Program-made: the position numbers and the translations under genes
The notes under the pieces: model-generated
Seen by the model: only the letters and a program-made list of their open reading frames with translations
Databases searched by the model: none
What the model was told of the DNA's origin: nothing
Shown here: one piece after another, positions 1-64,000 of the stretch
Layout of the letters: every line of letters starts with the position of its first letter
Position numbering within the stretch: position 1 is the stretch's first letter
DNA from: Prochlorococcus sp. HOT208_60m_813O14
GTDB lineage: Bacteria; Cyanobacteriota; Cyanobacteriia; PCC-6307; Cyanobiaceae
Reading direction: 5' to 3'
Assembly: GCA_002025945.1 (NCBI GenBank)
Contig: MWOO01000188.1
Coordinates: forward strand, 62,001-126,000
Length of the DNA stretch: 64,000 nt

Positions 1-152
1 TTCAATAAATTCATGCATTCTTGATTTTTTTCCTCGTAATTTATTACATCATTCCAAGTTGGTAATGCTACAGAAACAGCATGAATACTATCAGGAATAG
101 AATATCCCAACTCTAAATTTTTCCATATAGGGTTTTTAAGTAAATCTCTCAA
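1..152 (-). CDS. Partial N-terminus of a gene cut by the left edge, probably a second Cys/Met-metabolism PLP enzyme
   Basis: The minus strand stays open from a TTG at 152-150 to the window edge, giving about 50 residues beginning LRDLLKNPIWKNLELGYSIP. The TTG lies 3 nt after the metB stop, so the two genes look co-transcribed. No PLP-binding motif is inside the fragment. The idea that it is a second transsulfuration-type enzyme rests on my memory that picocyanobacteria carry two such genes in tandem next to rpsD, and is inference. The coding nature is supported by the open frame and plausible protein composition. The start codon is not certain. Confidence 0.55.
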   Translation of the reverse strand, partial: MRDLLKNPIWKNLELGYSIPDSIHAVSVALPTWNDVINYEEKNQECMNLL

Positions 153-155
153 TTT

Positions 156-1319
156 TCAGAATTTATTTAAAGCAAATAATATGTCTGAGATTAAATCGTT
201 TGTCTCTTCACATCCAATCGATAGTCTGACAAGAGAATCATCTATCCCTAAAAGATTTTTTGTTTCATCATCAACAGAAGCATGAGTCATTGTTGCGGGG
301 TGACAAATTAAACTTTCAACTCCTCCAAGGCTTTCTGCTAGCGAGAAATATTTGAGAGATTTGCAAAATTTAAAAGTATCCTCTTTTTTAAGATTTAATT
401 TCATGGTGATCATCGAACCTCCAGATCTCATTTGCGATTTTGCTAAATTAAATTGCGGATGTTTTTGATTAAAAGGATAAATTACTTTACTAATTATTTT
501 ATGATTCTCTAATTCTTCAGAAATTAATTTTGCACTTTGCGTTTGTTGTTCGATCCTTAAAGGAAGAGTTTTTACTCCTCTCGTAATTAGCCAACTGTCA
601 AAAGGAGATGGTTGAAGCCCTAGGGCTTTTTGAGAGAAAAGCATCTTACTATTCCATGCCTCATTATTTGTAAGTACTGCCCCACCAAGTGCATCACTAT
701 GTCCATTAATGAACTTTGTTGTACTTACGAGTGATAGTGTTGCACCAAGGTCCAATGGTTTTTGAATAAGTGCCGTTGAAAAGGTGTTGTCCACAACTAC
801 TGGGATTTGTAGTTTATTCGCTTCATCACAAATCGCTTTAATATCAAGTACCTTTAAAAGTGGATTAGTTGGACTTTCAAGCCATATCAAGGTTGGCTCG
901 AAGTATGAAATCTTTTTAATATTATTTTCGTTTGTAAAATCTATGTATAAAACTTCTAGTCCAAATTTTTTGAAAACTTTTTCGAACATTCTCACTGTAC
1001 AACCATATAGGTTTGACTCGCAGAGTATCTTGTCACCTGATTTTAGTATTGATGAAATTGCAGTTACCGCGCTAATTCCAGATCCAAAAACTGTACAGTA
1101 TTTAGAATCTTCTATTGATTTAAGGACGCTTTCTAGAATTCTAAAGTTTGGATTGCCTGATCTTGTGTAGTCGAAATTATCTTTATTTCCATGTTTGAAA
1201 GTAGATGTAGAAAAAATAGGAGGCATAACACATCCAGTTTCTTCTGCAAATGTTTCCCCATGGTGAATAGATAAGGTCTTAAAACCTGGTTTTTTTAAAT
1301 TATTTTCCTTATTTCCCAT
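156..1319 (-). CDS. metB: Cystathionine gamma-synthase / O-succinylhomoserine (thiol)-lyase-type PLP enzyme
   Basis: This 387-residue cytosolic enzyme belongs to the Cys/Met-metabolism PLP family, fold type I. Family members couple an activated homoserine with cysteine (or sulfide) on the way to methionine. The PLP-binding lysine is about residue 202 in the signature STTKFINGHSDALGG, and the upstream VVVDNTFST segment carries the aspartate that contacts the PLP ring nitrogen. Length is normal for the family (about 380-400). It starts at ATG 1319 and is followed 3 nt later by another minus-strand frame. A hairpin separates it from rpsD upstream. Gamma-synthase, gamma-lyase and thiol-lyase activities cannot be told apart by eye, so the exact reaction is less certain than the family. 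Confidence 0.88.
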   Translation of the reverse strand: MGNKENNLKKPGFKTLSIHHGETFAEETGCVMPPIFSTSTFKHGNKDNFDYTRSGNPNFRILESVLKSIEDSKYCTVFGSGISAVTAISSILKSGDKILCESNLYGCTVRMFEKVFKKFGLEVLYIDFTNENNIKKISYFEPTLIWLESPTNPLLKVLDIKAICDEANKLQIPVVVDNTFSTALIQKPLDLGATLSLVSTTKFINGHSDALGGAVLTNNEAWNSKMLFSQKALGLQPSPFDSWLITRGVKTLPLRIEQQTQSAKLISEELENHKIISKVIYPFNQKHPQFNLAKSQMRSGGSMITMKLNLKKEDTFKFCKSLKYFSLAESLGGVESLICHPATMTHASVDDETKNLLGIDDSLVRLSIGCEETNDLISDILFALNKF

Positions 1320-1342
1320 TATTTTTAAAAATAAGAATTAAA

Positions 1343-1374
1343 TTAAATCTCTCTTTTAAAAATGAGAGATTTAA
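1343..1374 (-). terminator. Perfect 11-bp hairpin between rpsD and metB
   Basis: TTAAATCTCTC and GAGAGATTTAA form a perfect 11-bp stem around a 10-nt loop, 20 nt beyond the rpsD stop and 24 nt before metB. On the minus strand the trailing sequence is AT-rich without a clean U-run, so it may be a weak or leaky terminator or an mRNA 3' end stabiliser for rpsD. Confidence 0.5.
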
Positions 1375-1394
1375 TAATCCAAAGAAAAGTAGTA

Positions 1395-2003
1395 TTAAAC
1401 TTTTCTTGAATAATATTCAACAACTAGTAGTTCGTTTATTTCAAGAGCAACCCACTCTCTATCGCATTTCCCATTTATTTTCCCCGTTAATTTAGGTTTG
1501 TCTAAATCAAGATGAGGTGGGACATTTGCTAAACCAGGGAATTCTATACTACCTTCTACAAGTTTTTTGCTTGCTTTGTTTTCTTTAATTCCGATTACAT
1601 CGCCTGATTTGCATTGATAACCAGCAATATCAAGAACCTTTCCATTAACGGTAACATGGCCATGGTTTACTAATTGTCTTGAGCCTGGAATGGTACCTCC
1701 AAAACCTAATCTAAAACAAACATTATCAAGTCTGTTTTCTAAAAGTCTTAGTAGGTTAGTTCCTGTAGATCCTTCTTGAGCTCTAGCTTTTTTTACATAA
1801 CGTACTAGTTGTTTTTCCGAAACTCCATAATTAAACCTAAGTTTCTGCTTTTCTTCTAGACGAATTGCATATTCTGATCGCTTGCGACGGGCTTGGCCGT
1901 GCTGACCTGGAGGATTAGACTTCTTCGAAGCTTTCCTGGTGAGACCTGGTAGTTCTCCCAAGCGACGCGTAACCCTTAATCTGGGGCCGCGGTATCTTGA
2001 CAT
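1395..2003 (-). CDS. rpsD: 30S ribosomal protein S4
   Basis: S4 binds 16S rRNA directly, nucleates assembly of the 30S body and often represses its own translation. The 202-residue length is typical. The basic N-terminus [20 protein letters not shown] is characteristic of cyanobacterial and plastid S4. The S4 RNA-binding domain spans about residues 90-155 and includes [15 protein letters not shown]. The C-terminus ends in the family-typical [11 protein letters not shown]. It stands alone here, away from a large ribosomal operon, and is divergent from yidD with a shared upstream region of about 95 nt. Confidence 0.97.
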
Positions 2004-2098
2004 AATTTTAAATTAAATTGAAATTTGCAATAAATTGGATAATTGATTAAATTCAATTAAACTAATTACTACTTGAAATATTATTTTACATCATTAAA

Positions 2099-2335
2099 GT
2101 GTTCAAAACTATTAATAAATCAATTACTTCTATACTTCTTTTTATGATTTCGTTTTATCAAAAGTGGTTTTCTCCTTTTTTTGGACCAAGATGCAGATTT
2201 ATTCCAAGTTGCAGCTCTTATGGATATGAGGCAATTACCAGACATGGACCTTGGAAGGGAGGGTGGTTAACTTTAAGAAGATTAAGCAGATGTCATCCTT
2301 TAACTCCCTGTGGATGTGACCCTGTGCCTGACTAA
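2099..2335 (+). CDS. yidD: Membrane protein insertion efficiency factor YidD
   Basis: This 78-residue protein has an amphipathic N-terminal segment (about residues 8-28) followed by the hallmark GPRCRFIPSCSSYGYEAI and the CHPLTPCGCDPVPD tail with its conserved cysteines. YidD proteins sit at the inner face of the membrane and help YidC insert membrane proteins. The start is GTG at 2099. The next gene begins 4 nt after the stop, so the two are probably one transcript. No yidC, rnpA or rpmH is adjacent, unlike the classic bacterial order. Confidence 0.93.
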   Translation: MFKTINKSITSILLFMISFYQKWFSPFFGPRCRFIPSCSSYGYEAITRHGPWKGGWLTLRRLSRCHPLTPCGCDPVPD

Positions 2336-2339
2336 ATGA

Positions 2340-2642
2340 ATGAAAATATTTATTTTTGTTAGGCAGGGATGTTGCCTTTGTGATTCATTAAAAAACAAAC
2401 TGGCAAAAATAAATCTTAATGAGTTATTCCCTAATCTAGAGGAGGTCAAAGAAATTGATATTGATAGGTTCGATTTATATAAAGATAAATATAAAAAATA
2501 TGATTATGAAGTACCTGTTATTGCTGTTGAAGGAATTAGGTCAGAGGAGATTATAGAATTGCCTCGCATTTCTCCAAGATTAAAAGATGATCAATTAAAG
2601 AATTGGTTTCAAAAAAATATTAGTACCATTCTGGAGAAATAA
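2340..2642 (+). CDS. Glutaredoxin-like DUF836 family protein
   Basis: This 100-residue protein has a thioredoxin-fold appearance: a beta strand (KIFIFV), a redox-type CxxC within GCCLCDSL at about residues 11-14, then a helix and the EVPVIAV strand that places the cis-proline of glutaredoxin-like folds. This matches DUF836. The substrate is unknown. A thiol or disulfide role is likely from the motif but is inference. It follows yidD by 4 nt and precedes murE by 9 nt, so it probably belongs to a yidD-grx-murE transcript. Confidence 0.8.
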   Translation: MKIFIFVRQGCCLCDSLKNKLAKINLNELFPNLEEVKEIDIDRFDLYKDKYKKYDYEVPVIAVEGIRSEEIIELPRISPRLKDDQLKNWFQKNISTILEK

Positions 2643-2651
2643 TTTTTTTAT

Positions 2652-4187
2652 ATGAGATCTATAAAATTACATAAACTTTTAGATTTGGTAGGAATTATTC
2701 CTTCATTAGATTTAATCGATCATGAAATCAATAATATTTCTTTTAACTCTAAAGAAGTTCAAAAAGGAACTTTATTTTTAGGTATGCCTGGTTTAAATGT
2801 TGATGGAGGAAAATATTGTATTGAGGCAATTGAAAATGGCGCGGAGGCTGCCATTATTGGGTCTGCTGCAAAAGAGAAAATTGGATCTATTGATCGAGAA
2901 AGGATTTTGGTTATAGAGGATAATTTAGATTATATTTTTGGTCAAATAGTCGCCGAGTTTTGGAATAGGCCTTCAAGAAAACTTAAACTTATTGGTGTTA
3001 CAGGTACAAATGGGAAAACGACAATTACTTTTTTATTAGAATATCTTTTAAATAAATTAGGGAAAAAGACTGCATTATTCGGGACCTTACTCAATAGATG
3101 GCCTGGTTTCTCAGAAGTGGCTTCTCATACAACTGATTTCGCAGATAAACTTCAAAAGAAATTAAGTGCTGCTGTTGAGGTAGAATCTGAATTCGCGATA
3201 TTAGAGGTAAGTTCTCATTCTATTGCACAAAACAGGATATCAGGATGCGAATTCGAGGCAGCTATTTTTACTAATTTAACTCAAGATCATCTTGATTATC
3301 ACTCAAATATGGAATCATATTTTCAAACAAAAAGAAAATTATTTTTCCCACCTTACTTAAAAGAAAAAGATGGAATTTGTGTATTAAATCATGATGACCA
3401 TTGGATATCTAAATTATCATCTGATCTTGAGAAAAGATCTTCATTAGTCTCTACAAAGATTACTGAAAGTGAATTTGAAAATGATGATTTTTTTTTCGTA
3501 ACAGATAAAAAATTTACTGAAATTGGTTCTACCTGCATTTTTCATACACCTAAGGAAAAAATTCAACTTTTTGTTCCACTTATTGGTGAATTTAATTTAA
3601 TGAATGCGATTCAAGCAATAACAATTTTGTATAAACTTAATTTTTCTTTAAAAGATCTATCAAAGTTGATACAATCTTTCCCTGGTGCTCCTGGGAGAAT
3701 GGAGAAAATACAAATTGCTAATGACGTCGTTATAAGATCACTCCCAACAGTAATTGTTGATTATGCGCACACCCCTGATGGATTAAAAAAAGTTTTGCAA
3801 TCAATTAAAAAACTTTGTGAAGGTAAACTCATAACTGTTTTTGGCTGTGGTGGAGATCGAGACCGTAGTAAAAGGCCTTTAATGGGATCAATAGCTGAAG
3901 AGTTTTCTGATCAACTTTTTATAACTTCAGATAATCCAAGATCAGAAGAACCCCAAAAGATAGTAAATGATATTTTGATGGGTATAAAAAAAAGAGAAAA
4001 AATAACAATTGAGATTGATAGATTTAAGGCAATAAATGAATCTATTAAATTTGCTAGTAAAGAAGATATTGTTTTAATTGCAGGAAAAGGACATGAAGAC
4101 TACCAAATTCTCAATGATAAAGTTATTAATTTTGATGATAGAAAAATAGCTTATAAACTATTAAAAGAAAAAAATAAATCTCAATAA
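2652..4187 (+). CDS. murE: UDP-N-acetylmuramoyl-L-alanyl-D-glutamate-2,6-diaminopimelate ligase
   Basis: MurE adds the third residue of the peptidoglycan stem peptide in the cytoplasm, using ATP. The 511-residue protein has the Mur ligase P-loop GVTGTNGKTT at about residues 115-124 and the central-domain signature FTNLTQDHLDYH. The C-terminal domain carries DYAHTPDGL and SDNPRSEEP; the DNPR motif marks meso-diaminopimelate specificity rather than lysine. The GKGHEDYQ motif near the end is also typical. It ends a short run from yidD; the following SDR is 82 nt downstream and may be separate. Confidence 0.96.
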   Translation: MRSIKLHKLLDLVGIIPSLDLIDHEINNISFNSKEVQKGTLFLGMPGLNVDGGKYCIEAIENGAEAAIIGSAAKEKIGSIDRERILVIEDNLDYIFGQIVAEFWNRPSRKLKLIGVTGTNGKTTITFLLEYLLNKLGKKTALFGTLLNRWPGFSEVASHTTDFADKLQKKLSAAVEVESEFAILEVSSHSIAQNRISGCEFEAAIFTNLTQDHLDYHSNMESYFQTKRKLFFPPYLKEKDGICVLNHDDHWISKLSSDLEKRSSLVSTKITESEFENDDFFFVTDKKFTEIGSTCIFHTPKEKIQLFVPLIGEFNLMNAIQAITILYKLNFSLKDLSKLIQSFPGAPGRMEKIQIANDVVIRSLPTVIVDYAHTPDGLKKVLQSIKKLCEGKLITVFGCGGDRDRSKRPLMGSIAEEFSDQLFITSDNPRSEEPQKIVNDILMGIKKREKITIEIDRFKAINESIKFASKEDIVLIAGKGHEDYQILNDKVINFDDRKIAYKLLKEKNKSQ

Positions 4188-4269
4188 AAATTTCTTAATT
4201 AAATAAGAAAGATCTTTACGCAAATCACAAGAGAAGTTTCTTAGAATAAATGAAGTTATTTTTAATAAA

Positions 4270-4974
4270 ATGAAGGGCTTAGCCTTAGTTGTAGGCGCAG
4301 GTGGAATTGGAACACAACTAGCTAAAGATCTGAATGAAAGTGAAAAAGATTTAGATGTTGTTTTGTGTGGAAGAAAAAGTGAATTTAATTCTTTTTGGGA
4401 ATTAGATATAGAGGATTCTCAATCCCTTTTGCAGTTGAAAAATAAAATATCAAATCATCCTTCAAAATTAAGGTTAGTTGTTAATGCTACAGGTAGACTT
4501 CATAGTGATTCTCTTCAACCAGAAAAAAGATTACAACATCTTGATAAAAAAAATATGATGGAAAGTTTTTCAATAAATGCCTTTTCTCCTATTTTATTAG
4601 CTAAAGCGATTGAAGAATTTATACCAAAAGATTTTTATTTTAATTTTGCAAGTATAAGTGCAAGAGTGGGTAGCATTGGAGATAATCAAACTGGAGGTTG
4701 GTATTCATATAGAGCTGCAAAATCTGCGCAAAATCAGTTTTTTAAATCTTTAAGTATTGAATGGGCTAGACGTTTCCCAAAGGCTACTATCACATTGCTT
4801 CATCCAGGAACAGTAGATACTGATTTATCTAGGCCTTTTCATAAATTTGTTCCAGTACATAAATTATTTAGTAAAGAAAAATCCTCCCAATTCTTGATCA
4901 ATATTATTAAAAATCAATCACCAGAATCTACAGGAAAATTTATTGCATGGGACAACGCGGAGATACCTTGGTAA
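4270..4974 (+). CDS. Short-chain dehydrogenase/reductase (SDR), substrate unknown
   Basis: The 234-residue protein has a Rossmann glycine motif, VVGAGGIGTQLA, at residues 7-18. The SDR active site is visible as a serine-containing strand (NFASISARVG) followed by a YxxxK motif in YSYRAAKSAQNQ. A small NAD(P)-dependent oxidoreductase is therefore well supported. The VNATGRLH and HPGTVDTDLS segments resemble the C-factor-like SDR subgroup. The substrate is unknown. It sits between murE and a convergent PLP enzyme, which says little about its pathway. Confidence 0.85.
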   Translation: MKGLALVVGAGGIGTQLAKDLNESEKDLDVVLCGRKSEFNSFWELDIEDSQSLLQLKNKISNHPSKLRLVVNATGRLHSDSLQPEKRLQHLDKKNMMESFSINAFSPILLAKAIEEFIPKDFYFNFASISARVGSIGDNQTGGWYSYRAAKSAQNQFFKSLSIEWARRFPKATITLLHPGTVDTDLSRPFHKFVPVHKLFSKEKSSQFLINIIKNQSPESTGKFIAWDNAEIPW

Positions 4975-5004
4975 ACTAAATTTTTTCTTTATATCAATAG
5001 ATCT

Positions 5005-6180
5005 TTAAGTCAATATTTTTTTTATCTCTTTAGCAAGTAAATCAATCTCAGCTTCTGTAGTCATTTGATGTACGCATGCTCTAAACCATTTTGGATCTTC
5101 TAAAACTCTAATCCAAATTTTCTTTTCTCCAAGTTTCTTCACAAATTTATCCTTATCTTTAACATTTTCGATATTAAAACTAACAATCCCATTTAAATAT
5201 TTTTTTTCTAAAACTAATTCAACATCCTTAAATTGATTTAATTCCTCCCACAGTTTTCCACTTAATTTTCTGATATTTTTGGTTTTTTCTTTTTCATGGC
5301 AGTCTTTATCCAAAAGATCTAAAGATTTTCGGAGCCCAGCAAGTAAAGGAATACAAGTGGTAGCTATTTCAAATTTCCTTGCATCAGCATGAAAAAGATT
5401 ATCTGAAGGCTCATAAATGCCTTGTTCTTTTTTTAATGATTTCCAACCAATTATTGTTGGATCTGTTTCATGAATAAATCTATCTGAGACATAAATGGCC
5501 CCAAGTCCTTCTGGTCCACATGCCCATTTATGAGAAGTTATTGAATATAAATCAGAATAAAAAACTTCTTTTTCAATATTTATATGCCCAAAGGTTTGAG
5601 CACCATCAACAAGTAAATAAGAATTTTCTCGATTATTTTTTAATTCGATAGAAATTTGTTTTAAGGGAATTTTATATCCAAAGTTCCATAAAATATGAGA
5701 AATAATTAGGATCTTAGTCTTACTATTTAGATTTTTCAAAATCTCTAAAATTATATTTTCGTCGTTTAGATTTTTAATTTTTTGGATTGGCAAAATTTTA
5801 AATATTAATTTATTTCTTCTGCAAAATTCGCGACTTGCAGCCACCACTCCAGGATGTTCACAGTCACTTATTAACAACTCTTCTCCCTCTTCTACTTTTA
5901 TTCCCCAAAAGGGCAAAATCATGCCGGAAGAGATATTTTCGGTTAAAGCTACATTCTTTGAATTGACACCTAATTTTTGCGCAATGATTCTTTTTGTGGT
6001 CAATATTTCTTTGTAAATAAAAGGCCACATATCATTGGTAAATGGTCCTAAATCTTGGATAATTTCCCAAGTTTTAACTATTGCTTCTAGAGAAGATTTT
6101 GGTAATGGTCCTTGACCACCATAATTGAAATAATACTTATTTTTTAAAGCTGGTATTTGAGCTCTTAGATTATTTCTCAT
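5005..6180 (-). CDS. Class V aminotransferase-fold PLP enzyme (cysteine desulfurase or C-S lyase-like)
   Basis: The 391-residue protein is a class V PLP enzyme of the NifS/isopenicillin-epimerase/cystine-lyase group. The PLP lysine lies in YSITSHKWACGPEGLGAIYV, preceded by the aspartate-containing strand LLVDGAQTFGH. The HKWxCGPxG context is closer to cyanobacterial L-cysteine/cystine C-S lyases than to IscS/SufS, and I see no classic active-site cysteine loop of the SufS type. Likely reactions are sulfur release from cysteine or cystine, but the substrate is not proved. It is 35 nt downstream of the ArsM-like methyltransferase on the same strand. Confidence 0.78.
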   Translation of the reverse strand: MRNNLRAQIPALKNKYYFNYGGQGPLPKSSLEAIVKTWEIIQDLGPFTNDMWPFIYKEILTTKRIIAQKLGVNSKNVALTENISSGMILPFWGIKVEEGEELLISDCEHPGVVAASREFCRRNKLIFKILPIQKIKNLNDENIILEILKNLNSKTKILIISHILWNFGYKIPLKQISIELKNNRENSYLLVDGAQTFGHINIEKEVFYSDLYSITSHKWACGPEGLGAIYVSDRFIHETDPTIIGWKSLKKEQGIYEPSDNLFHADARKFEIATTCIPLLAGLRKSLDLLDKDCHEKEKTKNIRKLSGKLWEELNQFKDVELVLEKKYLNGIVSFNIENVKDKDKFVKKLGEKKIWIRVLEDPKWFRACVHQMTTEAEIDLLAKEIKKILT

Positions 6181-6215
6181 AGAAATTTATATTATATTTT
6201 TAACTCTTGAATTTT

Positions 6216-7010
6216 TTAAATATTGCCCACTAAAGTTACTGTTCTAAATTCAATATCCTCAATTACTTTCCAAGGTTCAGCACTCCTTTCTGCAAATTCT
6301 AAATTTTTAAATCCTAGTTTTTTAAAATCACTTATAAAGTCTGGTTCATACCATGCTCCACTAATACATCCTGTCCATAGATCATGATCATTTTGCAATC
6401 TCAAAGGAACTCTTTTGTTAGAGACGATATCGCTAATTGCAATTCTTCCATTATCGTTTAAAACTCTTTTTATATTATTTAGAAGGTTATTTCTAGATTC
6501 TGGGCTTACCAAGTTTAAAACGCAATTACTTAAAATAATATCAACTGATTTATCTGCGATTAATGGATTTAAATCTTTATCTAATTCATCAAGTTTTTCA
6601 ATTGAACCTTCTAGAAATTCTGTATTGTTGAAACCTATATTTTTTGCAACTTCTTTAGAGGCAGATCTAGATAAAGAAAGCATATCCGGATTCTGATCAA
6701 CTCCAATAACTTTCCCTTCTTTCCCAACAATTTGGGCACAAATAAAAGCATTTTTGCCGCTTCCACTTCCAAGATCTAAGACTATATCATTTTTGTGAAC
6801 ATATTTTGTTGGATCACCACACCCATAGTCTCTTTCTATAACCTCTTGAGGAATTGCTTCAAGTAAAATGGGATTAAACCCAACTGGTGTACAAAGACAA
6901 CTTTCTTTTTCTTGTGCGGCTGATCCATATCTTTCTTGAATGGCATCTTTATGATCGAATTGATTAATTGCTTTATTAGATGTGTTTGTATTACAACAAC
7001 TTTCAGACAT
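6216..7010 (-). CDS. ArsM-like SAM-dependent methyltransferase
   Basis: Motif I of a class I SAM methyltransferase is clear (VLDLGSGSGKNAF), followed by GVDQNPDM. Two cysteines sit where arsenite methyltransferases keep catalytic As-binding thiols: LSNCVLNL before the RVL..GRIAISDI strand, and WTGCISGAW after it. Further cysteines occur as SCC at the N-terminus, CLC and DYGCGDP. I therefore call it ArsM-like; arsenic as substrate is inference, and other soft nucleophiles such as selenium or thiols are possible. The ORF track starts at TTG 7043 inside the upstream terminator. The ATG at 7010 (MSESCC) gives 264 residues and is much more plausible. Confidence 0.75.
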   Translation of the reverse strand: MSESCCNTNTSNKAINQFDHKDAIQERYGSAAQEKESCLCTPVGFNPILLEAIPQEVIERDYGCGDPTKYVHKNDIVLDLGSGSGKNAFICAQIVGKEGKVIGVDQNPDMLSLSRSASKEVAKNIGFNNTEFLEGSIEKLDELDKDLNPLIADKSVDIILSNCVLNLVSPESRNNLLNNIKRVLNDNGRIAISDIVSNKRVPLRLQNDHDLWTGCISGAWYEPDFISDFKKLGFKNLEFAERSAEPWKVIEDIEFRTVTLVGNI

Positions 7011-7044
7011 ATTTTTAAAAGGACTCTTAATAAATATAGCCAAA

Positions 7045-7073
7045 AAAAAAGCCCCTGAAAAAGGGGCTTTTAA
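7045..7073 (-). terminator. Rho-independent terminator of the PirA-like gene
   Basis: The sequence reads AAAAGCCCCTTTTTCAGGGGCTTTTTTTTT on the minus strand: a GC-rich stem (AAGCCCC/GGGGCTT) closed by a short loop and followed by nine T. It lies about 15 nt after the stop of the DUF4278 gene and before the methyltransferase. It is one of the clearest intrinsic terminators in the window and isolates the riboswitch unit from downstream genes. Confidence 0.88.
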
Positions 7074-7087
7074 TTTGTTTAATTAAA

Positions 7088-7261
7088 TTATTTAGTGTAA
7101 TTTACACCTCTGTAATTTAATTCTGCTTTTTCATTACTTGAAGAAGCGTCATCCATTCTGTTGGTGTATACGTTTCTTCTGTAGGTAAGTTCAACAAGTT
7201 GCTTTTTAGCAGCTTCTTTGTTTTGAACGTAGTTTTTACCTCTGTAAGTTAAAGTAGTCAT
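7088..7261 (-). CDS. pirA: PirA-like DUF4278 small protein under glutamine riboswitch control
   Basis: From ATG 7261 the protein is 57 residues with two copies of the DUF4278 signature, LTYRGKNYVQ near the start and LNYRGVNYTK at the end, and a related LTYRRNVYTNR between them. DUF4278 includes Synechocystis PirA, which binds PII and thereby changes flux into arginine synthesis. Assignment here is by domain and by the upstream riboswitch, not by a PII-binding test. The ORF track extends to ATG 7297, but those extra 12 codons lie within the conserved riboswitch RNA, so the internal ATG is preferred. No good Shine-Dalgarno sequence precedes ATG 7261. A strong terminator follows. Confidence 0.78.
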   Translation of the reverse strand: MTTLTYRGKNYVQNKEAAKKQLVELTYRRNVYTNRMDDASSSNEKAELNYRGVNYTK

Positions 7262-7267
7262 GTTTCG

Positions 7268-7354
7268 ATGTGACAAAACGGCCATCCCCCGTTCCATGGT
7301 ATGACTCGAACTGCGCCCTCAATTGAGGGTGAACGAAAAAGTAGCAAAAGCTAC
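7268..7354 (-). promoter_or_regulatory. Downstream-peptide (glutamine-II type) riboswitch
   Basis: On the minus strand the leader reads CGTTCACCCTCAATTGAGGG, then CGCAGTTCGAGTCATACCAT and GGAACGGGG. The CGUUCACCC start, a stem formed by CCCTC/GAGGG, the CGCAGUUCGAGUC segment and the ACGGGG element just before a short peptide gene match what I recall of the Downstream-peptide RNA motif. That motif is a glutamine-binding relative of the glnA RNA in marine cyanobacteria and cyanophages. The downstream gene encodes a DUF4278 peptide, which is the expected partner. Ligand binding and whether glutamine raises or lowers expression are not shown by sequence. Confidence 0.82.
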
Positions 7355-7360
7355 CAAATT

Positions 7361-7390
7361 ATTATAAGCGTATTTTTCTAGTGATGTCTA
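7361..7390 (-). promoter_or_regulatory. Sigma70-type promoter for the riboswitch-pirA unit
   Basis: On the minus strand a perfect TATAAT (7366-7361) is preceded by TAGACA (7390-7385), five of six matches to TTGACA, with an 18-nt spacer. Transcription would begin near 7354, so the RNA would start almost at once with GGTAGCTTTTGCTAC, a small hairpin, and then the riboswitch. The transcription start is inferred, not observed. Confidence 0.7.
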
Positions 7391-7516
7391 GCTTTTACAA
7401 ATAGAAACGAAGATTTAATATTTTTTTAATTATTATCTTAGGTTAATTTTTTTATAAATAGTCTCTAAAAAGGATTATGTTTATATTTGGTTTAATCTTC
7501 ATGTAACTATTGATTT

Positions 7517-7774
7517 ATGACAAGTTTTTTATATTTCTTGGGAAATACCTTAAGGTGGCCAGTTCTAAAGCCAAAAGAATTTTTTTCATTACATGCATAT
7601 TTTTCAATCATTTATTTGATAACTTTTACTTTGAGTAAATATGACGTAAGCCAATCAAATTTAGTTTTTACTTTAGGAATTCTTGCACCTCTTTTAATCG
7701 CGATTGGTCAAGGACTTCCAATTGATTGCCTTGATATGGAATCATCTTTGTTGAAGGAATTAAAAACTAAATAA
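7517..7774 (+). CDS. Small two-helix membrane protein of unknown function
   Basis: The 85-residue protein has two hydrophobic stretches, about residues 26-40 (AYFSIIYLITFTL) and 49-63 (LVFTLGILAPLLIAIG), with a short acidic C-terminal tail containing DCLDME. No family is recognised. It is convergent with the Nfu gene and shares the intergenic region with the oppositely oriented pirA promoter. Coding is supported by the open frame, the ATG start and the membrane-like composition. Confidence 0.6.
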   Translation: MTSFLYFLGNTLRWPVLKPKEFFSLHAYFSIIYLITFTLSKYDVSQSNLVFTLGILAPLLIAIGQGLPIDCLDMESSLLKELKTK

Positions 7775-7796
7775 TGTTTATATCAGTTTAAAATTT

Positions 7797-8042
7797 TTAT
7801 AAAACCTGGACAACTTCACTTATTTCAGGAATCATTTCTTTTAACTTTCTCTCAATACCCATTTTTAGGGTCATAGTACTACTTGGACAACTACCACATG
7901 CCCCTTGAAGCCTGACTTTGACAATTGGGCCATCTATTTCTGCAATCTCTACATTACCTCCATCAGATATTAAAAAAGGCCTTAGCTCGTCAAGGACTTT
8001 TTCTACATTTTCATTTGTCAGCGAGAGTGTCTCAGTACTCAT
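7797..8042 (-). CDS. NifU C-terminal-domain (Nfu-type) Fe-S cluster scaffold
   Basis: The 81-residue protein is essentially a stand-alone NifU-like C-terminal domain. It has [18 protein letters not shown] near the N-terminus and the cluster-binding CxxC in [18 protein letters not shown] at about residues 49-52. Such proteins assemble and transfer [4Fe-4S] clusters; in cyanobacteria the small Nfu protein supplies photosystem I. Length is typical of the cyanobacterial single-domain form. It is divergent from mqo by 70 nt. Confidence 0.92.
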
Positions 8043-8112
8043 AATTTTGGATTAACTTTATAATAAGCCTAGAAAGAAATTTGATTAATTGCAAAAAAGA
8101 TAATTTTCTGTT

Positions 8113-9609
8113 GTGACTTCATTTCAAAATTCCACAAATGATAATAGCTACTTTGATGCAGTCTTAGTAGGAGCAGGGATAATGAGTAGTACTTTAGCCC
8201 TCTTAATTTCAGAAGTTTTACCAGATATAAATATTCTCATTGTAGAAAAATTAAGTGCTCCAGGAAGTGAAAGTACTGGCGCTTTTAATAATGCAGGTAC
8301 AGGACATGCGGCTAATTGCGAATTAAACTATACCCCTTTAGACGAAAAAGGAAGTATAAAAATAAATAAAGCGCTCTCAATAAATCGTTCTTTTGAAACA
8401 TCTATGTCTTTATGGGCCTCATTGTATGAAGAAGGGAAAATTGATATTAAAAAATTTCTAAAATTTATTCCACATATTAGTTTCGTATCTGGTCAGGAAA
8501 ATATTTCTTTTTTAAAAAAAAGATTTCAGAAAATGACCGAAAATCCTGAATTTATTGATATGGAATTTTCTACATCTTTTGATGAAATCTCATCATGGGC
8601 TCCTCTAATTACAAAAGATAGGAATCCATCTAATAAAATCGCTGCTACCAGAATAGGTAGAGGAACAGATATTAATTTTGAGGCTCTCACAAAAGAGTAT
8701 TTGTCATTTGTTTCTTTAAACAATAATGTTGAAATTAGGTACAAAACAGAATTACAAGATTTAAAGAAAATTGATAATAAAAATTGGGAACTAGAAATTA
8801 GTTCAGAAGGTAGAAAAACTTCAATTAGAACTGGTTATGTTTTTCTTGGTGCTGGTGGAAAAACAATTAATTATTTGCAAAAATCGAAAATTCCAGAAGC
8901 AAAAAATTATGGCGGATTTCCTGTAAGTGGGAAGTGGCTTATTTGCGAGGAAAAAGATCTAACAGAAAAACATAACTCAAAAGTTTATGGCAAAGCTGAT
9001 ATTGGTTCGCCACCAATGTCTGTGCCTCATTTAGATACCAGATGGATTGATAATAAAAAACTTCTTTTATATGGACCTTTTGCTGGATTTACAACAAAAT
9101 TTTTAAAGCAAAGCTCATACTTTGACTTATTTAGTTCAATTAAAAAGAATAATATTTTTTCTATGTTAGACGTTGGTTTCAAGAACAACGATTTAATTTA
9201 TTACCTAATATCACAATCATTAAAAAACCATAATTCAAGAGTTGAGAATTTAAAGAATATGATGCCATCAGCTAATCCCTCTGATTGGTATTTAAAGAAT
9301 GCTGGTCAAAGAGTCCAAATAATTAAAAAAACTGAAGATGGTGGTTCTTTGAAATTTGGAACGGAGATTGTAAATTCATCTGATGGATCATTATCTGCTT
9401 TGTTAGGAGCATCTCCCGGTGCAAGTACTGCGGTCTCAATTATGGTTGAAGTTCTAGAAAAATCTGTCTTATTTTTAAATGACAAGCATAATCTTCAGAA
9501 AAAAATAAATAACTTAATTTATCCAGAACTATCGGACTCTGAAAATAACAGTACCTTCATAAAAGACATCAAAAAAAGAAATAATTCCATTTTTGGTTTC
9601 CATCAATAA
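8113..9609 (+). CDS. mqo: Malate:quinone oxidoreductase
   Basis: Mqo is a membrane-associated FAD enzyme that oxidises malate to oxaloacetate and passes electrons to quinone. The 498-residue length fits. The N-terminal FAD-binding motif is [19 protein letters not shown] at about residues 14-32, followed by the characteristic [16 protein letters not shown]. Conserved segments [12 protein letters not shown] and [10 protein letters not shown] appear later, and the C-terminal GTEIV...[15 protein letters not shown] is typical. The start is GTG at 8113. In an organism with an unusual TCA cycle this offers malate oxidation without a soluble NAD malate dehydrogenase. Confidence 0.93.
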
Positions 9610-9664
9610 TTCTAATTAGCTAGTATTAATCAAGATGTAACAAGAGGAGAATTTTTCTTTCTAT

Positions 9665-11473
9665 ATGACTGATATATCGGTTTCAAAAATTAGAAATTTC
9701 TGCATAATCGCTCATATTGACCATGGTAAATCTACCCTTGCCGATAGGTTGCTTCAAGATACTGGGACTGTGCAGCAAAGGGATATGCAAGAACAATTTT
9801 TGGACAGTATGGATCTTGAAAGAGAAAGAGGCATTACTATTAAGTTACAGGCCGCCAGGATGAAATATAAAGCGGACGATTCTCAAGAATATGTTTTGAA
9901 CTTAATTGATACACCAGGACATGTTGATTTCTCGTATGAGGTTAGTAGATCTCTTCAAGCTTGTGAAGGAGCCTTACTCGTTGTTGATGCAAGTCAAGGA
10001 GTAGAAGCTCAAACTTTAGCTAATGTTTATCTTGCCTTAGAAAATAATCTTGAAATAATTCCTGTTTTAAATAAAGTTGATTTACCAGGTGCAGATGCTG
10101 AAAAAATAAAACGAGAAATTGAGGAAATTATTGGACTAGATACATCTAATGCAATAAATTGTTCAGCAAAAACTGGAGTTGGTATTAAAGATATTTTGGA
10201 AGCAATTGTAAGAAGAGTACCTTCTCCTCAAGATGAAATAAAATTACCTACAAGGGCACTCATTTTTGATTCTTATTATGATCCCTACAGAGGAGTTATT
10301 GTTTATTTCAGAGTGATATCTGGGTCTCTTAATAAGAGAGAAAAGATATTATTAATGGCGAGTAAAAAAAATTACGAACTAGATGAGATAGGAATAATGG
10401 CACCTGATCAGCAGCAAGTTGATGAATTACATGCAGGCGAAGTTGGTTATTTATCTGCTTCTATAAAATCAGTTGCTGATGCGAGAGTAGGAGATACAAT
10501 TACTCTTTTAAATTCACCTGCCAATGATCCTTTGCCTGGTTATAAAACAGCAAATCCTATGGTTTTTTGTGGTTTATTCCCTACTGATGCTGATCAATTC
10601 CCAGATTTAAGAGTATCTCTTGAAAAATTACAATTATCTGATGCAGCTTTAAAATATGAGCCCGAATCCAGTAGTGCAATGGGCTTCGGATTTAGGTGCG
10701 GATTTCTAGGACTTCTTCATATGGAGATTGTTCAAGAAAGATTAGAAAGAGAATATGACTTGGATCTAATCGTAACGGCACCATCAGTTATCTACAAGGT
10801 TAATCTAAATCAGCAGGAACATATCTTTATTGATAATCCTTCTACAATTCCTGATCCACAACTTAGAGAATCAATAGAAGAGCCTTACGTGAAAATGGAA
10901 ATTTATGCGCCCAATGAATTTAATGGAACACTAATGGGTTTATGTCAGGAAAGAAGGGGAGTATTTATAGATATGAAATATATAACAACAGATCGAGTTA
11001 CTTTGATTTATGAAATTCCATTAGCAGAAGTAGTTACAGATTTCTTTGATCAAATGAAAAGTAGAACCCAAGGTTATGCATCAATGGAATATCATTTGAT
11101 TGGCTACAGAAAGAATGATCTTGTTAGATTAGATGTTCTAATAAATTCAGAAAGAGCAGATCCATTAACTTCGATTGTTCATAAAGATAAGGCTTATGGA
11201 ATTGGCAGAAGTTTAGTTGAGAAATTAAAAGAACTCATTCCAAAACAACAATTTAAAATACCTATCCAAGCATCAATCGGTAGCAGGATTATTGCAAGTG
11301 AAAGTATAAGTGCTTTACGAAAAGATGTTTTATCTAAATGTTATGGAGGTGATATTTCTAGGAAAAAGAAACTTTTAAAGAAACAAGCAAAAGGGAAAAA
11401 AAGGATGAAGGCAATGGGTAAAGTGGAAGTCCCTCAAGAAGCTTTTATGGCAGTCCTAAAATTAAATCAGTAA
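9665..11473 (+). CDS. lepA: Elongation factor 4 (LepA), ribosome back-translocase GTPase
   Basis: The 602-residue protein is a full-length LepA. G motifs are all present: [14 protein letters not shown] (G1, about residues 16-29), the RGITIKLQA switch region, DTPGHVDF (G3) and NKVDLPGA (G4). Domains resembling EF-G II, III and V follow, and the LepA-specific C-terminal domain ends in [21 protein letters not shown]. LepA acts on stalled or mistranslocated ribosomes. It lies 55 nt after mqo on the same strand. Confidence 0.97.
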
Positions 11474-11552
11474 TTTCTTAAAATTTAAATTTTAATAACT
11501 ATTTTTTTTTTAAGAATTGGGTATATTTCAGTAATATCTCTAAAAAAAGATT

Positions 11553-12398
11553 TTGGATATTAACTCAATAAATCGTGTCGGCGCAAATATCAGAAAAACT
11601 GGATTTTTAATTGTACTTTTTTATCTTCTTGTTGTTTTAATAATGAAATTTTTAGAGGTCAATAATTTTTTTGGTTATTCATTTTCAATGTTAAGCAATG
11701 ATATCTTTGCACCTCCTTCGCTTAATCATTTCTGTGGCACAGATAGATTAGGAAGAGATGTTTGTTTAAGAACTTTGCAAGGATCATCCTTAGCGATAGA
11801 AGTTGTTTTCTTAGCTATTCTTTTTTCATTAAGTTTGGGATTGCCATTAGGATTATTAAGTGGTTATTTTGGTGGTTTTTTTGATAAATGTTTATCACTA
11901 ATAATGGATACTATTTTTTCAATACCTGTAATTTTGCTTTCAGTTGTTGTGGCTTTTATATTGGGTAAGGGCATCCTTAACGCAGCATTGGCATTGTGTA
12001 TTGTTTACTCTCCTCAATATTTTAGATTAATCAGAAATCAGACAATATTGGTTAAATCCGAAACTTATGTGGAGGCAGCTCAAGTTTCAGGAGCTGATCT
12101 TAAAACAATTATTTTTAAATATATTCTCCCAAATGTAATAACACCCTTGCCTATTTTGCTTACTCTAAATGCTGCGGATGCTGTCTTGGTATTAGGAAGT
12201 TTAGGATTTTTAGGTCTTGGCGTTCCTGCAGATGTCCCAGAGTGGGGAAGTGATTTAAATCTTGCTCTTGCCGCTTTACCTACAGGTATATGGTGGACGG
12301 CTTTGTTCCCAGGCTTGGCAATGTTTTTTTTAGTTTTAGGTCTTTCTTTTATAGGAGAGGATCTTGAAGAAATTTTTGATAGTCAAAATTCTGAATAA
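11553..12398 (+). CDS. DppC-like ABC transporter permease, without its partner genes
   Basis: The 281-residue inner-membrane permease has an N-terminal OppC-type segment, then about six transmembrane helices. The EAA loop that contacts the ATPase is clear: YVEAAQVSGADLKTIIFKYILPN. LGFLGLGVPADVPEWGSDLN near the C-terminus is typical of DppC/NikC/OppC subunits for peptide or nickel-type importers. The start shown is TTG 11553. No solute-binding protein, second permease or ATPase is in this window, so the partners must be elsewhere. The substrate cannot be read from this subunit. Confidence 0.85.
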   Translation: MDINSINRVGANIRKTGFLIVLFYLLVVLIMKFLEVNNFFGYSFSMLSNDIFAPPSLNHFCGTDRLGRDVCLRTLQGSSLAIEVVFLAILFSLSLGLPLGLLSGYFGGFFDKCLSLIMDTIFSIPVILLSVVVAFILGKGILNAALALCIVYSPQYFRLIRNQTILVKSETYVEAAQVSGADLKTIIFKYILPNVITPLPILLTLNAADAVLVLGSLGFLGLGVPADVPEWGSDLNLALAALPTGIWWTALFPGLAMFFLVLGLSFIGEDLEEIFDSQNSE

Positions 12399-12400
12399 AT

Positions 12401-13072
12401 TTAGTTATGTGTAATAGAATCAAGTTCTCCTTGATCATTCAACTTTGGATATTCTTTAGCTGATTTTTTATACACCGCAGCTAATTCTGGGTAACACCAT
12501 TCAAAAAGTGTTTTTTGGTATTCATCTATATTTAACCCTTCTCCATTAGCGGGCAATATACCTTTTTTTTCTCTTTGGCGAATAGCTTCAAATAATAATA
12601 TGGAAGCAGCAACTGAAACATTCAAAGATTGCACCATCCCTCTCATAGGTATAAAAATTGATTGATCAACCATTGATCTAAGTTCATCACTTAATCCCCA
12701 TTTTTCTGCTCCTAAAACAAAACATACATTTTCAGAATAATCAAAATTTCTATAATCTACTGATTCACTATTAAGAGTCGTCCCATATAATTTAAAGCCA
12801 TTATTTTTTAAAGAAGAAACTGCAGTGGTAGTATTTTCATGATTATTCAATTTGACCCATTTTTGACTACCTTGGGCTGTACTATTAAAAGTCTTAACCG
12901 CATTCGTTTTGCTAATAAAATTTGCTTCGAAAACTCCAGCTGCATCGCAAGTTCTTAATATAGCAGATAAATTATGAGGTTTATTCACATCCTCAACTAG
13001 CACAGTCAAGTTTTTCATGCGGCAATCTAAAACGCTTTTGATTCGCTTAAATCTTCTTGGCAAAATTGACAT
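12401..13072 (-). CDS. trmH: tRNA (guanosine-2'-O-)-methyltransferase, TrmH type
   Basis: The 223-residue protein has the SPOUT motifs NLSAILRTCDAAGVF (motif 1), FVLGAEKWGLSDE (motif 2) and IPMRGMVQSLNVSVAASILLFEAIRQRE (motif 3, trefoil knot). The TrmH-type C-terminal extension is present (LFEWCYPELAAVYKKSAKEYP). TrmH methylates G18 in the D-loop of tRNAs. It is convergent with the DppC-like gene, with only 2 nt between stops. A second SpoU-family enzyme is near 46 kb. Confidence 0.92.
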   Translation of the reverse strand: MSILPRRFKRIKSVLDCRMKNLTVLVEDVNKPHNLSAILRTCDAAGVFEANFISKTNAVKTFNSTAQGSQKWVKLNNHENTTTAVSSLKNNGFKLYGTTLNSESVDYRNFDYSENVCFVLGAEKWGLSDELRSMVDQSIFIPMRGMVQSLNVSVAASILLFEAIRQREKKGILPANGEGLNIDEYQKTLFEWCYPELAAVYKKSAKEYPKLNDQGELDSITHN

Positions 13073-13136
13073 TTATAACTTATTCTCACTTTTTCAATTA
13101 TATTCAATTCAAAAAATCTTATTCATTAAAAGAAAT

Positions 13137-14609
13137 TTATTTATTTTTAATCCATTGCACAAGTGTTTTAACTCCAAAACCGGTTGCACCTGAAGGATTA
13201 ATCCCCTTACTCTTATCAGTCCAACAAGTTCCAGCAATATCTATATGAGCCCATTTTATATCTTCATCAAAGAATTCCTCTAGAAACAAAGCAGCAGTTA
13301 TTGAACCTCCTGCTCTAGGTCCTGTATTTTTCATATCAGCTATATGAGACTTTAACCCTTCTTTATACGATTTTTGTAAAGGCATTTGCCATAATTCTTC
13401 TCCAGCCTGGGCTGAAGCAGCTTTTAGATCATTTGCTAAATCATTATTATTGCTCCAGAATCCAGCTACATCATTTCCTAAAGCAACAACAATTGCACCT
13501 GTTAAAGTGGCGAGATCTATTATTGAATCCGGTTTTAAATTTGATGCGTAAGTTAAAGCATCAGCTAATGTGAGTCTACCCTCTGCATCAGTATTATTTA
13601 TTTCAATTGTCTTACCATTGGATGCTTTGACTACATCTCCTGGATGTACTGCAGAACCATTTATCATGTTTTCGCAAGCTGCCACTATAAAATGTATTTC
13701 GAGTCCCTTTGGTTTTATTGCGCCAATTGCCTTTGCTGCTCCTAAAACTGCAGCGCTCCCACCCATATCATATTTCATCATTTCAATTTGAGAGGCTCCT
13801 ACTTTTAGGTTGTATCCTCCAGAATCAAAGGTTAAACCCTTCCCAATAAGCGCAATCTTTTCTTTTATAGGCCCCTCTGGCTTAAAAGTAAGATGTATAA
13901 ATTTAGGATCTAGATCAGAACCTTTTGCTACAGCTAAATATGCATCCATGCCTAAGTCTTCACATTCTTTTGCCTCTAAAATTTTTACTTCCAATCCATG
14001 ATCTTTAGCTATTTGAGAAGCTTGTACAGACATTTCCTGGGGCGTAAGACTATTTGGAGGAGCAGCTACAAGTCTTCTGGCTAGTTCTACACCTTCACAT
14101 ATTTTTTCTGTCTCTTCAAAGCTAATATTCTCAGATTTTTTTAAATTCAAAAACTCTATTTCTTTAAGAACTTTCTTTTCATCCTTTTTCTTATTAAATC
14201 TGTTGTCCTTATAAGCAGATAATCTAGCTGACTCTGCTAATTGACTTATTTCTAGTTGTGAATTTACTAATTCCCAAGGTAGCATGATGCTAATTTTTTC
14301 ATTTTTGTCAGAATTATTCCTAATTAAATTTCCTATGGAGTTTTCTAAATCATTTTTGTTTAGTTCTTTTGCTTTGCCAAGTCCAAATATGATTAAATTT
14401 TCTAATTTTTGATCTAAAAATTCCAAGCTTAAAGTTTTTCCTTTTTCTCCTTTAAATTTTTTTTGAGTAACTTTTTTAAGTAATAATTTTGGGTCAATAA
14501 CAAATTTTATGATTTCCAGTTGACTTGCAATTTCTTCCTCTAAAACTCCAAAAATTAATGAAGCACCTTGCCAGTTATCTAGATTTTTTTGGAATGTGGA
14601 AAATTGCAT
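13137..14609 (-). CDS. pepA: Leucyl aminopeptidase (M17)
   Basis: The 490-residue protein has the M17 hallmarks: the metal-binding [14 protein letters not shown], the [11 protein letters not shown] segment, and the signature [15 protein letters not shown]17 enzymes are hexameric di-metal aminopeptidases that clear peptides in the cytoplasm. The N-terminal regulatory domain (about residues 1-170) is less conserved and very lysine- and glutamate-rich, as usual. The start is ATG 14609. Confidence 0.96.
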
Positions 14610-14633
14610 TTGTAAAATGGATTTAATAAACTT

Positions 14634-15248
14634 TTAGTTGTTTGTGAAAGTAGTTGCCCACCTATCTCGAGTTTCTTTATTAAAAGGTGGTAACCATAAA
14701 TATATCAGTTGCTGTTCTAATTTACGTCTTAATTTTACTTCTTTAGGTACATCTAAGAAGAAACGAATATCTTGTTGATTTGAGAGGTTGTTATGGGCTA
14801 AGACTTCTTTATAGTTCATGAGGTAATTTTTACAGTCATGTTCTCCCTTCCATCTTTTATTTGCTGAATTTGTTTCTCCTATATAAAGGATTATTTTAGA
14901 ACTCTCCATCGAGTCAATTACAAAATACATTGCTGGACCATTGTGTATATATTGATTAGTTCTCCAAAAGTTCAATGATAGTGGCTGCAGGGAAAACGGA
15001 TCAATTTTTATTTCATTGGAAATTGTATTTATAGGAAGACTTGTTTGGTGCAAAGTTTTATTGTTTGTATCTTTTGAAATTTTGAATTGGTGATTATGTA
15101 TTCTATTTCTCCATTCGATTAAGGTTTCATATTTGATTCTTAAATTATTTGGGTTTTGAAAATTAAGTGAAGTATTTACATTTGAACCAAATAATTCAAA
15201 TTGCCTATTTTGATTTGAAATATTATTTACGTTAAATTTTTCCAACAT
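14634..15248 (-). CDS. GIY-YIG-like domain protein, function unknown
   Basis: This 204-residue protein has a C-terminal half (about residues 95-200) resembling a GIY-YIG nuclease fold: a MYFVID strand, a LYIGET strand, a downstream arginine (KRWKGEHD) and a later glutamate-rich helix (RRKLEQQLIYLW). The first element reads YFV rather than GIY. The N-terminal 90 residues are asparagine-rich and unrecognised. It could be a nuclease or a degenerate binding domain. It is 24 nt upstream of pepA on the same strand and could share its transcript. I do not assign a function. Confidence 0.65.
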   Translation of the reverse strand: MLEKFNVNNISNQNRQFELFGSNVNTSLNFQNPNNLRIKYETLIEWRNRIHNHQFKISKDTNNKTLHQTSLPINTISNEIKIDPFSLQPLSLNFWRTNQYIHNGPAMYFVIDSMESSKIILYIGETNSANKRWKGEHDCKNYLMNYKEVLAHNNLSNQQDIRFFLDVPKEVKLRRKLEQQLIYLWLPPFNKETRDRWATTFTNN

Positions 15249-15397
15249 TTATGAAACATGTCTACTAAATTTAATTCTGAAAAAATATAAATCAAAGAAT
15301 TATTTATAAACTAAAATTTATTAATCTTCTAATCAATTTAAAAGATTCTTGTTATCTTGTAATTGAGCCTTATTAATGCGAAGTAAAAAAAATAGAA

Positions 15398-15721
15398 ATG
15401 GGATTTTTTGAGTCAGACATCGTTCAAGAGGAAGCTAAAAAGCTTTTTACTGATTACCAAGAACTTATGAAACTTGGCTCTGGTTATGGAAAATTTGATA
15501 GAGAAGGTAAAAAAATGTTCATAAAGAAAATGGAATCTCTAATGGATCGTTATAAAGTTTTTATGAAGAGATTTGAATTGTCTGAAGATTTTCAAGCAAA
15601 AATGACGGTTGAACAATTAAAAACCCAGTTAAGCCAATTTGGCATTACTCCTGATCAAATGTTTGATCAGATGAATAAAACCTTGATAAGAATGAAGGAT
15701 GAACTTGATAAAACTTCTTAA
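15398..15721 (+). CDS. DUF1825 family protein
   Basis: The 107-residue protein is almost wholly helical and charged. It begins MGFFESDIVQEEAKKLFTDYQ, the recognisable start of cyanobacterial DUF1825 proteins. There is no signal peptide or membrane segment, and no catalytic motif that I can see. It lies 19 nt upstream of tyrS and probably heads a DUF1825-tyrS-pyrF transcript. The function is unknown. Confidence 0.85.
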   Translation: MGFFESDIVQEEAKKLFTDYQELMKLGSGYGKFDREGKKMFIKKMESLMDRYKVFMKRFELSEDFQAKMTVEQLKTQLSQFGITPDQMFDQMNKTLIRMKDELDKTS

Positions 15722-15740
15722 ATTTAACGGTTAAATCTAA

Positions 15741-16979
15741 ATGTCTGATCAATTAATATTGCCATCATGGCTTTCAAGAGGAATAGAAGAATACTTTCCA
15801 ATTAAGGGTTCAGATCAAACCTTTTTGGAGATAATTGATCATGCGAAAAGAAATAATAAAAAATTAAGGGTTAAACTCGGAATCGATCCGACTGGAACAG
15901 ATATTCATCTTGGGCACAGTATATTGTTCAAAAAACTTAGGGCATTCCAAGATAATGGACATGTTGCAGTTTTAATTATTGGAGATTTTACTGCTCAAAT
16001 TGGAGATCCAACTGGAAAAAACAAAACTAGAGTTCAATTATCGGAAAAACAAGTTAAAGATAATGCAAAAACATACTTAACCCAACTAGGAATGGGAAAG
16101 CCAGCTAATAAATCTATTTTAGATTTTGATTCAAAAGATAGAATAGAAATTAGATATAACAGTGAATGGTTAAAAGAATTAAATCTTAATTCGATAATTG
16201 AATTGATGGGGAGTGCAACAGTTAGTCAATTGCTAGCTAAGGAGGAATTTAATAAAAGGTACACTTCGCAAGTTCCAATTGCTTTGCATGAATTCTTATA
16301 TCCACTACTACAAGGTTACGATTCGGTGATTGTTAAATCAGATATTGAGCTTGGAGGTACAGATCAGAAATTTAATATTGCAATGGGAAGAGATCTTCAA
16401 AGGCATTTTAAACAAGACCCTCAATTTGGTGTTCTACTGCCAATTTTGACAGGTTTAGATGGAATTAAAAAGATGAGTAAATCTGAATTTAACATCGTCG
16501 GTTTGAATGAAGATCCTCTTTCAATGTATTCAAAACTAGAAAAAGTACCTGATCATATGATACCTACCTATTTTGAATTACTGACTGAATTTGATTTAAG
16601 TTTGCTTGAAAACTCAAATCCTCGTGAATTACAGAGAAGAATGGCTTTAGAAGTTACTACTTTATTCCATGGGACTGAAGAAGCATTAAAGGCGCAATCA
16701 AACTGCGAAAAATTATTCCTTGGACAAAAAGAAAAAGTTGGAGAAATTCCAGAGATTTCTTTAAAAGAAGTAGTCTTTCCCGTAAAGTTTTTTTACTTGT
16801 TAAGTGCTCTAAAACTTTTCAAATCTAGCAGCGAATCCAAAAGATCTATAAAAGGTGGGGGTGTAAAAATTGATAGTCAGAAAGTAATAAATCCTGATTT
16901 AGTTTTTGATTCAAAAAATGATTTGGAAGGGAAAATTTTGCAAATTGGGAAAAAAATAATTAAGAGGTTTGAAAACTGA
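15741..16979 (+). CDS. tyrS: Tyrosyl-tRNA synthetase
   Basis: This class Ic aminoacyl-tRNA synthetase has 412 residues. The HIGH-like motif is DIHLGHS at about residue 54 and the KMSKS loop is KKMSKSEF at about residue 247. The G-D[11 protein letters not shown] segment is typical. The C-terminal S4-like RNA-binding domain is visible as [15 protein letters not shown]. It is 3 nt upstream of pyrF, which suggests co-transcription and possible translational coupling. Confidence 0.97.
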
Positions 16980-16985
16980 AAATTG

Positions 16986-17714
16986 ATGAATAAAAGATTT
17001 AATTCAGAAGATAAAATAATATTGGCAATTGATGGATTAGATGCAATTCAAGCAAAATTGCTTCTGGAAAAATGTCCTAATATTAAGTGGGTGAAAGTTG
17101 GTTTAGAGCTTTTTGTTAGGGAAGGTCCAAGAGTTATTGAAATATTAAAAGGTTTAAATAAAAAAATTTTTTTAGACTTAAAATTTCATGATATTCCAAA
17201 TACCATGCGTGCAGCATGTTTCCAAGTTTCAAAATTAGGAGTTGATATAATTTCTATTCATGCTTCAGCAGGTCTAAAAGCCCTTAAGGATTCAAAGAAA
17301 GCATCTTTAGAAGGAGCTACCTCAGTAAGTGTTAAACCTCCATTTGTTGTAGGAATAACTGTTTTAACAAGCTTTACTCTGAAAGATTTTCAAACTGATC
17401 TTGATAGAAATAATTCAATTGAAGAAAATGTATTGAGACTTGCAAAATTATCTTTTGCTGCTGGATTAGATGGATGTGTTTGTTCACCTTGGGAAGTGAA
17501 AATGTTGAGATCTATTTATAAGAATAATTTTGAACTTATTACACCAGGCATCAGATTAAATGTTGACAGTAAAGATGATCAAAATAGAATTATGACTCCT
17601 CATGAAGCCATAGATAATGGCGCTTCTAAGTTAGTCATTGGTAGATCAATATCAAAAGCTATAGATCCTAATAAAGCTCTAATAGAAATATTTAAATCTA
17701 TTGATTCTGATTAA
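16986..17714 (+). CDS. pyrF: Orotidine 5'-phosphate decarboxylase
   Basis: PyrF makes UMP in the last step of pyrimidine synthesis. The catalytic motif [13 protein letters not shown] (about residues 60-72) holds the Lys-Asp-Lys-Asp network residues. The phosphate-binding strand LVIGRSIS near the C-terminus is present. The ORF track begins at TTG 16983, but the next codon is ATG (16986), which is preferred and gives 242 residues. Its 3' end overlaps the convergent plsY gene by 17 nt. Confidence 0.95.
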
Positions 17715-18291
17715 TTTTGGATTCTTCTCCCTTAAGCAATCTTGTTATGTTTGTTCTGTGTTTCCAAATTACTAATAATGCCACAATTAAACTTATAAAA
17801 AAATATGAGTGCATAAATTTACCTAGGTAAAAAAACATAAAAATAGGAAGTAAGATTGCAGCTGAAATACTGGATAAAGAAACAAATTTAGTTTTTGTTA
17901 GGACTATTAAAAAAATACCAAGAGATGCGAGTCCAACTTTCCAAGAAAGAGCTAAAAACATACCTAATCCAGTTGCAACAGCTTTCCCTCCTTTCCCTCT
18001 AAGCCATACTGGCCAAATGTGTCCTGAGATAGCTGATATCCCTGCTAAAACTTCTATTGATCCTTGATCTGTGTAATATTGAGCAATTTTTACTGCAATA
18101 AGGCCTTTGCCAACGTCAATTATAAATACAAAAAGTGCTGGCCATTTGCCAACATTTCTTAAAACATTTGTGGCACCTGTAGATCCAGAACCTATAGTTC
18201 TTAGATCTATATTTTTGAGATATTTTCCAATTAAAAAACCTGTAGGAAGTGATCCTAAAAGATAACTTGTGAAAATTATTAAGATATTCAT
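17698..18291 (-). CDS. plsY: Glycerol-3-phosphate acyltransferase PlsY
   Basis: PlsY transfers an acyl group from acyl-phosphate to glycerol 3-phosphate, the first step of phospholipid synthesis. The 197-residue integral membrane protein has the three conserved loops: [13 protein letters not shown], the Gly-Ser-Gly-rich [15 protein letters not shown], and [18 protein letters not shown]. Several hydrophobic segments complete the fold. It lies 5 nt downstream of the DUF3086 gene and overlaps pyrF convergently. Confidence 0.95.
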
Positions 18292-18296
18292 AAAGC

Positions 18297-19307
18297 TTAG
18301 TTTAGTGCAAGATCATCGTAAATTTCATTATCTGAACCAGCAAATGCAACCCATAATGGGAATTGAAGTATTGGAATTTCAACAGAGGTTTCTGCTGCAT
18401 CAATGATAATAAATGGCAATTCTTCATTCGCCTCTAATCTATCAGCTCTCTCGATGACACCTTCAGGCCTTTCAAAAAGAACAATCCCACTATTAGGTCC
18501 AAAGTCATCCCTTGTGAGGCCAAGTGAATCTTGAAGAATTCTTCTCCATTCACCTAATCTTTCAGGCTGCGAAGCTAAAATAAGAGTCTGAAACTGATCT
18601 CCATATAATTCGCCAAGAATAGATATTAAACCCGCTGATAACAAGGCATTTTTTTGCCGAGAACCTCTACTTTCAAGAGAACCTCTTCCACCCATGTTAA
18701 AGAACCAATCATCCATAATTTCTATATCTGATGAATCAAGACTCCGTCTTAATTTCCAAGGTTCTGCATAAAAGTCAGGTTGTTCTGTAAAACTCGAAAA
18801 GCAACTTCTTATAATCTCTTCATCTGGCTTAAATGTTTCAGAAAGAGCGGGAACGTTAACTATATTGTTTGTGCTATTATTTTGCTTTTTCTCATCAAGG
18901 GGAGAGGGCTTTACGATTATTGGTTGAGAAACTAATTCAAGTTTCTCTACGTTTTGTGAAAGATTCTGCAAAGCTCCAGTTAAGTACTCTTGAAAGCCTT
19001 TAACTCTTTTAGCAATATTATCTGACTGTCCTTTGAAATTAGACTCAATATCTTTTTCTATTTCTTTTTTTTTTGTTTCCAACTCTTTTATTTCTTTAAC
19101 TAAATAGTCTTTTTTGGAAACGAGATCTCTAAAAATTTCATTAGAAATTTCTTCAAAAGATTTAGTTGGTTTTTCGTTTTTTGGTGTAATTTTTTTATTT
19201 TGCGTTGTATTTTTCTTACTAATTTGTTTGGTATTATCATCTGAAATTGACTCGTCTATTATTAATTCCTTTTCAGGATTATTGTCGGAAATTTCTGTTT
19301 TAGTCAT
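18297..19307 (-). CDS. DUF3086 family protein with N-terminal coiled coil
   Basis: The 336-residue protein has a charged, lysine- and asparagine-rich N-terminus (1-55), then a coiled coil (about 60-130, with [19 protein letters not shown]). The conserved C-terminal domain (about 170-336) contains [22 protein letters not shown] and [22 protein letters not shown]. This is the DUF3086 family found in cyanobacteria. No catalytic motif or membrane span is seen. It sits 35 nt downstream of DUF3119 and 5 nt upstream of plsY, in a run with membrane-lipid genes. Confidence 0.85.
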
Positions 19308-19342
19308 TTAAATAATTTTGATGAATAGGCAAAGTCTGAATT

Positions 19343-19759
19343 TCAAGAATTTTTAATTTCTAGGGATTCAATTTTTTTTATGAGCTCATCTTTTAATTGT
19401 TTTGGATTAAATAAAATTGGTAATAAATGAGGACTGGACTTTTCTCTAAAATAAAAAATACCTGGAATTATAGGGAAAAAGAATTTCCATGATATCCAGT
19501 TCTTGAATGGAAAAGTTCTGATTTCTTTCCCTAATTGTAAAACGATAAAATCATCATTTGTTATTTTTATCCTCAAGGTAAGTGACTGGAGTAATAAAAA
19601 AAAGCTAAAAGAAGCAAAAACTATTGTTGGCAAAGAACCAATATTCAAAAACAAAAGCATAAAACTTAAAACTATTAGAATGATTGGTAACTGAAATGAT
19701 GGAGATATTATTACTGGTTCCTCTTTTTTTGATTTAGTGTTAAACATAGGATCATCCAA
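19343..19759 (-). CDS. DUF3119 family membrane protein
   Basis: The 138-residue protein has two hydrophobic helices (about residues 24-60: FQLPIILIVLSFMLLFLNIG and TIVFASFSFFLLLQSL), then a PH-like stretch of strands (RIKITNDDFIVLQLGKEIRTFPFKNW). The layout matches DUF3119. Its start overlaps the upstream MlaE permease gene by 8 nt on the same strand, a strong sign of coupled expression. A role beside lipid transport is inferred from context only. Confidence 0.82.
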   Translation of the reverse strand: MDDPMFNTKSKKEEPVIISPSFQLPIILIVLSFMLLFLNIGSLPTIVFASFSFFLLLQSLTLRIKITNDDFIVLQLGKEIRTFPFKNWISWKFFFPIIPGIFYFREKSSPHLLPILFNPKQLKDELIKKIESLEIKNS

Positions 19760-20507
19760 ATAAAATTTGTGTTAGAAATACATCCATTAAAGATACCGTA
19801 ACGAGAGTCATTACAACTGCGCCTGTTGTACTTGTTCCTACTTCTTTTGGACCACCTTTAGTTGTGAGTCCATATCCACAAGCAATTATTGAAATAAGTA
19901 ATCCGAACACTACAGATTTTATTAACATTGAAGTTAAGTCTGTACTAGTTAAACTCACATTACCTGATCTTACAGATGTCCAAAAAACTATTGGAGGAAC
20001 TTTATAAAAAATTGTGCTCCAAATTTGTCCGCTCCATAAAGCTACAGATAAAAACAAAATACACTGTATTGGAGACATTATTACCATCGATAGTAATCTT
20101 GGTACTACCAAATATTGGACTGGTTCGGTCCTTAACATGGTTATTGCCTCAATTTGTTCTGTGACTTTCATAGTGCCCAGTTGAGCAGCATAGGCAGTGG
20201 CAACTTTCCCAGTCATTAAAGTAGCAGTTAGAAGAGGTGCCATTTCTCTCGCCATGCCTACTGCTAGTAAACCTCCAATTTCACTTGAAACCCCCATACT
20301 TGTAAGTTGTGATGCAACTTGAATATTAAAAACTGTACCTGCGGCAATCCCTGTAATTAATACAATTAATAAACTGCCAGGACCTGACTCCATAAGTTGG
20401 TCAAAGAGATCATTTCTGGAAATTTTACCCTTAAAGATAAAATTAATTGCTTGCCCGCCAATGATTAAGCTGCTTAGAAGTCTTTTGAAAAAATTAAGGT
20501 AATACAT
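19752..20507 (-). CDS. MlaE/YrbE-type ABC lipid transporter permease (Ycf63)
   Basis: The 251-residue integral membrane protein matches the MlaE permease family: the early GGQAINFIFKGKI, then GMAREMAPLLTATLMTGKVATAYAAQLGTMKVTEQIEAI, and a C-terminal GLTTKGGPKEVGTSTTGAVV. In plants and cyanobacteria this family (Ycf63, TGD1-like) moves phospholipid or phosphatidate between membranes with an ATPase and an MCE-domain protein. Neither partner is in this window. It overlaps DUF3119 by 8 nt, and a GPH symporter lies 9 nt upstream. Confidence 0.93.
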   Translation of the reverse strand: MYYLNFFKRLLSSLIIGGQAINFIFKGKISRNDLFDQLMESGPGSLLIVLITGIAAGTVFNIQVASQLTSMGVSSEIGGLLAVGMAREMAPLLTATLMTGKVATAYAAQLGTMKVTEQIEAITMLRTEPVQYLVVPRLLSMVIMSPIQCILFLSVALWSGQIWSTIFYKVPPIVFWTSVRSGNVSLTSTDLTSMLIKSVVFGLLISIIACGYGLTTKGGPKEVGTSTTGAVVMTLVTVSLMDVFLTQILFG

Positions 20508-20516
20508 ATCTTTATA

Positions 20517-21914
20517 TTAGTTTGTAATTAATTTCTGATCCCATTTTCTCATGATTAAAAGACCAATTATTACCAGTATTGAGGGTATAAAACCAATACA
20601 TAATCTAATTGTTAATTGTGCTGAGTAGCATTGTTCAATAATATTTAGACCATCTTTATCAATAAAGCATGATTGATAGCCTGATAAATACAATAAAAAT
20701 CCTAATAATTGAACACTAAACGCGATACCAATCTTCTGAATAAGTACCATCCAAGCAGTATATAATCCTGCTGGTTTCTCTGGGTCTTCGTCTATTGCAT
20801 CAGGAAGTAGTGACCAAGGGATAAGAAAAGCGGTTGAAGCTCCAATCCCAATAAGACAGATTATGAAAATTAAAAGAATGAAGAGAAATATGTTTCCTGC
20901 ATTTAGGAATAAACTATCTCCAACTCCTGAAATTTTTGATAATGCAGGTAAAAATAAAGCTGCCGTACATGAAATAATCCACATAATCGCTCCATAGTTT
21001 AAAGCTGAAATCCTGTTCAATTTATTTGATACTCTAGTCCATATTTGTAAACCCACTAAAGCACTTATTTGGAAAGGTATCGGGATCCACTTAGCAATAT
21101 ATGTTGGTACATTCAGTACATCCTCTACATAGATTAAAGCTACTGTTTGCATCAGTTGTAAGGCGCACCAGAGAAGAATATAAAGTGTAATAACTTTTAG
21201 AAATTTTTTATTTCTGAATATCCTTTTGAATTGAAGTGTTATAGCTTCAACTTTTCCTGAAGGCCTTCTTGCTTTTTTGGCGAATGGAGCCAATCCCCAA
21301 CAAGAAATTAATGTCGCAGCAACTGCAATACATCCGCTTATTTTACCCATCAAAAAATATTCGTTATTTGCTGATCCTTCAGAACCCAATACAACTCCAG
21401 CAATTATTAAACCAGTTAGTCCTGCAATAATTGAGCCAGTAAATCTAGATGCATTTAGTCTTGTTCTTATTGCTGTTTTTTCAGAAATTTCAGTAGATAG
21501 AGCTGCAAAAGGAAGATTAATACTTGTATAAGCAGTCATTACGATTATGGAAATTATGGCGTAGTAAATAGTCTTGGTTAGAACGGAGCCAGTGGGTGTC
21601 CACCATATCGCAGCTAAAGAGAAACCAAGAGGAACAGATGCTGCTATCATCCAAGGGATTCTAGGCCCCCATCGTGATTTGGTACGATCACTTAACCATC
21701 CAATTAACGGATCATTTACTGCATCCCATATCTTTATTAACATTAATAATGAACCTGCAATTATTACTGGTAAACCAGCAGAAATAAAGAATTTGAACAG
21801 AAAAAACCCAAATTGCGTCGCGACTAAACCTGTGCCTGCATCTCCTAGCCCATAAGAGAACATTAATCTTGTTGTTGATCTAGAAATATTTTTTTTCGAG
21901 TGTGAATTTTCCAA
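20517..21914 (-). CDS. GPH-type (melibiose/glucuronide family) cation symporter
   Basis: The 465-residue protein has about 12 transmembrane helices. MFS/GPH features include FSYGLGDAGTGLVATQFGFFLF at the N-terminus and the conserved cytoplasmic loop NDPLIGWLSDRTKSRWGPRIPWM, where the Asp and Arg residues are typical of glycoside-pentoside-hexuronide:cation symporters. A sugar or related organic solute is the likely substrate, but none can be named. It is divergent from tRNA-Gly by about 60 nt. Confidence 0.83.
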   Translation of the reverse strand: MENSHSKKNISRSTTRLMFSYGLGDAGTGLVATQFGFFLFKFFISAGLPVIIAGSLLMLIKIWDAVNDPLIGWLSDRTKSRWGPRIPWMIAASVPLGFSLAAIWWTPTGSVLTKTIYYAIISIIVMTAYTSINLPFAALSTEISEKTAIRTRLNASRFTGSIIAGLTGLIIAGVVLGSEGSANNEYFLMGKISGCIAVAATLISCWGLAPFAKKARRPSGKVEAITLQFKRIFRNKKFLKVITLYILLWCALQLMQTVALIYVEDVLNVPTYIAKWIPIPFQISALVGLQIWTRVSNKLNRISALNYGAIMWIISCTAALFLPALSKISGVGDSLFLNAGNIFLFILLIFIICLIGIGASTAFLIPWSLLPDAIDEDPEKPAGLYTAWMVLIQKIGIAFSVQLLGFLLYLSGYQSCFIDKDGLNIIEQCYSAQLTIRLCIGFIPSILVIIGLLIMRKWDQKLITN

Positions 21915-21975
21915 TCTTTTTGCTTTGTTGATTGTTTGATAATGTATTATTGCAATGGTAATTCTATTACTTAAT

Positions 21976-22046
21976 GCGGGCGTGGTTTAGTGGTAAAACC
22001 TCAGCCTTCCAAGCTGAAGATGCGGGTTCGATTCCCGCCGCCCGCT
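21976..22046 (+). tRNA. tRNA-Gly (anticodon TCC)
   Basis: This 71-nt cloverleaf has acceptor GCGGGCG/CGCCCGC with discriminator T, a D arm GGTTTAGTGGTAAAACC, and anticodon stem-loop TCAGC-CTTCCAA-GCTGA with TCC at positions 34-36. The T arm is GCGGG-TTCGATT-CCCGC. It decodes GGA and probably GGG. CCA is not encoded. The tRNA abuts the stop codon of the convergent debranching-enzyme gene with no spacer. Confidence 0.97.
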
Positions 22047-24080
22047 TTAGAATAAATTATTTTTTGCCTCAAATACTTCCTCTGAAATGATTAATAAAGA
22101 GCTTCTACTCTTTATTGAAACAGATTTTTCATTGATAGTTAGGGGTTCAAAAATCTCACACATGCTAGTGTCAATAACTTTTAACCAATTATATTTACAT
22201 TTCGGTAAGGGGAAATCGATACTTTTTGAATATGCATTTAAACCTATCCAGACCAGAGGATTAGTAATGCCTTTGTTAATGCTAAAAACAACTGTGTGAG
22301 ACCAACTACTCCAGTCGGGATTATCTAACTTTGTTCCATGCCAATGATATGTTGGAATATTTTCATTGGTTTGATTATTAGGTAAGAATGATGGATTAAA
22401 AATGTTTATTAGTTTTTTTCTGATTTTTATAACGTATTTAAAATATTCAAATAATTCTAAGTCTTGTTGACCATGTTCCCAATTCATCCAGCCCAATAAA
22501 TTATTTTGACACCAAGAATTATTGTTACCGCCTTGTGATCTTCCTATCTCATCACCCATAAGTATCATTGGAACCCCTTTAGATATAAGTAAACTAAGAA
22601 TAAGATTTTTTTGTTGTCTTTTTCTTAAATCATTAATAGAAGAGTTTGTAGTTGGTCCCTCTATACCATGATTCCAAGAATTGTTATGGTTATCACCATC
22701 TCTGTTTTGCTCGCTGTTGGCAAAATTATGTTTTCGATTGAAAGTTACTAAATCTTTTAGAGTGAATCCATCATGTGAAGTAATAAAGTTTATTGATTTT
22801 GGTAAAATAGCATCTTCTTTATAAATTGATGGAGTACCCTTGATTTTATCGCTCATATTCCAAGCTGTATCTTTATCCCCCTTCCAAAATCTCCGCAAGT
22901 CATCTCTAAAATGACCATTCCAAGTGAAAGTATTCTTAGATGGGAAATTACCTAATTTATATAAACCACCGCAATCCCATGGCTCACTTATAAACTTTAT
23001 ATCAACAAGTTCTGGTTCACATTCTATATCTTCAAAAATTGGAGGATTATCGAGTGGCGAGAGATTTTCTCCTCTTGATAAAGCAATACCTAAATCAAAT
23101 CTAAAACCATCTACTCCAAATTCACTCGCCCAACACTTTAATGATTCAATTATTAGTTTTCTAACTAATCCTCTATTTGCTGCAATAGTATTCCCACAAC
23201 CAGATACGTCCTGATAATTTTTATCTTTCCCAATAAAGTAATAAAGGTTTTCATCTATACCTTTCCAACATATCGCAGGTCCTTGCGAATCTCCTTCTGA
23301 AGTATGATTGTATACGACATCTAAAATAACTTCAATGTCTGCCTTATGACACTCCTCTACTAATTTTCTAAATTCCTCTCTATTCTTTTCAGCTGATTCA
23401 TTCGTAAGATATTCAAAATGGGGAGTAAACCAATTAATTGGACTATACCCCCAAAAATTCTCTAAACCATTTGGTGCATCAGTTGGATCAAAACAAAAAA
23501 TTGGAAGTAATTCGATTGAGGTAATTCCTAGTTCTTTGAGATATGGAATTTTATTTAAAAATTTCTTGAAGCAACTTTCAGTTTTATCAGTTGATTCGGT
23601 GAAGGATTTGATATGGAGTTCATAAATAATTGTTTCTTCCCAAGAATGTTTCGGTCTTGGAAAATCCTTAAAATTAAATAATTTTCTATCGCAAACAACG
23701 CTTTTAAGACAAGAATTAGTATTTTCTTGTTTTTTTAATGCATTTTCTCTTTTATAACTTCCCCACCCAGTTATACCCCTTGAACATGGATCAATTAATA
23801 CTTTTTTTTCATAGTTATTATTTATAGCATTATTTTTTTGTTTTACTCTAAAAGCATAAATGCAACCTTCATTTAGATTTTTTACCTCTGCATGCCAGTA
23901 GGGACCTGTATTATGACTTTGATCTAGCTTAAATATACTTTTTGGGGAAATAGAGTCCTCTTTCTCAAACAATAAGATTTCTACATATTCTGCATTTGTG
24001 GCTACTAGCGAAAAATTAACCCCTTGTGAAGTTAGAGAACTTCCTAAGGGAAATGGGTTACCTTTATTGATATGAGTCAC
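22047..24080 (-). CDS. glgX: Isoamylase-type glycogen debranching enzyme
   Basis: The 677-residue GH13 protein has an N-terminal CBM48-like domain (PFPLGSSLTSQGVNFSLVA). The GH13 catalytic barrel shows DVVYNHTSEGD (region I), DGFRFDLGIAL with the nucleophile Asp (region II), FISEPWDCGG with the acid/base Glu (region III) and FITSHDGFTLKDLV (region IV). It cleaves alpha-1,6 branches of glycogen, probably preferring short chains left by phosphorylase. GlgX and TreX types are not distinguished by eye. Its stop codon lies immediately next to tRNA-Gly. Confidence 0.92.
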   Translation of the reverse strand: MTHINKGNPFPLGSSLTSQGVNFSLVATNAEYVEILLFEKEDSISPKSIFKLDQSHNTGPYWHAEVKNLNEGCIYAFRVKQKNNAINNNYEKKVLIDPCSRGITGWGSYKRENALKKQENTNSCLKSVVCDRKLFNFKDFPRPKHSWEETIIYELHIKSFTESTDKTESCFKKFLNKIPYLKELGITSIELLPIFCFDPTDAPNGLENFWGYSPINWFTPHFEYLTNESAEKNREEFRKLVEECHKADIEVILDVVYNHTSEGDSQGPAICWKGIDENLYYFIGKDKNYQDVSGCGNTIAANRGLVRKLIIESLKCWASEFGVDGFRFDLGIALSRGENLSPLDNPPIFEDIECEPELVDIKFISEPWDCGGLYKLGNFPSKNTFTWNGHFRDDLRRFWKGDKDTAWNMSDKIKGTPSIYKEDAILPKSINFITSHDGFTLKDLVTFNRKHNFANSEQNRDGDNHNNSWNHGIEGPTTNSSINDLRKRQQKNLILSLLISKGVPMILMGDEIGRSQGGNNNSWCQNNLLGWMNWEHGQQDLELFEYFKYVIKIRKKLINIFNPSFLPNNQTNENIPTYHWHGTKLDNPDWSSWSHTVVFSINKGITNPLVWIGLNAYSKSIDFPLPKCKYNWLKVIDTSMCEIFEPLTINEKSVSIKSRSSLLIISEEVFEAKNNLF

Positions 24081-24704
24081 TTTCTCTTTATCATTGTTTA
24101 ATTAAATATTGAGATAATTTATTCAAATTACTGATATTAGAATAATAGATACAAAATTAAGAAAAAAAACTAAAATTTAAGGTTTCACTCATCAACTTTA
24201 TTAGATTTTGAGATTATTAATTTACTAATTAATAAATTTGTTTATCCATCTTCTTAATGCATAAAAAGATTTAGAGAGAAAGTTCAATAATGAAAAATCC
24301 AGATTTTTCTTGATTCCAAAATACAAATCATGCTTTTTCATGTGATGAGAAGGAAATATATCGGAAAATTAATAAAACATAATAAATTCTTCTATTTCTT
24401 AACTTCATGACCCTTTGATATTTCTCCTTTTGATAAATGAAGTTAGATTCTTTAAGGATAAATCTAGTGTTACCAATGGGTTTAGCCGTTTTATAATTAT
24501 ACGGGCTACTTTTAATATAAGAAAAAAATGCCGTTATAAAAATGAATAATGTAGCTAAATATGTTTATAAGATTTGTATAAAGCTTTGCGCCGCCAGCAT
24601 TTTCGGTTGCCGTATTTGTATTTGCTCCATATGATATGCAAGTTCGAGGTTTTTAGGCTTGATTAATACTCTTGTCTCTAAATCTCTGCTTTACAAACAA
24701 TTCA
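24081..24704. other. Gene-poor 620-nt interval between glgX and hupB
   Basis: This divergent interval holds the glgX promoter side and a long hupB leader. I see a possible minus-strand 38-codon ORF, an 8-bp inverted repeat AACTTCAT (24401-24408)/ATGAAGTT (24437-24444), and a hairpin-like element TAGCCGT...ACGGGCTA (24483-24508) enclosing a TATAAT. Near 24588-24612 there is an unusually GC-rich patch (GCGCCGCCAGCATTTTCGG). No tRNA or known ncRNA signature was recognised. A small RNA or structured leader is possible. Confidence 0.5.
24225..24341 (-). CDS. Possible 38-residue basic micro-ORF
   Basis: On the minus strand ATG 24341 opens a 39-codon frame ending at TAG 24227-24225. The peptide begins MKKHDLYFGIKKNL and ends YALRRWINKFIN, so it is basic and potentially amphipathic. 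No good ribosome-binding site precedes it. It is too short for the ORF track. Coding is a guess based on composition and position in an otherwise empty interval. Confidence 0.3.
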   Translation of the reverse strand: MKKHDLYFGIKKNLDFSLLNFLSKSFYALRRWINKFIN

Positions 24705-24980
24705 ATGAACAAAGCTGATTTAGTTAATCTTGTTGCGGCTCGTACAGAGCTCACAAAAACGGATGTTTCTTTAGTTGTTGATGCAGCTATTGAAACTATT
24801 GTTGATTCAGTAGTGGAAGGCAAAAAAGTCTCCATACTTGGATTTGGTTCTTTCGAGCCAAGAGATCGTTCTGCAAGACAGGGATTAAACCCTAAGACAG
24901 GCGAAAAAATAGCAATACCTGCTAAAAGAGTTCCAACATTCTCTGCAGGTAAACTTTTTAAGGATAGAGTTCAAGGTTAA
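24705..24980 (+). CDS. hupB: DNA-binding protein HU
   Basis: The 91-residue protein starts at ATG 24705 (MNKADLVNLVAARTEL). The ORF track adds 11 upstream codons from a TTG that do not fit the family. The HU/IHF signature GFGSFEPRDRSARQGLNPKTGEKI lies at about residues 47-70, with the beta-arm prolines in the usual place. HU bends and compacts DNA non-specifically as a dimer. It follows a long leader and is closed by two hairpins, so it is probably transcribed alone. Confidence 0.96.
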   Translation: MNKADLVNLVAARTELTKTDVSLVVDAAIETIVDSVVEGKKVSILGFGSFEPRDRSARQGLNPKTGEKIAIPAKRVPTFSAGKLFKDRVQG

Positions 24981-25037
24981 CTTTTTAACCTATTTCTTTT
25001 TTTAATACCAAGGTGCTCTTATTGGGCATCTTTTTTT
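24975..25037 (+). terminator. Tandem terminator hairpins after hupB
   Basis: GGTTAACTTTTTAACC overlaps the hupB stop codon and is followed by a T-rich run. About 20 nt later AGGTGCTC-TTATT-GGGCATCT (25011-25031) forms an 8-bp stem, with two G-U pairs, followed by TTTTTTT. The second looks like a conventional intrinsic terminator. Confidence 0.75.
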
Positions 25038-25113
25038 ATTTCAATAAAATTCTACTAGCTCAATGACCAATACTCTTATAAAAGTATCTCAAATTTTGAA
25101 GCCTTAAGAAGTA

Positions 25114-25425
25114 ATGAAATATTTAACTTTTTTATTCCTAAAAATTTTGTTGTTGTCTAATTTTGTCATGGCAGAAACAATACCAACAAAATCCGAGATA
25201 TTAAAAGAATCTAGAGAATGTATTAAAGATTCTCAGACCCAAGTTTGTAAAGAATTAGTTTCTAAAATAGAAAAACTTCAATTAGTTGTATTTGACCAAA
25301 ATAGATTCAAATGTCAATCAAGTTTATTGGGGATGCAGTCGGCAATTATTGAAGCTTATTTTTTAAAAGATTTCTCAAATATGAGAATTTCATTTATGAT
25401 TCCATATGTGATTAAAAATTGTTAA
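25114..25425 (+). CDS. Small secreted protein with conserved-looking cysteines, unknown
   Basis: The 103-residue product starts with a signal peptide: MKYLTFLFLKILLLSNFVMA, with a plausible cleavage after VMA. The mature part has four cysteines (RECIKDSQTQVCKEL, FKCQSS, and a C-terminal Cys), suggesting disulfides in the periplasm or lumen. No family is recognised. It follows the hupB terminator and begins a set of small ORFs leading to an HLI gene. Confidence 0.6.
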   Translation: MKYLTFLFLKILLLSNFVMAETIPTKSEILKESRECIKDSQTQVCKELVSKIEKLQLVVFDQNRFKCQSSLLGMQSAIIEAYFLKDFSNMRISFMIPYVIKNC

Positions 25426-25479
25426 TTATTAAACAATTTTATTTTTTTGGAATATTATTAATTTGGATTTTAAGTTGTA

Positions 25480-25725
25480 ATGGTAAAAGGTTTCTCTAAT
25501 AATGAAGTTAAAAATGATGCTGAAATAAAAGAATCTGAAAAAGAAAAAAAAGGCTTAGCAGCTTTTCTTAAAGGCAAGAAATTTACTTACACTTTGCCAG
25601 GTAAAAAACAAATAAATATTTTTGGATATATAGTATTGGGTTTAAATATGATTTTAATATTGCTTGTCATCCTTTATTTAAAGAATCAAGAATTCCATGA
25701 CTTTGTTTTTAATGTTGGTCGTTAA
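25480..25725 (+). CDS. Small single-span membrane protein, unknown
   Basis: The 81-residue protein has a charged N-terminal half (KNDAEIKESEKEKKGLAAFLKGKK) and one transmembrane helix (about residues 49-68, IFGYIVLGLNMILILLVILYL), ending in a short tail. The YTLPGKKQINIFGY stretch just before the helix looks conserved-like, but I do not recognise a family. It is 54 nt downstream of the secreted unknown. Confidence 0.6.
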   Translation: MVKGFSNNEVKNDAEIKESEKEKKGLAAFLKGKKFTYTLPGKKQINIFGYIVLGLNMILILLVILYLKNQEFHDFVFNVGR

Positions 25726-25781
25726 ATATTTTTAGATCGAAAAATTTTTTTAAGTGATATATTTAAATTTTAGAAATTCTT

Positions 25782-26039
25782 ATGAAGGTAGTAAATTTAG
25801 TTTTTCAAGTATTTTTTTTGTTAGTAATCCTTCTATTTTTGATATATTTTCTAACAGGTTATGACTCAGCTTTTGAGGCGGACCAGAATTGTCATTCACA
25901 TCTTTCAAGTTACGATAAGCTTTCTGGAAATTATGGTTGTGATCATGACACTGAGACACATCAGTGGATACTCTACGAATCAAATGACAACGCCGAACCA
26001 GCTAAGATTATTGAGAAATTTAGGTACAAATTTTTATAA
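25782..26039 (+). CDS. Small membrane-anchored Cys/His-containing protein, unknown
   Basis: The 85-residue protein has one N-terminal hydrophobic helix (about residues 5-25, NLVFQVFFLLVILLFLIYFL). The exported-looking domain holds NCHSH and YGCDHDTETHQW, two cysteines and four histidines. Metal binding is possible but unproved. An overlapping minus-strand ORF (25780-25983) is rejected as a shadow. The 3' end overlaps the convergent 70-residue ORF by 6 nt. Confidence 0.55.
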   Translation: MKVVNLVFQVFFLLVILLFLIYFLTGYDSAFEADQNCHSHLSSYDKLSGNYGCDHDTETHQWILYESNDNAEPAKIIEKFRYKFL

Positions 26040-26246
26040 CTCTAATTTTTTATAAAAAAACTTTGCACTTATTATGGATATAAATCCTGTAATTGAGAAA
26101 GTAAGATACTGATATATGCTTCCTTCTATGTAAATTTTATTTTTATATAAAGGATAATCTATGAAAGAACCTAATGTACCCCAAATTATTACCCATAAAG
26201 ATATGTATAAGATTACTTTTGTCGGATTAGATTTTTTTTCTTCCAT
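26034..26246 (-). CDS. Small two-helix membrane protein next to HLI, unknown
   Basis: The 70-residue protein has two hydrophobic helices (KVILYISLWVIIWGTLGSF and YLTFSITGFISIISAKFF) separated by a short hydrophilic loop (YPLYKNKIYIEG). No family is recognised. It starts 2 nt after the HLI gene stop on the same strand, so it is almost certainly co-transcribed with the HLI protein. That suggests, but does not show, a light- or stress-related membrane role. Confidence 0.6.
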   Translation of the reverse strand: MEEKKSNPTKVILYISLWVIIWGTLGSFIDYPLYKNKIYIEGSIYQYLTFSITGFISIISAKFFYKKLEL

Positions 26247-26248
26247 TT

Positions 26249-26494
26249 TTAATTGATACCAAAAATTGATGAAGTCACTGGTCTGCCGCTAAAAACTAAC
26301 TCGGTTAATATAAGCATTAAGAATCCGATCATAGCAGCTCTACCATTTACGAGTTCAGCGCTGCTATTAAATCCAAAAACATTTTTTACTTCATCTCCCT
26401 GATTATCTACCCACTTTGAGTATTCATTATTAGTTGAGGATGTATTAGTAAAATCATCATTTTGATTTCCAATTGGAGAGTCTTTTTTTTGCAT
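26249..26494 (-). CDS. hli: High-light-inducible protein (HLI/Scp, one-helix chlorophyll-binding)
   Basis: The 81-residue protein has the HLI core in its C-terminal half: SAELVNGRAAMIGFLMLILTEL. The E..NGR.AM motif is the chlorophyll-binding half-site of the LHC superfamily, in a single transmembrane helix. The N-terminal 45 residues are hydrophilic and asparagine-rich. HLI proteins sit in thylakoids with photosystem assembly intermediates and protect against excess light. It forms a two-gene unit with the downstream 70-residue membrane protein. Confidence 0.92.
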   Translation of the reverse strand: MQKKDSPIGNQNDDFTNTSSTNNEYSKWVDNQGDEVKNVFGFNSSAELVNGRAAMIGFLMLILTELVFSGRPVTSSIFGIN

Positions 26495-26540
26495 AAAGTC
26501 TTTTTTTATTTATATTAATAATTTTAAAACTAATTTATTA

Positions 26541-27566
26541 TTAAATTACACTCGATATCATAAAAAAAATTAAGACAAAAACTATTATCCATAAAAATTG
26601 TAATCTCAAGATTAATTGACAAATTAATTTTATTTTCTCTTCAGTGCAATTATCTCCATTAGCATTGATTATTGGCTTTTCAATAATTTCATTTTTATAT
26701 TTACTTTTCCCTCCCAATTTAATACCTGAAATATAGGCAAATATAGCTTCCGAAATTCCAGCATTAGGCGAATCATATTTTTTGCCATCAAGATAGCTTT
26801 TTTTTACGATTGATCCATAATTATTAACTTTGTGGCTAACTAAAGGTAAAGTGAATAAAACTAATCTTGAAGGAACAAACGTAAAAATATCTTCAATTTT
26901 TGCACTGAAAAAACCCAAATATCTAAAATAATCATATTTGTAACCTATCATTGAATCTAGAGTACTGATGGCTTTATAAGAAAAACCTAGAGATAAGGGT
27001 CCTGGTAGGAAAATTGAAATCTTCATAAATATAATTCCAACGAAAATCCAAAATAATGGCCCAAATATTCCATCAACTGAATTTTCTGTGAGGCTCTCGG
27101 TACTTGATCTCAAGAGATGTTTTATAGAAGATGAGCTTACATCCCTACTCACTATTCTTTGTACCTTCTCTTTGATTATTTTCTTATTTTGATCATTAAT
27201 TTTTTTGCGTTCTATTAGCTCTGTAATCTCTTTCACACTTGAAATAAGTCCCTTAGTCGCAATACAACTTGAAAGTCCAAAAAAAATTAACAATCCACCA
27301 AAAAAGTGATTTCTTGATTGCACATAATTGAGTTCTATCAATTTTCCTAAACCAAAACTCATTCCAATAGTGGATATAGCTAAGATAAAACCTCCCCAAA
27401 ACAATATATTTTTATTTTCTCCAAAATTATTTATGAGGTAATCAGATATTTTTTGTATATAAAAGCCAATTACTTGAACAGGGTGTATTAAGAATCTTGG
27501 ATCACCGGTCAATAAATCAAATCCAATCGATCCAAGAAATATTAAAAATAAATTTATTTCAGCCAA
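26541..27566 (-). CDS. cobD: Adenosylcobinamide-phosphate synthase CobD/CbiB
   Basis: This 341-residue membrane enzyme attaches the aminopropanol arm during late cobalamin (pseudocobalamin) synthesis. Typical segments are [22 protein letters not shown] near the N-terminus, [27 protein letters not shown] and [17 protein letters not shown]. It has several transmembrane helices. Its TTG start at 27566 overlaps the end of ilvC by 13 nt on the same strand, so translation is likely coupled to ilvC although the pathways are unrelated. Confidence 0.93.
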
Positions 27567-28543
27567 CTGAACATCGAGCGTAAACCTTTACCTACTTTCT
27601 CTATTTCATGTTTTGAGTTGTCTTCTCTTAATTTTGTCATTAAGGGTTTATTTTTATCACATTCTTCCACAAAATTCTTAGCGAAAGTTCCATCTTGAAT
27701 ATCTTTTAGAATTTTCTGCATTTCTTTCTTTGTCTCAATATTTATAAGTCTTTTACCACTTACATAATCTCCATATTCTGCAGTATTTGAAATGGAATCT
27801 CTCATTTGAGATAAGCCTCCCTTAACCATTAAATCAACAATAAGTTTAACTTCATGTAAGCATTCGAAGTAAGCAAGTTCTGGCTGATATCCTGCCTCTA
27901 CAAGAGTTTCGAAGCCTGCTTTGACGAGTTCTGATAATCCCCCGCACAAAACCGCTTGTTCTCCAAATAAATCAGTTTCTGTTTCTTCTTTGAAATTTGT
28001 TTCAAGAATCCCAGCTCTCGTTCCGCCAATCCCTTTAGCGTAAGCCATCGCCAATGATCTTGCACTTCCGGAAGAATCCTGCTCTACTGCAAACAATGCT
28101 GGAACTCCTTGACCATTCTGATATTCCCAACGAACAGTGTGTCCAGGTCCTTTTGGGGCAATCATTACAACATCCACAAAACTAGGAGGTTTGATAAGTC
28201 CGAATCTTATATTGAAGCCATGAGCAAAACTTAATATCTTTCCTTCTTTTAAGTTTGGTTCTATTTCTTTAAGGTAAACATCTTTCTGAAACTCATCTGG
28301 GAGGAGAATCATAATCCAGTCTGCTTTTTCGCAAGCTTCAGAAACGCTAAACACTTGCAAACCGTCGCTAATAGCTTTGCTTTCAGACTTACTGCCTTTG
28401 TATAATCCAACAATTACATCCATACCGCTATCTTTAAGGTTTAAGGCATGTGCATGTCCTTGTGAACCATATCCAATAATCGCTATTGTTTTATTATTTA
28501 AAAGACTTAGATCTGCATCTGTGTCGTAAAAGAGTTGGGTCAT
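27554..28543 (-). CDS. ilvC: Ketol-acid reductoisomerase
   Basis: IlvC carries out the isomerisation and NADPH reduction step of branched-chain amino acid synthesis. The 329-residue class I enzyme has the Rossmann motif [21 protein letters not shown] at about residues 20-40 and [20 protein letters not shown]. The metal-site segments are [14 protein letters not shown] and [11 protein letters not shown]. The C-terminus is of normal length. It is upstream of, and overlaps, cobD. Confidence 0.97.
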
Positions 28544-28653
28544 TAGTTGTAGCTTCTTTACATTTGATAATTAATATTTTAGACATTAAAGGTGTAAATT
28601 AACCAAAAAATTATCAATTTAAGAATTAAAATTAAAATATTTATTTAGAAACT

Positions 28654-29265
28654 TTAAGACTGATTTGCTTCGCTTGGATGTGTTATTACTCTATCAATTA
28701 AGCCATAGTTTTTTGCTTCTTCCGCACTTAAAAAATAATCTCTATCAGTATCCTTTTCAATTTTCTCAAATGATTGACCTGTCATATCTGCCATAGACAT
28801 ATTTAACATATCTTTAATTCTTAAAATTTCTTTGGCTTCTATTTCAATATCACTTGCTTGGCGTTGAGATGTCCCTCCTAGGGGTTGATGAATCATTATT
28901 CTGCTATGAGGCAAAGCAACTCTTTTACCTTTTGTGCCAGCGGCCAAAAGGAACGCTCCCATTGAAGCGGCGAGGCCTACGCAGATTGTTACTACATCAC
29001 TTTTTACGTATTTGATAGTGTCATATATAGCCAAACCAGCAGTTACTGATCCTCCTGGGCTATTAATATATAAATATATTGGTTTGGAGTTATCATCAGA
29101 ATCTAGATAAAGCATTTGTGCAACGAGGCTATTAGCAATACCATCATTCACTTCTTGGCCAAGAAAAAGAATTCTTTCAACACCTAGTCTTGTATATATG
29201 TCGACCCATCTTTCGTATTGACTTCCTGGAAGTCTGTAAGGCACGCTTGGAGTTCCTATTGGCAT
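28654..29265 (-). CDS. clpP: ATP-dependent Clp protease proteolytic subunit
   Basis: The 203-residue subunit has a complete catalytic triad context: [19 protein letters not shown] (Ser), [11 protein letters not shown] (His) and [18 protein letters not shown] (Asp). It forms heptameric rings with Clp ATPases. It lies 24 nt downstream of clpR on the same strand, the usual cyanobacterial clpR-clpP3 arrangement, and the two products are expected to form a mixed core. Confidence 0.95.
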
Positions 29266-29289
29266 GATTTTAAAATAGTTTTTTGAGAG

Positions 29290-29952
29290 TTAAATTTTAT
29301 TTGGTAAATCTTTTTGACTTGTGAGTATTCTATCGATAACTCCATAATCTAGGGCTTCTTGGGGGTTGAGATAACTCATCCTGTCAGAGTCTTTTGAGAG
29401 TTCTTCGATAGTCTTTCCAGTATTACGAGATAAAATCTCCAGCATTGATTTTTTATTTTTCAAAACTTCCTCTGCTCTTATTTGGATATCGGTTGCCTGG
29501 CCTCTTGCTCCGCTTATAGGTTGATGTAAAACAATAGAAGCATGTGGAAGAGCTGCTCTTTGCCCCTTAGTGCCAGATGAAAGGATAACTGCAGCAGTAC
29601 CCATTGCTTGTCCGATACATATTGTGTGAACTGGAGGCTTAATGTAGCTTATTGTATCGCAGATGGCGAAAGCTTCTGTTTCAAAACCAACTGCGTCACC
29701 AGTGTACCAACTTGTACCAGTTGAATTTATATAGAAATAGATAGGTTTTTCAGGATCCTCAAACTCTAGGTAAAGAAGTTGAGCAATAATTAACTCAGTA
29801 ACATCCATTCCTAGCTGTCTTTTCGCATCATCATCAGAGAATAATGGTAAACCAAGATAGACTATTCTTTCCTTGAGTAAAAGAGAGGGGAGATCTGGGG
29901 GAGGGGTCCTCATAACGGTGTTTTCGCCGTAATAAGGAGCAGATACAGTCAT
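29290..29952 (-). CDS. clpR: ClpR, non-catalytic Clp protease subunit
   Basis: The protein is ClpP-like, but the serine context reads CIGQAMGTAAVILSSGTKGQR, so the nucleophile serine position of GLAASMG is glycine. The His motif (IVLHQPISG) remains. This loss defines ClpR, a structural member of the mixed ClpP/R core in cyanobacteria and plastids. The ORF track uses GTG 29961; ATG 29952 (MTVSAPYYGENTVM) is preferred and gives 220 residues. It is the first gene of clpR-clpP. Confidence 0.93.
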   Translation of the reverse strand: MTVSAPYYGENTVMRTPPPDLPSLLLKERIVYLGLPLFSDDDAKRQLGMDVTELIIAQLLYLEFEDPEKPIYFYINSTGTSWYTGDAVGFETEAFAICDTISYIKPPVHTICIGQAMGTAAVILSSGTKGQRAALPHASIVLHQPISGARGQATDIQIRAEEVLKNKKSMLEILSRNTGKTIEELSKDSDRMSYLNPQEALDYGVIDRILTSQKDLPNKI

Positions 29953-29993
29953 TTGTATCACAAAGATTAAGATTTATTTGATTCTAGCTATAT

Positions 29994-31103
29994 TTAGCCC
30001 TGTGTCGCTGGTGATTTAAAAGATTTGTTTGACTCAGGATTATTTATCAGTTTTCCAAACACCATTCTTCCAGTGGGAGTTTGTAATGCTCCAGTAATGA
30101 CAATATCTAATCTGCTTCCCACAAAATTCTTTGCCTCATCAATGACAACCATTGTTCCATCATCTAAATAACCAATTCCTTGCATTTTTTCTTTGCCCTC
30201 TCTTACGATTTTTATATTAAGTGATTCTCCTGGCTGTACTTCTGGTCTTAGAGCAATAACCAAATCACTCAAATTCATAACTTTTAATTCTTTAACTTCA
30301 GCAATCTGAGAGAGATTATAATCAGCTGTAATTAAAGTTCCTGTCATATCCTCAGTAATTTTCAAAAGTTTTTCATCTACCCCATCACCTTCATACTTTG
30401 TTGGATTTATTACAAGTCTTCTACCGTATAAATCTCTTAATTCTTTCAATAACTTAAGACCTCTTCTGCCTTTTGATCTTTTTTCATTACTGCTGGAGTC
30501 AGCTAAAGTTTGTAATTCATCAATTACACTTTGAGCAACAATTAATTGCCCTTCTAACAAGCCGCAACTTAATAGCCCATTTATTCTGCCATCAATAATC
30601 ACACTGGTATCTAGAATTTTTGGACTTGCAGCAGGTAGTATTCCTTCATTAACTAAATATGCATCAGTATTATTTGGATTGAATAATCTCAATAATGTTC
30701 TTCCATGGGTATCTGCCAATTTATAACCAAGCACACCAAAGAAAATATTACTTAAAATGGCTGCTAAAGGTTTTGCAAAAAAGACTTCTCTAGGGAATGG
30801 AATCAATAATATTGGAGCAAGTAAGAGATTCGCTACGAGTAATCCTAAAATTAATCCAACTGACCTGCTTATTAATAAGTCAGTTGGCATTGTCTTTATT
30901 TGATCAAGAAACGTTTTTCTAAGTTGAAGGAAAACAAAACCAGCTGCTAATCCTATGAAAAAACCTATTATCGCTAAAACAATTCTAAAACCTTCTACAT
31001 TAGAGACCTGTTTGAGTATATCTACTGGCAATAAGTCAACCCCTAGCCATCCTGAAGCAGCTCCGGACAATACAAATAAAATTAATACTAAGGTATCTGT
31101 CAT
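29994..31103 (-). CDS. PIN-TRAM domain membrane protein (YacL-like)
   Basis: The 369-residue protein has four hydrophobic helices in the first 140 residues, then a PIN nuclease domain starting KILDTSVIIDGRINGLL (about 162-178), with acidic residues later in LITADYNLSQIA. A C-terminal TRAM domain (about 290-350) includes GIGYLDDGTMVVIDEAKNFVG. The order TM-PIN-TRAM is the YacL family. RNA cleavage or RNA binding at the membrane is likely but the substrate is unknown. It is 41 nt upstream of clpR. Confidence 0.9.
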   Translation of the reverse strand: MTDTLVLILFVLSGAASGWLGVDLLPVDILKQVSNVEGFRIVLAIIGFFIGLAAGFVFLQLRKTFLDQIKTMPTDLLISRSVGLILGLLVANLLLAPILLIPFPREVFFAKPLAAILSNIFFGVLGYKLADTHGRTLLRLFNPNNTDAYLVNEGILPAASPKILDTSVIIDGRINGLLSCGLLEGQLIVAQSVIDELQTLADSSSNEKRSKGRRGLKLLKELRDLYGRRLVINPTKYEGDGVDEKLLKITEDMTGTLITADYNLSQIAEVKELKVMNLSDLVIALRPEVQPGESLNIKIVREGKEKMQGIGYLDDGTMVVIDEAKNFVGSRLDIVITGALQTPTGRMVFGKLINNPESNKSFKSPATQG

Positions 31104-31199
31104 ATCTATAATCTACTAGGATTTATTAATTGAGTAAATAAGGATTTTATTTTTTTCGATCCTTAATACTTTTTTGGAGCTTAAAAATGAATTTAAATT

Positions 31200-32423
31200 A
31201 TGAATAAGTTTCCAAGAAGTGCTTATGTGCACATCCCTTTTTGCCATAGAAGGTGCTTTTATTGCGATTTTGCAGTTATTCCACTAGGGAATAAAGTTGA
31301 AACTTTGCAAGGTTATGGGAGCAAAACTGTTAAAGAATATTTGCACTTTTTATACAAAGAAATATTGTCAATTAAGCATAAATCACCTCTTTCGACAATT
31401 TATGTAGGTGGTGGGACACCATCAATTTTAGATCCTAAACAAATCAAAGAATTAATAAATCTTTTTAAAGAAAATTATGGAATTGATTATGGCGCTGAAA
31501 TTACTATGGAGGTTGACCCAGCTAGTTTCAATCAAGATGATCTTCATGGATTCATAAATGCTGGAATAAATAGATTTAGCCTCGGAGTACAAAGTTTTAA
31601 TAATCAGATACTTCAAAAGTCGGGAAGGCGGCATTTGAGAGAAGATGCTGAGAAATCTTGCTTATTGTTAAAGAGAGAATATGATTCTGGGTTAATAAAA
31701 AGCTGGAGCCTAGATTTAATTCAAAATTTGCCACTTAGTGGATTTAATGAATGGAAAGATGACTTAAAAAAAGCTATATCATTTTCGCCTCCACATATAT
31801 CCATTTACGATTTAAATATTGAAAATGGAACTGTTTTTAAAAAATTAGTTAATTTGGGAAAATTAAAACTTCCAAGTGATGAAGAAGCTTTTAAAAATAC
31901 TGAATCAACTCATTTAACTTTAAAAGAAGCAGGGTACTCAAGATATGAAATTTCTAATTATTCTCTCCCAAGGCATCAATCGAGACACAATAGAGTTTAT
32001 TGGAGTGGTTTAGGCTGGTGGAGTTTTGGTCAAGGTTCCACTAGTTCACCTTGGGGGGAAAAGTTTACTAGACCAAGGGTTAGTAGAGAATATAAAGAAT
32101 GGGTAAATAAACAATATGAACGTAATTTAGATTCATCACTTACTAATAAGGAGTTTATATATAAAGAACTTGATGAAAAAATAATGTTGGGATTAAGACT
32201 CAAAGAGGGTGTAGATATCAAAGAATTGTTTAAAGAACAAAACTGGGAAAACAAAAAATTTGAAAGCAACTTCAGAAAATTGCTTAAAGAATGGGAAAGA
32301 TTTCTTGATAGTGGACTACTAGTAAAAAAGGGGAATAGATTCTTTTTAAGTGAGCCTAGAGGAATGGAACTAAGCAATCAAGTTCTTGTTTCTATGTTTA
32401 AGTGGTGTGATGAGATTATTTAA
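31200..32423 (+). CDS. hemW: HemW-like radical SAM heme chaperone
   Basis: The 407-residue radical SAM protein has the cluster motif CxxxCxxC in HIPFCHRRCFYCDF at about residues 12-25, then IYVGGGTPS and LGVQSFNNQIL. The C-terminal HemN-type domain is present (LGLRLKEGVDIKEL). It lacks the extra N-terminal residues of true coproporphyrinogen oxidase HemN, so a heme-handling HemW role is preferred. It overlaps the convergent panB gene by 8 nt. Confidence 0.9.
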   Translation: MNKFPRSAYVHIPFCHRRCFYCDFAVIPLGNKVETLQGYGSKTVKEYLHFLYKEILSIKHKSPLSTIYVGGGTPSILDPKQIKELINLFKENYGIDYGAEITMEVDPASFNQDDLHGFINAGINRFSLGVQSFNNQILQKSGRRHLREDAEKSCLLLKREYDSGLIKSWSLDLIQNLPLSGFNEWKDDLKKAISFSPPHISIYDLNIENGTVFKKLVNLGKLKLPSDEEAFKNTESTHLTLKEAGYSRYEISNYSLPRHQSRHNRVYWSGLGWWSFGQGSTSSPWGEKFTRPRVSREYKEWVNKQYERNLDSSLTNKEFIYKELDEKIMLGLRLKEGVDIKELFKEQNWENKKFESNFRKLLKEWERFLDSGLLVKKGNRFFLSEPRGMELSNQVLVSMFKWCDEII

Positions 32424-33189
32424 GCCTTTCAGAATCTACCCATTCTTTTAATTTATCCTTGAATAATTTCTGTCCTTCGATAATTGGTTGGCAAAATGGA
32501 GGTTGATCATCAGTGAGGCCTAACAAATCTGCAGTAACTCTTACTTGCCCATCGCAATAATTACCTGCTCCGATACCTATTATGGGAATTGTTAAAGAAT
32601 TTTGTATTTCTTTAGCAAGCAAATCAGGAATATGTTCAAGAACAATTGAAAAACATCCTAATTCTTCAAGAATTGAAGCCTCTTTCTTGATTTTTTCTTG
32701 GCTTGCTAAGCTTTCTCCTTGTTTTTTAAATCCAATATTTAGATAGCTTTGTGGTGTAAGACCTATATGCCCCATAACAGGGATTCCCATTCTTATTAAT
32801 CTGGAAATAACTTTTTGTATTTCTGGTTCAGCTCCTTCTACTTTTACAGCTTTTGCATAAGTGCTCTGAATAATTTTCCCTGCATACTCAACAGCTTTAT
32901 CCTCTCCACATTGGTAAGTTAGAAAAGGCATATCTGAAACGACTAAAGGTTGTTCCTCAATTTTTTTCTTAAATCCTCTTGAAACAGCATTAGTATGATA
33001 AATTATGTTTTCTAAAGTTAATGGCAATGTCGATTTGTATCCTAAGCAGACCATTGCTAATGAATCTCCTACTAGTACGAGATCAACATTTGATTGCTCG
33101 GCAATGGATCCTGATATGGAGTCCCAAGCAGTTAGTGCAATGATTTTGCGAGATTTTTTTTTATAATTAACTAGGTCTGAAGGTAACAT
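32416..33189 (-). CDS. panB: 3-methyl-2-oxobutanoate hydroxymethyltransferase
   Basis: PanB makes ketopantoate from ketoisovalerate and methylene-tetrahydrofolate in pantothenate and coenzyme A synthesis. Typical motifs are ALTAWDSISGSIAEQ, VLVGDSLAMVCLGYKSTLP, VKVEGAEPEIQ, PVMGHIGLTPQS and PIIGIGAGNYCDGQ. The 257-residue length is normal. The ilvC gene nearby feeds the same ketoisovalerate pool, but the two genes are 5 kb apart and not an operon. Confidence 0.96.
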   Translation of the reverse strand: MLPSDLVNYKKKSRKIIALTAWDSISGSIAEQSNVDLVLVGDSLAMVCLGYKSTLPLTLENIIYHTNAVSRGFKKKIEEQPLVVSDMPFLTYQCGEDKAVEYAGKIIQSTYAKAVKVEGAEPEIQKVISRLIRMGIPVMGHIGLTPQSYLNIGFKKQGESLASQEKIKKEASILEELGCFSIVLEHIPDLLAKEIQNSLTIPIIGIGAGNYCDGQVRVTADLLGLTDDQPPFCQPIIEGQKLFKDKLKEWVDSERLK

Positions 33190-33235
33190 AATAAATTTAT
33201 GTATCTTTTTTAATCAAGAATTGCTAATATGTTTT

Positions 33236-33331
33236 TGACTCGGCCTTTCGCGGTTTTAACGCCTAAACCTGGTCAGGACCGGAAGGTAGCAGCCACAAGG
33301 GATGCTTGAGGCAGGCGAGATAACCGAGTCA
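33236..33331 (+). ncRNA. ffs: Signal recognition particle RNA (small bacterial 4.5S type)
   Basis: The conserved apical domain is plain: GGTCAGGACCGGAAGGTAGC, followed by AGCC, the Ffh-binding symmetric and asymmetric loops. The ends pair as GACTCGG/CCGAGTC, giving a hairpin of about 96 nt, typical for the Alu-less bacterial form. It is on the plus strand between two minus-strand genes, panB and ftsZ. Its partner Ffh is encoded near 60 kb. Confidence 0.95.
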
Positions 33332-33345
33332 CTCTATTTTACCTT

Positions 33346-34461
33346 TTAACTTATATCTTTTTTATTTTGCCTTAATCTCAAAAACTCAGGAATACTGGCT
33401 CCTGATTCTTTATTTTCGGAAAAATTATATAAGGGTTGATTAGATAATCTGTTTTTTATTCTTTGCTGGTTTAATGGTTGGGTCATTTCAAATCCTGTGG
33501 CAATTACAGTAACTTGTATTTCCCCTTCCATTGCATCATCGACCACTGCACCAACAATAATATTTGCTTCTTGATCAACAACATCATAAATAATTTCAGA
33601 TGCGGAGGTCATGTCTTCTAAAGTCATGTCTTTGCCACCAGTAATATTTATAACGCAGCCTTTAGCTCCATCAATTCTAGCTGCTTCTAATAAAGGACTA
33701 TTCATTGCCGCCTGGGCTGCCTCTATAGCTCTCGATCTTCCTGAACCTATTCCTATTCCTAGAAGAGCAGTGCCAGCTTCCGTCATAACTGATCTTACGT
33801 CTGCAAAATCAACATTAACTAGTCCTGGGCAAGTGATTATGTCACTAATGCCTTTGACGCCCATTCTTAGGACATCATCAGCATTCCTAAATGCTTCTTG
33901 AAGGGGAGCTCCTGCTATAACGTCTTTTAATCGGTCATTTGGAATAACTATAAGAGTATCAACGTTTTCAGCTAGTCTTGCGATCCCCTCATCTGCTTGA
34001 CGCATTCTTCTTTTACCTTCAAAAGAAAAAGGTTTAGTTACTATACCTACTGTTAAAGCACCACTTTGTTTGGCTACTTCTGCAACTACGGGAGCTGCTC
34101 CTGTACCAGTTCCTCCACCCATTCCAGCTGCTATAAAAACCAGATCAGATCCTTCTAAAGCTTGTTGAAGCTCTTCTTTGGATTCTTCGGCTGCTTTTTG
34201 CCCAATACTTGGATTACCACCTGCACCTAAACCTCTAGTAAGGTTTTGTCCAAGTTGAACCCTACTCTCTGCAGAAGATTGTAGAAGGGCTTGTGCATCG
34301 GTATTGAGGACTCTAAATGAAACACCTTCTAGATCACTGTTTATCATTCTATTGACTGCATTACTGCCACCACCACCTACACCAATAACTTCTATTTTGG
34401 CGTTTTGGCTTGGAAGGATTTCTCTCGATTGATCAAAGTTTGGATTGTTACCGAAGCTCAT
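33346..34461 (-). CDS. ftsZ: Cell division GTPase FtsZ
   Basis: FtsZ polymerises into the cytokinetic ring. The 371-residue protein has [15 protein letters not shown] (about residues 25-39), the tubulin signature [14 protein letters not shown], and the T7 loop [11 protein letters not shown], which completes the partner's GTPase site. The C-terminal linker is short and ends with a conserved binding peptide, IPEFLRLRQ, followed by a few basic residues. ftsQ lies about 180 nt upstream on the same strand. Confidence 0.98.
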
Positions 34462-34641
34462 CTCTTAATTAGGAATCTAATATTAATATTGGGTGCATTA
34501 TGAACTTACTGAGCTCATCTGTAGGAATTTGTTGAGGAAAATCCTAAAAATATTTATTTATTAAATATTTTGTTTTGAATGCAAAACCCATATCAACACT
34601 ACAATAATAAAAAAAATTTACTCAAAATCATTTTTCAAATA

Positions 34642-35367
34642 TTAGGGTTTGAACACTTTTATTTTTGGTTTATTTGGATCAGTAAGATCAATATTATCTA
34701 TTTTCTCAGAAAAGTTATTTCTCTTAAATTCATTTTTTAAGTTACTGATTATTTGTAACTGATAGTTGATTAGATTTGGATTAAAGCCTAGTAATATAGT
34801 TTGTAAATCTTTTTCCTCAACAGTTAGAAAACCATTTGATGAAAAAGAAATTTTGACTATATCGAAATCATAATTTTCTTGGGCTATAAAAATTTTAGAT
34901 AATACCTTTTTGAATTTTTCTTTCCATCCAAAAACTTTTATCGTTAATCCTTTAAATTTTTTTTCTTCAACATTTTGTTTTTCGATGAAAATCCCATCTT
35001 TATCAATAAAGCCAAATATTTTTTCTTTATTCAATAATCTTTCGCCGTAAGCTATTGGTGTTCTTGTATTAACTTTGACTTTCAATCCAAAAGGAAATAA
35101 TTCTCTGTTAACAGAAATATTCTTGAGTGACAAATTTTGTTTTAACTCTTTTTCTAAAAAATACGTATTAATTAAAATTAATCTTATTGGAAATTTTAAA
35201 GATGAATTTTTTACAACATCTTTCTGTGAGAATAATTCACTTCCAGAAATTCTAATGTCCTTAATATTTACCTTTTTTAGTGTTTTTAGGCTTATTAAGC
35301 TTGTTGAAAATAAAAATAAAAGTAGTAATAAAAAGCTTCTATTGTTTATTTTTTGTTCGTATTTCAC
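34642..35367 (-). CDS. ftsQ: FtsQ-type divisome protein with POTRA domain
   Basis: The 241-residue protein has a short basic N-terminus, one transmembrane helix (about residues 10-28, RSFLLLLLFLFSTSLISL) and then a POTRA-like domain (KKVNIKDIRISGSELFSQKDVV). The FtsQ/DivIB core follows with FPFGLKVKVNTRTPIAYG. It is expected to sit in the cytoplasmic membrane and bridge early and late divisome proteins. Its start overlaps the preceding 136-residue gene by 4 nt (ATGA). Confidence 0.88.
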   Translation of the reverse strand: MKYEQKINNRSFLLLLLFLFSTSLISLKTLKKVNIKDIRISGSELFSQKDVVKNSSLKFPIRLILINTYFLEKELKQNLSLKNISVNRELFPFGLKVKVNTRTPIAYGERLLNKEKIFGFIDKDGIFIEKQNVEEKKFKGLTIKVFGWKEKFKKVLSKIFIAQENYDFDIVKISFSSNGFLTVEEKDLQTILLGFNPNLINYQLQIISNLKNEFKRNNFSEKIDNIDLTDPNKPKIKVFKP

Positions 35368-35774
35368 AAATCACATCTAGCTTTTTCCATCAATTGCTCC
35401 ATCCATTCTCTGGCCTGGTCTGCATCTGAAAATGGCACATCCATTTCTTTCCCATCGCCTACTAATCTCAACCTGCATTTCCCTTGAGATTCATTTGTAA
35501 GGGGAGCTTCTCCTGAAGTTAGAGCCATTAATTCAACTAACTCTAGTTTCTTAATTGTGAAACTATCTTTTTCTTCAAATGTACCAGCTTCAAATGCACT
35601 CCACTTTAATTCCCCATCTTTTAAGGATGCTGCACCTGAACTATCTAACTTGCAAAGTTCAGAACCACTGGCCCAGTTCCTAAAAAGATTTTGCCTTCTT
35701 CTTTCTAACCATCCTAGAGCAGTTAATAATATAAAGATAAAAAGCAATGGTAACCAAAGAAGTCCATGCAACAT
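35364..35774 (-). CDS. Membrane-anchored protein coupled to ftsQ, unknown
   Basis: The 136-residue protein has one N-terminal helix (LLWLPLLFIFILLTALGWL) followed by a basic ERRRQN stop-transfer. The cytoplasmic-looking domain is rich in short strands (LKWSAFEAGTFEEKDSFTIKKLELVEL) with a final helix (DADQAREWMEQLMEKARCDL), a layout reminiscent of a PH-like fold. It overlaps ftsQ by 4 nt and lies 10 nt downstream of ddl. The position inside ddl-ftsQ-ftsZ suggests an envelope or division role; this is inference. Confidence 0.7.
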   Translation of the reverse strand: MLHGLLWLPLLFIFILLTALGWLERRRQNLFRNWASGSELCKLDSSGAASLKDGELKWSAFEAGTFEEKDSFTIKKLELVELMALTSGEAPLTNESQGKCRLRLVGDGKEMDVPFSDADQAREWMEQLMEKARCDL

Positions 35775-35784
35775 TTGATTTGAA

Positions 35785-36831
35785 TTATAAATCTAGAGAT
35801 ATATCTACTAGTTTAGCCACAAGTTGTTCAATATTTAAACCTGAAGCTTTCCAAAGCATTGGAAACATACTGTTTTTTGTAAAACCAGGTATTGTATTTA
35901 TTTCATTTAACAAAATTTTATTTGAAGATTTTTCTAAAAAGAAATCTACTCTTGCAAAACCGAAAATATTTAGTGCTTTACAACTTTGAATAGCAATTTC
36001 TTTAATTTCTTTTGTAACTTTAGAATCTATTTCAGCTGGGATAGTTATTTGATTATCTGAGTAATATTTTGAATCGTAATCATACCAATCACTTTCATAA
36101 ATTACTTCGCCTATCTCTGAGCTTAAGAGTTTTGACTTCCCAATTATTCCGCATTCAATCTCCCTTACTTCTAAACCTTCCTCTACTAGGATTCTTTGAT
36201 CTATTCCCCAAGCCTTTTCTAAAGCTTGTAATATTTCTGATTCATTTTTGACTTTGGAGATGCCAAGAGATGATCCGGAGTTCGATGGTTTAACAAAAAC
36301 AGGAAATTTTAATTTTTTTAAAATTTCATTAATTATTTTATTTTTTACTTCCTTATCATTGAGATCTTCATTTTGAAAAACTAGATAATTAACTTGTGGA
36401 AGTTTAAGATTTGAGAAAATTGTTTTCATCAAAATTTTATCCATTCCAAGTGCAGAGCCAATAATTCCACATCCGACTAAAGGCTTCTTTGTAAATCTAA
36501 GTAAGCCATGAATTGATCCGTCTTCACCATTAAATCCATGCAAAAGAGGAAACCAAACATCAATATTTTGAAATTCAATTCCATCAAGGAAGTTAATTTT
36601 TTTCTGATTAAAAATTTCTTGTTTATTTGTTTTATTGTTTTCAATTCTACCGATTAGTATCTTTTCTGAGAGATGACTATCAAGCCAATCTCCATATTTG
36701 TTTATGTAAAAGGTTTTAACTGTGTAGCGTTCTTTGTTTATTTCTGAATTAAATGCTTGAAAAACTGTTTTTGCAGAGGATATCGATACTTCATGCTCAT
36801 TGGAATTCCCACCAAATATAAACCAATACAT
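35785..36831 (-). CDS. ddl: D-alanine-D-alanine ligase
   Basis: Ddl makes the D-Ala-D-Ala dipeptide for peptidoglycan. The 348-residue ATP-grasp enzyme starts with FGGNSNEHEVSISSA, the family's N-terminal signature. HGFNGEDGSIHGLL, FVKPSNSGSSLGISKV and the metal-binding LNEINTIPGFTKNSMFP follow in order. It heads the ddl-unknown-ftsQ-ftsZ run; miaB lies 20 nt upstream. Confidence 0.96.
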   Translation of the reverse strand: MYWFIFGGNSNEHEVSISSAKTVFQAFNSEINKERYTVKTFYINKYGDWLDSHLSEKILIGRIENNKTNKQEIFNQKKINFLDGIEFQNIDVWFPLLHGFNGEDGSIHGLLRFTKKPLVGCGIIGSALGMDKILMKTIFSNLKLPQVNYLVFQNEDLNDKEVKNKIINEILKKLKFPVFVKPSNSGSSLGISKVKNESEILQALEKAWGIDQRILVEEGLEVREIECGIIGKSKLLSSEIGEVIYESDWYDYDSKYYSDNQITIPAEIDSKVTKEIKEIAIQSCKALNIFGFARVDFFLEKSSNKILLNEINTIPGFTKNSMFPMLWKASGLNIEQLVAKLVDISLDL

Positions 36832-36851
36832 TTTTTTTGCCCCCCTATCAT

Positions 36852-38255
36852 TTAAAAAGATTTTAAATAAAGTTCTCCTGTTAAAGAAAAAGGTCTTGCT
36901 TCATTTATTTTGACATCTATCTCATCTCCCAATGAAAAATTAAAATTAATGTTTTTGGGAATCTCTACGAAAGTTAATCTATTTGTTCTAGTTCTACCCA
37001 TAATTTGCGAGGAATTTTTTGGATTTAAACCCTCAATTAAAACGCTTTCAACATTGTTGATGTATCTTTGATTTCTGGTCCGAGCAGTTTTTTCGACTAA
37101 ATCATTAATTTCTTGTAATCTAGCTTTTTTTACCACTTCAGAAAGTTGATTCGACCAAACTGCTGCAGGCGTATTTGGTCTTGGAGAATATGCTGCCGTA
37201 TTTACTTGATCAAAACCAATTTCTGATATTAGCTTTAATGTATCTTGATATTGTTGTTCGGTTTCTCCTGGGAAAGCAACTATTGCGTCAGCTGTGATTG
37301 ATGCATCTGGCATTAATGACCTTATATTCTCGATAATATTTTTATACTTTTTAATAGTATATCCCCTTGACATTTGTTTTAAGATTTCATCATTTCCGCT
37401 TTGGAAGGGAATATGGAAATGTTCGCAGACTTTATCAAGTTCATAACAAGCTTGAATCAACCTTTTTGAAAAATATCTTGGATGACTAGTAGCAAATCTT
37501 ATTCTGCGAATTCCTTTAACATCATGAATATAATATAAAAGATCAGTTAGAGTATTCTCTTTTCTCCCCTCTTTTGTAGTTCCTGGAAGGTCTCTACCAT
37601 AAGCATCAATATTTTGACCCAAAAGAGTAATTTCTTTAAAGTTATCATGAGCTAATTTTTGGATCTCACTTTTTATCGCATTTGGATATCTTGATTGCTC
37701 TTTTCCTCTTACAGAGGGGACTACACAATATGAACATCTTTCATTACATCCATAAATGATATTAACCCAGCCACAAATAGAGCTTTCTCTTCTGGCACTC
37801 GTTATGTCTTCAGAAATGAAGGTTTCTTCTGTAGCGGCAACTTGATTTCCTAAATCAACTTTTCCCAGAAGATTCTCAAGATTATTTACGTGTTGAGGCC
37901 CCATAACAAGATCAAGTTCTGGGACTCTTCTTAATAAGGACTCTCCCTCTTGCTGCGCAAGACAACCTGCAACAACAAGTTTTAAGTTGGGTGTTTTGTG
38001 CTTTCTTTTTGCTTGTCTTCCTAGAAAGCTATAAACTTTTTGCTCCGCATTATCTCTGATTGTGCATGTATTGTACAAGACCAAATCTGCATTTAATTCA
38101 TTATCTGCTCTGGTATATCCCATCTTCTCTAATGTCCCAGCCATTCTCTCAGAATCAGCCTTGTTCATTTGGCATCCAAATGTGGTTATCCAATAACTGC
38201 CAGTAGTTGAATTCTTTTGAGATTGTTTTTCGCCTGATTTTGTTTTTGTTAGCAC
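36852..38255 (-). CDS. miaB: tRNA-2-methylthio-N6-dimethylallyladenosine synthase
   Basis: MiaB adds the 2-methylthio group to i6A37 in tRNAs that read U-starting codons. The 467-residue protein has the N-terminal UPF0004 cluster motif ([13 protein letters not shown], with later cysteines in [10 protein letters not shown] and VAGCLAQ). The radical SAM motif is [21 protein letters not shown]-terminal TRAM domain ends the protein (RPFSLTGEL). It lies just downstream of tRNA-His on the same strand. The neighbouring tRNA-Leu(CAA) at 43.6 kb is an expected type of substrate. Confidence 0.96.
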
Positions 38256-38327
38256 TTTGCTAGGAATTTTTTATGATTCTTTAATTCAAAATTACAAGTT
38301 AAATAATTTTGCTGCAATATTTTTGAG

Positions 38328-38401
38328 GGCGAGCGAGGGGATTCGAACCCCCGAATAGCGGCGCCACAAGCCGCTGCCTTAACCACTTGGCGACGCCCGC
38401 C
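38328..38401 (-). tRNA. tRNA-His (anticodon GTG)
   Basis: The minus strand reads G(-1)+GCGGGCG, a D arm GCCAAGTGGTTAAGGC, anticodon arm GCGGC-TTGTGGC-GCCGC with GTG at 34-36, T arm GGGGG-TTCGAAT-CCCCT, and acceptor 3' strand CGCTCGC with discriminator C. The histidine identity pair G-1:C73 is encoded in the DNA. One G-U pair occurs in the acceptor stem. CCA is not encoded. Confidence 0.96.
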
Positions 38402-38532
38402 GCACATTTATAAATCTAACAACTCAAGGGTAACTTTACATAGTTATTTTATCTTTTAGCGAAATTTGAATTATTTTCTAATTCAGTAAAGTTTTCTAAT
38501 GTTTTAAAATAAAAGAAAATTAAAATAAAAAT

Positions 38533-39768
38533 TTGAGTAATTCTGGCACAGCTGAGGTTCTTATTCCCAGAAGCCTTTGTTTAATAGAAGATTTTGATAA
38601 CCTCATTATTGATGTAGAGGATTTATGTTCAGTTTCCATAAGTTGGGAGGATGGATTAGTTTCTGAGTTAAGGCCCTTAGAAAATAAAGTTACAAAACCA
38701 AAAAATATTTTATTTCCAAGATTTGTTGAAACGCACTCGCATTTTGATAAATCATTTATATGGGCAGAATTTCCTAATCTGGAATCAAACTATGGAGGCG
38801 CATTATCAGTAAATCTTGAAGAACATAAAACTAGAACTATAGAAAAGGTTCTTGAAAGAGTTGAGAAATCTTTAAAACTTGCCATACAAAACGGATACCG
38901 AGCTATTAGAAGTCATATTGATACATACAAAAGTCAATCTATTGATATTTGGATTGAACTTTTTGAATTACAAAAAAAATTTTCATCTGAGTTGACTCTA
39001 CAATTCGTTGCTCTAGCTCCATTGGAATTCTGGGATACAGCTAATGGAGAAGAGTTGGCAAAAATATTGTCCTCTAATGGAGGTATTTTAGGAGGTGTTA
39101 TTGTACCCCCTTTTAATAAAAAAATTATAAGCAAATTTCTTGCAAAGATGCTTCTCCTTGCTAGTAAATATAAATTAGAAATTGATTTGCATATAGATGA
39201 GTCAAGTATTGAGCCTGGAGCGGGAATAAAAGTTTTATTAGAAACAATCGAAAATTTAAAAATTAATAGTATTCCAATCACATGTAGTCATTTGAGTAGT
39301 CTTATTTATCTAAGTCATAGAGAGATTTTAAATTTAGGGGAAAAATTGACTGAGAAAAATATTAAGGTTATTGCTTTACCCCTAACAAATTTTTGGCTGC
39401 TCAATCGAAGTAATAAAAATACATCACTACAAAGACCAGTTGCGCCAATAAAGCAATTACAAAAATCGCATGTTGATGTATCTCTGGGGACTGATAACGT
39501 TCAAGACCCTTGGTACCCATTTGGTAATTTTGATCCTTTTTATATGTTGTCTTGCTCTATACCTATGCTTCAACTAAATCCCTGGGACAGAATGACTCTA
39601 TCTTCTATTTTTTTAGCTCCAAGCAGATTATTAAACTTAAAATGGGATGGTTTAATTAAAAAGGGTTGTCCTGCTGACTTTGTGATTTTAGATGCACAAA
39701 GATGGGCAGATGTTTTTTCGAGTACCTTAAAGAGAAAAGTGTTTATAAAAGGCGATTTATATTGCTAA
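38533..39768 (+). CDS. Cytosine-deaminase-like amidohydrolase, substrate unknown
   Basis: The 411-residue protein has the metal ligands of the CodA-type amidohydrolase superfamily: ETHSHFDKS (HxH), IDLHIDES (His and the catalytic Glu region), CSHLSSL (His) and GTDNVQDPW (Asp). The C-terminal small beta domain includes GCPADFVILDA. Family members deaminate or hydrolyse N-heterocycles such as cytosine, isocytosine or creatinine-like rings; the substrate is unknown. The apparent start is TTG 38533. A FAD-linked oxidase begins 38 nt downstream. Confidence 0.8.
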   Translation: MSNSGTAEVLIPRSLCLIEDFDNLIIDVEDLCSVSISWEDGLVSELRPLENKVTKPKNILFPRFVETHSHFDKSFIWAEFPNLESNYGGALSVNLEEHKTRTIEKVLERVEKSLKLAIQNGYRAIRSHIDTYKSQSIDIWIELFELQKKFSSELTLQFVALAPLEFWDTANGEELAKILSSNGGILGGVIVPPFNKKIISKFLAKMLLLASKYKLEIDLHIDESSIEPGAGIKVLLETIENLKINSIPITCSHLSSLIYLSHREILNLGEKLTEKNIKVIALPLTNFWLLNRSNKNTSLQRPVAPIKQLQKSHVDVSLGTDNVQDPWYPFGNFDPFYMLSCSIPMLQLNPWDRMTLSSIFLAPSRLLNLKWDGLIKKGCPADFVILDAQRWADVFSSTLKRKVFIKGDLYC

Positions 39769-39806
39769 TCGGCTAATTTATATACAAAACAATAAAAATT
39801 TTATTA

Positions 39807-41162
39807 ATGAAATCAAATAGTCTCAGATTTATAGACAAATTTAGGGAAGTCAACAACTTAGAGATTATTGAAAGCCAATCTGACATAAGAAGACTTTCAA
39901 AAGATTTTTATAACTACTCTCCAATCCTTACTGAAAAATTAGACGAATGTATTGCTGATTTGGTGGTAAGACCTAGTGATCACAAAGCGGTAAAGGAAGT
40001 AGCAGAAATTTGTTGGGAATTTTCTATCCCAATTACTTTAAGGGGTTCAGGTACAGGTAATTATGGACAAGCTGTCCCATTGTTTAAAGGAGTTGTAATG
40101 CAGATGAGTCACTTTAATAAGTTAGAAGAATTTGATCCAGATACAGGTTTTGTAAAAGTACAGTCTGGCTGTGTTATGGGAGATTTGAATAAACAATTAG
40201 AGAAATATGGAAGGGAATTGAGATTGCTTCCTAGTACTTGGAGAACTGCAACAATTGGAGGTTTTATTGCAGGTGGATCAGGAGGTATTGGGTCTATTAG
40301 GTGGGGATTTTTAAGAGATCCAGGAAATCTTATTGGTTTAGAGGCAGTAACGATGAATGAAAAACCTGTATTATTAAAGTTTGATGCTGAAGAATCCGAA
40401 CCTCTAAATCATGCTTATGGGACTAATGGAATAATTACTTCTTTATTACTTGCTACTGATATCAAACGTAAGTGGTATTCAATAGTTATCGACTGTATTG
40501 AATTTGAAAAAACAATAGAAATATTGAAAACTCTTACGAGCGCAGCAATTGATCTGAAATTAGGAGCAATTCTTGAAGAAGAAATTGTAGATCAAATGCC
40601 AAAATGGTTTAAAAGTAACTCCAGAAGTCACAAGATATTAATTCAATCTACTCTTGGAGGAATAAAAACTATTGAGCTAATTTGTAAAAAATTTAAAGTC
40701 GAATCTACCCTACTTGGGGAAGAAGAAAAGCTCGTCAATGGAATTTCTGAAGTCGTATGGAATCATACAACTCTTCATATGAGGTCTAGGGATAAAAATT
40801 GGACGTATTTACAGATGCTTTTGCCTCTTAATAATGAACTAGAATTAATTAATTTTTTGAGAAAAAAATGGGGTAGAAAAGTTCTTTGGCATTTAGAGGC
40901 AGTTTCTCAACAAGGATCACCGCGATTAGCGGCTTTGCCTGTATTAAAGTGGAATGGGGCAGAAGAACTAAATGAAATAATGGAGGATTGCAAGAAACTT
41001 GGTGCTTTTATTTTTAATCCTCATGTTTTAACAGTTGAAGGCGGAGGTCTCGGAGTGGTGGATGCAGATCAAGTAAAAGCGAAATTAAGATTTGATCCTA
41101 AAGGGCTATTAAATCCAGGAAAATTGGAAGGTTGGGAAGTAAAAGAACAATTTAAAATTTAA
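39807..41162 (+). CDS. FAD-linked (PCMH/GlcD-type) oxidase, substrate unknown
   Basis: The 451-residue protein has a PCMH-type FAD domain: RPSDHKAVKEVAEICWEFSIPITLRGSGTG, then VQSGCVMGDLNKQLEKYGRELRLLPST and TIGGFIAGGSGGIGSIRWG. A C-terminal oxidase domain ends with RFDPKGLLNPGKLEG, typical of the GlcD/D-lactate dehydrogenase family. It lacks the iron-sulfur partners of glycolate oxidase. The close spacing to the CodA-like hydrolase suggests one pathway. It overlaps convergent folC by 4 nt. Confidence 0.82.
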   Translation: MKSNSLRFIDKFREVNNLEIIESQSDIRRLSKDFYNYSPILTEKLDECIADLVVRPSDHKAVKEVAEICWEFSIPITLRGSGTGNYGQAVPLFKGVVMQMSHFNKLEEFDPDTGFVKVQSGCVMGDLNKQLEKYGRELRLLPSTWRTATIGGFIAGGSGGIGSIRWGFLRDPGNLIGLEAVTMNEKPVLLKFDAEESEPLNHAYGTNGIITSLLLATDIKRKWYSIVIDCIEFEKTIEILKTLTSAAIDLKLGAILEEEIVDQMPKWFKSNSRSHKILIQSTLGGIKTIELICKKFKVESTLLGEEEKLVNGISEVVWNHTTLHMRSRDKNWTYLQMLLPLNNELELINFLRKKWGRKVLWHLEAVSQQGSPRLAALPVLKWNGAEELNEIMEDCKKLGAFIFNPHVLTVEGGGLGVVDADQVKAKLRFDPKGLLNPGKLEGWEVKEQFKI

Positions 41163-42391
41163 CATTTCTGTTTATTCGCAAATTTAATAAATTCAGCAAC
41201 TAAAAAAATAGAACCTGTTAGAACAGGATGATTAGGTGGCCATTTTTCCAGGGAAAATAAATACTCAATGGCAAGTTCAAATGTTTTAAATTCAATTGTT
41301 TTTTGAAAGTCAATTTCTTTAATCTGAGAAAGATCATTTAATTGCCAACTAGGTTGGTTTGGAACTGGCACAAGTAATAAGCGATCATTTTTCTTTAGAA
41401 GTGTTTTTAAAATTGCGTAAATATCTTTTTGTCTTTGGACACCTAAAATCCAATAAATTCCTTTATCTTCATTCTCCCAATTACTTCGCTCATTAGAGAG
41501 TGCTATTGCAGCAGGATAATTATGCGCACAATCTACAAGAATTTCTTTGTTGTAATAATTTATTATTTCTAGCCTTCCGTTCCAAGTTGTTTTTTTAAGA
41601 CCTTCAGATATGTGTTTTTCTTTGATATTAAATCCCAAATTATTGAGCGCTTCAATTGCTCCAACTGCTACTGAAGCATTTTGCTTTTGAAAAATCCCTT
41701 TTAATCCAAGCTCATAGCTTTTTGAAATTGAATCTTTCCAAATAATTTCTGCTCCTACCTCTTTAACTTTTTTGTTTATTAAATTTTCAACTTCACTATT
41801 TTGATTGCATGAGATGACAATTGAGTTTTTCTCAATAACTGCTAATTTTTCTTCGGCAATTTTTTCAATCGTATCTCCAAGAAATTCTTTATGGTCTAAG
41901 CCAATATTCCCAATAGCAATGATTGGTCTAGATTTATGGGCTGTTGTCGCGTCTAATCGTCCCCCTAATCCAGCTTCAAGAATGAGTAATTCCACTTTTT
42001 TATGGTCAAAAAAATTTAGTGCGCAGCAAATAATTTTTTCAAAAGGAGTTAATTCAAATGTTGAAAATTTTTTTTCTATTAATCTAAAGATTTTTTCAAA
42101 ATCAGTTTTATTAATATTTTTTTTATTAATTCTAATCCTCTCGCATACATCCAAAAGATGAGGAGATGTCGTTACACCGAAATTCCTTTTACCTTCAAAA
42201 AGTATACTTTCCAAATATGCCGCGATTGATCCTTTCCCATTGGTTCCAATAATCTGTATCGCAGGGATATTCTCGCAAGGATTACCAAGTTCTTGAAGTA
42301 CTTTTTTAATTCTTGATAAACCTAACTTGATATTATCCCTTTCATATTTCGGAGATAATAATTCAAAGGTTTTTAAATTTGCATTTTTCAA
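41159..42391 (-). CDS. folC: Folylpolyglutamate synthase / dihydrofolate synthase
   Basis: FolC adds glutamate to dihydropteroate and folates. The 410-residue Mur-ligase-like enzyme has the P-loop IIGTNGKGSIAAYLESIL at about residues 48-65, TSPHLLDVCERIRINKK, and LLILEAGLGGRLDATTA. The later IGLDHKEFLGDTIEKIAEEK and VDCAHNYPAA segments complete the family pattern. It is 11 nt downstream of argD on the same strand, so argD-folC is a likely unit. Confidence 0.93.
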   Translation of the reverse strand: MKNANLKTFELLSPKYERDNIKLGLSRIKKVLQELGNPCENIPAIQIIGTNGKGSIAAYLESILFEGKRNFGVTTSPHLLDVCERIRINKKNINKTDFEKIFRLIEKKFSTFELTPFEKIICCALNFFDHKKVELLILEAGLGGRLDATTAHKSRPIIAIGNIGLDHKEFLGDTIEKIAEEKLAVIEKNSIVISCNQNSEVENLINKKVKEVGAEIIWKDSISKSYELGLKGIFQKQNASVAVGAIEALNNLGFNIKEKHISEGLKKTTWNGRLEIINYYNKEILVDCAHNYPAAIALSNERSNWENEDKGIYWILGVQRQKDIYAILKTLLKKNDRLLLVPVPNQPSWQLNDLSQIKEIDFQKTIEFKTFELAIEYLFSLEKWPPNHPVLTGSIFLVAEFIKFANKQKC

Positions 42392-42402
42392 AATTTTAAT
42401 TG

Positions 42403-43578
42403 CTATAACTTTTCAAAAATTGAATTTAGCTTATCCAAAAGAATATTAATTTCTCTTCGAGAAATAACTAATGGTGGGACAATCCTTACAACATTTCCTC
42501 CTGCAGGAACTACCAGTAATCCTTTATCAAAAGCTTTTAATGTAATTTTTTTTGCATCAGCATAATCATCATTTATCACAAGACCTTGCATTAAACCTAA
42601 ACCTCTTTTCCCGCTTATAATAGTTGGAAATTTTTTTGACAATTCTTCAAACCCAGCACTTAATTGTTCCCCTCTTAGATAAACATTATTGATAATATTT
42701 CTTCTATTTATTTCTTCTAATACAGTTAGGGCAGCTTTACAAGCGAATGGGTTCCCTCCAAAAGTGCTTGCATGATCCCCTGGAGAAAAAATGTTGGCTT
42801 TTTCTTTTACCAATAATGCTCCAATTGCATGACCTCCTCCTAATCCTTTAGCAAGGGTGAATCCATCAGGTTCAATTCCTAAATTCTCATAACCCCACAT
42901 TTTCCCAGTTCGACCTACTCCACTTTGGACCTCATCTAAAATGAGAAGAGAATTATATTTATCACATATTTCTCTCAGGCTTTTAAAAAATATTTTACTT
43001 CCAGGAATTACGCCGCCTTCGCCTTGTATTGGTTCAACTAAAACGCCGGAAATTTTTTGATCATTATTTTCACACTCTTCAAATAATTTTTTTACCGAAT
43101 CAAAATTGTTAAATTTAAAAAATTTGAACCCTTGAATCATTGGTTCGAAACCTTTTTGATATTTTGGTTGTCCAGTGGCACTCAAGGCCGCAAGCGTCCT
43201 TCCATGGAAGCTGGACTCTGCTGCAAGAATAATTGATTCTTTACCTTTATTGGTTTTATTTCCATATTTTTTAATTAATTTAATTGCTGATTCATTTGCT
43301 TCCGCACCACTATTACAGAAGAATACGCTTTTGGCACAACTCATATTCGTTAAAGTTCTGCTTAATTGTTCTTGTTCTTCAATGTTGTAGAGATTAGAAA
43401 TGTGCTGAATCTTTTTTAGTTGAGTTGATAACCTTCTTCTTAAAACTCTGTCGCTATGTCCAAGACTACAAGTTGCTATACCAGCGACTGCATCAAGATA
43501 CCTTTTACCTGTTTTGTCCCATAGCCAACAACCTTTTCCTTTTTTGAAAGTTACATCGAATCGACTATAGGTATTCAT
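42403..43578 (-). CDS. argD: Acetylornithine aminotransferase
   Basis: ArgD transaminates N-acetylglutamate semialdehyde in arginine synthesis. From ATG 43578 it is 391 residues (MNTYSRFDVTFKKGKG). The ORF track starts at 43845, but its first 89 residues are a translation of tRNA-Leu and upstream DNA, so that start is wrong. Class III aminotransferase motifs are clear: FFCNSGAEANESAIKL, SSFHGRTLAALSATG, LILDEVQSGVGRTG and the PLP lysine in TLAKGLGGGHAIG. The ATG is only 5 nt from the 3' end of tRNA-Leu. Confidence 0.95.
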   Translation of the reverse strand: MNTYSRFDVTFKKGKGCWLWDKTGKRYLDAVAGIATCSLGHSDRVLRRRLSTQLKKIQHISNLYNIEEQEQLSRTLTNMSCAKSVFFCNSGAEANESAIKLIKKYGNKTNKGKESIILAAESSFHGRTLAALSATGQPKYQKGFEPMIQGFKFFKFNNFDSVKKLFEECENNDQKISGVLVEPIQGEGGVIPGSKIFFKSLREICDKYNSLLILDEVQSGVGRTGKMWGYENLGIEPDGFTLAKGLGGGHAIGALLVKEKANIFSPGDHASTFGGNPFACKAALTVLEEINRRNIINNVYLRGEQLSAGFEELSKKFPTIISGKRGLGLMQGLVINDDYADAKKITLKAFDKGLLVVPAGGNVVRIVPPLVISRREINILLDKLNSIFEKL

Positions 43579-43583
43579 TAAAG

Positions 43584-43666
43584 TGGGAGCGGTCGGACTT
43601 GAACCGACATACCCGAAGGTGCCGCATTTTGAGTGCGGTGCGTCTACCAATTCCACCACGCCTCCC
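43584..43666 (-). tRNA. tRNA-Leu (anticodon CAA)
   Basis: This 83-nt class II tRNA has D arm GTG-GAATTGGTAGA-CGC, anticodon arm CCGCA-CTCAAAA-TGCGG with CAA at 34-36, a long variable arm ACC-TTCG-GGT, and T arm GTCGG-TTCAAGT-CCGAC. The 5' acceptor strand reads GGGAGGCG before U8, while the 3' strand is CGCTCCC. They pair perfectly only if one G on the 5' side is bulged. It decodes UUG. It lies directly upstream of argD, and the argD leader probably runs through it. Confidence 0.92.
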
Positions 43667-43945
43667 ATGGCTTTTGAAAAAATGAACTTTTTTATTATAA
43701 CAAAAATCAACTTGTTGACTATTGTATTGGTCAAGGAACAGCGATCAAGATAACGTTTGTTAATACTTAATCTTTTCGATAAATTCATAGAATTATTTAT
43801 TGCATTTGCTGACAAGAAATGAGGGGGAGGAAAGAATTTAAACATTTCTGATACATTTTTGTAGTTAAATACGCTTAAAAGTCTTTCGTGAAAGCAGATA
43901 GCTTCATGATTAGTAATATTGTGTTATATTTAATAAAAAAAGCAA

Positions 43946-44053
43946 ATGTCTAAAACTCAAGCTAAAAAATTATCCTTTAAATTTGTCCCTTACCTTTTTA
44001 TTGCAGTAACTATACTTACAACATTCGGATCAAATAGTGGAACTTGGGCATGA
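43946..44053 (+). CDS. 35-residue single-span micro-ORF (first of an overlapping pair)
   Basis: ATG 43946 opens a frame of 35 codons, MSKTQAKKLSFKFVPYLF..., with a basic N-terminus and one hydrophobic stretch (FVPYLFIAVTILTTFG), ending GTWA-TGA. It is too short for the ORF track. The stop overlaps the ATG of a second micro-ORF as GCATGA. The basic-then-hydrophobic layout fits a small membrane protein. No family is recognised. Translation is supported only by the tandem architecture. Confidence 0.55.
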   Translation: MSKTQAKKLSFKFVPYLFIAVTILTTFGSNSGTWA

Positions 44054-44160
44054 ACGAATTCAAATTTAATGGTTTAAATAAAATTTGGTCTAATCGCTTT
44101 CTAGTTTTGTTTATATTATTTTTGGGTTGTATTTCACTAATCAATATTGCTTACGTTTGA
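44050..44160 (+). CDS. 36-residue single-span micro-ORF (second of an overlapping pair)
   Basis: ATG 44050 overlaps the TGA of the preceding micro-ORF by 4 nt. The 36-residue product begins MNEFKFNGLNKIWSNR and continues with one transmembrane-like helix (FLVLFILFLGCISLINIAYV), ending in TGA at 44160. The overlap suggests translational coupling. No family is recognised. It lies convergent to murA, with 38 nt between stops. Confidence 0.55.
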   Translation: MNEFKFNGLNKIWSNRFLVLFILFLGCISLINIAYV

Positions 44161-44198
44161 ATCAATTTTCTTAGTTTTAAAAATATATTTGGAAAATA

Positions 44199-45569
44199 CT
44201 AAGCTGCTTCGAGTTTTGAAAGATTCTCAGATCTTGGTTCAATTTTATATCCATTCTCTTCAAAAGTATTTTTACTGATTTCTCTAATTATTTTTACACC
44301 TAAATTTTTTAGTTTTAATTCAAAATTTTCATAACCTCTATCTAGATGTTCTAATCCATAGAAATTACTACTACCTTTTGCAATGATTCCTGCAATTATT
44401 AATGCAGCTGATGACCTTAAATCTGAGCCAACTAGATGCATCCCATTAATTGTTTGAACACCTTTGATGTGAGCTACGTTTTTGTTTAGTTTTATACTGG
44501 CGCCCATTTCGTTAAGTAAATAAATATGATTCATTCTGTTTTCGAAAATTGTTTCAGTTATCTTTGATTCACCATTCGCGATTGTCATTAGAGTTGTAAA
44601 TGGTGCCTGCAAATCAGTAGGAAACCCTGGAAAAGGAGCTGTTTCAATATCTACTCCTTTAATCTCTGTACTCTTGATAGAAATCGAATTACCTTTAATC
44701 GTAATTTTACTCCCACTCTCTTTAAGCTTATTAGTGACAGCTTCAAGATGATGAGGGATTACTGGATAAATTGTTATTGAAGAGGAAGTTGCAGCAGCAG
44801 CTATTAGAAAAGTTCCAGCTTCTATTCGGTCTGGAATTACTTTATGGGTACATCCGCCAAGCTTATTAACACCATCAATAATAATTGTTTCTTTACCGGA
44901 GTCATAAATTTTTGCCCCCATTTTATTAAGCATTTGGCATAAATCTTGAACTTCAGGTTCTCTAGCAGCATTTTCAATAGTGGTTCTTCCTTTAGCTAAA
45001 GATGCTGCCATTATTAAAGTTTCAGTCGCACCTACACTTGGACAAGTTAATTTAATATGAGTGCCATGAAGTCTATTTTTGTTACCCTTTGTTTTTGCCT
45101 TTACAATTCCCTCTTCAATAATAATGTCTGCTCCTAGTGCGATTAATCCATTAATGTGCTCGTCTATTGGCCTTGAACCAATATTGCATCCACCTGGTAA
45201 CGGTACTTGAGCTTCTCCAAATTTAGTTAATAGTGCACCTATACAAAAGAAACTAGCTCTTAATCCTTTAACAAGTTCATATGGAAGTTCTTTAATCGAA
45301 ATAGTTGTTGGATCTATTTCAAGTTGGTTTTTTTTACGAACTAAATTCACTCCTAAATTCTTTAAGATATTCCCCATCTTTTCAATATCAGTGAGAAAAG
45401 GTACATTTTCAATAATTATTTTTTCATTAGTTAGCAATGATGAGGCTAATAATACTAAGGCGGAATTCTTCGCACCACTTATTTCAACTATTCCATTTAA
45501 CTTGCCTTGGCCAAGAATCTTTAAATTTTGCGATTTAAGATATGACTTCGTTTTGCTTCCGCAAATCAT
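44199..45569 (-). CDS. murA: UDP-N-acetylglucosamine 1-carboxyvinyltransferase
   Basis: MurA commits UDP-GlcNAc to peptidoglycan synthesis with PEP. The 456-residue protein has GKLNGIVEISGAKNSALVLLA near the N-terminus with the catalytic lysine in SGAKN. PLPGGCNIGSRPIDEHI carries the fosfomycin-target cysteine at about residue 130. PDRIEAGTFLIAAA and HLDRGYENFELKLKNLG near the end are typical. The N-terminal 16 residues are an extension over the usual start. Confidence 0.96.
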   Translation of the reverse strand: MICGSKTKSYLKSQNLKILGQGKLNGIVEISGAKNSALVLLASSLLTNEKIIIENVPFLTDIEKMGNILKNLGVNLVRKKNQLEIDPTTISIKELPYELVKGLRASFFCIGALLTKFGEAQVPLPGGCNIGSRPIDEHINGLIALGADIIIEEGIVKAKTKGNKNRLHGTHIKLTCPSVGATETLIMAASLAKGRTTIENAAREPEVQDLCQMLNKMGAKIYDSGKETIIIDGVNKLGGCTHKVIPDRIEAGTFLIAAAATSSSITIYPVIPHHLEAVTNKLKESGSKITIKGNSISIKSTEIKGVDIETAPFPGFPTDLQAPFTTLMTIANGESKITETIFENRMNHIYLLNEMGASIKLNKNVAHIKGVQTINGMHLVGSDLRSSAALIIAGIIAKGSSNFYGLEHLDRGYENFELKLKNLGVKIIREISKNTFEENGYKIEPRSENLSKLEAA

Positions 45570-45758
45570 TAAGACTTAATTTATTAGATTCATCATGACA
45601 AACTAATAATATTAAGTCCACCCTATGTAACGTCATGAATATTAATTTAAAGTGAAAATGTATTTTTTGATTTCTTGGGAGATAAAAATTTAATAAATAA
45701 TTGATCAAAATATTTATGTAATTAAAATATAGTTGATAACAAATTTTTCAAATTACTC

Positions 45759-46601
45759 ATAGAAAATACTTTTTTAAAAATAACTAGTAAAAACAATAAT
45801 CTAGTTAAAAGATTTAGATCATTTAAAAGAGGGTCATCTCCAAAAGATCAAGACTTTTTTTGCATAGAGGGTACACATCTCATGGAAGAATTGCTGAAGT
45901 CTGGAAAAAATCCCTCTAAGATTTTAGTTACCGAAAAATGGCTAAGAAAAAATCAAAATCTAAGCAAAAAATTTCATGAGTCATTATTAAATATTGTCAC
46001 AGAGGAAGTCTTGTCATCTGCAATTTCTACAATTAATCCAGATGGGATAGCAGCTTTAGTAGAGATTTCAGCAATACCTAATTATCAATTTAATAGAAAA
46101 GATGATTTTGTTCTTGTCCTCGACAGAATTCAAGATCCTGGGAATATGGGTAATCTATTTAGAACCGCTTTAGCTGCGGGTGTTAATGCAATTTTTTTAG
46201 CTGGAGGTGCGCACCCACTAGGCCAAAAGGTATTAAGAGCATCCTCAGGTGCAGTTTTTCATCTGCCATTTTTAAGATTTGATGGAATTGAAGAAGAAAT
46301 ATTAAATTCTTTACTTAATTCTTTGTCTGAATTATCAAATGTAGGATTTAAGATTTTCTCTACTAGTAGCCATAATGAGAGTTTAAAAAAACCTTCAAAA
46401 CCTTACTGGGAAGTTGATTGGTCTAGACGTACCGCATTAATTTTGGGTAATGAAGGTCAAGGTATTCATAAGAAAATTCAAGAAGCTTTTAATGAAACAA
46501 TTACAATTCCGCATAGTGAGATTGTAGAATCATTGAATGTGGCTTGTGTTGCAGTTCCGTTATTACTAGAACGAAAAAGAGTCGCATACACCTCTAAATA
46601 A
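45759..46601 (+). CDS. SpoU-family RNA 2'-O-methyltransferase; N-terminus lacks a canonical start
   Basis: The catalytic SPOUT motifs are DRIQDPGNMGNLFRTALAAGV, ALILGNEGQGI and IPHSEIVESLNVACVAVPLLLE, so an rRNA or tRNA ribose methyltransferase is well supported. The ORF track begins at ATG 45882. In the same frame the upstream DNA encodes ITSKNNNLVKRFRSFKRG and DQDFFCIEGTHLMEELL, which is the N-terminal substrate-binding domain of RlmB/TsnR-like enzymes. No ATG, GTG or TTG occurs in that frame before a stop at 45723. I place a tentative start at ATA 45759, giving 280 residues. lpd follows 11 nt downstream. Confidence 0.78.
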   Translation: MENTFLKITSKNNNLVKRFRSFKRGSSPKDQDFFCIEGTHLMEELLKSGKNPSKILVTEKWLRKNQNLSKKFHESLLNIVTEEVLSSAISTINPDGIAALVEISAIPNYQFNRKDDFVLVLDRIQDPGNMGNLFRTALAAGVNAIFLAGGAHPLGQKVLRASSGAVFHLPFLRFDGIEEEILNSLLNSLSELSNVGFKIFSTSSHNESLKKPSKPYWEVDWSRRTALILGNEGQGIHKKIQEAFNETITIPHSEIVESLNVACVAVPLLLERKRVAYTSK

Positions 46602-46612
46602 ATAAATAAAAA

Positions 46613-48052
46613 GTGACTGATTCAAGTTTTGATTTTGATTTAATCGTAATAGGTGCAGGATATGGAGGTTTTGATGCCGCTAAACATGCTGCTGGTAAGG
46701 GACTGAAAGTCGCAATAGTAGAATCCTCTGATATGGGAGGTACTTGTGTTAACAAGGGTTGTGTTCCATCTAAAGCTCTTTTAGCTGCAAGTGGAAAAGT
46801 TAGAGAAATAGCTAATTATGAACATTTAGCTAAATTCGGTATACATGCTTCACCAGTAAGGTTCGAGAGATCAAAAATTGCAGATCATGCAAATAATTTA
46901 GTTTTAAATGTTAGAGAAAATTTAACAAAAACTCTTAAAAGGAGTGGAGTTGAAATTATTTTAGGCATTGGCAGAATTGAAGGAAATCAAAAAGTAGGTG
47001 TAAGAGATAAAAACGGAATTGATAAAATTTTCACATGTAAGAATATTGTTATAGCAACAGGCTCTTCTCCTTTTGTGCCCCGTGGAATAACTTTGGATAA
47101 TAGGACCGTATTTACTAGCGATGATGCGGTTAAACTTGAGTGGCTTCCAAGATGGATAGCAATTATTGGAAGCGGATATATAGGACTAGAATTTGCTGAT
47201 GTTTATACCGCGCTTGGTTGTGAAGTTACCATGATCGAGGCTTTAGAAAATATTATGCCAACATTTGATCCAGACATCACTAAAATTGCTAAGAAGAACC
47301 TTATTCAAGCAAGAGATATAGACACAAAATCAAATGTCTTTGCGACAAAAATAACACCTGGATGCCCTGTAAAAATAGAACTGACAGACGCAAAATCTAA
47401 GGAAGTTGTAGAAACTTTGGAAGTTGATGCTGTACTGGTTGCAACTGGTAGAAGTCCTAATAGTGATAACTTAAATCTTGATTCTGTTGGTATCGAAACA
47501 GTAAAAGGTTTCATTCCTGTAGATGATCAAATGAGAGTTAAGAATGGTGATGAAATAATACCTAACATTTGGGCTGTTGGAGATGTAACGGGCAAACTAA
47601 TGCTTGCCCATACAGCTGCAGCGCAAGGTACTATTGCTGTTGATAATATTTGCGGTGGTAATGTCGAAATTAACTATAAAAGTATCCCCGCAGCAACCTT
47701 TACTCACCCAGAGATAAGTTCAGTTGGTCTCTCTGAAGTTGAAGCTAAAGAGATATCTACAAAAGAAAATTTTACTTTGGGAGTTGTCAAAAGTTTCTTT
47801 AAGGCTAATTCAAAAGCATTGGCTGAATTAGAGAGTGATGGATTGCTAAAGTTGATTTTCAATAAAGATAATGGGAAAGTATTAGGGGCTCATATTTTTG
47901 GGTTACATGCAGCTGACTTAATTCAAGAAATTTCGAACGCTATTTCAAGGAACCAAGATGTAATTGCATTATCTAAAGAAGTTCATACTCATCCTACACT
48001 TAGTGAAGTAGTTGAGGTCGCATATAAACAGGCGGCTTCTCAAATAAAATAA
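46613..48052 (+). CDS. lpd: Dihydrolipoamide dehydrogenase (E3)
   Basis: The 479-residue flavoprotein has an N-terminal FAD motif DLIVIGAGYGGFDAAKHAA. The redox-active disulfide is in GGTCVNKGCVPSKALL at about residues 43-48. The NAD motif is IAIIGSGYIGLEFADVY, and the C-terminal dimerisation domain contains HTHPTLSEVVEVA. E3 serves pyruvate dehydrogenase and glycine cleavage. The start is GTG 46613. It sits between the SpoU gene and trpC with gaps of 11 and 12 nt; pdhA is elsewhere in the window. Confidence 0.96.
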   Translation: MTDSSFDFDLIVIGAGYGGFDAAKHAAGKGLKVAIVESSDMGGTCVNKGCVPSKALLAASGKVREIANYEHLAKFGIHASPVRFERSKIADHANNLVLNVRENLTKTLKRSGVEIILGIGRIEGNQKVGVRDKNGIDKIFTCKNIVIATGSSPFVPRGITLDNRTVFTSDDAVKLEWLPRWIAIIGSGYIGLEFADVYTALGCEVTMIEALENIMPTFDPDITKIAKKNLIQARDIDTKSNVFATKITPGCPVKIELTDAKSKEVVETLEVDAVLVATGRSPNSDNLNLDSVGIETVKGFIPVDDQMRVKNGDEIIPNIWAVGDVTGKLMLAHTAAAQGTIAVDNICGGNVEINYKSIPAATFTHPEISSVGLSEVEAKEISTKENFTLGVVKSFFKANSKALAELESDGLLKLIFNKDNGKVLGAHIFGLHAADLIQEISNAISRNQDVIALSKEVHTHPTLSEVVEVAYKQAASQIK

Positions 48053-48064
48053 TATCTTAAATTA

Positions 48065-48952
48065 ATGGAGATAAGACGCAGACCACCAAATCCAACAGTA
48101 AGGGTAGAAAATTTAGAATATGCTGTACCTCATAGGGAAGCACAAGCAAAAAACATTCTGGAAGAAATTGTATGGCACAAAAATATTGAAATTAAGAATT
48201 TTAAAAAAGTAGTCTCTTTAGAAGATCTCATCAAAAAGATTGAAAAAATTCCTGCTCCCAAAGATTTTTACAAAAATATCTTGGAGTCAAAAATAAAACC
48301 AGGAGTTATTGCTGAAATAAAAAAAGCTAGTCCGAGTAAAGGAGTTATTAGAAAAGATTTTAACCCTGAAGAAATAGCAATTTGTTATGAAGGATTAGGT
48401 GCGTCATGTATCTCAGTACTTACCGATAAAAGGTTTTTTCAAGGTAGTTATGAAATACTCGAAACTGTAAGGAAATCAACTAATCTCCCTCTACTCTGCA
48501 AAGATTTTATTATTTCTGCTTATCAGATTTATAAAGCAAGGGTATCTGGTGCTGATGCAATATTATTAATCGCTGCGATTTTAAGTGATGATGATTTAAT
48601 TTATTTAAAGAAAATAGCTAATAATTTAAAGATGAGTGTTCTTGTTGAAGTCCATAACTCTAATGAATTAGAAAGGATTCTAAAGTTAAAATCTTTTAAT
48701 TTGATTGGAATAAATAATAGGGATTTAAAGACTTTTAAAACGGATTTAAAAACATCAAAAGAATTGATGAATACATATGCAGATATATTTTTAAAACAAA
48801 ATATTATTCCTATAAGTGAATCTGGAATTAATTGTGCCGAAGATTTAGAATCGCTTAGATCTATTGGAATCATGGGAGTATTAATTGGTGAAACTTTTAT
48901 GAGAGAAACTGATATTGAACAATCTTTCAAGAAATTATTTAACGCAATTTAA
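48065..48952 (+). CDS. trpC: Indole-3-glycerol phosphate synthase
   Basis: TrpC closes the indole ring in tryptophan synthesis. The 295-residue TIM barrel has [15 protein letters not shown] (catalytic Lys), the CKDFIIS strand with a second Lys, [11 protein letters not shown] and the phosphate-binding GVLIGETFM. The N-terminal 30 residues ([22 protein letters not shown]) form the extension typical of cyanobacterial TrpC. It ends the SpoU-lpd-trpC run. Confidence 0.96.
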
Positions 48953-49007
48953 TTTTGACTTCAAATCTTGCTATAAAATTTAATAAACAGAGTTGTATTG
49001 AATATAT

Positions 49008-49679
49008 ATGCAGGCAGTAATTTTAACAGGTATAGTTGCAGGATTTGTGCATGTTGTTAGTGGCGCTGATCATCTAATTGCCATGGCACCAGCAGCGATT
49101 AGTAATCCTAAAAAAGCTCTTAAAAATAGTTTCTCATGGGGCTTAGGACACTCTTCAGGAGTTCTCTTGTTAGCTTTTCTAGCGATTTTTATTAAGGATA
49201 TTACGCCATTAAACAAATTTTCTAATATTGCCGAATTACTAGTTGGAATTTCTCTTATAATTGTGGGAATATTTGCAATAAAAAATTCTTTTCAATTAAG
49301 TATCCACTCACATTCCCATAAGCATGAGAATGGAATTGCCCATCGTCACTTTCACTTTCATGTTAAGGAACCAAAAAAAAATAATAAGCACTCACATGCT
49401 TTGACAGGTTTAGGATTGGTTCACGGTATAGCTGGAGGTTCACATTTTCTTGCAGTTCTTCCTGCTTTAGCACTACCTTTAACAAGCGCTTTCTTATATT
49501 TAATTTCATATTTGATTGGTTCACTAATAAGTATGAATCTTTTTACTTGTTTAATATCTTTTACCACCTTTAAAGCAAGTCAAAAATTTATTAAAAGATT
49601 AATAGCTGTAGCAGGAGGGCTTTCCTTCTCTTTTGGATTATTTTGGATTCAAAGAAGTGCTTCTGTTTTTTTGAATTAA
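49008..49679 (+). CDS. Nickel transporter-like membrane protein next to NiSOD (SodT-like)
   Basis: The 223-residue protein has about six transmembrane helices. An HxxxGADH motif (HVVSGADHLIAMA) in helix I and a second FSWGLGHSSG motif resemble NicO/UreH/HupE-type nickel permeases. A cytoplasmic or periplasmic loop of about 35 residues is histidine-rich (HSHSHKHENGIAHRHFHFH), fitting metal binding. A later LVHGIAGGSHFL repeats the motif. Adjacent sodX and sodN make nickel the likely substrate; such neighbours have been called sodT. The 3' end overlaps sodX convergently by 42 nt. Confidence 0.82.
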   Translation: MQAVILTGIVAGFVHVVSGADHLIAMAPAAISNPKKALKNSFSWGLGHSSGVLLLAFLAIFIKDITPLNKFSNIAELLVGISLIIVGIFAIKNSFQLSIHSHSHKHENGIAHRHFHFHVKEPKKNNKHSHALTGLGLVHGIAGGSHFLAVLPALALPLTSAFLYLISYLIGSLISMNLFTCLISFTTFKASQKFIKRLIAVAGGLSFSFGLFWIQRSASVFLN

Positions 49680-50030
49680 AAAATTTTTTAATTTAGGAAT
49701 AATTAATTTAGAGGTTACAATCCCAATTATTTTTTCGTTATTGATTAATCCAAATTTATTACTATCTTCGCTAAATTCAATATTATCGCCAATAACCTCA
49801 ATATTATTTTGATTTACTGAATTTATCCTTTTTATTAGGTTTTTATTTTTAACTGGATGATTAAAAATAACTATTTGTCGATTTTTTAGTATTGATTTAT
49901 TATTTTTATATTTTTTAAAAAATACAATATCCCCTTCTTTTAGGTAAGGTAACATCGATTCACCACTAATAATGGCAGTTTTTCTTAAACCTAAAAAAAA
50001 TAAAATAAAATCAAAAAAACTTTTGAAAAT
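49638..50030 (-). CDS. sodX: NiSOD maturation protease SodX (S26 signal-peptidase-like)
   Basis: The ORF track gives 105 residues from ATG 49955, but the three codons before it encode GES, making GESMLPYLKEGD. This is the S26 peptidase motif whose serine is the nucleophile. A functional protein must therefore start further upstream. The frame stays open through RVIFKSFFDFILFFLGLRKTAII and has no ATG, GTG or TTG before it enters sodN. I place a tentative start at ATT 50030, 8 nt after the sodN stop. The general-base lysine is in NLIKRINSV. It removes the NiSOD propeptide. Confidence 0.8.
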   Translation of the reverse strand: MFKSFFDFILFFLGLRKTAIISGESMLPYLKEGDIVFFKKYKNNKSILKNRQIVIFNHPVKNKNLIKRINSVNQNNIEVIGDNIEFSEDSNKFGLINNEKIIGIVTSKLIIPKLKNFLIQKNRSTSLNPK

Positions 50031-50038
50031 AACTCTGA

Positions 50039-50512
50039 TTAACTTGCTTTTACAAAGGCGTCTGATCTTCCTTTTGAAGCCCAGAAAATATTATGAATTT
50101 TTTCTACATAAATCATGAGTTCTTCAGCTTGTGCTAAGTCAATATTAACTTTGCATGCACTGCATAATTTGGCCGCCTTCCAAATGGTTTCATGTAAGTC
50201 TGGGTAAGTTTCTAAGTGAACTGGTTTAAAGTAATCTGTCCACAAAATTAGAATCTCTTTCTTTGTTTCTTTTGCTTGCTCTTCTTTAACTGCAACATAT
50301 CTAGAAAATGTATTACTGTATGCTGCCCACTCTGCTGAATCAGTGCTAGAAGGAGCTTCTAATGCAATAAGTTTTTTTGTCATTGATAAAACTGCTTCAG
50401 CTGCAACTCTCGTAGATGCTGGATCGTAAACACCACAAGGACCATCGCAGTGAGCATGGACTTTCATTGGGGATTTTTTATCTAGAAAAGAATTGATGAA
50501 TTTACTTAACAT
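50039..50512 (-). CDS. sodN: Nickel superoxide dismutase (precursor)
   Basis: The 157-residue precursor has a 20-residue propeptide (MLSKFINSFLDKKSPMKVHA) followed by the nickel hook HCDGPCGVYDP. After cleavage, the new N-terminal His1 with Cys2 and Cys6 binds nickel. The rest is a four-helix bundle, as in hexameric NiSOD. It detoxifies superoxide without iron, which suits iron-poor surface ocean. sodX follows directly, and a nickel transporter-like gene is next. Confidence 0.97.
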   Translation of the reverse strand: MLSKFINSFLDKKSPMKVHAHCDGPCGVYDPASTRVAAEAVLSMTKKLIALEAPSSTDSAEWAAYSNTFSRYVAVKEEQAKETKKEILILWTDYFKPVHLETYPDLHETIWKAAKLCSACKVNIDLAQAEELMIYVEKIHNIFWASKGRSDAFVKAS

Positions 50513-50590
50513 TTCAAATATTTGGTGTTGTATATATATTACTTGGAGATTAACTAAATTGAAAAGTCTTAGATATTTTTCTTACTTTAT

Positions 50591-51163
50591 TTAATTGACT
50601 TTTAATAATTCAACTTCAAATATTAAAGTCGCATTAGCAGGTATTACATTTCCAGCCCCTCTTGATCCGTATCCAAGTTCTGGAGGTATTGTTAATTTTC
50701 TTTTGCCTCCAACTTTCATGCCTGCTACACCTTCGTCCCAACCTTTTATTACTCGTCCAGCACCCAAGGGAAAGCTGAATGGAGCTCTGCCGATACTGGT
50801 ATCAAATTGTGTACCGTCTTCTAGTGTTCCTGTGTAATTTACAGTAACTGTTTGCCCAGCACTAGCCTCATTCCCTTCTCCGTTTACGATATCTGCAATA
50901 ATTAGACCACTTTCTGTAGTCCTTGAATTGTTGTCTGATGGTGTTTCTTCTGCCATAGCGAAAAGTATAGGATTTGGATCAGATGGGTCTAGTTCAAATA
51001 AATTATTATTTGAGACATTTGATGATTTTGCAACAGGTGTTCTTTGAACTGACTGAGTCTCTGATTCAGCAGCATTAACAACTTGAGGTGAATTAAATTG
51101 ACTGAAAAGAGTTAATGAAACACAAAAAACAAAAACTGCAAAACTGATAAAGACTTCTTTCAC
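50591..51163 (-). CDS. Exported FKBP-type peptidyl-prolyl isomerase
   Basis: The 190-residue protein has an N-terminal signal peptide (about residues 1-31, [19 protein letters not shown] ending near VNAA), a low-complexity linker, and a C-terminal FKBP domain. The domain shows [43 protein letters not shown] and [17 protein letters not shown]. It catalyses proline isomerisation during folding in the periplasm or thylakoid lumen. Its 5' end is 86 nt from divergent lnt. Confidence 0.93.
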
Positions 51164-51249
51164 TTAAATTTTGAAAGTTACTAAAACTTAGTTTACAGAA
51201 TGAAGGTACAATAAATGGGTCATTATAAATTTAATTTCGTAATTTTAGA

Positions 51250-52737
51250 TTGTTAATCCCAACTCAATTTAAAAGTCTAAGACAATATTTTTACCCTTGT
51301 TTAGGAGGGATTTTAGGAGGAATTTCAGTTTCAACTCATTTTTGGTTGATTTTTATGCCGATATCATTATTTATTTTATGGAAGGGAAGTGAAAGGAGAA
51401 TAGCAAATTTTTGTTGGGGTTTTTTCTTTATCTTGATAAGTCATTCTTGGCTTTATGATCTTCATCCATTAACATGGCTAGGTTTTTCATGGCTTACGAG
51501 TTTAATAATCACAATTTTAATATTATTATTTTGCTCTTTTTTGGGTGGGATATTAGTTTATTTATGGGGATTGTTAGTTGAAATCATTCTCTGGAAAGAA
51601 GATGTTTTCAGAATGAAAATATTACCTTTAACAGTAAAAGTATTTTTTTTATCTTTGACTTGGGGGATTGGTGAATTGATACTTTCTCAAACACCTTTTT
51701 TTTGGATAGGTTTAGGCGAGAGTCTTGTTCCAGGTGATATTTATCTTGCTGGTTTGGCAAGATGGATTGGCGCTAGTGGTTTATGCGTATTACAAATATT
51801 GATTGGATTTTGGATATTTTTTAGTCACGGTAGATGGGCAAGAAAACTTTATTTTAAAAAAATAATTATTTTCGGGCTTTTTATTATTTTTTTCTTACAT
51901 CTATTTGGGGGATTAACAACTTCAATTAAAAGAAATTATGAATATCCTGTGGCTATTTGGCAAACCAACCTCCCAACAAGAGAAAAATTAAAAATAGATG
52001 ATGAATTTATTAAAGAAAAACAATCTATTGCTCAAAAGTATGCTTTAGCCAATCAAGTAAAACTTCTCGTTGCTCCTGAAGGGACTCTATATAATAATTT
52101 TTATTTATCTAAAGGCTTTAAGGTTAATACCTTGGCAGGAGGTTTCAGAAATTCTAATAATGAGTTAAGAAGTTCTTTACTCGGATTTCAAATTGGAGAT
52201 AAATCTTTCACCTCATTTATTGATAAAAATAGACTTGTTCCATTAGGTGAAGAAATACCAAGATTTCTAGATAGTTTTTCAAGAGGATTATCTGCAGTAG
52301 GCGGAATTAAACCAGGCTCAAATTCAAGATTTTTTGATCCTAAATTTACAAAACCTTTAGCAGTGGCTATTTGTTATGAAATTAGTGATGGATTGAAAAT
52401 AAGGAAGGCTATTAATAGCGGTGCAAAACTAATAATAACTGCAGCAAATTTAGATCCTTATCCAACTAAGCTTTATAATCAATTCCTGTCTTTGGCAAGA
52501 TTGAGAAGTATTGAAAATAAAAAAGATAATCTACTTGTATCAAACACTGGTCCTTCTGGTTTAGTTAATGATGATGGGAAAATAATTCAACTTCTAGATT
52601 TAAATGTGGAGCAAAAAGAAGTAGTTTTCCCAAATTTTTCATCCGATAAGACCTTCTATACAAAATTTGGAGATAAACCTATTTTGTTATTGTTTATATT
52701 TTTTATGGGATTAAATTTCTTTTTGAAAATTAATTAA
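51250..52737 (+). CDS. lnt: Apolipoprotein N-acyltransferase
   Basis: The 495-residue protein has about seven N-terminal transmembrane helices and a C-terminal nitrilase domain. The catalytic triad of the family is visible: Glu in [11 protein letters not shown], Lys in [15 protein letters not shown] and Cys in [12 protein letters not shown] final transmembrane helix closes the protein. Lnt adds the third acyl chain to lipoproteins. The start is TTG 51250. Its end overlaps convergent mnmA by 8 nt. Confidence 0.93.
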
Positions 52738-53887
52738 TTAATCCGCCACCTAATAAAATTTCTCCTTTATAAAAAACTGCAGCTTGTCCAGGTGTTACCG
52801 AACTTTGACTTTCTTCAAAAATTAATTTAAATGTTGTAGTTTGATTATCTGAATTTTTCAAAGGTATTAAAGTTCCTTTTACTGGATGACTTCTATATCT
52901 GATTTGTGCTTCTACTTCTATCTCTTGTTTAGGTTCTTCGATTGAGACCCAGTTAACCTTACTAATTATTGCTTCTCTATTAAATAGATCACTTTTATCT
53001 GCTACATAAACTATGTTTTTTACTCTGTTTAAACTTTTTACAAATAATGGCTTCGGCCAAGCAATGCCCAACCCTTTTCTTTGACCTACTGTAAAGTGCT
53101 GAATACCATTGTGCTTTCCAAGGACTTCCCCATTTATATGCACAATTTTTCCTTCTTTGGGTTCAATGTGTTTGTCGATAAATCTCTGCATTGATCCATA
53201 ATGCTCAACTAAACATAAATCTTGACTTTCTGGTTTGTGAGCAGTTCTGAGGCCTAATCTAAGGGCTTCCTTTCTTGTTTCTTCTTTTTTCATTTCACCA
53301 AGAGGAAATTCTAATCTGCTTAGTACTTCTTGTGAAAGAGAATAAAGAAAATAACTTTGGTCTTTGTTTTCGTCAGCACCTCTAAGAAGAAGGAATTCCT
53401 TAAATACAAAGCTCTTGTAATCAAGTGTTTCAGCATAAGATGATTTTTTTATCCTTGCGTAATGTCCTGTCGCAATATGAGTGAAGTCTTTTTTGTTTAT
53501 TGCGTAATTAAGCATCTCTTCAAACTTCACGTTCTTATTGCACATCGAACATGGCAGTGGAGTGAACCCTTTCTCATAGCTTTCAGTAGTTTTTTTAATT
53601 ACTTCTCTTTCGAAAATTTCTCTTGAGTCTATTATTTTATGATTAATTCCCAAATCTTCACAAAGGCCAGCAGCATCTACTAATCCTTCAGAACAACAGG
53701 AGCCTTGTCCTTTCATTAGCCAAAGAGTTAGCCCCTCAACATTCCAGCCTTTTTCTTGAAGAAGAGCAGCTGAAAGGGAACTATCTACACCCCCTGAAAG
53801 ACCTACAATAATATTTTTCTTCTTTTTAGTTTTATTATTAGAAGAAAAAAAGTTCTCTAATTTTTTATCCTTTTGTGTCTTTAACAT
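52730..53887 (-). CDS. mnmA: tRNA-specific 2-thiouridylase MnmA
   Basis: MnmA thiolates U34 of tRNA-Lys, Glu and Gln. The 385-residue protein has the PP-loop [16 protein letters not shown] at about residues 28-43 and [16 protein letters not shown] with the first catalytic Cys. [11 protein letters not shown] carries the second catalytic Cys, and GQRKGLGI is also typical. The N-terminus has about 25 extra lysine- and asparagine-rich residues. It is divergent from nnr by 46 nt. Confidence 0.96.
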
Positions 53888-53933
53888 AGAAGTTTAAATT
53901 TTTGAACAGTTCTTCAATTGCTTTGTACTAATT

Positions 53934-55499
53934 ATGAACGAAATTGCATGGCCAACAATTGATTCTAAACATTTAATTGTTGATTCAAAGCAAATGTTGA
54001 TAGTAGAGAAAGAAATGTTTTCTGATGGAATGCCACAAGAAGCATTGATGGAAAAAGCTGGTATCCAAATTAGTAGATGGCTCTTAAAAAAGAAATCTCT
54101 TCTCAAGGATGGAATAACTGTTTTTATAGGTCCTGGGCATAATGGCGGGGATGGTGCAGTAATAGCTAGAGAGCTTTTTTTGAAAGGTTTTTATGTTCAG
54201 GTATGGTGTCCATTCCCGATAAAAAAATCATTAACAAATAACCACCTTAATTATCTTACATCTATTGGTGTTACGAAATTAGTAGAGCCTCCTGATGCAA
54301 ATGGTAAAGATCTTTGGATTGATGCAGTTTTTGGTAATAATCAAACAAGAAAAGTTGATGATAAATTGATTAAACTGTTTAATCAAAAATTTCATAAAAA
54401 ATCTGGGAAGGTAATAAGTATTGATATTCCAACAGGATTGTGTCCTGATAAAGGAGAGCCTTTTTTAGAAAACGCAGTAAAGGCAAACTATACCTTGGCC
54501 ATTGGTCTTTATAAGATTGGGTTGACCCAAGATTCTGCTTTACCTTTTATTGGAGAATTGCACCATATCGATATTGGTTTTACTACTAAGAAATTATCTA
54601 AGATTGAGAAAAAGATTTTTAAGATTTCATATGATGATTTTAAAAATATTGATTTACCTTCTTTACCAAAAAACAATAACAAATATAAAAGAGGAAGGAC
54701 ATTATTAATCGCAGGAAGTGAGAAATATCCAGGAGCAGCATATCTAGCATTAAAAGGTGCCATATCAAGTGGTGCAGGTTTTATCTCTGCGGTTCTACCT
54801 GAGTTAGTTGCTGATTCTATCTGGCAAGTCGCTCCAGAAATAGTTTTAAAAGGAACTATGAAATGTAATCAAAATGGTCATGCATCTTTATTCAGTGCAT
54901 TAAAGAATATTGATTTAAGTGCTTATGATTCATTAGCTGTAGGTCCAGGAATAGGTATTGATAATTATGATTGGCAAAAATCAAAAGAGTACCTTACAGA
55001 ATTTGAAGGGTTATTGATCCTGGATGCTGATGCACTCAATAGAATTTCGGAATCTGAATTAGGATCAAAGTTCTTTTTAGAGAGGAAATTCAAAACATGG
55101 ATTACACCTCATAGCAAAGAATTTTCAAGATTATTCCCCAATATCAAAGGTGAGACTAATGTTGGAAGAGCTCTCAATGCATCAAGAGAATTGAATATAA
55201 GTGTTTTGCTAAAGGGCGCTAACAGTATATTGGCTGATGGTGAAAAAGCATGGCAACTAATTGGTACCGATTCTCAGACAGCCAGAGCTGGATTGGGTGA
55301 TCTTTTATCTGGATTTCTAGCTGGTAGTTCTGCTATTGATTTAACTTTTTGTGGAAATATAACAACTGAATTTTTTGCTAAATATGTACTTTTACATTCA
55401 CTTGCTGCATCAAAATGCAAAAAGGGCTCAAATTCATCTGCAATTGGTGATGAATTGTCAAAATTAATAAGGAATAGAAAAACGAGACAAATATCTTGA
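53934..55499 (+). CDS. nnr: Bifunctional NAD(P)H-hydrate epimerase / ADP-dependent dehydratase
   Basis: The 521-residue protein repairs damaged NAD(P)H hydrates. The N-terminal YjeF-type epimerase domain (about 1-230) includes VFIGPGHNGGDGAVIARELFLKG and SIDIPTGLCPDKGEP. The C-terminal dehydratase domain (about 245-521) includes LAVGPGIG, LDADALNRI, TPHSKEFSRLF and TARAGLGDLLSGFLAG. Both activities appear complete. The start is ATG 53934. Confidence 0.94.
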   Translation: MNEIAWPTIDSKHLIVDSKQMLIVEKEMFSDGMPQEALMEKAGIQISRWLLKKKSLLKDGITVFIGPGHNGGDGAVIARELFLKGFYVQVWCPFPIKKSLTNNHLNYLTSIGVTKLVEPPDANGKDLWIDAVFGNNQTRKVDDKLIKLFNQKFHKKSGKVISIDIPTGLCPDKGEPFLENAVKANYTLAIGLYKIGLTQDSALPFIGELHHIDIGFTTKKLSKIEKKIFKISYDDFKNIDLPSLPKNNNKYKRGRTLLIAGSEKYPGAAYLALKGAISSGAGFISAVLPELVADSIWQVAPEIVLKGTMKCNQNGHASLFSALKNIDLSAYDSLAVGPGIGIDNYDWQKSKEYLTEFEGLLILDADALNRISESELGSKFFLERKFKTWITPHSKEFSRLFPNIKGETNVGRALNASRELNISVLLKGANSILADGEKAWQLIGTDSQTARAGLGDLLSGFLAGSSAIDLTFCGNITTEFFAKYVLLHSLAASKCKKGSNSSAIGDELSKLIRNRKTRQIS

Positions 55500-55638
55500 A
55501 AGAAACAATTTAAAAGAGTTATTTTTAGTTTTAAACACATAACAATACAAATATTACATGAAATCTGAAGCGCGCATTAAATATTGGGCACTTTTCTAAA
55601 AAGTGTAGGAGAGTTTTAATACCTGATTTAGGTCAAAA

Positions 55639-56580
55639 ATGGCATCATCTGTTACACCGCAAGCAGAACCACAAAAAAGAAGGGGTAATGATCCAATAAG
55701 TTGGTATTTGCAAAATATCGGCAGAGTTCCTTTGTTAACACCTGCTGAAGAAATTGAATTGGGCAATCAAGTTCAGAAAATGATGATTCTCACAGAAGAT
55801 GGTCAATTAAATGAAAAAATTAAAGAATTTACAACTCAGCAAAAAAGAACAATAAAAATTGGTAGAAGAGCAAAAGAGAGAATGATGAAAGCTAATTTAA
55901 GATTAGTTGTTAGTGTTGCAAAAAAATATCAAGGTAAAGGTCTTGAACTTCTTGATCTGGTTCAAGAAGGATCTCTCGGTTTGGAAAGGGCGGTTGAAAA
56001 ATTTGATCCGACAAGAGGATATAAGTTTTCTACTTATGCCTTTTGGTGGATTAGGCAGAGTATGACAAGAGCAATTGCTTGCCAATCAAGAACCATCCGT
56101 TTACCAGTTCATTTAAGCGAAAGGTTAGCAACTATTCGAAAAGTTAGTAGGGATTTAGCACATAAACTTGGTGCTATGCCAAGCAGAATTGAAATTGCAG
56201 AAGCAATGGAAATTGATGTGGAAGAATTAGATTCTGTCTTAAGACAAGCTTTGTCAACAAGCAGTTTAGATGCCCCAGTCAATGGTGATGATGGAAGGAG
56301 CTTTTTAGGTGATTTAATCGCAGATAGTACTAATGAAGAGCCTTTAGATCAAGTTGAACAGAAAATGCATCAAGAACAACTTGGAAAGTGGTTAAGTCAT
56401 TTAAGCGAGCAAGAACAACATGTTCTTAAATTAAGGTTTGGGCTAGATGGAAATGAAAGACATACATTAGCTGAAATAGGAAGATTATTAGAAGTCTCTA
56501 GGGAAAGAGTAAGACAGGTTGAACTGAAGGCATTAAGAAAATTAAGGAATTTAACCAGAAAATTACCCAGTGGAATTTAA
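55639..56580 (+). CDS. RpoD-like group 2 sigma factor
   Basis: The 313-residue sigma70 protein has region 1.2 (DPISWYLQNIGRVPLLTPAEE) and region 2 with LRLVVSVAKKYQGKGLELLDLVQEGSLGL and the -10-binding FSTYAFWWIRQSMTRAI. Region 3, and region 4.2 with the helix-turn-helix TLAEIGRLLEVSRERVRQVE, follow. The short N-terminus without region 1.1 suggests an alternative (group 2) factor rather than the principal one, but I cannot name its orthologue. A 140-nt leader contains a small CACTTTT/AAAAGTG hairpin, and AGGAGAG lies about 25 nt before the ATG. Confidence 0.92.
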   Translation: MASSVTPQAEPQKRRGNDPISWYLQNIGRVPLLTPAEEIELGNQVQKMMILTEDGQLNEKIKEFTTQQKRTIKIGRRAKERMMKANLRLVVSVAKKYQGKGLELLDLVQEGSLGLERAVEKFDPTRGYKFSTYAFWWIRQSMTRAIACQSRTIRLPVHLSERLATIRKVSRDLAHKLGAMPSRIEIAEAMEIDVEELDSVLRQALSTSSLDAPVNGDDGRSFLGDLIADSTNEEPLDQVEQKMHQEQLGKWLSHLSEQEQHVLKLRFGLDGNERHTLAEIGRLLEVSRERVRQVELKALRKLRNLTRKLPSGI

Positions 56581-56581
56581 T

Positions 56582-57655
56582 TTAATCTTCAGCCCAAATA
56601 TATTTAGTTAATTCTTTTGATGGTGGTTCAGGTGCTTCTAAAGCATTTTTAACTGATTCGGCTATCTCTATATCAATTTTCTTCTCAATATTTTTTAATT
56701 CTTCTTCCGTTGCGAATTTACCTTCAATAATTTCATGAGCTAATTTCTTAATTGGATCTCTTTTCCCCCAAAATTCCTTTTCTTTCTCAGACCTTAATTC
56801 ATCTGGATCTGCAAGAGAATGTCCCCTATATCGGTAAGTTAAGCATTCTAAAAGAGTGGGCCCTTCACCTGCCCTAGCTCGCTCTATTGCTCTTTGTGCT
56901 GCTCCTCTAACCGCTAAAACATCCATTCCATCAACTTCTTCTCCATGCATCCCAAAAGCGGAGGCTTTTCTCCAGATCTCAGGATTGCTAGTAGCTCTAT
57001 CGTGAGCCATACCAATAGCCCATTTATTATTCTCAACAACAAAAATTATGGGTAATTTCCATAATTGGGCCATATTTAAACATTCAAAAAACTGCCCATT
57101 ATTGCAAGTCCCGTCTCCAAAGAATGCTGCAGTTACTGAATCACTACTATTATTACCAGCAACTTCCTTTTTATATTTACTTGAATAGGCTGCACCTAAA
57201 GCAACCGGAATTCCCTCTCCAATAAATGCATATCCTCCAAGTAAGTGATGCTCTCTTGAAAATAAGTGCATGGACCCCCCTCGGCCTTTGCTGCAACCTG
57301 TAGCTTTACCAAAAAGTTCACTCATTACCTCAAAGGAGGGAACACCCGCACTTAGTGCATGAACATGATCCCGGTAGGTACTACAGAACCAATCATGTTT
57401 TCTTTTCATGGCGCCGATAACTCCAGTACTAATCGCCTCTTGACCGTTATATAAATGAACGAAACCAAACATTTTTCCTCTGTAATACATTTCTGCACAT
57501 TTATCTTCGAATCTTCGGCCAAGGGTCATGTCTTCATAAAGAAATAATCCAGTTTCTCTATCTAATTCGGCTTTTTTTATGTCTTGAAGATTTGAGATTC
57601 TCTCTACGTGTGTTTCCAAGAAAAATACCTTAATGAAGTTTTGATTTGTTAACAT
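56582..57655 (-). CDS. pdhA: Pyruvate dehydrogenase E1 component, alpha subunit
   Basis: The protein has the E1-alpha pattern [35 protein letters not shown]. The ThDP/Mg motif starts [12 protein letters not shown] and ends VENNKWAIG. The phosphorylation-loop-like [11 protein letters not shown] region is also present. It decarboxylates pyruvate to feed acetyl-CoA synthesis; lpd (E3) is near 47 kb. The start shown is ATG 57655 (357 residues). The first 12 residues are atypical, and TTG 57619, with AAGG about 8 nt upstream, may be the true start. It ends 1 nt from the sigma-factor stop (convergent). Confidence 0.95.
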
Positions 57656-57768
57656 TCTAAGCCGTGAAGGGCGATTTTCATGATTTTTTTTAATAACTCT
57701 GTAAGACCTTATGAAAAAACTTTTTAACTTGATAAAATTTGTCTAAGAATTTTCAATAGGATATTTGT

Positions 57769-59874
57769 TTGGAACTTCCTTTAGACCATTTTCGTTTAAT
57801 AGGCGTAAGCCCCTCTGCAACATCTGAGGAGATATTAAGAGCCTTTCAATTAAGGTTGGATAAAACTCCTGATGAAGGTTTTACTTACGAAGTTTTAACT
57901 CAAAGATCCGAGCTGCTTCGCCTCACTGCCGATCTACTTACAGATCCAGAAAGCAGGAGAGAATACGAAAATTTGTTATTGAATGGGAATTCTGGATTGG
58001 ATTTCTCCTCAAATAGAGAAGTAGCAGGATTAATACTCCTTTGGGAATCTGGTGCGCCAAAAGATGCTTTTAAAATCACGAGAAAAGCATTGCAGCCCCC
58101 TCAAACTCCAGCTTTAGGAAGTAGTAGAGAAGCCGATCTAACTTTATTGGCTGCTTTAACAGCTAGAGATTCTGCAATTCAAGAACAACAGACTAGATCC
58201 TATTCGAACGCGGCAGACTTTTTACATGAAGGGATACAACTTCTACAAAGAATGGGAAAGCTTGGAGATTTAAGAAAAGAACTTGAAGAAGATTTGGTTG
58301 CTTTGCTTCCTTACAGAATCCTAGATCTACTTAGTAGGGATCTAAATGATCAAGAGTCTCATAAAAAAGGCTTAAGTATGTTGGAAAATTTAATAATCAA
58401 AAGAGGTGGTTTAGAAGGTAATAATAAATCTGAATATAAAGATTATTTGAATCAGCAAGAGTTTGAAGCTTTTTTTCAACAAATAAAGCCATTCTTGACG
58501 GTGCAAGAACAGATTGATTTGTTTCTTGAATTACAAAAAAGAGGATCATTAGAAGCAGGGTTTTTAGCATTTCTATCCTTAACAGCTATTGGTTTCTCTA
58601 GAAGAAAGCCTGAAAAATTATTTGAAGCGAGGAGAATTTTAAAGAAATTAAATTTATCTGGTCTTGATTCAATGCCTCTAGTTGGTTGTTTAGATTTGCT
58701 TTTAGCTGATATTGACCAGGCCTCTGCAAGGTTTTCAAGTAGTTCTGATGAAAAATTACGAGATTGGCTTAATAGTTATCCTGGAAATAAGTTAGAAGCG
58801 ATATGTATTTTCTGTAAAAATTGGTTAGAGAATGATGTTTTAGTTGGGTATAGAGACATTGACTCAAAAGAAGTGGATTTAGATTCTTGGTTTGAAGATA
58901 GGGAAATTCAAGAATTTATTGAAAAAATAGAAAAGAAATCAAATAAAATTTCAATTAGGTCAAACCTTCAAAACCAGCAAACTGAGAAGGAATCCTCCAC
59001 AAAAACGACTGAAGATTTTGATAATATTTTGGGGAATATTGATGAAAGAAGATTACCTTGGCCTGGTGGCATAAAACAGGGCTATGAAAAGGTTGAGACC
59101 AAAGAAATAGAATTCAATGAGGAATACTTTAAGAAAAAACCAATTGAGTTTTATAATTTTTTAATTGAAAAAATTGCTGAATTAAAGTTTAGTTTTGGGG
59201 ATTTCTTAAAGGATAAAGAGATAATTAATCGTTCGCCATATTTAATTTATATCTATGCGTTTTTGATCTTATTTGCATTTGGTATTGGTATTGGATTTTT
59301 AAGAAATAATTTTAAAAAATCAATTCAGGACGAATCTTTTGCTGAAAAACCTTTAATTACAAAAGATAAAAATCAAAAGCTTAGTGAGATAGATATTATT
59401 CAAGAAATAAAAAAAAATCCTTCAAGTAAATTGAATTCTATTTCTGAGAAATCTACTTCAATTATTTCCTATGAAATCAAAGAACTTAATATTGCTTCAC
59501 CTTCTTTGGAAGATATAAGGAATTTAATTAATGGATGGCTTCTTAATAAAAGTAATTACTTAGCTGGAAAGGGTGAAATTAATCTTTCTAAGATTGTTAG
59601 TAAAGGTCTAATTGATCGAACAATCGAAGAAAGACAAAATGATATCAAGAAAGGAATTTATAAGGAGATTAATTCCCAAATACGTAAAATTGATTTGGAA
59701 TCGCAAACTTCATCTCGGATAGTTGTTTTAGTAGAATTGAATTATCTAGAGAAGTTAGTAAAGAATTCTGGAGAATTTATTAATGAAACAACTTTAAATC
59801 CCCTTAAAGTTAAATATATTTTGGGTTTTTCAAATAAATCGTGGAAATTGGTTGATTTCGTGAGCGGCTTGTAA
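57769..59874 (+). CDS. ftn2: Cell division protein Ftn2/ZipN (ARC6 homologue)
   Basis: The 701-residue protein begins with a divergent J-like domain (DHFRLIGVSPSATSEEILRAFQLRLDKTP), followed by a long helical region. One transmembrane helix lies at about 483-505 (YLIYIYAFLILFAFGIGIGFL), and the C-terminal ARC6-type domain (about 585-701) starts with SLEDIRNLINGWLLNKSNYLAG. The homologues tether FtsZ to the membrane and organise the divisome in cyanobacteria and plastids. The start is TTG 57769. It is 47 nt upstream of ffh. Confidence 0.92.
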   Translation: MELPLDHFRLIGVSPSATSEEILRAFQLRLDKTPDEGFTYEVLTQRSELLRLTADLLTDPESRREYENLLLNGNSGLDFSSNREVAGLILLWESGAPKDAFKITRKALQPPQTPALGSSREADLTLLAALTARDSAIQEQQTRSYSNAADFLHEGIQLLQRMGKLGDLRKELEEDLVALLPYRILDLLSRDLNDQESHKKGLSMLENLIIKRGGLEGNNKSEYKDYLNQQEFEAFFQQIKPFLTVQEQIDLFLELQKRGSLEAGFLAFLSLTAIGFSRRKPEKLFEARRILKKLNLSGLDSMPLVGCLDLLLADIDQASARFSSSSDEKLRDWLNSYPGNKLEAICIFCKNWLENDVLVGYRDIDSKEVDLDSWFEDREIQEFIEKIEKKSNKISIRSNLQNQQTEKESSTKTTEDFDNILGNIDERRLPWPGGIKQGYEKVETKEIEFNEEYFKKKPIEFYNFLIEKIAELKFSFGDFLKDKEIINRSPYLIYIYAFLILFAFGIGIGFLRNNFKKSIQDESFAEKPLITKDKNQKLSEIDIIQEIKKNPSSKLNSISEKSTSIISYEIKELNIASPSLEDIRNLINGWLLNKSNYLAGKGEINLSKIVSKGLIDRTIEERQNDIKKGIYKEINSQIRKIDLESQTSSRIVVLVELNYLEKLVKNSGEFINETTLNPLKVKYILGFSNKSWKLVDFVSGL

Positions 59875-59921
59875 TTACAAACTTCAAGATCATCTATAAT
59901 AATTAAAATTACTTTTTAATA

Positions 59922-61400
59922 ATGTTTGATGAACTCTCATCACGCTTTGAAGACGCAGTAAAGGGTTTAAGAGGCGAAGGAAAAATTAGTGAAAATAATA
60001 TAAACGATGCCTTGAAGGAGGTAAAAAGAGCACTCCTTGATGCAGATGTTAGTTTGTCTGTAGTAAAAGAGTTTATATCAGATGTCAAAGATAAATCTAT
60101 TGGAGAAGAAGTAGTTAGGGGTGTAAACCCAGGCCAAAAATTTATTGAAGTTGTAAATAAAGAATTGATTAACATCATGGGGAATGAAAATTCTCCATTA
60201 AACGAAAATGAAAATAGTCCTACTGTCATTTTGATGGCTGGACTTCAGGGGGCGGGTAAAACAACTGCAACAGGAAAATTAGGTCTTTATTTAAAGGAAA
60301 AAGATAAAAAAGTTCTTTTGGTGGCTGCAGATATTTATCGACCAGCAGCTGTAGAGCAGCTTAAAACATTGGGAAGTCAATATGAATTGGAAGTTTTTTC
60401 AGCTAAAGAAAAAAATAGCAAACCAGAAGAAATAGCAAAGGAAGCATTGAATTTTGCTAGTGAAAATGATTTTAATTCGATAATTATTGATACCGCAGGA
60501 AGACTGCAAATTGATGATTCTATGATGAGTGAAATGGTTCGAATAAAAGAAGTTTCTAATCCTGATGAGGTTTTGCTTGTTGTTGATTCAATGATTGGGC
60601 AAGAAGCTGCAGATTTAACAAAGTCATTTCATGAAAAAGTAGGAATCACAGGGGCGATATTAACTAAGTTGGATGGTGACTCAAGAGGTGGAGCTGCTTT
60701 ATCAATAAGAAAAATAAGTGGTAAACCAATCAAATTTATAGGTGTAGGTGAAAAAATAGAGGCACTGCAACCATTCCATCCAGAGAGAATGGCAAGCAGA
60801 ATTTTAGGCATGGGCGATGTATTGACACTTGTTGAAAAAGCACAAAAGGAAGTTGAACTTGCTGATGCAGAGGCGATGCAAAAGAAACTTCAAGAAGCGA
60901 CCTTCGATTTTAATGATTTTGTAAAGCAAATGAGATTAATTAAAAGAATGGGTTCACTTGGTGGATTGATTAAATTAATTCCTGGAATGAATAAAATAGA
61001 TGATGGGATGATAAAAGATGGAGAAGATCAACTTAAGAAAATAGAATCCATGATCTCGTCAATGACTCTTGAGGAGAAACAAAAACCCGAAGTTCTTGCC
61101 GCTCAACCCTCAAGAAGACAAAGAATCGCTCAAGGTAGCGGTTATGAAGCAAAAGATGTAGATAAAGTATTAGCTGATTTTCAAAGAATGAGAGGTTTTA
61201 TGAAACAAATGTCTAACGGAGGTATGCCAGGAATGGGAGGCATGCCAGGAATGGGAGGTATGCCAGGAATGGGAGGTATGCCAGGAATGGGAGGTATGCC
61301 AGGAATGGGAGGGATGCCAGGAATGGGAGGGATGAGTGGTAATAAGCCAATGAAAAAACAAAAAAATAATAAAAAGAAAAAAGGTTTTGCCGATTTATAG
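59922..61400 (+). CDS. ffh: Signal recognition particle protein Ffh (SRP54)
   Basis: Ffh binds signal sequences on ribosomes and, with SRP RNA, delivers them to the membrane. The 492-residue protein has an N domain, then a GTPase with GLQGAGKTTATGKLG (G1), DTAGRLQID (G3) and TKLDGDSRGG (G4). The M domain holds MRLIKRMGSLGGLIKLIPGM and SRRQRIAQGSG. The C-terminus is an unusual run of six GGMPGM hexapeptides followed by a basic tail (KKQKNNKKKK). rpsP follows 54 nt downstream. Confidence 0.97.
   Translation: MFDELSSRFEDAVKGLRGEGKISENNINDALKEVKRALLDADVSLSVVKEFISDVKDKSIGEEVVRGVNPGQKFIEVVNKELINIMGNENSPLNENENSPTVILMAGLQGAGKTTATGKLGLYLKEKDKKVLLVAADIYRPAAVEQLKTLGSQYELEVFSAKEKNSKPEEIAKEALNFASENDFNSIIIDTAGRLQIDDSMMSEMVRIKEVSNPDEVLLVVDSMIGQEAADLTKSFHEKVGITGAILTKLDGDSRGGAALSIRKISGKPIKFIGVGEKIEALQPFHPERMASRILGMGDVLTLVEKAQKEVELADAEAMQKKLQEATFDFNDFVKQMRLIKRMGSLGGLIKLIPGMNKIDDGMIKDGEDQLKKIESMISSMTLEEKQKPEVLAAQPSRRQRIAQGSGYEAKDVDKVLADFQRMRGFMKQMSNGGMPGMGGMPGMGGMPGMGGMPGMGGMPGMGGMPGMGGMSGNKPMKKQKNNKKKKGFADL
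61221..61328 (+). repeat. Six 18-bp tandem units coding GGMPGM in ffh
   Basis: Units of GGTATGCCAGGAATGGGA repeat six times with only third-position changes (GGC or GGG for GGT), followed by a decayed seventh, GGGATGAGTGGT. The period is a multiple of three, so copy changes keep the frame. Near-identity of codons suggests recent slippage-driven expansion. Confidence 0.95.
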
Positions 61401-61454
61401 TTTCTATATTTTTACCTTTAAATGATATTATTATTAAAAACGCATTAATTTAAA

Positions 61455-61799
61455 ATGATTAAATTGCGCCTTAAGCGCTTTGGAAAGAAAAAAGAGGCAA
61501 GTTTCAGAATTGTTGCATGCAATAGTACTTCCAGAAGAGATGGTAGACCTCTGCAAGAACTAGGTTTTTATAATCCAAGAACTAAGGAAACCAGGCTTGA
61601 CACAGAAGCTTTAAGAACAAGACTTACCCAGGGTGCTCAGCCAACTGATGTTGTGAGAACTTTATTAGAAAAGGGCGGGTTATTAGAAAAAACAGAAAGA
61701 CCCTCTATCGCAATTGGTAAAGCAAAATTGGAGAAGGAAAAATTAGCTAAGGCTAAAACTAAAGACGAAGAAAATGATAGTAGTAAAGCTGAAAGCTAG
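61455..61799 (+). CDS. rpsP: 30S ribosomal protein S16
   Basis: S16 helps assemble the 30S body. The N-terminal 80 residues are typical: [39 protein letters not shown] and [18 protein letters not shown]. The C-terminal 30 residues are a lysine- and glutamate-rich extension ([20 protein letters not shown]), longer than in minimal S16 (about 82-90). It lies between ffh and phoH in a likely ffh-rpsP-phoH transcript. Confidence 0.96.
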
Positions 61800-61835
61800 T
61801 GAGTTGATAAATTATTATTCTTATTCAATAACTAG

Positions 61836-62792
61836 ATGAAGGAAGTTTCCAAAACTGGTCACTTCAAAATTGATTTGCCAAGCTCTGATGCTGCTACAGC
61901 ATTATCTGGACCTGGTAATTCTTTCTTAAAAAAATTTGAGTCTCTTACAGGAGTTTCTTTAACTATAAGAGGCTTACAACTTGAGATGAACGGTGTTATA
62001 TCTAAAATTGAGAGAGCCTCAGCATTAGTAGAGCTAACAAGACCAATTTGGGAACAAGGCTTAGAAGTTCCAGAGGTTGATCTTAAAGCGGCTTTAAGTT
62101 CTTTAAATATGGGCGAATCATCTTCACATGCTGAACTTGGAAAAAAAATCCTTGCGCGTTCCAAAGAAGGAAGATTTTTAAGACCAAGAACTATAAGGCA
62201 AAAAGAATATGTTGAATCAATTGAAAACTTTGATCTTACGTTTGCAATTGGCCCAGCTGGAACAGGTAAGACATTTTTAGCAACTGTTTGCGCTGCAAGG
62301 CTATTGAACGAGAAAAAAATTGAAAAAATTGTTTTAACCAGACCAGCTGTAGAAGCTGGAGAAAGTTTGGGATTTCTACCTGGTGATTTGCAACAAAAAG
62401 TAGATCCATATTTAAGACCCTTATTTGATTCTTTACATAGTATTTTCGGGTTTGATAGAACAAATTCATTAATTGATAAGGGAATTATTGAAGTTGCTCC
62501 TTTGGCATTTATGAGAGGAAGAACCTTAGATAATTCTTTAATTATCTTGGATGAAGCACAAAATACTACTTGCTCTCAAATGAGAATGTTTTTAACCAGA
62601 TTGGGTGATAGATCAAAAATGGTTGTAAACGGAGATATTACACAAATTGATTTAAAAAAAGATCAGGAAAGCGGCCTCATTGAAGCATCGAGAATTTTCT
62701 CTGAAACTGAGGGTATAAAATTTTGTTATTTAAATATTGAAGATGTAGTTCGTCATCCTTTAGTTCAAAAAATTATTGAGGCTTATCAATAA
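61836..62792 (+). CDS. phoH: PhoH-like ATPase
   Basis: The 318-residue protein has an N-terminal domain of about 115 residues and a PhoH P-loop domain: AIGPAGTGKTFLATVCAARLL (Walker A at about 137-157), TRPAVEAGESLGFLPGDL, and Walker B LIILDEAQNTT. VNGDITQIDL and DVVRHPLV complete the family pattern. Despite the name, many PhoH proteins are linked to RNA metabolism rather than phosphate. It is 36 nt after rpsP. Confidence 0.93.
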   Translation: MKEVSKTGHFKIDLPSSDAATALSGPGNSFLKKFESLTGVSLTIRGLQLEMNGVISKIERASALVELTRPIWEQGLEVPEVDLKAALSSLNMGESSSHAELGKKILARSKEGRFLRPRTIRQKEYVESIENFDLTFAIGPAGTGKTFLATVCAARLLNEKKIEKIVLTRPAVEAGESLGFLPGDLQQKVDPYLRPLFDSLHSIFGFDRTNSLIDKGIIEVAPLAFMRGRTLDNSLIILDEAQNTTCSQMRMFLTRLGDRSKMVVNGDITQIDLKKDQESGLIEASRIFSETEGIKFCYLNIEDVVRHPLVQKIIEAYQ

Positions 62793-62866
62793 ATTTATAA
62801 CTCTGGAGATCCGTACCCTGAAATTTTAAAAATCAAGTAGAATAATCTCATATTTAATAAAAAAAA

Positions 62867-63604
62867 ATGCCAGCAAGTAGTAATTTCAATCAAGCTATTC
62901 GTGAAGCACAAACTAGTTCAATTGTTGGACCAAATGTTGTTCAAAAAGCTTTACCTTACGTAGGTGGAGGTATGGTTCTAACTTCTTTAGGGGTTTTAGC
63001 AGGTGTCTCACTCATAGCAACGAATCCTGGGCTTTTCCAGCCTCTTTCAATAGTTGCATTAATTGCAGAATTAATTTTGTTTTTTATAGCAACAAGCGCT
63101 GCAAATAATGCAAATAATGCGAAGGCTTTACCTTTATTAACAGGCTTTAGCTTGTTAACTGGATTCACCTTAAGTGGAATAGTTGCTTTAGCAATAGGAA
63201 CAATAGGTATTGGTTCGGTTGGAACAGCTGCATTAGCTACAGGCATAACTTTCGTTATTGCCTCTTACACTGGCCAAAGAATGAGTGATAGTGTTGGTCA
63301 AGCACTAAGTGGTGTAGTTGGTCTTGGGTTGATAGGATTGCTCATAGCTATGTTTGTCCAATTAATTGGAGGATTCTTTGCTCCAGGAGTTTTTGGAGGT
63401 TCAGGACTCGAATTGATAATTGCAGGTTTTGGAACTGTCTTATTTGTGGCAATGTCTTTCGTGGATTTCTATACAATGCCGAGAAGATATAATGATGAGC
63501 AATACCTTGCAGGAGCTTTAGGTATGTATCTAACTTATATAAATCTTTTTGTTTTTATATTGAGATTAATGATTGCACTTCAAGGCGGTGGAAGAAGGGA
63601 CTAA
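62867..63604 (+). CDS. Bax inhibitor-1 (BI-1/YccA-like) family membrane protein
   Basis: The 245-residue protein has about seven hydrophobic helices and the BI-1 pattern, including LLTGFSLLTGFTLSGIVA and the aspartate-containing VDFYTMPRR. Near the end NDEQYLAGALGMYLTYINLFVFILRLM is typical of the family. Bacterial relatives include calcium-leak channels, but the role here is unknown. It is followed by a strong terminator. Confidence 0.85.
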   Translation: MPASSNFNQAIREAQTSSIVGPNVVQKALPYVGGGMVLTSLGVLAGVSLIATNPGLFQPLSIVALIAELILFFIATSAANNANNAKALPLLTGFSLLTGFTLSGIVALAIGTIGIGSVGTAALATGITFVIASYTGQRMSDSVGQALSGVVGLGLIGLLIAMFVQLIGGFFAPGVFGGSGLELIIAGFGTVLFVAMSFVDFYTMPRRYNDEQYLAGALGMYLTYINLFVFILRLMIALQGGGRRD

Positions 63605-63630
63605 TCACATTACTTAAATAACAACCTAAT

Positions 63631-63656
63631 GCGTAGATTTGTGTCTACGCTTTTTT
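63631..63656 (+). terminator. Intrinsic terminator after the BI-1 gene
   Basis: GCGTAGA-TTTGTG-TCTACGC forms a perfect 7-bp stem followed by TTTTTT. It is 27 nt after the BI-1 stop and touches the stop codon of the convergent unknown, so it could serve both directions only weakly on the minus side. Confidence 0.88.
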
Positions 63657-64000
63657 ATTGGGCGATATCACGAATTTGTTTTTTTATAAATTCCTTTTGC
63701 TCTGAATCATATTTTATTGAATTATTAAAACTATTTCCCATATCATCTAAGTCTCTAAGGACTTGATTGACAGACTTTGTAACTGACTTAGTTTCTAGCA
63801 GTTTTAAAATAGCCTTACATCTATCTGAAATGTTTTCCGATGTTACCTCATATTCATGATTTTTGTCTCTTCGATGAATAATAATTTGAGCGGAACTCAT
63901 TATTAAATTTTTTACTACTATGTCTGTTACAGCATCACCACCTTCGTTCAGTTTGTAAATTAGTGAAAAAGGAAGTTTATCTAATAAAAAACAATCTTTA
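63655..64000 (-). CDS. Unknown protein, 5' end beyond the window
   Basis: The ORF track gives 81 residues from ATG 63900 (MSSAQIIIHRRDKNHEYEV). In the same frame, without a stop, the sequence continues to the window edge and encodes KLPFSLIYKLNEGGDAVTDIVVKNLI just before that methionine. This reads like protein, so the gene probably starts outside the window, although initiation at 63900 cannot be excluded. The product is helical and charged, with no membrane span and no recognised family. Confidence 0.55.
   Translation of the reverse strand, partial: KDCFLLDKLPFSLIYKLNEGGDAVTDIVVKNLIMSSAQIIIHRRDKNHEYEVTSENISDRCKAILKLLETKSVTKSVNQVLRDLDDMGNSFNNSIKYDSEQKEFIKKQIRDIAQ

What the first reader, a model, noticed from the sequence alone, without database searches (positions are those of the whole stretch)
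7262..7354. Downstream-peptide glutamine riboswitch directly controlling a PirA-like PII-interaction peptide
The leader carries CGTTCACCC...GAGGG, CGCAGTTCGAGTC and GGAACGGGG in the order I recall for the Downstream-peptide (glutamine-II) RNA, and the following gene is a DUF4278 peptide. DUF4278 protein PirA in Synechocystis binds PII and changes arginine-pathway flux. Together they would form a very compact glutamine-to-PII feedback unit: promoter, aptamer, 57-residue peptide and terminator within about 350 nt.
Basis: partly seen in the sequence, partly recalled or inferred. Interest (0 to 1): 0.72.

Follow-up and report, generated by a model that had tools for sequence, protein, structure and literature searches.

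The report
Glutamine riboswitch controlling a DUF4278 microprotein
This Prochlorococcus-type genome carries a known kind of glutamine-sensing RNA switch in front of a tiny protein that appears to be made only when nitrogen is plentiful; the switch and its pairing with this protein family are already published, but the protein is related to part of a glutamine-synthetase inhibitor (IF17) and not, as proposed, to the PII-binding peptide PirA.

Summary
On the minus strand, window 7281-7338 matches Rfam Glutamine-II (RF01704) at 66 bits, E=1e-13 (gathering 33). It lies 20 nt before a 57-aa ORF (7088-7261) that is Pfam DUF4278 (42.9 bits; cut-off 25.3). A good -10/-35 and a terminator complete a unit of about 350 nt.

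The riboswitch-DUF4278 pairing in marine picocyanobacteria is published, including an ON switch in Prochlorococcus. The PirA link is not supported: PirA is reported absent from marine picocyanobacteria; the only DUF4278 proteins in a close Synechocystis relative are two 149-aa ORFs, none near PirA's 51 aa; and DUF4278 is the N-terminal domain of the glutamine synthetase inhibitor IF17. The peptide has IF17's three 'LxYRGxxY' repeats but lacks the IF7-like inhibitory tail.

It recurs in 116 of 131 relatives' leaders at fixed spacing. The peptide's synonymous sites are about six-fold more conserved than its neighbours', with psbA-like codon bias, suggesting an abundant protein. Most likely a double nitrogen gate (NtcA off AND glutamine high) on an abundant YRG-repeat microprotein whose partner is unknown.

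The parts
7385..7390 (-). -35-like hexamer TAGACA
   Evidence: consensus scan, 11 of 12 with the -10, spacer 18
7361..7366 (-). -10 hexamer TATAAT; identical in 11 relatives
   Evidence: a -10-like hexamer (at least 5 of 6) starts 12-13 nt before the NtcA box in 60 of 65 leaders that have one
7341..7354 (-). NtcA box GTA-N8-TAC (GTAGCTTTTGCTAC) starting at the predicted transcription start; as RNA a 5' hairpin
   Evidence: box in 116 of 131 distinct Gln-II leaders, 17-23 nt before CGTTC, against 6 of 1310 control tiles
7281..7338 (-). Glutamine-II (Downstream-peptide, type 2 glutamine riboswitch) aptamer
   Evidence: RF01704 66 bits, E=1e-13
7262..7280 (-). linker between aptamer and start codon (expression platform); no clear Shine-Dalgarno in this subclade
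   Evidence: mechanism inconclusive
7088..7261 (-). 57-aa DUF4278 peptide with three LxYR repeats (LTYRGKNY, LTYRRNVY, LNYRGVNY)
   Evidence: PF14105 42.9 bits; conserved, syntenic and hyperconserved in 11 relatives
7047..7071 (-). intrinsic terminator AAAAGCCCCTTTTTCAGGGGCTTTT followed by a T run

Best explanation
A doubly nitrogen-gated gene for a small, probably abundant YRG-repeat (DUF4278) protein. Under nitrogen limitation NtcA binds the operator at +1 to +14 and blocks transcription (inferred from the box and its position). When nitrogen is in excess NtcA leaves, the leader is transcribed, and glutamine binding stabilises the pseudoknot and raises translation (ON switch: shown in the literature for Prochlorococcus relatives, inferred here). 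The product acts as a free-standing equivalent of the IF17 N-terminal domain, most likely by binding a protein partner. That partner is unknown: glutamine synthetase is the candidate named in the literature, and PII/PirA-type action is not specifically supported.
For: Aptamer and DUF4278. 29 of 31 sampled downstream peptides match DUF4278 and 123 of 131 begin with a YRG repeat. NtcA box in 116 of 131 leaders at fixed spacing, with the -10 at a fixed distance before it, which puts the box start at the transcription start. Yfr6 has a mapped first transcribed G preceded by a TATA element and falls under nitrogen depletion (PMC1242208), and its start is about 20 nt before the motif. Type-2 riboswitch activates expression on glutamine, is linked to DUF4278, and MED4 PMM1846 has an NtcA motif (PMC6316151). 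IF17 and three other DUF4278 genes in distant cyanobacteria sit behind the other glutamine aptamer class (RF01739), also with a GTAN8TAC box 22-26 nt upstream. Peptide synonymous divergence 0.043 against 0.281 and 0.232 for neighbours, similar to psbA at 0.064; NNC codons 11 of 15 against 19% for window ORFs, p=9e-6.
Against: No glutamine binding, NtcA binding or transcription start was measured for this locus. Thermodynamic modelling of start-codon accessibility is only weakly in the ON direction over all leaders (0.43 free, 0.58 bound) and fails for close relatives of the window leader. The peptide partner is unknown. The leaders are related and come from the best-scoring hits, so the counts are not independent.
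Confidence: 0.75

Rival explanations
1. The peptide is a glutamine synthetase inhibitor (IF-like): the YRG domain alone binds and inactivates picocyanobacterial GS.
For: DUF4278 is the IF17 N-terminus; the same nitrogen-excess control logic as gifB; arginine-rich; suggested as possible in PMC6316151. Weak alignment of the peptide to the S. salina IF17 N-terminus (31% over 55 aa, E=0.001).
Against: The IF7-like C-terminal half of IF17, which resembles the free inhibitor IF7, is missing: no similarity of the peptide to IF7 and no IF7 relative in three Prochlorococcus genomes. The IF17 N-terminus is reported dispensable for inhibition, and IF-type control was reported ruled out in this clade (PMC6316151).
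Confidence: 0.2
2. The peptide is PirA-like: it binds PII and relieves or blocks NAGK activation.
For: Small, basic, NtcA-repressed logic like PirA; PII family genes are present in relatives.
Against: PirA reported absent from marine picocyanobacteria; no DUF4278 ORF near 51 aa in a close Synechocystis relative; PirA present in Anabaena 7120, described as having gifA only in a paper that defines gifB by DUF4278.
Confidence: 0.07
3. The transcript is a dual-function or mainly regulatory RNA (as once proposed for Yfr6), and the nucleotide conservation reflects RNA function.
For: Nucleotide conservation of the ORF is extreme and includes synonymous sites; Yfr6 was first called an ncRNA with antisense partner Yfr14.
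Against: Conservation stops at the stop codon (divergence about 0.00-0.04 in the ORF, 0.10-0.19 after it); NNC-rich codons resemble psbA; relatives vary freely at nucleotide level but keep the YRG repeats.
Confidence: 0.1

Closest known systems
Type 2 glutamine riboswitch / Downstream-peptide / Glutamine-II (RF01704)
   Same: Sequence, structure, position before a small DUF4278 gene, picocyanobacterial host, several copies per genome
   Different: Nothing essential; the window subclade lacks the usual GGAG/GAGGA-like Shine-Dalgarno before the start codon
Prochlorococcus MED4 PMM1846 unit and the yfr6 locus
   Same: About 7 kDa DUF4278 protein, type-2 riboswitch, NtcA motif (PMM1846); own genome also has a yfr6-like unit with a 33-aa peptide (L001)
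   Different: The window gene is probably the PMM1846-type orthologue, but this was not checked against the MED4 sequence
IF17 (GifB) of Synechocystis
   Same: Three YRG repeats of DUF4278, a glutamine riboswitch and a GTAN8TAC box upstream
   Different: IF17 has an IF7-like C-terminal half; its aptamer is class I (RF01739); its box appears to overlap the promoter rather than start at +1 (inspection, start sites not mapped here)
PirA (Ssr0692)
   Same: Small, reported NtcA-repressed nitrogen-excess protein
   Different: Not found among DUF4278 proteins; reported absent from marine picocyanobacteria; no glutamine riboswitch described for pirA in the papers read here

Membership tests
Glutamine-II riboswitch (RF01704) | Covariance-model match above the gathering score | tested here: met
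   66 bits against 33, E=1e-13
Glutamine-II riboswitch (RF01704) | Pseudoknot CGUUC/GAACG with P1 and P2 | tested here: met
   Both strands present in the window and in the relatives collected by motif
Glutamine-II riboswitch (RF01704) | Selective glutamine binding and gene activation | not testable with these tools
   Published for relatives, not for this RNA
DUF4278 (PF14105) | Profile match above the curated cut-off | tested here: met
   42.9 bits against 25.3
IF17 / GifB | N-terminal YRG-repeat DUF4278 domain | tested here: met
IF17 / GifB | IF7-like C-terminal half | tested here: not met
   The ORF ends after the third repeat; no IF7 similarity
PirA | Sequence homology to Ssr0692 | tested here: inconclusive
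   PirA sequence not obtained; indirect evidence is against
PirA | Binding to PII | not testable with these tools
   needs pull-down or interferometry
NtcA-repressed promoter | GTAN8TAC box overlapping the transcription start or -10 | tested here: met
   Box at 7341-7354, -10 at 7361-7366, start position predicted, not mapped
NtcA-repressed promoter | NtcA binding and derepression by ammonium | not testable with these tools
   Yfr6 transcript reported reduced in nitrogen depletion; not this gene

The most novel reading that the evidence does not exclude
The YRG-repeat peptides are an abundant, psbA-like-translated class of nitrogen-excess microproteins built from two to four copies of a 21-23 residue repeat. 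They are controlled by a fused module in which an NtcA operator sits at +1 to +14 (and becomes a 5' RNA hairpin), followed directly by a glutamine aptamer. They bind a partner, retained in Prochlorococcus, that IF17's N-terminal domain also recognises.
Probability: 0.3. Interest if true: 0.6.

Novelty: new member of a known kind. Interest (0 to 1): 0.33.

Why it matters
How glutamine synthetase and nitrogen flow are controlled in marine picocyanobacteria is stated to be unclear (PMC6316151). This locus shows that the peptide is under strong selection, probably abundant, and gated by two independent nitrogen signals. It also shows that it should be tested against IF17-type partners first rather than against PII.

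Tried and rejected
(1) In-frame AUG inside the aptamer (69-aa ORF, 7297) as the true start: rejected, because the frame is not kept in relatives and many have CCAAGG instead of CCAUGG. (2) Hairpin GUUUUG/CGAAAC between aptamer and AUG as expression platform: rejected, because most close relatives have GUGUUG, which breaks it. (3) ViennaRNA modelling of SD/AUG accessibility in free and bound states: weak and inconsistent (an earlier version of the script, crashed). (4) The promoter tool's 'terminator' at 7355-7340 is the NtcA palindrome. (5) Phage copies of the leader: none found by blastn. (6) PDB: no solved relative of the peptide. (7) AlphaFold of the peptide: low confidence (pLDDT 71, pTM 0.28), with short strand pairs at the first and third YRG repeats; not used. 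(9) The NAR 2018 paper on the riboswitch was not held, so its content is cited through a review. (10) In one search the row labelled psbA was in fact a 365-aa neighbouring ORF; the correct psbA values are.

Full report
Observation. The Rfam scan of the window finds one Glutamine-II riboswitch, 7338-7281 minus, 66 bits and E=1e-13. It is followed 20 nt later by a 57-aa ORF (7261-7088) that matches Pfam DUF4278 at 42.9 bits. A -35/-10 pair with 11 of 12 consensus matches and a terminator complete the unit.

The host genome. The window lies in a 1.35-Mb, 76% complete assembly, and the same genus holds 1.6-1.7-Mb genomes, consistent with Prochlorococcus. It has three Glutamine-II riboswitches: this one, a second before a 33-aa two-repeat peptide (L001; the size of the Yfr6 peptide), and a third before a different 53-aa peptide (L003). 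In 151 Cyanobiaceae genomes, 97 have at least one Glutamine-II riboswitch.

What follows the aptamer. I collected 131 distinct leaders. The ORF starts 24-30 nt after GGAACGG in 125 of them and has YRG within its first 14 residues in 123. 30 of 32 sampled proteins, one of them S. salina IF17, match DUF4278. Lengths fall in classes: 33-35 aa with two repeats, 54-58 aa with three, 71-72 aa with four; the repeat spacing is mostly 21-23 residues. The window peptide has three: LTYRGKNY, LTYRRNVY, LNYRGVNY.

The missed NtcA box. 116 of 131 leaders carry GTA-N8-TAC starting 17-23 nt before CGTTC, mostly 18-20, against 6 of 1310 control tiles further upstream. In leaders with a good -10 (at least 5 of 6 to TATAAT), the hexamer starts 12 or 13 nt before the box in 60 of 65, which places the box start at the transcription start. 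For Yfr6 the mapped start is a G preceded by a TATA element, about 20 nt before the motif. In the window the box is 7341-7354. A single GTAN8TAC is not significant by itself (7 in the window, 6 expected); its fixed place in relatives is. The published review notes an NtcA motif for MED4 PMM1846; I found no general statement in the papers I could search. The exceptions are mainly one clade with 46-51-aa peptides.

Parallel with class I. IF17 of S. salina and three other DUF4278 genes in distant cyanobacteria sit behind the class-I glutamine aptamer (RF01739), and each has a GTAN8TAC box 22-26 nt before it. The same domain under two aptamer classes, each with an NtcA box, argues that the domain itself serves nitrogen excess.

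Selection on the peptide. Against 11 relatives with the same gene order, synonymous divergence is 0.043 for the peptide, 0.281 for the nifU-like neighbour and 0.232 for the 85-aa neighbour. Against the most distant relative it is 5 of 34 sites versus 35 of 53 (Fisher p=2e-6). rplL is 0.140 and psbA 0.064. 11 of 15 two-fold NNY codons end in C, against 19% in window ORFs (p=9e-6) and 70 of 82 in psbA. The conservation ends at the stop codon, and the NtcA loop and P1 loop vary, so a recent transfer of the whole unit is unlikely. The simplest reading is strong translational selection on an abundant protein; RNA-level constraint is not excluded.

PirA. The review and the PirA papers state that PirA is absent from marine picocyanobacteria, that DUF4278 is the IF17 N-terminus, and that type-2 riboswitch-DUF4278 units occur in Prochlorococcus and switch ON. 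In S. salina the DUF4278 model finds only IF17 (149 aa) and a 149-aa membrane-type protein, none near PirA's 51 aa. PirA-likeness is therefore not supported; I could not align the PirA sequence itself. Three Prochlorococcus genomes lack any IF7 relative, so a classical IF action also lacks its inhibitory part.

Mechanism. Shown here by sequence: box, aptamer, ORF, repeats, conservation. Inferred: NtcA repression, ON switching, abundance, protein-binding action. Energy modelling of the expression platform was inconclusive.

Verdict. A real and well-conserved example of a published kind of unit, with a corrected functional lead and a missed operator.

Noticed in passing
L003 1324-1563 (own genome): A third Glutamine-II riboswitch (44 bits) precedes a 53-aa peptide without YRG repeats and without an NtcA box; its aptamer resembles the crystallised RS01 RNA more than the DUF4278 type.
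   Followed up: partly
L202 and L203: Glutamine-II aptamers with an NtcA box before a 109-aa ORF with a hydrophobic stretch and no YRG repeats.
   Followed up: no
L138, L151, L176, L180, L187, L193-L195, L198, L204: One clade has Glutamine-II leaders without the NtcA box, before a 46-51-aa peptide whose second repeat reads LQYCGHE.
   Followed up: partly
L100 1246-1695: The second DUF4278 protein of Synechocystis salina has hydrophobic N-terminal segments and three YRG repeats: a membrane-type YRG protein without a riboswitch.
   Followed up: no
G302 and G161: Two cyanobacterial genomes carry 14 and 11 DUF4278 copies, many of them short open frames of 60-100 aa.
   Followed up: no
L145, L146 and a third site in G125: Three equally scoring Glutamine-II units in one genome (two read, peptides nearly identical), pointing to recent duplication of the promoter-aptamer-peptide module.
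   Followed up: no
window 7517-7774 (+): Conserved 85-aa ORF with hydrophobic stretches, divergent from the riboswitch unit, syntenic in 11 relatives, without a Pfam or NCBIfam match.
   Followed up: partly
window 6216-7010 (-): Arsenite-methyltransferase-like protein (ArsM family, below the NCBIfam cut-offs) downstream of the unit's terminator.
   Followed up: no
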